From the IMG/VR virus record IMGVR_UViG_3300021409_000094, positions 1-26,495 of that record: 26,495 nt of DNA, one strand, 5' to 3'. The notes beneath the pieces were generated by a model. It made no database searches. It saw only the letters and a list, made by a program, of their open reading frames with translations, and was not told the origin of the DNA. Source of the stretch: a virus. The position numbers were made by a program, and so were the translations under genes. Positions 1-26,495 of the stretch are shown here, piece after piece (positions within the stretch are counted from its first letter, which is position 1; each line of letters opens with the position of its first letter).

Positions 1-1095
1 TTACTTTCCCCCCTCACTCCTTTCGTTGATGTCGTCAAACAGGCTGATGGCGCTCTCCGCCAGTAGCTTCTGATTTGCCGCCTTCGTGTATCGCGACACC
101 TCTTTCGATGTCGTATGACCGGTCACCGACATGATCTGTTTCTCGGTGGCGCCTCTTTCAGCCAGCCTGGCTGATGCGGATTTGCGCAGGCCATGCGCGC
201 TGCAGTGTGGAAGGCCCGCAGCATTGCACTGCTTGCGAAACCAATTTCCAAACCCGGCGGCGGTGAAGCCTTTGTTAAATTCGGTCACAAGGAACGTGAG
301 ATCGCCAACAGGCGATGCATCAATGATCTTCTGCAACTTCGTATGAACCGGGATCTCTAGCGTGATCGGCTTCTTCTTCCGGCCTTTAAACTGGGTGAAT
401 TTGAGGCTGCCGTTGCTGAGATGCTGCCGGCCGAACAGAATGATGTCGCTTCGACGCTGACCAGTGTAGAGCATCAGCGCCAACGCTAGCCGAGGCTTCG
501 TCCCGACCTCGTGCTTCTCCTCGAACTTCGCAATCTCGTCTTCCGTCCAGGAATGATAGCCGTCGCCTTGCTGAGCGAAGAAGGACACGTCCCTCGCTGG
601 GTTTGTAAGCATCAGCTCGACGTCGCTTTTGCAGGCCCATGCAAATATAGCGCGGAGCGCTTTGATTCTGCTGTTGGCCGCTTCCGGCTTCTCTGCCTTG
701 CGGTCTCTCAAAACTCGGACGGCTTTCGCAGTGATGGCGGCGATCGGCATGTCTTCGAAAAGGCGCGCACTGTCCTTCTTTAGGGGTTCGGCCCACATGT
801 GCTCGATGATCAGTTTACGGACATGCCGGGTCCGCTGGTCCAGGCGCTTGTATTCAGCCGACTGAAAGTATTGCTCGCAGAGCCAACGAAGGGAGTTTTT
901 CGTTGATAGCTTCGGTCCCCTCGCCTCTTCGACCGCGGTGCCATTCACCGCGATATAATAGGCCTCATTGAACTCGTCGCTACCCGGCACGCCAGGAAGC
1001 CGGATCTTCTTCTGGCCGCGCTTTCGGAAATAGAAGCGCAGGACGCCGTCCGTGCGATCCTCAATCACGTACTTCTTTGCAAACTTCTTCGGCAT
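1..1095 (-). CDS. int: Tyrosine-type site-specific integrase
   Basis: Phage integrase that should catalyse attP/attB recombination in the host cytoplasm. The 364-residue length is normal for the family. Visible catalytic residues are Arg214 in TGQRRSD, a probable beta-hairpin Lys near 237-242, His301 and Arg304 in HGLRK, His327 in TGHTT and the nucleophile Tyr336 in SRYTK. The N-terminal part (about 1-170) is the arm-binding and core-binding region. I chose the ATG at 1095 because its A is shared with the stop of the upstream excisionase-like gene (TGATG), which points to translational coupling. A start 18 bases upstream also exists but lies inside that gene. It is the last gene of the leftward operon. 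The stop is the first triplet of the window, so the attachment site must lie outside. The family call is firm. Confidence 0.96.
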   Translation of the reverse strand: MPKKFAKKYVIEDRTDGVLRFYFRKRGQKKIRLPGVPGSDEFNEAYYIAVNGTAVEEARGPKLSTKNSLRWLCEQYFQSAEYKRLDQRTRHVRKLIIEHMWAEPLKKDSARLFEDMPIAAITAKAVRVLRDRKAEKPEAANSRIKALRAIFAWACKSDVELMLTNPARDVSFFAQQGDGYHSWTEDEIAKFEEKHEVGTKPRLALALMLYTGQRRSDIILFGRQHLSNGSLKFTQFKGRKKKPITLEIPVHTKLQKIIDASPVGDLTFLVTEFNKGFTAAGFGNWFRKQCNAAGLPHCSAHGLRKSASARLAERGATEKQIMSVTGHTTSKEVSRYTKAANQKLLAESAISLFDDINERSEGGK

Positions 1096-1343
1096 CACAC
1101 TTCCACGGACCAATCGTCTGCGTCGTCAGGATCTCCACCGGGCAGACGCGTGAACGCCCGGTCAAGTGCCACACGGTCCCAGATCGTCCGGGCGTTGGCC
1201 TTCTTTGGTTTCGGCATTCTGCCATCGCCAACCATTTCGTCAAATAGGCTGGAAGATACGCCGATGTACGCCGCAGCCTGGTCACGTGCCAAACCGCGTG
1301 GCGGGAGGGAGATCGGTAGAACTTCTGCGCGCTGTGCTCTCAT
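1095..1343 (-). CDS. Small HTH protein, probable excisionase
   Basis: An 82-residue protein with an AlpA/Xis-like winged-helix look. The segment around residues 17-45 (RGLARDQAAAYIGVSSSLFD) is a typical helix-turn-helix opening, followed by DGRMPKPKKAN, a basic wing, and WDRVALDRAF. Proteins of this layout directly upstream of a tyrosine integrase usually act as recombination directionality factors or as regulators of integrase expression. Its stop overlaps the integrase ATG by one base, so the two are made together. The promoter-proximal neighbour is the DUF5131 gene, 36 bases away. The DNA-binding fold is visible. The excisionase role is inferred from position. Confidence 0.8.
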   Translation of the reverse strand: MRAQRAEVLPISLPPRGLARDQAAAYIGVSSSLFDEMVGDGRMPKPKKANARTIWDRVALDRAFTRLPGGDPDDADDWSVEV

Positions 1344-1379
1344 CTGTCCCAGTCCCTTCTCGTTTGGGGCGATGTGTTC

Positions 1380-2363
1380 TTAGGCTGCGACATCACACAC
1401 CTCCGGGAAAGCATCATGGGTGACGCCGTCGAGCATGCGGCCGGTCAGCTTCTTGCCGATCCGGTAAACGTCGGGTTCGTCCTCCCATCCATCTTCGGGA
1501 TCGCGCATGTTGGTGCTGCCGACATGCCATTCGTCGTTGAAGAAATGTGCGGAAGGCCGGCGGCCGCGAACGGTATGAGGCACGTTCTCTCCCGGTGTCC
1601 ACTCTCCCCACTGCTTGAGATGGAACGGGACGCTGGCCGCTGCGCAATCGTCGCGCAAATCTCGGAACCAGTCGGGATGGGTCGGCCTTGACTTATGCTC
1701 TCCCTGATCGGTTTCGCCTCCAACAATGACCCATTCCAGCCGGCGAAGGGTTTCCATTCCCGGCGAAAAGTGTCCGCGCTTCTGGATGCCTGCCGCGATG
1801 TCGAGGCGGTGCGGCGATATCGCCCAACGGAGATCGATTGGCCCTAGCAGGGGTTCGAGTGACGCGAACGAGAACGCGGGCCGCAATGCTGCCGCCGCTA
1901 TCAACAGATGCGGTAGGTTGGTATCTGCCCGCTTCTGATCTTCAATCGTCGTGCCGATCGCGGCGTTCGCTGGCAGGCCTCCTGCAGCTTCCGCGAGCTT
2001 GATGATGTTCTGCGGCCGCTTTGTCAGGAGGAGATAGACAAGGCGAGGCGTCTTGCGCATCACGTCGAAGGCTTCTGCTCGCCACTGCGGATCAACCTGA
2101 TTATCAAAGATGTCTGCGAGGCTGGCGCAGAATACAAACGGGCGGTCGCCATCCTTTTCGGCCTGGCGCTGCCAGCGGATCGGATCGTTCCATGTATGAG
2201 CGCCAGTGCGGACGCGCGGCGCGTTGCCCCACTGCACCTTGCCATAGCGCTTGTCCATGAGGGCTTCGGCATAGCAGCCGTCGCATGCCGGACTGATCTT
2301 GGTGCAGCCCATCCATGGGTTCCAGGTGTGCCGTGTCCATGAAATTGCGGAATTCTCAGCCAT
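1380..2363 (-). CDS. Phage Gp37/Gp68 family protein (DUF5131)
   Basis: A 327-residue protein recognised as the phage Gp37/Gp68 (DUF5131) family. The diagnostic start is SAISWTRHTWNPWMGCTKIS, followed by a cysteine motif C20-x6-C27-x2-C30 (GCTKISPACDGCYAE). Later family-typical segments are FVFCASLADIFD, YLLLTKRPQN and EWVIVGGETDQGEHKSRP. The Cys cluster at the N terminus is reminiscent of a radical-SAM iron-sulfur site, but the family's biochemical role is not established to my knowledge. The ATG at 2363 was chosen over one 57 bases upstream because it follows a GAGGG ribosome site and lies 11 bases after the previous stop. It sits between early unknowns and xis/int. The family call is strong and the function is unknown. 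Confidence 0.9.
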   Translation of the reverse strand: MAENSAISWTRHTWNPWMGCTKISPACDGCYAEALMDKRYGKVQWGNAPRVRTGAHTWNDPIRWQRQAEKDGDRPFVFCASLADIFDNQVDPQWRAEAFDVMRKTPRLVYLLLTKRPQNIIKLAEAAGGLPANAAIGTTIEDQKRADTNLPHLLIAAAALRPAFSFASLEPLLGPIDLRWAISPHRLDIAAGIQKRGHFSPGMETLRRLEWVIVGGETDQGEHKSRPTHPDWFRDLRDDCAAASVPFHLKQWGEWTPGENVPHTVRGRRPSAHFFNDEWHVGSTNMRDPEDGWEDEPDVYRIGKKLTGRMLDGVTHDAFPEVCDVAA

Positions 2364-2374
2364 GATATTGACCC

Positions 2375-3454
2375 TCAGAAACTGTTGTCGGGAACGTCCG
2401 GCTCGCCGCAATGAGAGCACGGCAGGACGTAGGTCGGCTTGGTGCAGAATGGGCAGGTTGCAGGCGTGCGCTGGATGCCGTCTCGGATCGCCCGTAGTTC
2501 ATCGTCGCTCGGGACGCGGTTCAGAGACAGGAACACGACGCGATCGTTTTCGGGATCGCGGCCGACGCCCTGGGCGCGGAGGTGACCACCCACCAAATGA
2601 TCCTGCGGCGCTGGGGACGAAGCAGGGCGTGCTCGCACTTCGTCCACCAGCGTCCCTAGACCATCTACGTCCATAAACCCGATCGGTTTCGTTTCGGGTG
2701 ATGGGGCTTCGCGGTCCAACTTGTCAAGCATCAAGCGCAACCGCTTCACGCTGGTGTTTGTCGCGTGAATGACCGCTATATCGCGGCTCCCGACAAGCGA
2801 GCGGTCAAGGTCGTTGATCAGCGACCAAGCCGCTTTCCGCAAGTCTACATGATCCTGGGGCTGAGGTCTCGGAAGCGTTAACTGATCGTTAACCGAAGCG
2901 GCGCATGAGGTACGTGCTTCAAGTTGTGAGAGACGAAAAGTAGTCGGTAGGCTCGCCTCGTCCTTTGATCGCGAGCCTGCCGGTTTATCGCCCGATTTTG
3001 CCATTGCGAACAGCGGCTCGATCTCCAGCTGGTCGCCAAGATGGCGCATGCACTCCCGCACACCGTCCATGTCGCCAGCGTTGCTGACGTTCCATTCGGA
3101 TGAGCCCGCCAGCCGATGGCGATAGGCAACCGGGTCCCCATTCTGCCGTGGCAGTATTGCAGCGCTTAGAACGCTTCCGGAAAAAGCGCCGCTACTGAAG
3201 TCCCCAAAAGCAGGGCGAGCAGGATCGCCATAAACCCAATCGTGCCCGTCTTGTCCCCCATGTCGTAGCTGCCAAACAACAGGTGTCGAGTGATCATTCC
3301 CGCACACGCAACTACCATCACGAGAACAAGCAAGGCTATCTTTTGGCCTATCGTCATTTTGGTCCCCAAGCCGAGAGTTTCTACCATGACTCGGTGATGT
3401 TAACGAATGACCCATCAGACGCGTCTCGGGCGATGGGGTCTTGTTGTCGGTCAT
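2375..3454 (-). CDS. Hypothetical early protein with C-terminal zinc ribbon; start uncertain
   Basis: The open frame is 359 residues and begins with an ATGA overlap on the upstream HNH gene. Two parts look like real protein. Residues about 109-155 (VAYRHRLAGSSEW through EIEPLFA) resemble short phage early proteins. The C-terminal half ends in a zinc-ribbon-like pair of CxxC motifs (CPFC and CSHC). Residues about 33-100 look less protein-like and overlap, in another frame, a convincing small membrane protein (3166-3357). No ATG, GTG or TTG was seen in this frame between the GTG at 3307 and the ATG at 3070. The true start may therefore be 3454 or 3070, or the downstream part may be reached by frameshift. 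A 17-base imperfect direct repeat (2690-2706 and 3422-3438) gives the same PSPET reading twice and hints that the ORF is composite. Function unknown. Confidence 0.5.
   Translation of the reverse strand: MTDNKTPSPETRLMGHSLTSPSHGRNSRLGDQNDDRPKDSLACSRDGSCVCGNDHSTPVVWQLRHGGQDGHDWVYGDPARPAFGDFSSGAFSGSVLSAAILPRQNGDPVAYRHRLAGSSEWNVSNAGDMDGVRECMRHLGDQLEIEPLFAMAKSGDKPAGSRSKDEASLPTTFRLSQLEARTSCAASVNDQLTLPRPQPQDHVDLRKAAWSLINDLDRSLVGSRDIAVIHATNTSVKRLRLMLDKLDREAPSPETKPIGFMDVDGLGTLVDEVRARPASSPAPQDHLVGGHLRAQGVGRDPENDRVVFLSLNRVPSDDELRAIRDGIQRTPATCPFCTKPTYVLPCSHCGEPDVPDNSF
3166..3357 (-). CDS. Small two-TM membrane protein (nested)
   Basis: A 63-residue ORF with two clear hydrophobic segments. The first is about residues 7-21 (IALLVLVMVVACAGM) and the second about 42-58 (GFMAILLALLLGTSVAAL), joined by a polar loop. 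The ATG at 3357 has a good ribosome site (GGGGA, five bases before the start). An in-frame ATG 30 bases upstream lacks one as good. The gene lies wholly inside the longer 2375-3454 frame, so at least one of the two readings is not translated through this stretch, or the genes really overlap. Small inner-membrane proteins in early phage operons are often superinfection-exclusion or host-takeover factors, but nothing here proves that. Confidence 0.5.
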   Translation of the reverse strand: MTIGQKIALLVLVMVVACAGMITRHLLFGSYDMGDKTGTIGFMAILLALLLGTSVAALFPEAF

Positions 3455-4104
3455 GCTGATTTCCTCCTGCGCACCTGCGTCACCGCATGTTTGAGCTTCG
3501 CGACGGCCATCATGGTCGGTTTGATTTCGGGTGAGGCCTGGTCGTAGTTCATGCCAAAGCGGCCCGTCAGCCGTGGCAAAACTTCACGGGGGATCAACTC
3601 CCAGTTCGACGGGTCGCAGTTCGTCCTGTCTTCGCCGGTGCACTTGAGGACAAAGCCGTCCGGTATCGGGCCGTGCGCCTTTTCCCAAAGCCAGCGATGC
3701 TTGTGAACGGGCCTGGTCGCAGCGCCGGTCCACGGGTTCACCTCATCAACGATGATGATGACGTAACCGTCTTTGCTGTCGATCCGCTCGTGTCCGGCAC
3801 CCCTGAAGGTGTGTGGGACCTGTCCGTGTCGGAACTGGGTGCGCTGCGCGTTCGGGTGGCGACCGCCCTTGCCGGGTTCGCACGGCACGCCCTTGTTGAA
3901 CGGGGTGCCGCCTTTGGCGAAATGACCTGTGCGGCCCGTCTTCCAGCCCTTCCTCTTGCGCAACGCATGGAGGTTTCCCGCTGAGACGTCGTGGCGCGAG
4001 AACTGCTGGCAGAAAGCCGCATGGTAATCGGTGATCGGCAAGAGGCGGTTGGCCTCAAGCCATCCCATCTCAGCGGCACTATAATGGATCCGCGTGCCCT
4101 TCAT
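3451..4104 (-). CDS. HNH homing-type endonuclease
   Basis: A 217-residue HNH protein. The N-terminal region (about 8-75) matches the layout common in phage HNH proteins: a small HTH-like part with LHALRKRKGWKTGRTGHFAKG and a TPFNKG turn. The nuclease core is at about 131-175: HKHRWLWEKAHGPIPDGF, then LKCTGEDRTNCDPSNWELI, giving the His-Asn-type metal and active-site layout of the HNH_3 family. It overlaps both neighbours by four bases (ATGA), so it is embedded in the leftward operon and not a free insertion. Likely a DNA-nicking or cutting selfish element or a packaging/recombination helper. The family call is strong and the role is inferred. Confidence 0.88.
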   Translation of the reverse strand: MKGTRIHYSAAEMGWLEANRLLPITDYHAAFCQQFSRHDVSAGNLHALRKRKGWKTGRTGHFAKGGTPFNKGVPCEPGKGGRHPNAQRTQFRHGQVPHTFRGAGHERIDSKDGYVIIIVDEVNPWTGAATRPVHKHRWLWEKAHGPIPDGFVLKCTGEDRTNCDPSNWELIPREVLPRLTGRFGMNYDQASPEIKPTMMAVAKLKHAVTQVRRRKSA

Positions 4105-4379
4105 TTGTCGCTCCCATCAGTGAGCGCCTTGCCTTCGATGGTTTCCGGCGGACGGAAGATCGTAGGCAACATCGGCTTGAACCTGTCGCCGTGGTTGGCA
4201 ACCAGAGTCGCGGCCTTGAGGGAAAGCTCCGAGTTCCTGATCAGCTGCTCGCTAACGGCGACGATCGCGTCCGTGCGCTTCACCTCGTTCTCGATCTGCT
4301 CGGTCGTGAGGCTTTCCTCGCTCAAGCGCTCAAGCTGGGAGAACAGGTGATTATTGAGGTCGATAAGCCTATTCTTCAT
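4101..4379 (-). CDS. Hypothetical early protein, helical
   Basis: A 92-residue protein that I do not recognise. The first 60 residues are polar and predicted helical (SQLERLSEESLTTEQIENEV, then RTDAIVAVSEQLIRNSELSL), which looks like a coiled-coil or helical hairpin. The tail FKPMLPTIFRPPETIEG is proline-rich and may bind a partner. It has ATGA overlaps with the genes on both sides (4376-4379 and 4101-4104), which strongly supports its being translated as part of the operon. No catalytic motif and no membrane segment. Confidence 0.75.
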   Translation of the reverse strand: MKNRLIDLNNHLFSQLERLSEESLTTEQIENEVKRTDAIVAVSEQLIRNSELSLKAATLVANHGDRFKPMLPTIFRPPETIEGKALTDGSDK

Positions 4380-4705
4380 GGACTGTCTCCGTGGCTGGAG
4401 CCGTATCGAAGCCAGGCACCTTGGCCGCTCTCGTCGATCGCATACGGCGTGAATACTTGGCCGTGCGCAGCGGCTTCGGAAGGCAGCGAGTGCTCCGGTG
4501 CGGGTGCAGGCTGCTCCATGACCTCGCTGTAGAGGTAGGTGTCAATCTTGCCGCCCGGGATCTCGTCGCCCGTTTCGAGGTCGACGACAGGCGAACCCTC
4601 TAGGCACTCCGCATGGCAGGAGCCTTCGGTGATGTCGTCGGCGCAAACGTCGTCCGCTTTGAAAGGCACGCCGCAAATTGGGCAGCGATGGATGTCGTCA
4701 GTCAT
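4376..4705 (-). CDS. Hypothetical Cys-rich, zinc-finger-like protein
   Basis: A 109-residue protein whose N terminus carries CPIC (8-11) followed by further cysteines at VCADD and SCHAEC, a probable zinc-binding knuckle. The rest is acidic (VVDLETGDEIPGG) with no known domain. The start at 4705 was chosen because protein-like sequence begins at MTDDIHRCPIC. The upstream extension to 4912 is a shadow of the neighbouring HNH gene. It overlaps that gene by eight bases and the next one by an ATGA. Probably a small nucleic-acid or protein-binding accessory factor. Function not recognised. Confidence 0.75.
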   Translation of the reverse strand: MTDDIHRCPICGVPFKADDVCADDITEGSCHAECLEGSPVVDLETGDEIPGGKIDTYLYSEVMEQPAPAPEHSLPSEAAAHGQVFTPYAIDESGQGAWLRYGSSHGDSP

Positions 4706-5048
4706 GGCTCTGAACCTCTTGGCAGACGAGAGCAGCCCTGCGCGCTTCCCATTGGCGCAAGATGTTTCGTTTGCGGGTGACGAGTTGAAGGTGATCCTGC
4801 TCGGGCCGCACGCAGAGACGGTTTCGGCAGTAGTGGTCGATCTCTTTCTTGCCGGGAATGTAGCCGTGCTCGTTGGTCCACATGACCAGGTGCACGGCGA
4901 CCGTCTGTCCACCTAGAGACATGCGAGGATATCCGGCACCTCGACCTTCCTTGCCTGATGTCGGGCCAGTCCAAGTCCAGCAGCCGGTGCGATCGTCGAT
5001 TTGAACGCGGGCCATGACCTTCTCGCGGATCTCATCTCGCCGGCTCAT
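4698..5048 (-). CDS. HNH endonuclease, small
   Basis: A 116-residue HNH_3-type endonuclease. The core is at about residues 52-90: AVHLVMWTNEHGYIPGKKEI, then DHYCRNRLCVRPEQDHLQLV, with an N-terminal WTWTGPTSGKEGRGAGYPRM that is typical of HNH proteins related to homing enzymes. The Cys pair in YCRNRLC is probably structural. The ATG at 5048 overlaps the upstream stop as ATGA and is preferred to one 15 bases earlier. This is the second HNH gene in the leftward operon. They share the family but differ in length and N-terminal domain. Probably a freestanding homing endonuclease that became part of the operon. Confidence 0.87.
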   Translation of the reverse strand: MSRRDEIREKVMARVQIDDRTGCWTWTGPTSGKEGRGAGYPRMSLGGQTVAVHLVMWTNEHGYIPGKKEIDHYCRNRLCVRPEQDHLQLVTRKRNILRQWEARRAALVCQEVQSHD

Positions 5049-5557
5049 GCTGAATCCTTCCATTCGCGGAAGCGTCCGAGTAGAGCCTCCCAGCGCCTGG
5101 CGGCGGCGGGGTGCGTGTTGAGTTCGGAGCGGGATTCGATTGCCAAGACCTTGCGAACGCCATTCGCGAAGCGCTCACGGTCTTCGGACGGGATGCCGTG
5201 CTTCTGCAGCATGAACCGCTTGAACTGGGTATCCTCGCAGATCCTACCGCATTCCTTCGCCAGGTCCGGGCGTGGCTGCTCCTGGAGCTTCTGCAGCTCG
5301 CGGATCTTCCTGAACGCTTCTGCCAGCATGCGGAGCAGAAACAGAATGTCTGCGTGTGCGTGCAGAAGAAAGTTGCGGTCCTGATAGCCGCACTCTGGCG
5401 TCAGCGTCACAATGGCGACGGCGGGCTGGCTTGGTAGCAAGCGAGCGGTCAGTTGTTCGCCATGACGGGTGCTGTCGATCGCTCGCCAGTCCGTGCTGGC
5501 CTCGCCGTGGCGCGCGCGGATCGTGTCGAGGCGCTCTTTATCCTGGGCGCTTGCCAT
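5045..5557 (-). CDS. Hypothetical early phage protein
   Basis: A 170-residue protein that I cannot assign to a function. The central part (CGYQDRNFLLHAHADILFLL, then RMLAEAFRKIRELQKLQEQP) is a likely amphipathic helix followed by a charged coiled-coil segment. The C terminus (HPAAARRWEALLGRFREWKD) is basic and helical. There is no signal peptide and no recognisable catalytic motif. Its ATG shares a base with the upstream stop (TGATG) and its own stop overlaps the next ATG, so it is clearly a member of the leftward operon. Confidence 0.75.
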   Translation of the reverse strand: MASAQDKERLDTIRARHGEASTDWRAIDSTRHGEQLTARLLPSQPAVAIVTLTPECGYQDRNFLLHAHADILFLLRMLAEAFRKIRELQKLQEQPRPDLAKECGRICEDTQFKRFMLQKHGIPSEDRERFANGVRKVLAIESRSELNTHPAAARRWEALLGRFREWKDSA

Positions 5558-5805
5558 CAGCTCGAACTCCGGCCGGACGGTTCGAAATCGAAGCCTGCAA
5601 GATCGTTGACCGCCGTTGCGACCAAGGCGGCAATCATTTGCACCTTCTGGTCGTCGCGAATGCCGTTGCTGTCGACGGTCAGCACGTCGGCGCCATCGTC
5701 GTCGAGGATCACTCCGATGTCCTCGTCGGAGAGGCGCAAGGGAAGCTTGACACCCTGATCCGCAAAAGCGGCGCGGACTGCATTGGCTGCTGGAAGATCC
5801 TGCAT
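5557..5805 (-). CDS. Hypothetical small acidic early protein
   Basis: An 82-residue protein of unknown role. It is acidic in the middle (LSDEDIGVILDDDGADVLTV) and has a predicted helical stretch (KVQMIAALVATAVNDLAGFD). I took the ATG at 5805, two bases after the upstream stop. The longer frame to 5874 is out of keeping with the tight packing and overlaps the 96-aa gene. Small acidic phage proteins are sometimes inhibitors or DNA mimics, but no specific evidence supports that here. Confidence 0.7.
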   Translation of the reverse strand: MQDLPAANAVRAAFADQGVKLPLRLSDEDIGVILDDDGADVLTVDSNGIRDDQKVQMIAALVATAVNDLAGFDFEPSGRSSS

Positions 5806-5807
5806 GC

Positions 5808-6098
5808 TCAGACCTCCCGCTGCGCCAGGCGCGATAGCAGAAGGTCGCGTAGCGGTCGGTCTGCCTGAAGGCATCCGCTAAGGGTCAGCGCGTGGAAAAG
5901 GGCGGCTTCAAGCGACCGCGTCCCTTCGACGATAGATGCCTCGTCGGTCGCGCGGCCGGACAGCATTCCGAACCTGCCTGCGGCATCGTTCAGATTGACG
6001 GCGACTGCGCCAAGCTCGCGCTGGAAGAAGGTGGCCGGACGGGTCTCGACGGCGCGCGGTGCGGGGCGGACTGGCAGGCGTAGGATGGTCGCGCTCAT
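5808..6098 (-). CDS. Hypothetical early protein
   Basis: A 96-residue protein, not recognised. The N terminus is basic and proline-rich (RLPVRPAPRAVETRP) and the remainder is predicted helical (RSLEAALFHALTLSGCLQ, then LRDLLLSRLAQREV). It overlaps the upstream membrane-protein gene by an ATGA and is followed two bases later by the next start. Nothing in the sequence indicates an enzymatic function. Confidence 0.72.
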   Translation of the reverse strand: MSATILRLPVRPAPRAVETRPATFFQRELGAVAVNLNDAAGRFGMLSGRATDEASIVEGTRSLEAALFHALTLSGCLQADRPLRDLLLSRLAQREV

Positions 6099-6508
6099 AC
6101 CGCCTCCTGCGCATAACGTGTTTCAAACTCCACGACGCGCTGGCCGGCAAGTGCAGCAGCGGCGCACATGCCGATGATCGAGATCACGACTGCGAAAGCG
6201 ATGGTTAAACGCGTTGGAAGGTATTCGAGGCGGGCGCGTCCCGATCCGGTAATCGCGATCGTTGAAGGACGAACACCCGGATCATCGACGATGAAGGGCA
6301 CGTTGCGGCGTTCGGCAGTGTGGCGGCGGACCATCTCCGCCTCCACTTCCAGCCGCATCTCGATCGTGATTTCAGCCGAAATGCCCCAACGTTCGTCGCT
6401 GGCGATTTCGGCTGTCCAGAACGCGAGTTCTTGGTCCAGCTGCGGCATCGTCATCTGTGACAATGGCAGTGTGGTGGACATGTGCTGAGAAGTTTTGACG
6501 GCTGACAT
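6095..6508 (-). CDS. Single-TM early membrane protein
   Basis: A 137-residue protein. Residues about 1-95 are hydrophilic, with a helical part (QLDQELAFWTAEIASDERWG and then IEMRLEVEAEMVRRH). Near the C terminus there is one transmembrane segment, RLTIAFAVVISIIGMCAAAA, followed by a short polar tail. It is therefore probably tail-anchored in the inner membrane with the bulk in the cytoplasm. The ATG at 6508 has a perfect GGAGG five bases upstream. That ribosome site directly abuts a long inverted repeat (6519-6584). Role unknown. Exclusion or membrane recruitment are possibilities. Confidence 0.78.
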   Translation of the reverse strand: MSAVKTSQHMSTTLPLSQMTMPQLDQELAFWTAEIASDERWGISAEITIEMRLEVEAEMVRRHTAERRNVPFIVDDPGVRPSTIAITGSGRARLEYLPTRLTIAFAVVISIIGMCAAAALAGQRVVEFETRYAQEAV

Positions 6509-6518
6509 ACTGGCCTCC

Positions 6519-6584
6519 GATCCGTTTCGGATGCCGTCTGCGCGGCTCACGCCGGGGGTACGCAGACGGGCACCGAAGCGGATC
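6519..6584 (-). repeat. 24-bp imperfect inverted repeat between early genes
   Basis: The arms at 6519-6542 and 6561-6584 match at 20 of 24 positions with an 18-base spacer. The repeat fills the space between the 64-aa gene (its outer arm overlaps that stop codon) and the GGAGG ribosome site of the membrane-protein gene. In the leftward transcript it can fold into a long hairpin that ends exactly at the ribosome site. The 6519-6542 arm also contains a smaller perfect hairpin, ATCCG-TTT-CGGAT. No U-tract follows, so a simple intrinsic terminator is unlikely. An attenuator, processing site or translation control element is possible. Confidence 0.6.
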
Positions 6585-6777
6585 AGGCGGCAACGCGCTC
6601 GTTACAAAGACGAGCGTAAGCATCGGCGGCTTTCACAATGTTCGATTCGGAAAGCTGATCGTCGCTGTAGCCGAGCGCTTTGAATTCGGAACGGGTCAGC
6701 GCGGAACCGCGCTCGCGCTGGATCTGTGCCAGTTCGAGCGGAATGTTACGGGCTTTGACGGGGTTGTAGGGCGTCAT
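6583..6777 (-). CDS. Hypothetical first gene of leftward operon
   Basis: A 64-residue protein, the first gene downstream of the leftward promoter. It is mainly helical (IPLELAQIQRERGSALTRSE, then DDQLSESNIVKAADAYARLC) and small enough to be a regulator or antirepressor-like factor, but I do not recognise it. The ATG at 6777 was chosen because GGAG lies seven bases upstream. A start 12 bases earlier would bury that ribosome site. It is preceded by a roughly 100-base leader with three hairpins. Confidence 0.7.
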   Translation of the reverse strand: MTPYNPVKARNIPLELAQIQRERGSALTRSEFKALGYSDDQLSESNIVKAADAYARLCNERVAA

Positions 6778-6785
6778 GCAGATCT

Positions 6786-6875
6786 CCATCCGTTGGATCC
6801 GGGATGGCTGATGCGCAGCATGGGCTAGTGCGCATCAGCTTGCCGGAGGGCAATCCAAACGCATGCCGTTTGGAT
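6786..6875 (-). promoter_or_regulatory. Hairpin-rich 5' leader of the leftward operon
   Basis: Three consecutive inverted repeats lie between the leftward promoter and the first gene. These are a perfect 9-bp stem with a 5-base loop (6853-6861 with 6867-6875), a perfect 11-bp stem with an 11-base loop (6807-6817 with 6829-6839) and a 6-bp stem (6786-6791 with 6802-6807). The first begins about where transcription should start, and the last overlaps the GGAG ribosome site by two bases. The arrangement could be a nut-like antitermination site, an attenuator or an mRNA-stability leader. The inverted repeats are seen directly and the function is inferred. Confidence 0.5.
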
Positions 6876-6882
6876 GGAGAGA

Positions 6883-6911
6883 AGATAATGGGCAATTTCC
6901 CATCACGTCAA
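6883..6911 (-). promoter_or_regulatory. Leftward early promoter (pL-like)
   Basis: On the minus strand a TTGACG -35 (6911-6906) lies between two operator copies. With a 17-base spacer the -10 is TTATCT (6888-6883), poor against the E. coli consensus but acceptable for alphaproteobacteria, where the -35 dominates. The inner operator (6888-6903) covers the spacer and -10 edge, so repressor binding would block RNA polymerase. The module is a near copy of the rightward promoter. Confidence 0.55.
6888..6903. promoter_or_regulatory. Repressor operator OL1
   Basis: Sequence ATGGGCAATTTCCCAT, a 16-bp palindrome-like site (ATGGG...CCCAT) matching the shared pattern NTGGGWWWTTGCCCAT when read on the minus strand. 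It overlaps the leftward promoter spacer. Binding by the S24 repressor encoded next door is inferred. Confidence 0.7.
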
Positions 6912-6926
6912 TGGGCAATAACCCAT
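6911..6926. promoter_or_regulatory. Repressor operator OL2
   Basis: Sequence ATGGGCAATAACCCAT, whose reverse complement ATGGGTTATTGCCCAT differs by one base from the site at 7680-7695. It lies immediately upstream of the leftward -35, 23 bases from the inner operator start to start. Confidence 0.7.
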
Positions 6927-6978
6927 TTTGTAAGCGGGCGCTGTTGGCGCGGAGAAAGTGATTCGCTGCGCCGTACAG

Positions 6979-7644
6979 TTATTCGCGTGTCACGGCAAAA
7001 ATGACGCGCCCGATTATGGTAACGACGTCCTCTGTGCCCGTGCCGTCTTCAACCGATATCGGCGCTTGGTATCGGGGATCGTCAGATTCTGGCATTAACC
7101 AGAGCTTACCTTCAGGATCTGCGTAAAGAAGCTTGACGGTATGCTCGCACTCACCGCTGAGCTTGCGTCGCTCAATGACGTAGCGTTTGCCGGGAATAGG
7201 ATCTTCGCGTGCTTCGATGACGCTGTTGAACACGACGACTGTCGAGTCCGAATAGCGGCGGTTCATGGAAGGTCCGCGCGTTTCGGCAGCATATAAGCGC
7301 AGCCCCCGAAACTCTGGAAGATCAGGCACATACACTGAGTAACGCTCTCCGTCTTCCCATTCCCATGTCTCGGCGAAGTGACCTGCCTGGACAAAGGCAA
7401 CAACCTCGACCCGACGCACGCCAGGTTCGGTGCGAGCTTCCGCCTCCTCGCCAACGAGTACCGCGACAGGTTGCCGTACCGCGCGCGCGATCGCAAGGAA
7501 GTTTTCGATAGAAGGGATACGGTCGCGCTCGATTAGGTCGCGCACGAAAGTCTCACCCTTGCCTGCTGCAAGAGAGACCTCTTTCATCGTTAAGCCACTG
7601 TCTTTAATCGCCTTTATTAGGCGGGTACGCCATATCTCGCTCAT
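6979..7644 (-). CDS. cI: CI/LexA-type phage repressor (XRE HTH + S24 peptidase)
   Basis: A 221-residue prophage repressor. Residues about 5-55 form an XRE helix-turn-helix (SGLTMKEVSLAAGKGETFVR). The C-terminal half is an S24 self-cleaving domain with the Ala87-Gly88 cleavage site in FVQAGHF, nucleophile Ser126 in RGPSM and general base Lys171 in HTVKLLY. All three elements of RecA-stimulated autocleavage are present, so the prophage is probably SOS-inducible. The gene lies between two operator clusters as in lambda. Operator 7646-7661 sits just before its start codon, which predicts autorepression. There is no good ribosome site upstream, so initiation may be weak or leaderless. Confident family call. 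Confidence 0.95.
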   Translation of the reverse strand: MSEIWRTRLIKAIKDSGLTMKEVSLAAGKGETFVRDLIERDRIPSIENFLAIARAVRQPVAVLVGEEAEARTEPGVRRVEVVAFVQAGHFAETWEWEDGERYSVYVPDLPEFRGLRLYAAETRGPSMNRRYSDSTVVVFNSVIEAREDPIPGKRYVIERRKLSGECEHTVKLLYADPEGKLWLMPESDDPRYQAPISVEDGTGTEDVVTIIGRVIFAVTRE

Positions 7645-7645
7645 G

Positions 7646-7661
7646 CTGGGATATTGCCCAT
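7646..7661. promoter_or_regulatory. Repressor operator OR3-like
   Basis: Sequence CTGGGATATTGCCCAT, 16 bp, fitting the shared pattern with one changed outer base. It abuts the repressor start codon at 7644 and would block repressor transcription or translation start, an autoregulatory position like lambda OR3. Confidence 0.65.
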
Positions 7662-7679
7662 AACGCTTTCAAAAATCAC

Positions 7680-7695
7680 GTGGGTTATTGCCCAT
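7680..7695. promoter_or_regulatory. Repressor operator OR2-like
   Basis: Sequence GTGGGTTATTGCCCAT, 16 bp. Its last base is the first T of the rightward -35 (TTGACA). It differs by one base from the reverse complement of the site at 6911-6926. Confidence 0.7.
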
Positions 7696-7723
7696 TGACA
7701 AATGGGTTTTTGCCCATCACTTT
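7695..7723 (+). promoter_or_regulatory. Rightward early promoter (pR-like)
   Basis: A perfect -35, TTGACA (7695-7700), lies between two operators. The -10 is poor: 17 bases downstream is CACTTT (7718-7723). Transcription would start near 7728-7731, right at the Cro-like ATG. The operator at 7702-7717 fills the spacer. The layout copies the leftward promoter on the other side of the repressor gene. Confidence 0.6.
7702..7717. promoter_or_regulatory. Repressor operator OR1-like
   Basis: Sequence ATGGGTTTTTGCCCAT, 16 bp with intact ATGGG/CCCAT ends, inside the spacer of the rightward promoter and 22 bases from the previous site start to start. Confidence 0.7.
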
Positions 7724-7730
7724 GCGGATC

Positions 7731-7931
7731 ATGATCACGCATCAGTCCATAATCGACAGCATCGAGCGCCACTGCCAGACGCACCGCATCGCGGAGTCCA
7801 CGTTTGGCAAGCGCGTCGTGAACGATGGGAAACTGCTCTCGCGTCTGCGTAGTGGCAAATCCATCAGCATCGAGACATACAACCGGATTGTCGTTGAGAT
7901 CGAATCTCACCAGACAGAGGCCGCCGAATGA
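7731..7931 (+). CDS. Cro-like HTH repressor
   Basis: A 66-residue protein, divergent from the CI-type repressor and first in the rightward operon. Residues about 19-50 (AESTFGKRVVNDGKLLSRLR, then SGKSISIETYNRI) read as a compact helix-turn-helix of the Cro/CI superfamily. This position and size fit a Cro antagonist that binds the same operators. The ATG at 7731 is the only ATG of the domain. It lacks a good ribosome site and coincides with the predicted transcript start, so translation may be leaderless. The HTH call is fairly sure and the Cro role is inferred from position. Confidence 0.8.
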   Translation: MITHQSIIDSIERHCQTHRIAESTFGKRVVNDGKLLSRLRSGKSISIETYNRIVVEIESHQTEAAE

Positions 7932-8107
7932 CGCGGCCCCTCCATGTTCCCCCCGGTGGCCGGTGTTCCTCCCCGCCCGCCACCAAACACCGCGCGGCGC
8001 AGGTATTGCGTTCACGCCGCGCGGCACCTCGGCCGGAGCAGACCCTGTCTGGCGGACCGTTCCGGCCGATTTCTTTTCTTGAGCTTCGTGCATGCGGTCC
8101 CCCGTGA
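7928..8107 (+). CDS. Possible 59-aa basic small protein
   Basis: A 59-codon frame starting with an ATGA overlap on the Cro-like gene and ending in TGA at 8105-8107. The product is proline- and arginine-rich (MTRPLHVPPGGRCSSPP near the start, RSRRAAPRPEQ in the middle), with no known domain. Support comes only from the start-stop overlap, which is the rule in this operon, and from the absence of any other gene in 7932-8203. It could equally be an untranslated spacer. Confidence 0.4.
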   Translation: MTRPLHVPPGGRCSSPPATKHRAAQVLRSRRAAPRPEQTLSGGPFRPISFLELRACGPP

Positions 8108-8139
8108 TCTGATGCGCTGAACTTCTCACTTTCGAATGC

Positions 8140-8184
8140 TTCCCACGATGGGAAACGCGCGGGACTTTTCCCGGCGCGGGAAAA
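8140..8184. promoter_or_regulatory. Palindrome cluster upstream of the CII-like gene
   Basis: Inverted repeats lie just before the CII-like gene: TTCCCACGATGGGAA (8140-8154), GGGACTTTTCCC (8161-8172) and TTTTCCCGGCGCGGGAAAA (8166-8184, 7-base perfect arms). All share the half-site TTCCC/GGGAA, which differs from the CI operators. They end 19 bases before the gene start. Likely operators for a second regulator, or an mRNA hairpin controlling the operon. There is no U-tract, so a terminator is not supported. Confidence 0.45.
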
Positions 8185-8203
8185 ATGTGTCTGGAGAAAC
8201 CCC

Positions 8204-8710
8204 ATGCAGGATACTTTGACGAACGCCTGGTTCCATCAGCTGAAAGCCGCCAACCGTCTGCTGATCAAGAAGAACGGCGGCATCGAAGCTGCAGCGGAAA
8301 CCTGCTCGCTTTCTAAAAGTCAGGTCGGCCGGTGCAATGCAGATTCCGACACTGAGTTGCTGCCGATCCCGGCCGTGCTGCGGCTTGAAGCCGAATGCGG
8401 CGACCCTTGCGTCACGCGGGTTATGGCCGGTCTGCATGGTTGCAAACTCACGGACCCGGAAGAGAAGAACCGCGACGGCACGTGCCTGGTGCGCGGCTCC
8501 CTCGCGATCGGCGCTGCGGCGAATGAATACCAGCGTAATGCTTCCATCGCCTATTCCGACCTTCAGGTCAGTCCAGCCGAAGCAAGGCAGGGCATGCGCG
8601 ATCTGGAGAAAGTCGTCGAGGAAGCGACCGAACAGATGCGGCGCTACGCCGGGATCGTCGCCAAGGGCGGCGATGCTTCGCCGGCTCTGAAGATCGTCGG
8701 CGGGGAATGA
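8204..8710 (+). CDS. CII-like phage transcriptional regulator
   Basis: A 168-residue protein whose first 90 residues match the pattern of the phage regulatory CII family. It has an HTH at about 24-46 (GGIEAAAETCSLSKSQVGRC), then PIPAVLRLEAECGDPCVTRV and a short MAGLHGCKL end. The second half (VSPAEARQGMRDLEKVVEEA, then TEQMRRY) is a charged coiled coil probably used for oligomerisation. The ATG follows GGAG by seven bases. It opens the chained rightward operon after a palindrome-rich spacer and may control lysogenic or early transcription. The family likeness is good and its targets are unknown. Confidence 0.75.
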   Translation: MQDTLTNAWFHQLKAANRLLIKKNGGIEAAAETCSLSKSQVGRCNADSDTELLPIPAVLRLEAECGDPCVTRVMAGLHGCKLTDPEEKNRDGTCLVRGSLAIGAAANEYQRNASIAYSDLQVSPAEARQGMRDLEKVVEEATEQMRRYAGIVAKGGDASPALKIVGGE

Positions 8711-8714
8711 TCCC

Positions 8715-9044
8715 ATGGCGCGCACCGCGTTCAAGCTTGTCGGAGTGATGATCAACGTGCCTGAGAAGGCAAAGACGACGCTCGACCGGCAAGCGGCGGA
8801 ACGGGGTGTTGCCTCGTCGATCTGGGCTGGACAGGTTTTCGACCTCGGCTTTGCGGCGGTCTGCGCGCGCGAGAAAGGGATGCCGATCACTGACGCGGAT
8901 CTCGACGCGATCGTCGGCGCCACGCTGCTGCTGTGGGCGCGTGGCGAATGGGATAGCGCATCGATAGCCAAGGGGCTCGGCGTGCCGGAGGCGACTGTTT
9001 CGCGGATTCTCGATGGCTGGCGTAGCTATCGGAGGGCGTCATGA
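8715..9044 (+). CDS. HTH-containing hypothetical protein
   Basis: A 109-residue protein. The N-terminal half (GVMINVPEKAKTTLDRQAAE, then RGVASSIWAGQVF) resembles a ribbon-helix-helix-like dimerisation segment. The C terminus has a clear helix-turn-helix, DSASIAKGLGVPEATVSRIL followed by DGWRSY. It starts four bases after the CII-like gene and overlaps the methyltransferase gene by an ATGA. Probably a DNA-binding regulator or replication helper. Not assigned to a named family. Confidence 0.72.
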   Translation: MARTAFKLVGVMINVPEKAKTTLDRQAAERGVASSIWAGQVFDLGFAAVCAREKGMPITDADLDAIVGATLLLWARGEWDSASIAKGLGVPEATVSRILDGWRSYRRAS

Positions 9045-10495
9045 ACGCCATCGTCATTCGCGACGCCTCGGAGCTAGTAACGTCGATCGAGACGGCGCGC
9101 GCGCTGCTGGATGCAGGCGATGTCGAGCGCGCACTCAAGCTCTCTTCGGTGGCCTATGACCAAGCCAAGGCTGTTGCCGGTTCCGCGGAACGCGTGAAGA
9201 CCTCGCGCGACCTGGTCGACAAGGCGCGGCGCATGCAGGCGGAAGCGCTGAAGATCGAAAGCCTCTGCTATGTCGCGATGGCGGACGCGGTCGACGACGC
9301 GCAGGCGAAGGGGCAAATCGCCCGACCGGGTCGGCCATCAAATATTCCCGGCGAGAATGTTTTCACTCTCCAGGACGTCGGGCTCGATGCCAAGCATCTG
9401 CATGAGGCCCGAAAACTACGCGACCATGTGCGCGACGAGCCTAACTTCGTGGAGCGCGTCATCGAGGTCCGGATGTCGGAAGGGCTGGAGCCAAGCCGCG
9501 CGGCGCTGAAGAAGGCGGCGCGGCACGCGACCGGCACCAAGACGGCAACCAAGGAAGATCGCGGCCACGATCTCTACGAGACGCCGATCGAGGCGATGCG
9601 GGCGCTGCTGGCGCTAGAAAGCTTCAGCCTGAACGTGGTGGAACCTAGCGTCGGCAAGGGTGCGATCCTGCGTCCGCTGGAAGATGCGGGCTACGAGGTC
9701 ACGATATCAGATCTTGTCGATCGCGAAATCACGACCCGACATGGCGAGTGCCAAGGTGTTGGCGATTTCCTTACATCGATCGCAGCCGAAGGCGGTTGCG
9801 ACATCGTCACCAACCCGCCCTATGGGGTGGCTAACGCCTATGTCGCGCATGCTCTTCGCGCTCACAAGCCGCGCAAGATGGCGATGCTGCTGAACCTCAA
9901 TTTTCTCTGCGGCTTCGACAATGCCGACAGGTGCTTTGTGATGGACGAATGCCCGCCCTCGCGGGTTTACGTCTTCACCCGGCGATTGCCGATGATGCAC
10001 CGCGACGGATGGGAGGGCGACAAGGCTAGCAGCCAGATGAACACGGCCTGGTTCATCTGGGAGCGGAACGACGACGGCAGTTATGGTGTCGGTCATCCGC
10101 AGCTGATCCGCGTGGACTGGAAAGCCTACGAGACGGCTGCCCCACTGATGCCGGGTGCCGGTGGGTTCGTTTCCCCGCTGCGCTTCGATGCGCCGGACGA
10201 CGAGTTTACCCGCATCACGCCACGCAAGACGCTGGAAGAGCGCTGCGACGAAGAGACGGCGCGCGCTCTGGTGTGGATGGCAGAGAACCCCGGCTTTGAC
10301 GCGGCACGGCTGCGGCGCGGCATTGGCGTTCGGCCATCGGTTGCCGATGCGCTGATTGCGGATCTCGCGGCCAGGGACCTGATCTGGGCTGGCCACGGTG
10401 ACGACGGGTGGCAGATCTCTCCAGCCGGAATGACTGGGCTCAACGCCACGGCTGCGGTTCTGCTCGGCGCGACACTCGACGAGGTGGCGGCATGA
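9041..10495 (+). CDS. SAM-dependent DNA methyltransferase fused to helical N-terminal domain
   Basis: A 484-residue protein. Residues about 1-165 are helical and charged, of unknown role, faintly like ParB-associated regions. The methyltransferase follows: DLYETPIEAMRALL (177-190), SAM-binding motif I EPSVGKGAIL (201-210) with an acidic SDLVD in the next strand, and the catalytic motif NPPY (258-261), which is typical of amino-methylating (N6-adenine or N4-cytosine) DNA methyltransferases. The C-terminal 80 residues (ETARALVWMAENPGFDAARL, then RRGIGVRPSVADALIADL) look like a winged helix. No restriction partner is encoded nearby, so it is probably an orphan enzyme for anti-restriction or replication/transcription control. 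Gene overlaps on both sides place it in the rightward operon. Confidence 0.85.
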   Translation: MNAIVIRDASELVTSIETARALLDAGDVERALKLSSVAYDQAKAVAGSAERVKTSRDLVDKARRMQAEALKIESLCYVAMADAVDDAQAKGQIARPGRPSNIPGENVFTLQDVGLDAKHLHEARKLRDHVRDEPNFVERVIEVRMSEGLEPSRAALKKAARHATGTKTATKEDRGHDLYETPIEAMRALLALESFSLNVVEPSVGKGAILRPLEDAGYEVTISDLVDREITTRHGECQGVGDFLTSIAAEGGCDIVTNPPYGVANAYVAHALRAHKPRKMAMLLNLNFLCGFDNADRCFVMDECPPSRVYVFTRRLPMMHRDGWEGDKASSQMNTAWFIWERNDDGSYGVGHPQLIRVDWKAYETAAPLMPGAGGFVSPLRFDAPDDEFTRITPRKTLEERCDEETARALVWMAENPGFDAARLRRGIGVRPSVADALIADLAARDLIWAGHGDDGWQISPAGMTGLNATAAVLLGATLDEVAA

Positions 10496-10809
10496 ACCCT
10501 GACTTTTCACCCGCCATGCTGCGCGGCTTCGTGAACGCGCGGATCCAGATGGCAGGCTTTCGCGCGGCGTTTCCGGACGAACGCAAGAGCGCCCGCCGCA
10601 AGGCACTGAGCTTCGACGAGGCCTGCGCCGCTGAGCGGGCTCACCTCATTCGCCGTGCGGACATCACGCCGGAGCAGCTGGAGCTGGTTCTGTCCGGTCG
10701 CCGCATTTCGCCGGCGCCGCGCGAGCGGCTGTGGAAGGCACTGGATGCGGACCCCGGCCGGTTCGGCATCCGCCTCGTCGGCATGACAGAACAGGAGATT
10801 GTTCGATGA
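10492..10809 (+). CDS. Hypothetical HTH-like early protein
   Basis: A 105-residue protein starting with an ATGA overlap on the methyltransferase gene and ending in another ATGA overlap. The middle (RRADITPEQLELVLSGRRIS followed by PAPRERLWKALDADPGRFGI) resembles an XRE-type or DNA-binding helical bundle. The N terminus (RIQMAGFRAAFPDERKSARR) is strongly basic. Probably a DNA-associated accessory protein of the replication region. Not recognised. Confidence 0.7.
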   Translation: MNPDFSPAMLRGFVNARIQMAGFRAAFPDERKSARRKALSFDEACAAERAHLIRRADITPEQLELVLSGRRISPAPRERLWKALDADPGRFGIRLVGMTEQEIVR

Positions 10810-11090
10810 TCCCCGAAATCGATCGCGACCGTTTGGCAATGGACACACGCGACTGGCTGAAGTCGACAGGCCTTTCGACGCGCAACGCCTCATCTGCGCA
10901 TGAAGGACTGAACCCGGCGATGATCTCGCGCGCCTGCAGCTGTCAGGTTTTGTCGGCAGCAAGCCACCTCGCGCTGTGCACGGCGATGGGTGTCGATCCT
11001 TCCGACTATCTCGTCTTCCATGATCGAGGCCAGAGAAAACAGGCTGTTACAGCATCTGCGCAACGTGAAACACCGAGGGCGGTCCCGTGA
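10806..11090 (+). CDS. Hypothetical HTH-like early protein
   Basis: A 94-residue protein. Residues about 14-66 (DWLKSTGLSTRNASSAHEGL, NPAMISRACSCQVLSAASHL, then GVDPSDYL) follow the plan of an XRE-like helix-turn-helix without the strongest consensus residues. The tail is basic and probably disordered. It is chained by ATGA overlap to the gene before and by a GTGA overlap to the gene after. Together with the preceding gene it may form a pair of small DNA-binding factors. Function not recognised. Confidence 0.7.
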   Translation: MIPEIDRDRLAMDTRDWLKSTGLSTRNASSAHEGLNPAMISRACSCQVLSAASHLALCTAMGVDPSDYLVFHDRGQRKQAVTASAQRETPRAVP

Positions 11091-11374
11091 ACCCCATCCT
11101 CGATATTCTGGCGGAACTGCAAAACGACCGGGCGCGGGCGGTGTGGCTTTCGACCATTCCGCTCGGCGTCATCCAGCGCGACCATGCCGACATTGCGGCT
11201 GTCCTCGGAGCTGCCGGTTTCTCCGGCGGGCTGGCCTATCTCGCGGCACTCGTCGCTCACGTCAATTCAGTGCGGCTGGAGGACGGGTCGATCCCGATCG
11301 AAACGCGCCAGATCACGGATCATGCCCGCAAACTGATGTGGGGCGCTGTCAAGCAGGGGGAAATGGTGGAATGA
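11087..11374 (+). CDS. Hypothetical early protein (GTG start)
   Basis: A 95-residue protein with a GTG start that overlaps the previous stop (GTGA at 11087-11090). It is predicted to be helical throughout (GVIQRDHADIAAVLGAAGFS, then GGLAYLAALVAHVNSV), with moderately hydrophobic but not clearly transmembrane stretches. The end overlaps the replication gene by an ATGA. Its place directly before the replication protein suggests an accessory role there. No motif supports a specific function. Confidence 0.7.
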   Translation: MNPILDILAELQNDRARAVWLSTIPLGVIQRDHADIAAVLGAAGFSGGLAYLAALVAHVNSVRLEDGSIPIETRQITDHARKLMWGAVKQGEMVE

Positions 11375-12624
11375 CATCTGAACCCCGTCTCTCGATCATA
11401 CCGGGATGGATCGTCACGGACCCGCGCTTGAAGGGTAAGGATCTGCAGGTGATCTGCATGCTGGGGCGGAACGCCAACACCCGCCACGGATGGTGCCGGC
11501 GCAGCCAGGTGAAGCTTGCGGAGGCGCTTTCATGCTCGCGCTCGACAGTCCAGGCGGCGATTGACCGTCTCGTGGAAATTGGTGCGCTGGAGCGCCGCAA
11601 GGTGGAAAGTGCGAGTGGTCGCGACAGCGCTCATTGGTATCGCGTCGTCTACGATTCTGCCGTCGATAGCTCTGCATTTGATGCATGGGACGCTGACGAC
11701 AAAGAGGAATTTGATCCTAATTCCTCCGCTGTAGCTGGTGCACCCCCTGCCGGTATACCGGCACCCCCTGCCGGTCCAGAGTCGGCACCCCCTGCCGGTT
11801 CTGGACCGGCACCTATTAACGCCTCTACCTTAACGCCTCCTGCTAAACGAGAAGAGAGAGAGCGCGCGAGCGAAGACGATGAAGGGGAAGAAAATCCCAA
11901 AGCGCTGGAACGGCGTTTTCGGAAATGGTGGTCATCGTGGCCGACGTACGCGATCGACGCTGAAATGCCGACACGGCGCGCTTGGCAGGATCTGGCGCCG
12001 GAGCAGCGCAAGGCCTGCGAGGAACGGACCCCAGACTATCTCGCTGCGGCCAAGGCCAGCGGTCGCAAGTTCTCGAAGGCTGCGGCCACCTACCTCTCGG
12101 AGCGGGCCTGGGAGCGTCTTGACGACAAGGTCGTGACTAAGGGCCCAAACGTTTCCGAGACCTACACCGCGTACTCACGACCGTGGATGGTCTCATGTCT
12201 AGCGGTTCTTTCTCGATCGCCCGTTCCGCTCATACTCGACAAAATTGAGGATCAGATCGTCGCTTCCAACCCTGAGAAGGAAGATATGATCTGGCGCAAC
12301 AAGCGCATGCAGAGCGGCTGGCCGGAGATCCACAAGCTTTATCAAATCGTCGCAGATCGGAAGCAGATACGTGTGCCGGAGCGTCTCGCCTCCCTGGCTC
12401 CGTATCTGGACAAGGTCGAGGTTGGCGGACCTATTTGGGAAGCTTGGAAGCGACTGTTCCATGAGCGCTCATGGCTATTCATTCCGGAGCCTAAACAACT
12501 CCAGTTCGTGCAGTTCCCTGCCTTGCCGGAGGGCATCGAAGATCCTGATGAGGCAGTTGCTGCTGCCCTTCGCGAGTTCCAGAAGAAGCTGATCGAGGTA
12601 CGGGACCATGACCATGCAGCATAA
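11371..12624 (+). CDS. Winged-helix phage replication protein (lambda O / DnaD-like role)
   Basis: A 417-residue protein. Residues about 1-95 form a winged-helix domain: GKDLQVICMLGRNANTRHGW, then LAEALSCSRSTVQAAIDRLV and a basic wing LERRKVESASGR. Residues about 123-150 are a Pro/Ala/Gly linker containing three PPAG repeats, followed by a charged KREERERASEDDEGEE patch. The C-terminal region (RRFRKWWSSWPTYAIDAEMP, and later LASLAPYLDKVEVGGPIWEA) is of unknown fold. This layout, an N-terminal HTH and a flexible linker, is typical of phage replication initiators. The linker DNA holds three exact 15-base repeats, as in lambda O. The start is by ATGA overlap. The longer in-frame extension to 10990 is a shadow of upstream genes. 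Confidence 0.75.
   Translation: MTSEPRLSIIPGWIVTDPRLKGKDLQVICMLGRNANTRHGWCRRSQVKLAEALSCSRSTVQAAIDRLVEIGALERRKVESASGRDSAHWYRVVYDSAVDSSAFDAWDADDKEEFDPNSSAVAGAPPAGIPAPPAGPESAPPAGSGPAPINASTLTPPAKREERERASEDDEGEENPKALERRFRKWWSSWPTYAIDAEMPTRRAWQDLAPEQRKACEERTPDYLAAAKASGRKFSKAAATYLSERAWERLDDKVVTKGPNVSETYTAYSRPWMVSCLAVLSRSPVPLILDKIEDQIVASNPEKEDMIWRNKRMQSGWPEIHKLYQIVADRKQIRVPERLASLAPYLDKVEVGGPIWEAWKRLFHERSWLFIPEPKQLQFVQFPALPEGIEDPDEAVAAALREFQKKLIEVRDHDHAA
11740..11799 (+). repeat. Three exact iteron-like repeats, candidate replication origin
   Basis: GCACCCCCTGCCGGT occurs three times, 15 of 15 bases identical, at 11740-11754, 11761-11775 and 11785-11799 (start spacing 21 and 24). Two copies extend to an inverted repeat of the form CGGCA-CCCCC-TGCCG. 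A partial fourth copy in ACCGGCACC follows at 11805-11813. They lie inside the linker of the replication gene, like the lambda O iterons. The origin role is inferred. Confidence 0.6.
11816..11839 (+). repeat. TTAACGCCTC direct repeat next to the iterons
   Basis: The ten bases TTAACGCCTC occur at 11816-11825 and 11830-11839. The 14-base offset is not a multiple of three, so the repeat is in two protein frames and is not explained by a repeated peptide. It lies just after the iterons in a locally less GC-rich stretch, where an unwinding or accessory binding element would be expected. Confidence 0.4.
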
Positions 12625-13303
12625 AATCACGGGCAAGAAGATCAGCTACAAGCCAATGATCGCTTCAGACCTGACGAACTCGGAACGGCGAAGGATCGAC
12701 GACGGGAAGGTTAGAGCCGAACGGGCTCGCAATGCGCATCATAATCTCGTGCGGATGGCTCGAAAAGATGTCGCCGGTTTCGATTCTCGGGCTCGTTGGA
12801 TCGTTGGCACTTGCCGTTCTGGAACTGAGCAGGCGATAGGTGAGGAGCTGAAAGAGCAGAAGATCGAGACCTGGTGCCCGCTTGAGCACTTCAGGACAAG
12901 ACCTCGGAGAGGGCTCAAGCCTGTGGATATCTACAGGCCATTCTTCAGGGGGTACCTCTTTGTGCGGGTTGTTCCGTGCCATGAAGCGTTCGCTGGAGTG
13001 CTCTGCGCATCGCGTTTGAACAGCCTCATGGGGCGTGATGGCGAGCCTTTCCTGATGCCTGCAAGGTTGATGGATGCTTTGATGCTGTCTGTTCAAAAAG
13101 ATGATTTAAAACAGGATGATGAGAAGCCTCTGCCGGTTCACAAAGGCGACAGGATTGTCATCCGTTCGGGTCCATTCGTGGACTTCCAGACGACTGTCAG
13201 GAAGGTGATCGGGGAGCGGTGGAAGCTACAGGCTGAGGTGAACATATTCGGCCGCATGACGCCAATTGAGCTGGACATTGACTCTGTCGCGCTCTCGCCG
13301 TAA
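12608..13303 (+). CDS. Phage NusG-family transcription antiterminator
   Basis: A 231-residue protein with a charged N-terminal extension (1-60), an NGN domain (about 62-145: RWIVGTCRSGTEQAIGEELK, then ETWCPLEHFRTRP and IYRPFFRGYLFVRV) and a C-terminal KOW domain (about 176-230: VHKGDRIVIRSGPFVDFQTT, ending NIFGRMTPIELDI). PFFRGYLFVR is the signature of NusG/RfaH proteins and should contact RNA polymerase. It overlaps the replication gene by 17 bases and is the last gene before the late operon, a position like lambda Q. Base composition seems less GC-rich than its neighbours, by eye. The family call is strong. Late antitermination is inferred from position and the downstream hairpins. Confidence 0.88.
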   Translation: MTMQHKITGKKISYKPMIASDLTNSERRRIDDGKVRAERARNAHHNLVRMARKDVAGFDSRARWIVGTCRSGTEQAIGEELKEQKIETWCPLEHFRTRPRRGLKPVDIYRPFFRGYLFVRVVPCHEAFAGVLCASRLNSLMGRDGEPFLMPARLMDALMLSVQKDDLKQDDEKPLPVHKGDRIVIRSGPFVDFQTTVRKVIGERWKLQAEVNIFGRMTPIELDIDSVALSP

Positions 13304-13315
13304 CGATTCGAACAA

Positions 13316-13342
13316 GCCGATGGTGAGTCTATCTCCATCGGC
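13316..13342 (+). promoter_or_regulatory. Hairpin downstream of the NusG-like gene
   Basis: Perfect arms GCCGATGG (13316-13323) and CCATCGGC (13335-13342) with an 11-base loop, 12 bases after the stop codon. No U-tract follows. It could be a pause or antitermination-loading site. A second, weaker stem (GCCTC/GAGGC, 13414-13429) follows. I see no clear promoter in the 206-base gap. Confidence 0.4.
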
Positions 13343-13473
13343 CTACGGGATGACCGGAGCGTCTGATGCTGCCCTTTCGGGTATTGATGTTCTCCTCTGG
13401 CCCCAGCCTTGAAGCCTCTCCAGTGAGGCACCGATTCAGGGCGAGTGCTACAGCTATGAGATGACGAATGATG

Positions 13474-13500
13474 AGGCGGCCGGAAGGTCGCCTTTTGTCG
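13474..13500 (+). terminator. Candidate intrinsic terminator before the late operon
   Basis: Arms AGGCGGCC (13474-13481) and GGTCGCCT (13486-13493) pair over 8 bases with one G-U and enclose a GGAA (GNRA-type) tetraloop. The stem is followed by TTTTGTCGTCTT. It lies 10-17 bases before the HNH gene, exactly where an early/late barrier is expected. The U-tract is interrupted, so strength is uncertain. Confidence 0.5.
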
Positions 13501-13509
13501 TCTTAGAGT

Positions 13510-13878
13510 ATGCCTCGTCTTAAGTCCCTGCCACCTCGACTGACCTCGATGCCGCCTCGTCTTGGCCGTGCTGTCGGTGATGAGAAGGCCAGACTGCGAG
13601 AGCGCGAGATCAACACGCCGAATCGCAGCTGGTATCACAGCGCACGGTGGAAGAAGCTGCGGCTCGACGTTTTCGAACGTGACAGCTGGACCTGTAAGCA
13701 AACCGGAGCGATCTGCCTCGGCACGCATCCCGCTCCTAACAGCCCGGTCTGCGACCACGTCAAGCCGCATCACTGGGACGAGCAGTTGTTCTGGGACATC
13801 GACAACCTGCAGACCGTGACCAAAGCCTACCACGACAGCGAGAAGCAGAAGCAGGAGCGGGCGCAGCCCGGATGGTGA
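13510..13878 (+). CDS. HNH endonuclease of the packaging module
   Basis: A 122-residue HNH protein of the kind found next to terminase genes in HK97-type cos phages. The N-terminal PPRL repeats (LKSLPPRLTSMPPRL) are characteristic of that group. The core includes YHSARWKKLRLDVFERDSWT, a Cys in TCKQTGAIC, then VCDHVKPHHWDEQLFWDIDN and LQTVTKAYHDSEK. The His and Asn residues of the HNH fold are present. In HK97 the equivalent protein works with the terminase during DNA cutting and packaging. It is the first gene of the late operon, just downstream of the candidate terminator. Confidence 0.9.
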   Translation: MPRLKSLPPRLTSMPPRLGRAVGDEKARLREREINTPNRSWYHSARWKKLRLDVFERDSWTCKQTGAICLGTHPAPNSPVCDHVKPHHWDEQLFWDIDNLQTVTKAYHDSEKQKQERAQPGW

Positions 13879-13879
13879 G

Positions 13880-14059
13880 ATGGCAACAGCGAATGTCGAT
13901 GCTGGTGAGGTGATGAGCAGCTTGACGCTGACGTTCACACTGACGCGCACCTATCGGGCTCGCATGTGGATCGGCACCCGTCTGATCCTCCTCGCAGGCA
14001 TGATCCTCGGCACGTCGATGGTGATCGTCGAGGCGGACGACGACCAGGCCGAGGTCTGA
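13880..14059 (+). CDS. Small membrane protein between HNH and terS
   Basis: A 59-residue frame beginning one base after the HNH stop. A basic segment (FTLTRTYRARMWIGTRL) precedes one hydrophobic stretch, LILLAGMILGTSMVIV, and an acidic tail (EADDDQAEV). This is a plausible single-TM protein with the N terminus in the cytoplasm. A second ATG at 13913 is an alternative start. Such tiny ORFs are common between the HNH and small terminase genes. The role is unknown. Confidence 0.6.
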   Translation: MATANVDAGEVMSSLTLTFTLTRTYRARMWIGTRLILLAGMILGTSMVIVEADDDQAEV

Positions 14060-14150
14060 CCTCACCCCATCGACCAGGAGGGGGGGGTGAAAGTCTGGAA
14101 CCCCTCTGCCTCCTGCACCCGCGTCCCCCTCACGTAGAGATTTTTTTCGG
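14060..14150. other. Candidate cos / terminase recognition region
   Basis: A 91-base gap between the HNH module and terS. It holds a run of eight G (14080-14087), a C-rich block with CCTCCT (14109-14114) complementary to AGGAGG at 14076-14081, and a seven-T run (14141-14147) just before the terS ATG. HNH-terS gaps are the usual place of cos in HK97-like phages. The cut site cannot be read from sequence alone. Confidence 0.35.
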
Positions 14151-14645
14151 ATGAGCGAGATATTTGACCTCTTTGGCCACCCCATTCCGGACTGGAAGGG
14201 GAAGCGAGGTCGCCCGCCTTACGAGGCGACCGAAAAAGATCGCAATAAGATCAAGCTCTTGCTGGCGCTCGGTTGGTCTATCGATCGCATGGCAAACGGA
14301 ATTGGCATCTCTCCGGCCACGCTGAAGCGGTATTTTAGAGCCGAGCTGAAGCAGCGTGATGCCATGCGGGACAGGCTCGACGCTCGCCGGTTCGAGATCG
14401 CGATGGAGCAGTCGAACGCCGGCAACGTCACCGCGCTGAAGGAACTGGGCAAGATGCTCGACAGCAACGACCGCATGGGGATGGACAGCCGGTTGCGCGA
14501 TGCTCAGCAGAAGCGAGCCGTCGCGAAAGAGGACGCCGCTCCGCAAGGCAAGAAGGAAGTGGCGAAGGCGGCGGCGAAGACGGCCGGCGAAGACAGCCAC
14601 TGGGGCAACGACCTTCTGCCGGGTATGGCAGGGAAACCGAACTGA
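14151..14645 (+). CDS. terS: Terminase small subunit
   Basis: A 164-residue protein. The N-terminal part GHPIPDWKGKRGRPPYEATE leads into a helix-turn-helix (LLLALGWSIDRMANGIGISP, then ATLKRYFRAEL), the DNA-recognition element of small terminases. The central helices (MEQSNAGNVTALKELGKMLD) form the oligomerisation region, and the Lys/Ala-rich tail is probably the TerL contact. It is followed directly by TerL with a one-base TGATG overlap. The start has no strong ribosome site and a T-run just before it. The function, selecting phage DNA for packaging, is well supported by context. Confidence 0.9.
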   Translation: MSEIFDLFGHPIPDWKGKRGRPPYEATEKDRNKIKLLLALGWSIDRMANGIGISPATLKRYFRAELKQRDAMRDRLDARRFEIAMEQSNAGNVTALKELGKMLDSNDRMGMDSRLRDAQQKRAVAKEDAAPQGKKEVAKAAAKTAGEDSHWGNDLLPGMAGKPN

Positions 14646-16348
14646 TGGACACGGCATGGATGCCGGCTACTGCCTGGTCGACCGCTGTTCCAGACTGGAA
14701 GGAACGTATCCGGCTTCAGCATTCGCTAATCCCGGATCTTCCGCTCTTCGACAAGGTCGCCGAAAAGGCGCTTCGGATCTTCAAGCGGCTTCGTGTCCCC
14801 GATGTCATTGGCAATCCTACCTACGGCGAAGCGTGCGACGACTGGGTCTTTGATATCGTCCGGGTCATCTTCGGGAGTTATGATCCGGACCTGAAGCGGC
14901 GCATGTTGCGAGAATTCTTCCTGCTCGTGCCGAAGAAGAACGGAAAGTCGTCGATCGCCGCAGCCATCATGGTGACGGCGGCGATCCTCAACGAGAGGCC
15001 TGAAGCCGAGCTGCTGCTGATCGCGCCGACGAAGACGATTGCCGGGATCTCGTTCAAACAGGCTGCTGGCATCGTTCGCCTGGATGCGGAGCTTTCCAAG
15101 CTCTTCCACATCCAAGACCACCTTAAGATGATCACCCACCTCAACACGCTTGCGGTGATCATCGTCAAGGCTGCAGCAGCGGACGTCATCACCGGGTCCA
15201 AAGCGACCTACATTTTGATCGACGAGACGCATGTCTTTGCGACCATGGCGAAAGCTGCCGACATCTTCGTCGAGATCCGGGGTTCACTCGCCGCGCGTCC
15301 AGACGGGTTCCTGGCGCAGATCACGACACAGTCGAAGACGCCGCCAACAGGCGTCTTCAAGGCTGAGCTGAAAAAGGCGCGCGACGTTCGGGATGGGCTT
15401 TTCGCGTTCCCGATGTTGGCGGTTCTCTACGAGCTGCCGCCGGAAGATGCAGTCGACGGTGGATGGATGCGCCGTGAGCGTTGGGGCTTGGTCAATCCCA
15501 ATCTCAATCGTTCGGTCGACGAGGACTACCTTGCTGGCGAGATCGCGACGGCTATGCGCGAGGGGCCGGAGAAACTGGCTCTGATCGCGTCGCAGCACTT
15601 CAACGTCGAGATCGGCCTTGGCCTTCACGCCGATCGATGGGCCGGCGCGGATTATTGGCTTGCAGCTGCCGTGCCAGGCATGACGTTGGATCGTCTACTT
15701 GCCGACTGCGACGTCGCCGTCGTCGGCGTTGACGGTGGCGGCCTCGACGACTTGATGGCGATTGCCGTCATTGGCCGGCACAAGGAAAGCAGGAACTGGC
15801 TGCACTGGGGTCGCGCATGGGCGCACGAAGATGTCTTCCAGCGCCGTCAGGAGATCGCTCCTCGCCTTCGCCAGTTCGAAGAGGAAGGCGACCTGGTCGT
15901 CTGCAAGGAAGTCGACGACGATGTGAAGGAAATCGCCGACATCTGCGAACGCATTCACGCTTCGGGACTTCTGCCGGAGCGTGCCGGGATTGGCCTCGAC
16001 TCTTACGGGATTGCAACCCTCCTCGATGTTCTGGCGGAACGCGGCCTCGAAGGCGATCTCACACTTGCTGTCGGTCAGGGCTGGAAGCTGCAGTCGGCAA
16101 TTACGACACTGCCGCGCAAGCTCAAAGATCGGACGATGGTACACTGCGGACAGCCGCTCATGGCGTGGGCTGCGGGTAACGCGAAGACTGAGCTTCGGGG
16201 CTCTAACTATCTCGTCACCAAACAGGCTGCCGGCGCTTCGAAGATCGACCCGCTCATGGCGCTGTTCAATGCCGCTATGCTGATGTTTCTCAATCCGGAA
16301 GCCTCCGGCCGCTCGGTCTATGAGACACGCGGAATAAGGATGATCTGA
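14645..16348 (+). CDS. terL: Terminase large subunit
   Basis: A 567-residue packaging motor of the HK97-type terminase family. ATPase motifs are Walker A VPKKNGKSS (95-103), Walker B YILIDE (189-194) and coupling motif TTQS (about 227-230). The nuclease domain starts at about 355, with the metal-binding Asp363 in VVGVDGGGLDD, and continues to further acidic residues (about 415 onward). The length is usual. It cuts concatemeric DNA and drives it through the portal, using the TerS-bound site. The gene overlaps terS by one base and is followed four bases later by the portal gene. Confidence 0.97.
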   Translation: MDTAWMPATAWSTAVPDWKERIRLQHSLIPDLPLFDKVAEKALRIFKRLRVPDVIGNPTYGEACDDWVFDIVRVIFGSYDPDLKRRMLREFFLLVPKKNGKSSIAAAIMVTAAILNERPEAELLLIAPTKTIAGISFKQAAGIVRLDAELSKLFHIQDHLKMITHLNTLAVIIVKAAAADVITGSKATYILIDETHVFATMAKAADIFVEIRGSLAARPDGFLAQITTQSKTPPTGVFKAELKKARDVRDGLFAFPMLAVLYELPPEDAVDGGWMRRERWGLVNPNLNRSVDEDYLAGEIATAMREGPEKLALIASQHFNVEIGLGLHADRWAGADYWLAAAVPGMTLDRLLADCDVAVVGVDGGGLDDLMAIAVIGRHKESRNWLHWGRAWAHEDVFQRRQEIAPRLRQFEEEGDLVVCKEVDDDVKEIADICERIHASGLLPERAGIGLDSYGIATLLDVLAERGLEGDLTLAVGQGWKLQSAITTLPRKLKDRTMVHCGQPLMAWAAGNAKTELRGSNYLVTKQAAGASKIDPLMALFNAAMLMFLNPEASGRSVYETRGIRMI

Positions 16349-16352
16349 GCCG

Positions 16353-17612
16353 ATGGGCATCATGGATTTGTTTCGCGGCAAAGAGGCTGCCCCAGCATCA
16401 ACCGGCCGCGCCGAGGTCATGGCGTCCGGCGCAGGTTACGTCTCGCTCGACGATCCTCGCCTGATCGAGTTCCTTCGCGATGGCATGATGACGGCGACCG
16501 GCTTCACGGTGAATCCGGAAACGGCGCTGCGGAACCCGTCTATGTTCAGGGCCTGCAGCCTGATCTCCAACTCGATCGGCATGCTGCCGCTGCACCTGAT
16601 CGTGCAAGAGACGAAAGAGAAGGCGACGGACCACCCGCTCTACCGTGTGCTGCACCGTCGACCAAACACCTTTCAGAGCGCGTTCGACTTCCGTGCCTGC
16701 ATGCAGATGCGCGCGCTGGTGCACAAGAACAGCTTTGCACGGATCCTGCGGTCGACGAGCATCCGGACGGGGAAGTCGATCGTATCGGGCCTAGTGCCGC
16801 TCGATGCGCGCAAGATGACCGTCAGCCTGAACGCCAGCTGGCGCATGGAATACCTCTACGAGCCCAGCAACGGGCCGAAAATCCGATATCAGGCTGAAGA
16901 CATCTTCCACCTCCGGGGTGCGTCAATTGACGGCTTGAACGGTTTTTCACTGATCGAGCAGGCGAAAGAGGCAATCGGCCTCGCGCTAAGTGCCGAACTC
17001 GCGGCGGGCCGGATGTTCAAGAATGGCACGCTGGTCGGTGGTGCGCTCTCTCACAAGGGAACCTTATCGGATCCTGCTTTCGAGCGCCTACAGGCTAGTC
17101 TTGCGGAGAAGGAAGGCGCGGATAACGCCGGCAAGAACCTGATCCTTGAAGAAGGGATGGAATGGAAGGCGTACGGGTCCAACGCCAAAGACTCGCAGAT
17201 GACCGAGCTGCGCAAACTCCAGATCGAAGAGATCGCTCGCGTCTCCGGCGTGCCTCGACCGCTACTTATGGTCGATGAGACCAGCTGGGGTTCCGGCATT
17301 GAAGCCCTCGGACAATTCTTCGTCGCGTACGCCCTGAACCCATGGTTCGAAGCGTGGCAGCAAGCCGTCGAGCGATGCCTTCTGAATGATGATGAGGTCG
17401 AAATCTACGAGGCCAAATTCAATCCGGGAGCGCTTTTGCGCGGCTCTCTGAAAGACCAGGCCGATTACCTGTCGAAAGCGCTTGGCGCTGGAGGCCACCA
17501 GCCGTGGATCCATTACGACGAGGCCCGCAGCACGATGGACCTTCCTGATCGAGAGCGGCCAATAAACCCCATGACCGCGGCCCCAACTGCCCCGGACCCT
17601 GCGCGGACCTGA
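16353..17612 (+). CDS. HK97-type portal protein
   Basis: A 419-residue portal protein. Signature parts are MGIMDLFRGK at the start, the ISNSIGMLPLHLIVQE strand, HPLYRVLHRRPNTFQSAFDF, and the GISR-like region IARVSGVPRPLLMVDETSWG with LNPWFEAWQQAVERCL. It forms the dodecameric ring at one capsid vertex through which DNA enters and leaves and on which the terminase docks. The C-terminal tail is Pro/Ala-rich. It lies between terL and the head protease in the standard gene order. Confidence 0.95.
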   Translation: MGIMDLFRGKEAAPASTGRAEVMASGAGYVSLDDPRLIEFLRDGMMTATGFTVNPETALRNPSMFRACSLISNSIGMLPLHLIVQETKEKATDHPLYRVLHRRPNTFQSAFDFRACMQMRALVHKNSFARILRSTSIRTGKSIVSGLVPLDARKMTVSLNASWRMEYLYEPSNGPKIRYQAEDIFHLRGASIDGLNGFSLIEQAKEAIGLALSAELAAGRMFKNGTLVGGALSHKGTLSDPAFERLQASLAEKEGADNAGKNLILEEGMEWKAYGSNAKDSQMTELRKLQIEEIARVSGVPRPLLMVDETSWGSGIEALGQFFVAYALNPWFEAWQQAVERCLLNDDEVEIYEAKFNPGALLRGSLKDQADYLSKALGAGGHQPWIHYDEARSTMDLPDRERPINPMTAAPTAPDPART

Positions 17613-17626
17613 AAAGGATCATTACC

Positions 17627-18577
17627 ATGAAGCCTACCAAGCCAATTTCAACTTCGACGAAACCGGCCGGTGCTCAGGTGGCGGGATCGTCCGTGATCAA
17701 GCCACCTCGCGGGTCGATCATGAAGCCGCAAGCTAAAGTCCGGCCGGGTGCCCTGCCTCTGCCTGCCAACCGCGACGTTGCGGCGTTCACAAAGCCATCC
17801 GTATTCGATCGGTGGTCGACAGATGCTGCCGGTGTTCGTGCGCTTGAACCCGGCGACAACGTCATTACCATGTTCGATGTTGTCGGCGAAGATTACTGGT
17901 CGGGCGGCGGCATTACTGCAAAGCGCGTTGCCTCGCAGCTGCGTGCCATCGGCCCAAAACCTGTCGAAGTCCAGATCAACAGCCCCGGTGGCGATATGTT
18001 CGAAGGCATCGCCGTCTACAACGTTCTGCGCGAGCATCCGCAGCCGATCACGGTCAAAGTCATGGGTATGGCTGCGTCGGCCGCATCGATCATCGCCATG
18101 GCGGGTGATCAGATCCTGGTCGGCGCCGCATCCTTCCTGATGATCCATAACTGCTGGGTCATGGCGATGGGAAATCGTCACGACATGAAAGAGACGGCCG
18201 AATGGCTCGAGCCTTTCGACCAGGCCATGGTCGAGGTTTACGCGGCACGGTCCGGGCAGGACCCGAAGCAGATCGCCAAGTGGATGGATGCCGAGACATT
18301 CATGTCAGGCTCCATATCTGTCGATCGCGGATTTGCCGATGGCTTGTTGCCAGCTGACACGATGACGGTCGACGAGAGCGCAAAGGCGCATGATCTCGAT
18401 CTCAACGAAATTCGGGCGATGGAGCTTTCCCTCGTCTCGGCGGGTATGAAGCGCAGCGATGCGCGGGCTCGCCTCAACAAGATCAAGGGTACGCCTGGCG
18501 CTGCCCTTGAAGCCACGCCCGGCGCTGGCGCTGATTGGTCGGGACTGTCCGGCCTCCTTTCCACGCTTCGTTCCTGA
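17627..18577 (+). CDS. ClpP-like head maturation protease
   Basis: A 316-residue prohead protease of the ClpP/S14 fold. After a basic, probably cleaved, leader (1-70) come INSPGGDMFEGIAVYN (117-132), nucleophile Ser151 in GMAAS, His174 in MIHNCW and the Asp near 221 in WMDAETFMSG. The C-terminal 70 residues are a linker, probably a scaffold tail. It should trim the capsid delta domain and itself during head maturation. It sits between portal and capsid genes. Active-site residues are all present. Confidence 0.94.
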   Translation: MKPTKPISTSTKPAGAQVAGSSVIKPPRGSIMKPQAKVRPGALPLPANRDVAAFTKPSVFDRWSTDAAGVRALEPGDNVITMFDVVGEDYWSGGGITAKRVASQLRAIGPKPVEVQINSPGGDMFEGIAVYNVLREHPQPITVKVMGMAASAASIIAMAGDQILVGAASFLMIHNCWVMAMGNRHDMKETAEWLEPFDQAMVEVYAARSGQDPKQIAKWMDAETFMSGSISVDRGFADGLLPADTMTVDESAKAHDLDLNEIRAMELSLVSAGMKRSDARARLNKIKGTPGAALEATPGAGADWSGLSGLLSTLRS

Positions 18578-18589
18578 GAGGACACCATC

Positions 18590-19837
18590 ATGAAGCACAT
18601 TGCACCGGGCGCTTTCGCGCTCGCGCGTCCGCGCGCCATCATCACGATGCCACGCGCCGACGCATCCAATCCGGCGGCGCTGCTCGCTGAAATCAAATCG
18701 GCATTCGAGGAATTCAAGACTGCCAACGAGCAGAATCTCAAGGGCAAGGCCGATGTGGTCGTCGCCGAAAAGGTCGATCGCATCAATGCTGCTTTGTCGA
18801 CGATGGAAGGAAACTTTCAGAAGGCCGTCGACGATCTGAACGCCAAGGTTGCCGCAGCTGGCTCCGGCAACATCATCGGCGATATTCCTGGCGATCCGGA
18901 ATATACCAAGGCGTTCAAAGCGCATATGCGCAAGGGTGACGTCTCGGCGGCCATGACCAAGGGCACGGCTGAAGACGGCGGCTATCTCGCTCCGATCGAA
19001 TGGGACCGGACGATCACCGGGCGCCTCAAGCGGATCTCGGCAATCCGGGCCAATGCTCGTGTGCAGTCGATCACCGGCGCTGGCTTCAAGAAGCTGTTCA
19101 CCGATCGTGCTATCGGTTCCGGCTGGGTGGGTGAAACCGCTTCGCGTCCGGCAACCAGCACGCCGCAGTTCGGTCAGCTCGACTTCATCCCCGGCGAGAT
19201 CTACGCGAACCCGGCGATCTCCCAGCAGATGCTCGACGATGCTGCCATCGATCTTGAAGTCTGGCTTTCTGACGAGGTCGACACCGAGTTCTCTCGTCAG
19301 GAAGGCATTGCCTTTGTCGGCGGCGATGGTGTCAACAAGCCGAATTGTATCCTGACCTATGTCACCGGCGCGCCCAATGCCGCCAAGCATCCGTGGGGCG
19401 CCATTCAGGTGCAGAACTCCGGCGCTGCAGCCGGCGTGACGCTTGATGCCATGATCGACCTGATCGCCAGCCTGCCCGAAGAGCTGTCGCAGAACGCGAA
19501 GTTCTTCATGAACCGGCTGTCGGTTGCCGCCTATCGCAAGATCAAGGATGCCAACGGCAACTACATCTGGCAGCCGAGCCCAGCCGTCGGCCAGCCGTCC
19601 ACCCTGTTCGAGGCGCCGATTGTCCAGGTTCCCGACATGCCAGTCGTGGCAGCCGGCAATATCGCCGCACTCTACGGCGATATGGAAGCGACTTACCTGG
19701 TCGTCGACCGTGTCGGCATCCGCGTCTTGCGCGACCCCTACACCAACAAGCCGTTCGTGCACTTCTACACGACGAAACGCGTTGGCGGCGGTGTCTACAA
19801 CCCCGAGCCGATGCGCGCCCTGAAGATCGGCGTCTGA
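18590..19837 (+). CDS. HK97-type major capsid protein
   Basis: A 415-residue capsid protein. The first about 100 residues (LLAEIKSAFEEFKTANEQNL, then MEGNFQKAVDDLNAKV) form a coiled-coil delta domain, the internal scaffold removed by the protease. The HK97 fold follows with GTAEDGGYLAPIEWDRTI, VGETASRPATSTPQFGQLDF, EIYANPAISQQMLDDAAIDL and QEGIAFVGGDGVNKPNCILT. A Lys cross-linking partner as in HK97 cannot be judged here. A stable hairpin follows the stop codon (19846-19867). Confidence 0.96.
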   Translation: MKHIAPGAFALARPRAIITMPRADASNPAALLAEIKSAFEEFKTANEQNLKGKADVVVAEKVDRINAALSTMEGNFQKAVDDLNAKVAAAGSGNIIGDIPGDPEYTKAFKAHMRKGDVSAAMTKGTAEDGGYLAPIEWDRTITGRLKRISAIRANARVQSITGAGFKKLFTDRAIGSGWVGETASRPATSTPQFGQLDFIPGEIYANPAISQQMLDDAAIDLEVWLSDEVDTEFSRQEGIAFVGGDGVNKPNCILTYVTGAPNAAKHPWGAIQVQNSGAAAGVTLDAMIDLIASLPEELSQNAKFFMNRLSVAAYRKIKDANGNYIWQPSPAVGQPSTLFEAPIVQVPDMPVVAAGNIAALYGDMEATYLVVDRVGIRVLRDPYTNKPFVHFYTTKRVGGGVYNPEPMRALKIGV

Positions 19838-19845
19838 TCCAGGCG

Positions 19846-19867
19846 GCGGGCGTCCTGCTACGCCCGC
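19846..19867 (+). promoter_or_regulatory. Stem-loop after the capsid gene
   Basis: Perfect arms GCGGGCGT (19846-19853) and ACGCCCGC (19860-19867) with a six-base loop, nine bases after the capsid stop and without a U-tract. It probably stabilises the capsid mRNA 3' end or partially lowers downstream transcription. Confidence 0.45.
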
Positions 19868-19905
19868 TACCACTCTGCTTCAGCCCAAAATCAAAGGAGG
19901 CCACA

Positions 19906-20298
19906 ATGGCCACGACGAAACAGACCACCGCGGCAGGCGCCGGAACGCAGGTGCCCGAAGCGAACCATCACAATGAAACGGTCTCTGTCACCAACAGCGG
20001 TGACAAGGCTCCTGCGGCCACGCCGGAAACCGGCACGGAGACCAGCGACCAGACGGCGACCGAACAGGCGGCGAACATCGCACCGGCCACCGAAGTCGAT
20101 CCGTCTGGTGCACCCGTCCAGATCGTTCCGGATGTGGACCTTTCGCACCCGGCAGTGGACGCCGATCCGCGCAAGGGCACAACGGTTGCCCAGAACCGGA
20201 TCGACTTCAACGATCCGACACTGACCCCTGGAGAGGCTGTCGCAAACATGCTTCGCGCTCAGGGCGTCGAAGTCATCACCGACCCTTCCAGCAAGTAA
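19906..20298 (+). CDS. Hypothetical head-region protein, disordered N terminus
   Basis: A 130-residue protein that starts after a very good ribosome site (AAAGGAGG). Residues about 1-65 are rich in Thr, Ala, Gly and Glu and have no aromatic residues, so probably disordered. The rest (VQIVPDVDLSHPAVDADPRK, then NMLRAQGVEVITDPSSK) may fold. It lies where decoration or head-completion accessory proteins are often encoded, but no homology is visible to me. Confidence 0.75.
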   Translation: MATTKQTTAAGAGTQVPEANHHNETVSVTNSGDKAPAATPETGTETSDQTATEQAANIAPATEVDPSGAPVQIVPDVDLSHPAVDADPRKGTTVAQNRIDFNDPTLTPGEAVANMLRAQGVEVITDPSSK

Positions 20299-20308
20299 GG
20301 TCGCTCCA

Positions 20309-20605
20309 ATGGCAGACGTCGTCATCACTCAACTCGGCCCGCTATACACCTTGGAAGAGGTGAAGCAGCACCTACGCGTCGATACCAGCGATGACGACGC
20401 TACGATCCAGGCGTACATGGACGCCGCTGAAAAGACGGTGCTTCAGTACTGCAACGCATCGCTGGTGCCGTATGGTATCGAAAGCATCTTCAAGGTCGCC
20501 GCTATGCTGATCGTAAGCGACCTCTACGAAGAACGTAGCGGGAGCAGCGGAGTACCGAAGGCGGCGCAGCTTCTCCTAAACCCCTATCGTTGGCTGCGGG
20601 TCTGA
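20309..20605 (+). CDS. Gp6-like head-tail connector
   Basis: A 98-residue protein of the phage gp6-like connector family. YTLEEVKQHLRVDTSDDDAT is the characteristic beginning, followed by IQAYMDAAEKTVLQYCN and a final SSGVPKAAQLLLNPYRWLRV. It should form the ring that sits under the portal and joins head and tail. The expected order capsid - gp6-like - gp16-like closure - gp10-like holds here. Confidence 0.9.
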   Translation: MADVVITQLGPLYTLEEVKQHLRVDTSDDDATIQAYMDAAEKTVLQYCNASLVPYGIESIFKVAAMLIVSDLYEERSGSSGVPKAAQLLLNPYRWLRV

Positions 20606-20606
20606 C

Positions 20607-20948
20607 ATGCAAGCTGGTGATCTCGACCGCCGAATTACGCTACAGCGCGCCACGTCAGCGGCAGGACCGCTCAATGAGCTGGTCGACACGTGGAGCGATC
20701 TTGCAACGGTTTGGGCGCGCCGCCGCGATGCGTCCGACAGCCAGAAAATCGAGTTTGTGGCGGCCGGTCAGACCGGATCATTCATCGTCGCCCGCTTCAC
20801 GGTCCGCTCAAGCACCGTCACCCGCTCGGTCACGCCTGTTGATCAAATTGTGCATGACGGGAAGGTCTGGGACATCAAGGGCGTGAAGGAAGCGGATGAA
20901 GGTCGTCGTCGCTTTATCGAAATCACTGCTTCTCGGGATGCCGACTGA
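20607..20948 (+). CDS. Head closure / head-tail adaptor (SPP1 gp16-like)
   Basis: A 113-residue protein recognisable by MQAGDLDRRITLQRATSAAG at the start, DTWSDLATVWARRRDASDSQ, and the end VWDIKGVKEADEGRRRFIEI. This is the head-tail joining (stopper) family that closes the filled head. It starts two bases after the connector stop and overlaps the next gene by one base. Confidence 0.88.
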   Translation: MQAGDLDRRITLQRATSAAGPLNELVDTWSDLATVWARRRDASDSQKIEFVAAGQTGSFIVARFTVRSSTVTRSVTPVDQIVHDGKVWDIKGVKEADEGRRRFIEITASRDAD

Positions 20949-21394
20949 TGGCAAAGATCACCGTAAAAATCGACGGCTTGAAAGAGCTGGATCGGGCGCT
21001 CGGGCAGTTGCCAAAAGCCACGGCAAAGGCGGCGCTGCGTCGTGTTCTCGTCGAGGGGGGCGAGCTGATTGCCAGTGCAGCGCGTAGGAGGGCGCCAGTC
21101 GACGAGCATTACCTCTATGAAAGTATCGACGTCTCCACAAAACTGACCACGCGCCAGCGCTCCCTTCATCGGAAGGAAGGCGGGCAGGCTTTCCAGGAGA
21201 TGTTCGTGGGCTCGAATAACCCTGCCGATATCCAGCAGGAGTTCGGCAACGAGCGTCACGGCCCACAGCCCTTCATGCGGCCGGCCTGGGATTCGACCAA
21301 GGATGCAGCACTGGAGCGCATCACGCTTCTGCTTTGGACCGAAATCGAAAAGTCGGCGGCCCGGGTCGCGAGCAAAGCAGCGCGGGGCAAGTGA
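20948..21394 (+). CDS. HK97 gp10-like tail-completion protein
   Basis: A 148-residue protein of the HK97-gp10 family. It starts ITVKIDGLKELDRALGQLPK and continues GGELIASAARRRAPVDEHYL, the conserved core in which a hydrophobic helix precedes RAPVD. It ends with HGPQPFMRPAWDSTKDAALE, typical of the family. Probably part of the head-tail interface or neck. It overlaps the preceding gene by one base and the DUF3168 gene by one base. Confidence 0.88.
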   Translation: MAKITVKIDGLKELDRALGQLPKATAKAALRRVLVEGGELIASAARRRAPVDEHYLYESIDVSTKLTTRQRSLHRKEGGQAFQEMFVGSNNPADIQQEFGNERHGPQPFMRPAWDSTKDAALERITLLLWTEIEKSAARVASKAARGK

Positions 21395-21759
21395 TGGAAC
21401 AGGCTCTGACTGATCTGCTGGCATCGGTCGCCGGCGGGCACCGCTATTGGGGCCGCGCTCCGCAGAAAGCGACGAGACCGTTTGTCGTGCTCAACCGTGT
21501 CGGCGGCCAGCCGAACTATCACATGCAGGGTCCCTCGGGCTTCGTATCAAGCCGAGTCCAGGTGGATTGCTACGCGGACAAGTATACCGAAGCGGCCGCA
21601 CTCGCCGCGAACGTGACCGCGCTCGTGTCCGGATACCAGGGCGGGACGATACAAGGAATTTTCGTCGAGAGCGAAAGAAGCCTTTCCGCAGCGGACGCGG
21701 GAGAGGTCAGCAGCGTGTTCCGCATTTCCATCGACATCACTGTTCTACACGGAGAATAA
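21394..21759 (+). CDS. DUF3168-type tail terminator
   Basis: A 121-residue protein. ALTDLLASVAGGHRYWGRAP followed by RPFVVLNRVGGQPNYHMQGP, with VQVDCYADKYTEAAALAANV, is the DUF3168 pattern, a tail-terminator family equivalent to lambda gpU. It caps the tail tube at the head-proximal end. The ATG at 21394 shares a base with the gp10-like stop. An in-frame start 60 bases upstream lies inside that gene and is not preferred. Confidence 0.87.
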   Translation: MEQALTDLLASVAGGHRYWGRAPQKATRPFVVLNRVGGQPNYHMQGPSGFVSSRVQVDCYADKYTEAAALAANVTALVSGYQGGTIQGIFVESERSLSAADAGEVSSVFRISIDITVLHGE

Positions 21760-21763
21760 GACA

Positions 21764-22192
21764 ATGACTGAAGCCCGCATCGGCTACGGCACCCGGTATG
21801 AAATCTGGAATGCCACCCTGCCTGTTCCCGCCTTCGTTTTCGTCGCTGAAGTGACCAGCGTTACCCCTGGCGCTGCATCGGCAGACCGCATCGACGCTAC
21901 GCATATGATGAGCCCCGGCCGTCGGCGCGAGTACATCGCCGGACTGATCGATAACGGCGAGGCCTCGTTCGAAATCAATTGGGTTCCTGGCAGCGCGACC
22001 GACGAGCTGCTGCGCTCGCTGATGTCGTCCGGCGTGACCGTGCCGCACCGCATCACGTTCCCGAATGACGTCACCGTCACCTACGACGCGGCGATCACCG
22101 GCTACGAGAAGGAAATTCCCGTCGATGATCGAATGACGGCCACGGTCACTGTGGCTGTCTCCGGTGAGGAAGAGTGGGGAGAAGCCGAATAA
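21764..22192 (+). CDS. Major tail tube protein
   Basis: A 142-residue protein of the siphophage tail-tube family (lambda gpV-like N-terminal domain). Indicators are FVFVAEVTSVTPGAASADRI, DATHMMSPGRRREYIAGLID, the repeated beta pattern with WVPGSATDELLRSLMSSG, and VTVTYDAAITGYEKEIPVDD, then MTATVTVAVSGEEEW. It polymerises around the tape measure to make the non-contractile tail. It is preceded by a GGAG ribosome site and overlaps the chaperone gene by one base. Confidence 0.88.
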   Translation: MTEARIGYGTRYEIWNATLPVPAFVFVAEVTSVTPGAASADRIDATHMMSPGRRREYIAGLIDNGEASFEINWVPGSATDELLRSLMSSGVTVPHRITFPNDVTVTYDAAITGYEKEIPVDDRMTATVTVAVSGEEEWGEAE

Positions 22193-22557
22193 TGGCAAAC
22201 AAGGAACGAGGCGAAGTCGGCTTTGAAGCCGCAGGCAAGACGTGGACGATGAAGATCGGCACGGGCGCCATGTGCGAGATCGAAGCGGAAACCGGCAAGA
22301 GCATTTCCGAAGTTGGACAGGCGCTCAACAGCGAGAAAACCGCCAGCCTGACGCTGATGCGCGCGGTCTTTTGGGGCGCACTACAGCAGCACCATGATGG
22401 TGTGACCATTCGCGCATGCAACGATCTGATCGACGAGCTCGGCGTGCAGCGTGTCGGCGAACTGATCGGCGAGGCGTTCCAGCTTGCCTTTCCCCAGAAG
22501 CAACCCGGCACCAAGAAGGATGCCGGCTCGCGCCCCAGGAAGGCGACGGCAGGATAG
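22192..22557 (+). CDS. GTA-like tail assembly chaperone (G-type)
   Basis: A 121-residue protein similar to the gene-transfer-agent family chaperone between tail tube and tape measure. ERGEVGFEAAGKTWTMKIGT and MCEIEAETGKSISEVGQALN are the recognisable parts. The C terminus is basic (KQPGTKKDAGSRPRKATAG). In lambda the equivalent G protein is extended to GT by a -1 frameshift near its end. Here a second open frame (-1) continues to 22856 with chaperone-like sequence and no usable ATG near its beginning. The ATG shares a base with the tube stop (TAATG). Confidence 0.88.
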   Translation: MANKERGEVGFEAAGKTWTMKIGTGAMCEIEAETGKSISEVGQALNSEKTASLTLMRAVFWGALQQHHDGVTIRACNDLIDELGVQRVGELIGEAFQLAFPQKQPGTKKDAGSRPRKATAG

Positions 22558-22856
22558 CCTGGCCGTCGCTGATTGCGGCGTGGGTAGAAGCAGAACAGCC
22601 TTACGAGCTGTTCTGGCGGCTCACGCTTCGCGAGATCGGGAATACTCTTCGGGGCGTCACCGACAGAAGAATTCGGGAAAGAGACGAGCGGATGTCTCTC
22701 GCCTGGCACATCGAGGCATTGGCCCGTGAGAAGAAGATGCCCAAGCTCGACAGCATGCTGAGCAGCAAGAAGCGGCCGGCCGGCAAGAAGATGACAGCCG
22801 AGCAGATTGAGGCTGTGACCCGCAGTTGGCTGACCTCGCGACACAGGAAGAAGTAG
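22537..22856 (+). CDS. -1 frame T-type extension of the tail chaperone
   Basis: About 106 codons in the -1 frame relative to the previous gene. The protein-like part includes IAWPSLIAAWVEAEQPYELF, WRLTLREIGNTLRGVTDRRI and MSLAWHIEALAREKKM, like GTA tail chaperones with a W-P-x-L and F-W-R-L-T-x-R-E pattern. There is no ATG until 22691, in the middle of the domain, so it is probably made as a fusion by frameshift. A possible site is C-CCC-AGG at 22533-22539 (zero-frame CCC then a probably rare AGG), giving a product of about 221 residues. It ends one base before the tape measure ATG. The coordinates mark the extension, not a normal start codon. Confidence 0.65.
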
Positions 22857-25253
22857 ATGGCATCAGCTGTTATCGGCGCGCTCCGCGTGAACCTTGGCAT
22901 TGACAGTGCCGAGTTTCAGAACGGGCTGAAGAAGGCGCAGGCCAGTCTTGGCGGTGTCGGCAAGGCGATGCAGTCGGCGGGAAAAAGCATGTCCGCCTAT
23001 CTTACTGCACCGCTTGCGGCCATGGGTGCGTTGACGATCAAGACGGCCGGCGACTTCGAATCGTCGATGAACCGTGTTCAGGCAGCAACCAGTGCGTCAG
23101 CTGAACAGTTCTCGCAGATGCAGAAGCTCGCGTTGGATCTGGGGGCAAACACGTCCAAGTCGGCTTCTGAGGCTGCCGACTCCATGGAGATGCTGGCAAA
23201 GAACGGTGTCGGCGCCGAAGACATCTTGAACGGCGCGGCGGCTGCATCGATCAAGCTATCGGAGGCAACCGGCGGCGATCTATCAACTGCGGCTGACGTT
23301 GCCACGAACGTCATGGCGCAGTTCAAGATCGAGGTGAAGGATCTCGGCAAGGTCGTCGACGGTATCACCAACGTCACGCTCGCTTCGCAGTTCGGGTTCA
23401 ACGACTACAAGGACGCCCTTGGGCAGGCTGGCGGCGTGGCTGGCGCGCTTGGTGTCAGCCTCCAGGAGTTCAACGCAGCGATCGCTGCCACCTCCTCGGT
23501 GTTCAATAGCGGCTCCGATGCGGGCACCTCGTTCAAGACCTTCCTGACAACCCTCGTGCCGAAGAGCCTGGCAGCGCAGATCGCGATGAAGGAACTGGGG
23601 CTCGAGTTCTTCAATGCCGATGGCTCGATGAAGTCCATGTCGGCGATTGCCGAGGAGCTGAAGACTGGTCTTGCCGGCTTGAGTGACGAGGCACGGAACA
23701 ACGCAGTCAAAGAGATCTTCGGCATCGATGCGATGCGGACCGCCATCGCGCTTGCGGATCAGGGTGCGGCTGGCATCGACAAGATGACGGAGACCGTCGC
23801 CCGAACCGGCTCTGCGAACGAACAGTCTGCTGCGCGCATGAAGGGCTTCAACGGCGAATTGGAGAAGTTGAGCGGCGCGCTCGAAACGCTCTCGATCAAC
23901 ATCGCCAACAGCGGCCTTCTGGCTTTCGCCACTTCGCTGGTCAGCGCACTGGGCGGCCTTGTCGACAAGCTCTCGGAGACGAACCCTGAAATCCTCAAGT
24001 GGGGAACTGTGGTGGCAGGTGCCGGCTTGGCTCTTGGCCCGGTCGTTGTCGCGGCCGGTCTCTTTGTGTCGGCAGTGGCCGCGATCGGCGCGCCTGTCAT
24101 TGCGACTGTGGCTGCTGTCTCGGCGCTCGCTGCTGCAGGGATCGCGCTCTACACGAATTGGGACCAGGTGCAGGCGTCGTTTCCCGGTGTAGCAACTGCC
24201 GTCGAAACAACGCTGGCCGTTATGAAGGTCAGTCTTACGGGCCTCCTTGAGAACGCTCGCCTGATGGCCTCCGGTGTCGCCATGGCGCTGACCGGGGATT
24301 TCGCAGGCGCGTGGACGAGTGCGCTCGCGCTGGTGAATAACTTCTGGCAGACCTTCGGTTCCATCGCGGACACGATCGTGCCAGGCTTCACGGCAAAGGT
24401 GGTGGCTCTGGTGGAAAGCGTGAAGCAGATGGCAACCGAGATCGTCGCCGCGTTCACGGCACTGCCCGGACAGATGATCGCGATCGGCGGGCAGATCATC
24501 GACGGTCTCTGGCAGGGCATCAAGGCGAAGGCCGAAGCTCTCAAAACCAATGTGATGGGCATTGCAAGCAGCATTGTGAGCTGGGTTAAAAACCCGCTCG
24601 ATGTCCATTCGCCGTCTCGCGTGATGCACGAGATCGGCGTCAACGTTATGCAGGGTCTCAGCAACGGCATGACGAGCTCGAAAGCTCCTGTCCTCGCCGT
24701 CGCCGGCAGCACGGCATCTGGGATCAAGACGACATTCGACGGCCTCGATGGTGTCGGTTCCAACCTTGGACAGGGAATGGAGAGCGCGTTTTCCGGTATC
24801 GGCTCGTCGATCGCAGACGCGATCAAGGGCACGAAAGACTGGAAGGATGTCGCACTGGATGCGATCCGCAGTGTTGCCAGCAGCCTGTTGTCCTCAGTGA
24901 CATCGCAGATGGGTGGTGGTGGCGGTGGTCTCGGCGGGATCTTCACCGGATTGCTTGGCGGTCTGTTCGGTTTTGCGAATGGCGGCTCGTTCAACGTGGG
25001 TGGCGCCGGCGGTATCGACAGCCAGCTGGTCGCCTTCAAGGCAAGCCCCAACGAGACTGTCAGCGTCACCAAACCCGGCCAGAGGACAGGCGGCGGTGGA
25101 ACTCTCGTGTTCTCTCCGACCATCGACGCTCGCGGCGCGGACCAAGCGGGGCTTTCCCGGGTGCAGCGCCAGCTCGACGACATGCAGCGCAACTTTGGCA
25201 AAATGGTCGATGCGCGTGGCAAGGTGCGCGACACAAGAGGGGTACGTGGCTGA
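22857..25253 (+). CDS. Tail tape measure protein
   Basis: A 798-residue tape measure protein. The N-terminal region (VIGALRVNLGIDSAEFQNGL, then AGDFESSMNRVQAATSASAE and FGIDAMRTAIALADQGA) is the TP901-type tape-measure core. A strongly hydrophobic stretch at about 381-431 matches the membrane-channel segments of such proteins. The C terminus is glycine-rich (about 685-720) and ends with the NETVSVTKPGQ motif seen in tape measures. It sets tail length and helps DNA pass the host membrane. At this length the tail would be roughly 100-120 nm if 0.15 nm per residue applies, an estimate only. Confidence 0.93.
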   Translation: MASAVIGALRVNLGIDSAEFQNGLKKAQASLGGVGKAMQSAGKSMSAYLTAPLAAMGALTIKTAGDFESSMNRVQAATSASAEQFSQMQKLALDLGANTSKSASEAADSMEMLAKNGVGAEDILNGAAAASIKLSEATGGDLSTAADVATNVMAQFKIEVKDLGKVVDGITNVTLASQFGFNDYKDALGQAGGVAGALGVSLQEFNAAIAATSSVFNSGSDAGTSFKTFLTTLVPKSLAAQIAMKELGLEFFNADGSMKSMSAIAEELKTGLAGLSDEARNNAVKEIFGIDAMRTAIALADQGAAGIDKMTETVARTGSANEQSAARMKGFNGELEKLSGALETLSINIANSGLLAFATSLVSALGGLVDKLSETNPEILKWGTVVAGAGLALGPVVVAAGLFVSAVAAIGAPVIATVAAVSALAAAGIALYTNWDQVQASFPGVATAVETTLAVMKVSLTGLLENARLMASGVAMALTGDFAGAWTSALALVNNFWQTFGSIADTIVPGFTAKVVALVESVKQMATEIVAAFTALPGQMIAIGGQIIDGLWQGIKAKAEALKTNVMGIASSIVSWVKNPLDVHSPSRVMHEIGVNVMQGLSNGMTSSKAPVLAVAGSTASGIKTTFDGLDGVGSNLGQGMESAFSGIGSSIADAIKGTKDWKDVALDAIRSVASSLLSSVTSQMGGGGGGLGGIFTGLLGGLFGFANGGSFNVGGAGGIDSQLVAFKASPNETVSVTKPGQRTGGGGTLVFSPTIDARGADQAGLSRVQRQLDDMQRNFGKMVDARGKVRDTRGVRG

Positions 25254-25978
25254 TGGCTCGATTGCTGGATTGGCCGGTTGGTCTTGGCATCCGCGCGCGG
25301 CGTCCTCTGTCCGGACCGCGCTCGAAGGGGGCCAGTGGTCGGCAGGAGAGCATCGGCGGCCGATATCAGTCTGTCGCCTCGGCATTCGGCTACTGGAAAT
25401 ACGAGATCGTCTTGCCCGTGGCGCGTGGCCGGCTCTATCGCCGGATCGAAGGCCTCGTGACGGGCTTGCACGGTGGCGCAAACGCGGTGCGGGTAGCGTG
25501 GCCGGTTCCGGATGGTCTGACCTTTAAAGAGGCCGGCACGGCGGTGACGACCACGCAGGAGCGGCGTGGCATGCCGTGGCAGAACGGAAAGCCGTGGTCG
25601 AACGGAAAGAACTGGAAAGTGTCGACGCCGACGGTCGCAGTCGCAGCCCCGAGCCCGTTCGACGCTACAATTATTCAGCTGGCTCCGCAGTTCTGGGGCC
25701 ACAGCCTTGGACCTGGCGACGAGGTTGGCTTCGTCCCGTTTCACTTCGGCAAATACATGATCACGCAGGACCAGGGCGACGGCATTTACAGGATATGGCC
25801 GCCGCTTCGTAAAGCCATCACCCCGAGTGATTTTGCAACGCTGGAGCCAACGCTTGCGATGACGCTCGACAACGAAAGCGGATCTGACCTCTCCCGAAAC
25901 GTCGATGTCGGCGAGGAGACGACGCTCACCTTGTCGGAAGTCTTCGACTACGACGTTCGAACCTATTTCACGGACTGA
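25253..25978 (+). CDS. Probable distal tail / minor tail protein
   Basis: A 241-residue protein following the tape measure with a TGATG overlap. YQSVASAFGYWKYEIVLPVA, then GRLYRRIEGLVTGLHGGANA, followed by MPWQNGKPWSNGKNW and HSLGPGDEVGFVPFHFGKYM, suggest a beta-rich tail-tip protein. The position corresponds to the distal tail gene of GTA-like and siphophage clusters. I do not see a diagnostic catalytic motif. Tail-tip assignment is by context. Confidence 0.7.
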   Translation: MARLLDWPVGLGIRARRPLSGPRSKGASGRQESIGGRYQSVASAFGYWKYEIVLPVARGRLYRRIEGLVTGLHGGANAVRVAWPVPDGLTFKEAGTAVTTTQERRGMPWQNGKPWSNGKNWKVSTPTVAVAAPSPFDATIIQLAPQFWGHSLGPGDEVGFVPFHFGKYMITQDQGDGIYRIWPPLRKAITPSDFATLEPTLAMTLDNESGSDLSRNVDVGEETTLTLSEVFDYDVRTYFTD

Positions 25979-25980
25979 CC

Positions 25981-26196
25981 ATGACCGCTGACAGACGCGA
26001 GGAGATCATCGGCATGCGTCGTCGCGATCTCGCATCGCTGCACGCCTCCGAACTGAACCGAGCGCTGTTTCCAGCCCCGGAACGGGACGACGACGCGATG
26101 ACCGGTGAAGAAAAGTCGCAAATCCAAAGCGCGGTTACCGCACTGGTGAATCAGCACCGGCAAGAAATTGCCCAGTGGCAACAGGCGAACGGCTGA
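25981..26196 (+). CDS. Hypothetical small tail-region protein
   Basis: A 71-residue protein starting two bases after the previous stop. It is polar and helical (EEIIGMRRRDLASLHASELN, then SAVTALVNQHRQEIAQWQQA) and may form a coiled-coil pair. Not recognised. It is retained because it fits tightly between two tail genes and has protein-like composition. Confidence 0.68.
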   Translation: MTADRREEIIGMRRRDLASLHASELNRALFPAPERDDDAMTGEEKSQIQSAVTALVNQHRQEIAQWQQANG

Positions 26197-26198
26197 TC

Positions 26199-26495
26199 AT
26201 GCCCCTTTTTACCGACGAGGACCGCGCGTTTCTGCGGCGACCGCATATCGCTCGTGCGTGGTTTGCGACGCTGTATCTGCCGAGCGGCACGTGGAACGTT
26301 CATAACGGTGTCGGCAAGAAGTTCGTCGGCGGGATTGAATGGAGCGGCGTTTCCGATCCTGCTGGCCGACAACTGGTTTCGGTGTCTGCGGTCGAAGATC
26401 CCCGCTTCGGGCAGGCTGCGAAAATCGACATCGTGCTTTCCGGCGTCAACATCGAATTCCTGCGCTCGGTCAAAACGACCGCTCGCGAGATCGAG
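26199..26495 (+). CDS. Tail hub-like protein, partial (runs off the window)
   Basis: An open frame from the ATG at 26199 to the last base, 99 codons with no stop. It begins MPLFTDEDRAFLRRPHIARA, WFATLYLPSGTWNVHNGVGK, then FVGGIEWSGVSDPAGRQLVS. This beta-rich start fits a tail hub or baseplate-type (GTA DUF2163-like) protein, the usual next gene after the distal tail protein. The 3' end is missing. The gene is real on position and composition, and the family is tentative. Confidence 0.72.
   Translation, partial: MPLFTDEDRAFLRRPHIARAWFATLYLPSGTWNVHNGVGKKFVGGIEWSGVSDPAGRQLVSVSAVEDPRFGQAAKIDIVLSGVNIEFLRSVKTTAREIE

Follow-up and report, generated by a model that had tools for sequence, protein, structure and literature searches.

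A NusG paralog gene, a large leader RNA and a terminator-like hairpin form a predicted late-gene switch in phages of rhizobial bacteria

LoaP, a NusG paralog found in Bacillus and further Bacillota, is known from the dfn and mln operons, and the criteria used to recognize it include that it binds RNA specifically and antagonizes NusA. In the free state RfaH has an α-helical CTD, and it is the ops DNA element that recruits it. Members of the UpxY family of Bacteroides capsule operons are encoded beside the operon under their control, and the lambda Q protein loads via a DNA element at a promoter-proximal pause. Antitermination is the function of the known NusG paralogs that have linked targets (PMC7819879, PMC12691694), and LoaP provides a precedent in which a leader RNA hairpin is combined with an intrinsic terminator (PMC12691694). 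The put RNA of HK022 modifies RNA polymerase without a phage protein (PMC9378689).

We analyzed a 26,495-nucleotide stretch of viral DNA from an IMG/VR record (the window), the phage of which looks temperate, HK97-like and rhizobial. The closest working analogue of the system found there is LoaP rather than RfaH. In both cases an NGN plus KOW paralog is accompanied by a leader RNA and then an intrinsic terminator, and read-through into a long operon is predicted (PMC12691694); the LoaP-type arrangement of RNA hairpin and terminator before the target operon is present in the window. The differences are that LoaP uses the small UNCG hairpin of dfn, whereas the phage RNA is composed of three elements (P1, P2 and P3) and is about 100–130 nt long, that LoaP targets antibiotic operons rather than late genes, and that the phage paralog has an N-terminal extension and is encoded directly upstream of its presumed target. 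The first-pass annotation had placed the protein closer to RfaH, which also is an operon-specific antiterminator, as the phage paralog is predicted to be. We have revised this assignment because the RfaH cut-off was missed, because the CTD is a β-barrel KOW domain in the AlphaFold2 model (although AlphaFold2 cannot exclude fold switching) and because ops does not occur beyond chance. The leader lacks ops, and the window has a single match with one mismatch, which is at 1909 and outside the leader; 1.3 such matches are expected by chance. The UpxY genes resemble the phage gene in adjoining the target operon, but UpxY has no phage late operon. Lambda Q likewise switches on late genes by antitermination but is unrelated to NusG, and put shares with the predicted phage system the modification of RNA polymerase by a nascent RNA element but has no need of a phage protein.

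The gene itself has been annotated before, as a "transcription antiterminator" (phrog_6386) in phi3LM21, phi2LM21 and PPF1, and PMC12429752 reports a gene of this name in all phiLM21-like prophages. A term search of that paper yielded no RNA element, and our literature search, in which coverage of subscription papers was thin, found no phage NusG-RNA system. The leader RNA and a phage switch of this kind are new to the databases and papers searched.

The phage NusG paralog and its gene neighborhood

On the right arm of the window a CII-like regulator gene is followed by genes for a DNA methyltransferase, replication initiation, the NusG-like protein, an HNH protein, a TerS-like protein and TerL (Table 1). 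The replication-initiation and NusG-like genes overlap by 17 nt, and the same neighbor recurs with overlaps of 14–32 nt in phi3LM21, phi2LM21, Rivra, PPF1 and vB_MseS-P1. Profile matches confirmed that packaging genes follow the gap behind the NusG-like gene, as claimed earlier, and vB_MseS-P1 has an annotated TerS in the position equivalent to that of the likely small terminase subunit. A close relative of the window phage, with 95% protein identity, is present in the Rhizobium sp. Leaf306 genome. On the minus strand, positions 1380–2420 resemble a phage Gp37/Gp68-type gene, and such a gene is annotated on the corresponding arm of phi3LM21.

Table 1 Coordinates of features in and around the NusG paralog gene and its leader RNA
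Feature	Position in window	Strand	Basis or comment
Replication-initiation (HTH) gene	11371..12624	+	phrog_270, E=2.5e-29; upstream neighbor of NusG-like gene
Phage NusG paralog	12608..13303	+	231 aa; Pfam, phrog_6386, PDB relatives, AlphaFold2 model, Foldseek
Class I leader RNA element	13348..13459	+	R1 covariance model; covariation of P1 and P2
P1 5' strand, CCGGAG	13354..13359	+	pairs with 13395-13400
P1 3' strand, CUCUGG	13395..13400	+	pairs with 13354-13359
P2 hairpin	13406..13442	+	outer stem 13406-13412/13436-13442; inner stem 13414-13418/13425-13429; conserved bulge ACCGAU 13430-13435
Conserved tail GUGCUACAGCUAUG with P3 (GC-tetraloop-GC)	13445..13458	+	near-invariant across 58 sequences
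Intrinsic-terminator-like hairpin and T-rich tail	13473..13499	+	ends 10 nt ahead of HNH start codon
HNH endonuclease, first late gene	13510..13878	+	phrog_589, E=8.3e-22
Likely small terminase subunit	14151..14645	+	by position and HTH; phrog_12540, E=1.6e-47 (function unknown); weak TerS match
Large terminase subunit, HK97 type	14645..16348	+	phrog_9, E=3.2e-101

The NGN plus KOW protein proposed by the first-pass annotation is real. The PFFRGYLFVR signature is present, and the protein matches Pfam NusG over residues 63–158 (E=3.1e-10; taken alone, the Pfam match to KOW is weak) and phrog_6386 (E=7.8e-31). Its PDB relatives are NusG and RfaH, with the NusG alignments covering both domains, and both are also part of the fold modeled by AlphaFold2 (pLDDT 77.5), for which Foldseek returned NusG and RfaH. 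The protein consists of an N-terminal extension (residues 1–61), an NGN domain (about residues 62–158) and a KOW domain (about residues 178–229), the last two in the order that defines the NusG/Spt5 superfamily. It scored far below the cut-offs for housekeeping NusG (TIGR00922, 61.0 vs 135.7), LoaP (NF033641, 30.8 vs 125), RfaH (TIGR01955, 39.1 vs 144.5) and UpxY (NF033644, 52.6 vs 100), and the main family matches of 35 aligned relatives were likewise NusG, RfaH, LoaP and UpxY. In a tree of 83 core domains, built by a quick method and having some long branches, the phage proteins were split from host NusG with a support of 100. All 36 aligned family members match phrog_6386, but as this model matches housekeeping NusG as well, the name "transcription antiterminator" is inherited. 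In a class-wide protein search with phrog_6386 the housekeeping NusG proteins drowned the other matches, and the E. coli-type NusG matches in the phage collection sit on Salmonella chromosomal contigs; both were set aside.

The charged N-terminal extension had been described as missing from cellular NusG, and sequence comparison with rhizobial housekeeping NusG agrees, in that none was found there. The extension contains 15 K/R and 7 D/E residues, is modeled by AlphaFold2 as a long helix (residues 24–57), begins M.MQ and is common to the aligned phage relatives, which makes it, by sequence, a feature of the family. In three loci (L094, L095 and L096) the NGN/KOW cores are closely similar but the extensions attached to them differ, as though recombination had exchanged them; the extension is thus modular.

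The leader RNA and the terminator-like hairpin

The gap between the NusG paralog and HNH genes (13304–13509) is 206 nt long, as had been claimed, and is indeed structured, with a folding z of −3.6 and only 1 of 200 shuffled sequences folding as well. In relatives the gap contains an element that we call the class I leader, in which GGAUGA is followed by helix P1 enclosing a variable insert, then CCC, the bulged P2 hairpin and the conserved P3 tail. The limits of the element were placed by eye using conserved anchors. The covariance model R1, built from 58 sequences, matched the window at 13380–13460 with 69.3 bits (E=2e-17; the window is among the 58 sequences). Of 62 loci with the GGAYGA motif, 58 have it 15–20 nt from the first stop-codon base; in the window the distance is 47 nt.

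The 3' strand of P1 in the relatives lies mostly about 80–100 nt beyond the 5' strand, immediately ahead of CCC. P1 is fully paired in 52 of 62 distinct loci, vs a mean of 14 when partners were swapped among loci, and is made up of 24 different sequence pairs, such as GCTGA/TCAGC, TCCGA/TCGGA, TCTGC/GCAGA, TCTTG/CAAGA and TCCTA/TAGGA. The energy model by itself shows no preference for P1 in the window. For the P2 stems 92.1% of cells are paired, and covariation was 0.178 vs 0.098 for shuffled alignments (0 of 500 reached the observed value) and at most 0.097 for slid versions. The tail, AGUGC-NNNN-GCUAUG, is almost constant with pairs 81-88 and 82-87 invariant; covariation therefore cannot test P3 pairing, and the constancy suggests a contact with the protein or RNA polymerase. 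An alternative helix given by RNAalifold (columns 70–76 with 87–93) was rejected, as it lacked covariation. Chance can be dismissed mainly by comparison, in that conservation and covariation of the leader extend over dozens of separate phage loci. Counts of G-U vs A-C in the P2 stems (21 vs 33) gave no decision on the strand, which thus was argued from gene direction and the terminator rather than from wobble pairs. No Rfam family matched the leader at the gathering score; the matches at relaxed threshold were far under it. Two annotated features, a hypothetical protein of PPF1 (PPF1_92, L212:2457-2609) and the start of the vB_MseS-P1 HNH gene (L215:3259), lie inside the leader RNA and are probably annotation errors.

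The last hairpin of the gap had been called terminator-like. Its stem stands: GAGGCGGCC-GGAA-GGTCGCCTT (13473–13494) has a folding z of −3.3, and 0 of 200 shuffles were as good. A generic terminator scan passed over the hairpin, the T tract of which (TTTTGTC) is imperfect. In relatives the same stem carries TTTTTCGTTT. Of 75 distinct loci, 72 have a GC-rich hairpin and T-rich tail 3' of the element, and in 63 of the 75 the hairpin lies within 45 nt of it. The usual spacing between element and hairpin is about 10–15 nt, but several loci have 64–151 nt, and mostly even there the hairpin ends about 16 nt ahead of the next start codon. Hence the terminator belongs to the late gene, and the spacing of about 16 nt leaves no room for a late promoter between the two. 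The varying spacing from the element argues that the element can act over variable distances, as expected of processive antitermination. At one locus a tRNA-Met gene (L051:1258-1334, minus strand) lies between the leader element and the downstream terminator-like hairpin.

A second class of leader (TAGCGAATCTCA..GGACGAGCCGA..GCGCCATCGGCCCCAGGTGA..TCACCGCAATGG) keeps the P1 design but has a different 3' half. Class II consists of eight sequences (L064, L067, L069, L173 and L176–L179), and their paralogs form one clade with a support of 97 (labels corrected by eye). Across the protein tree the leader class required 5 label changes vs 16.6 when shuffled. The confinement of class II to one paralog clade argues that leader and protein have evolved together. 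Ahead of the late gene the class II leaders show no obvious terminator, which speaks against a mechanism bound to one terminator, and the target in those phages must be Rho or later terminators. Five loci (L172, L174, L175, L059 and L182) have other leaders behind their NusG-like genes, with a GGAYGA/P1 start but belonging to neither class.

Linkage of gene and RNA across phages and prophages

Protein family, structured RNA, RNA covariation, gene linkage and terminator position are all observed at the sequence level. Sinorhizobium phage phi3LM21, the paralog of which is only 26.6% identical to that of the window, has the same gene order and a 223-nt gap with a recognizably conserved stretch. 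The 24-nt core of this stretch occurs exactly in 31 viral contigs, and in all 30 contigs with enough upstream DNA a NusG-like gene precedes it, ending 85–146 nt before.

Searches of 298 Rhizobiaceae genomes were made from both directions. R1 gave 33 strong matches (E<1e-8) with a NusG-like gene directly upstream of 33 of 33 (30 loci checked and 3 judged by coordinates), plus three weak matches with E above 0.002. As some loci had also fed the model, the linkage test rests on the neighboring gene rather than on the R1 match. Starting from the protein, the class I element was found in 24 of the 29 best prophage loci, and 3 of the remaining 5 have a different leader of similar organization. Genome by genome, strong elements and NusG-like prophage genes were equal in number. 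The element is missing at L054 and at a truncated paralog (L180); at L074, L107, L108 and L137 it was missed by the strict pattern but was recognized on reading the sequences. Locus counts include related phages, with duplicates removed by sequence difference only. Among the 50,697 phage records of INPHARED the protein of a relative (L008) found six distinct phages, and the RNA was present in 6 of 6. R1 found no element in 288 other alphaproteobacterial genomes, and thus the modeled form looks restricted to phages of Rhizobiaceae. One Nostoc phage record (Nsp-JY10, PP395642; L214) contains the Rhizobiaceae-phage leader, and its NusG-like gene shares 49% identity with that of L008; the stated cyanobacterial host is doubtful.

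The predicted switch and its alternatives

We think it quite probable, from sequence comparison, that an RNA-recruited phage NusG paralog switches on late transcription by antitermination. The most likely reading is that in many viruses of rhizobial soil bacteria the virus's copy of NusG, a universal transcription factor, a folded RNA and a terminator together let the polymerase enter the late genes. We infer RNA binding, polymerase binding, read-through and timing as follows. In the early phase of infection or induction the rightward early transcript would cross the replication and NusG-like genes and end at the terminator before the first late gene. Once accumulated, the paralog would be recruited to elongating RNA polymerase by the emerging leader RNA (P1, P2 and P3), with the NGN domain binding polymerase and the extension and/or the KOW domain probably contacting RNA. 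The modified polymerase would then pass the terminator and proceed along the late operon. As the element emerges right after the stop codon of the gene, the paralog may load in cis. The first-pass proposal of a NusG-family late antiterminator acting at a hairpin leader thus gains strong comparative support, since the RNA is never found without the gene, the terminator is held about 16 nt from the late start and the late modules behind the cassette are unrelated.

That the RNA alone might modify RNA polymerase, with the NusG-like protein acting elsewhere and merely a neighbor, is suggested by the large, highly structured element just ahead of a terminator and by the put precedent of an RNA that acts by itself (PMC9378689). 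We consider this unlikely because such an RNA should have spread without the gene, yet gene and RNA were together in 33 of 33 and 30 of 30 cases, and because the leader class tracks the protein tree. Autoregulation, in which the protein would bind its own 3' UTR and promote termination or RNA decay to limit late expression, could account for an element that begins right after the gene. It seems rather more improbable, given that the known NusG paralogs with linked targets antiterminate (PMC7819879, PMC12691694) and that a pure repressor leaves a terminator immediately ahead of the whole late operon unexplained. With its structure and terminal intrinsic terminator, the 3' UTR also resembles a small RNA acting in trans, but the spacing of the terminator is fixed to the late gene and not to the RNA, and class II leaders lack the terminator, which makes this very improbable. 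It is scarcely credible that the element is a packaging site (cos or pac), despite its position just ahead of terminase genes, since P1 and P2 are preserved as RNA helices by compensatory changes, the element is several genes from the terminase in some phages, and the same NusG-RNA cassette precedes two unrelated terminase types, HNH/TerS/HK97-type modules (phrog_9) and modules of a minor tail protein and a lambda-gpA-type terminase (phrog_15).

Antitermination by an RNA-recruited NusG paralog would, we are inclined to believe, represent a phage late switch of a class not described before, with an antitermination ribonucleoprotein assembled from the paralog, possibly loaded in cis, and a large leader RNA that co-evolves with it. 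There would be at least two leader classes, one of them acting with no terminator just ahead of the late genes. If so, phage NusG paralogs are a second, large, phage-encoded lineage with a partner RNA that is much larger and outside Rfam, and this may explain how, in the absence of a Q-like protein, many rhizobial temperate phages activate their late genes. Since paralog and RNA show joint variation over dozens of phages, the RNA specificity of NusG paralogs becomes directly testable, and possible laboratory hosts for such tests include Agrobacterium with phage Rivra. In three loci (L008, L015 and L037) reverse-oriented ORFs are inserted directly after the element and before the late genes, 58–963 nt past the core.
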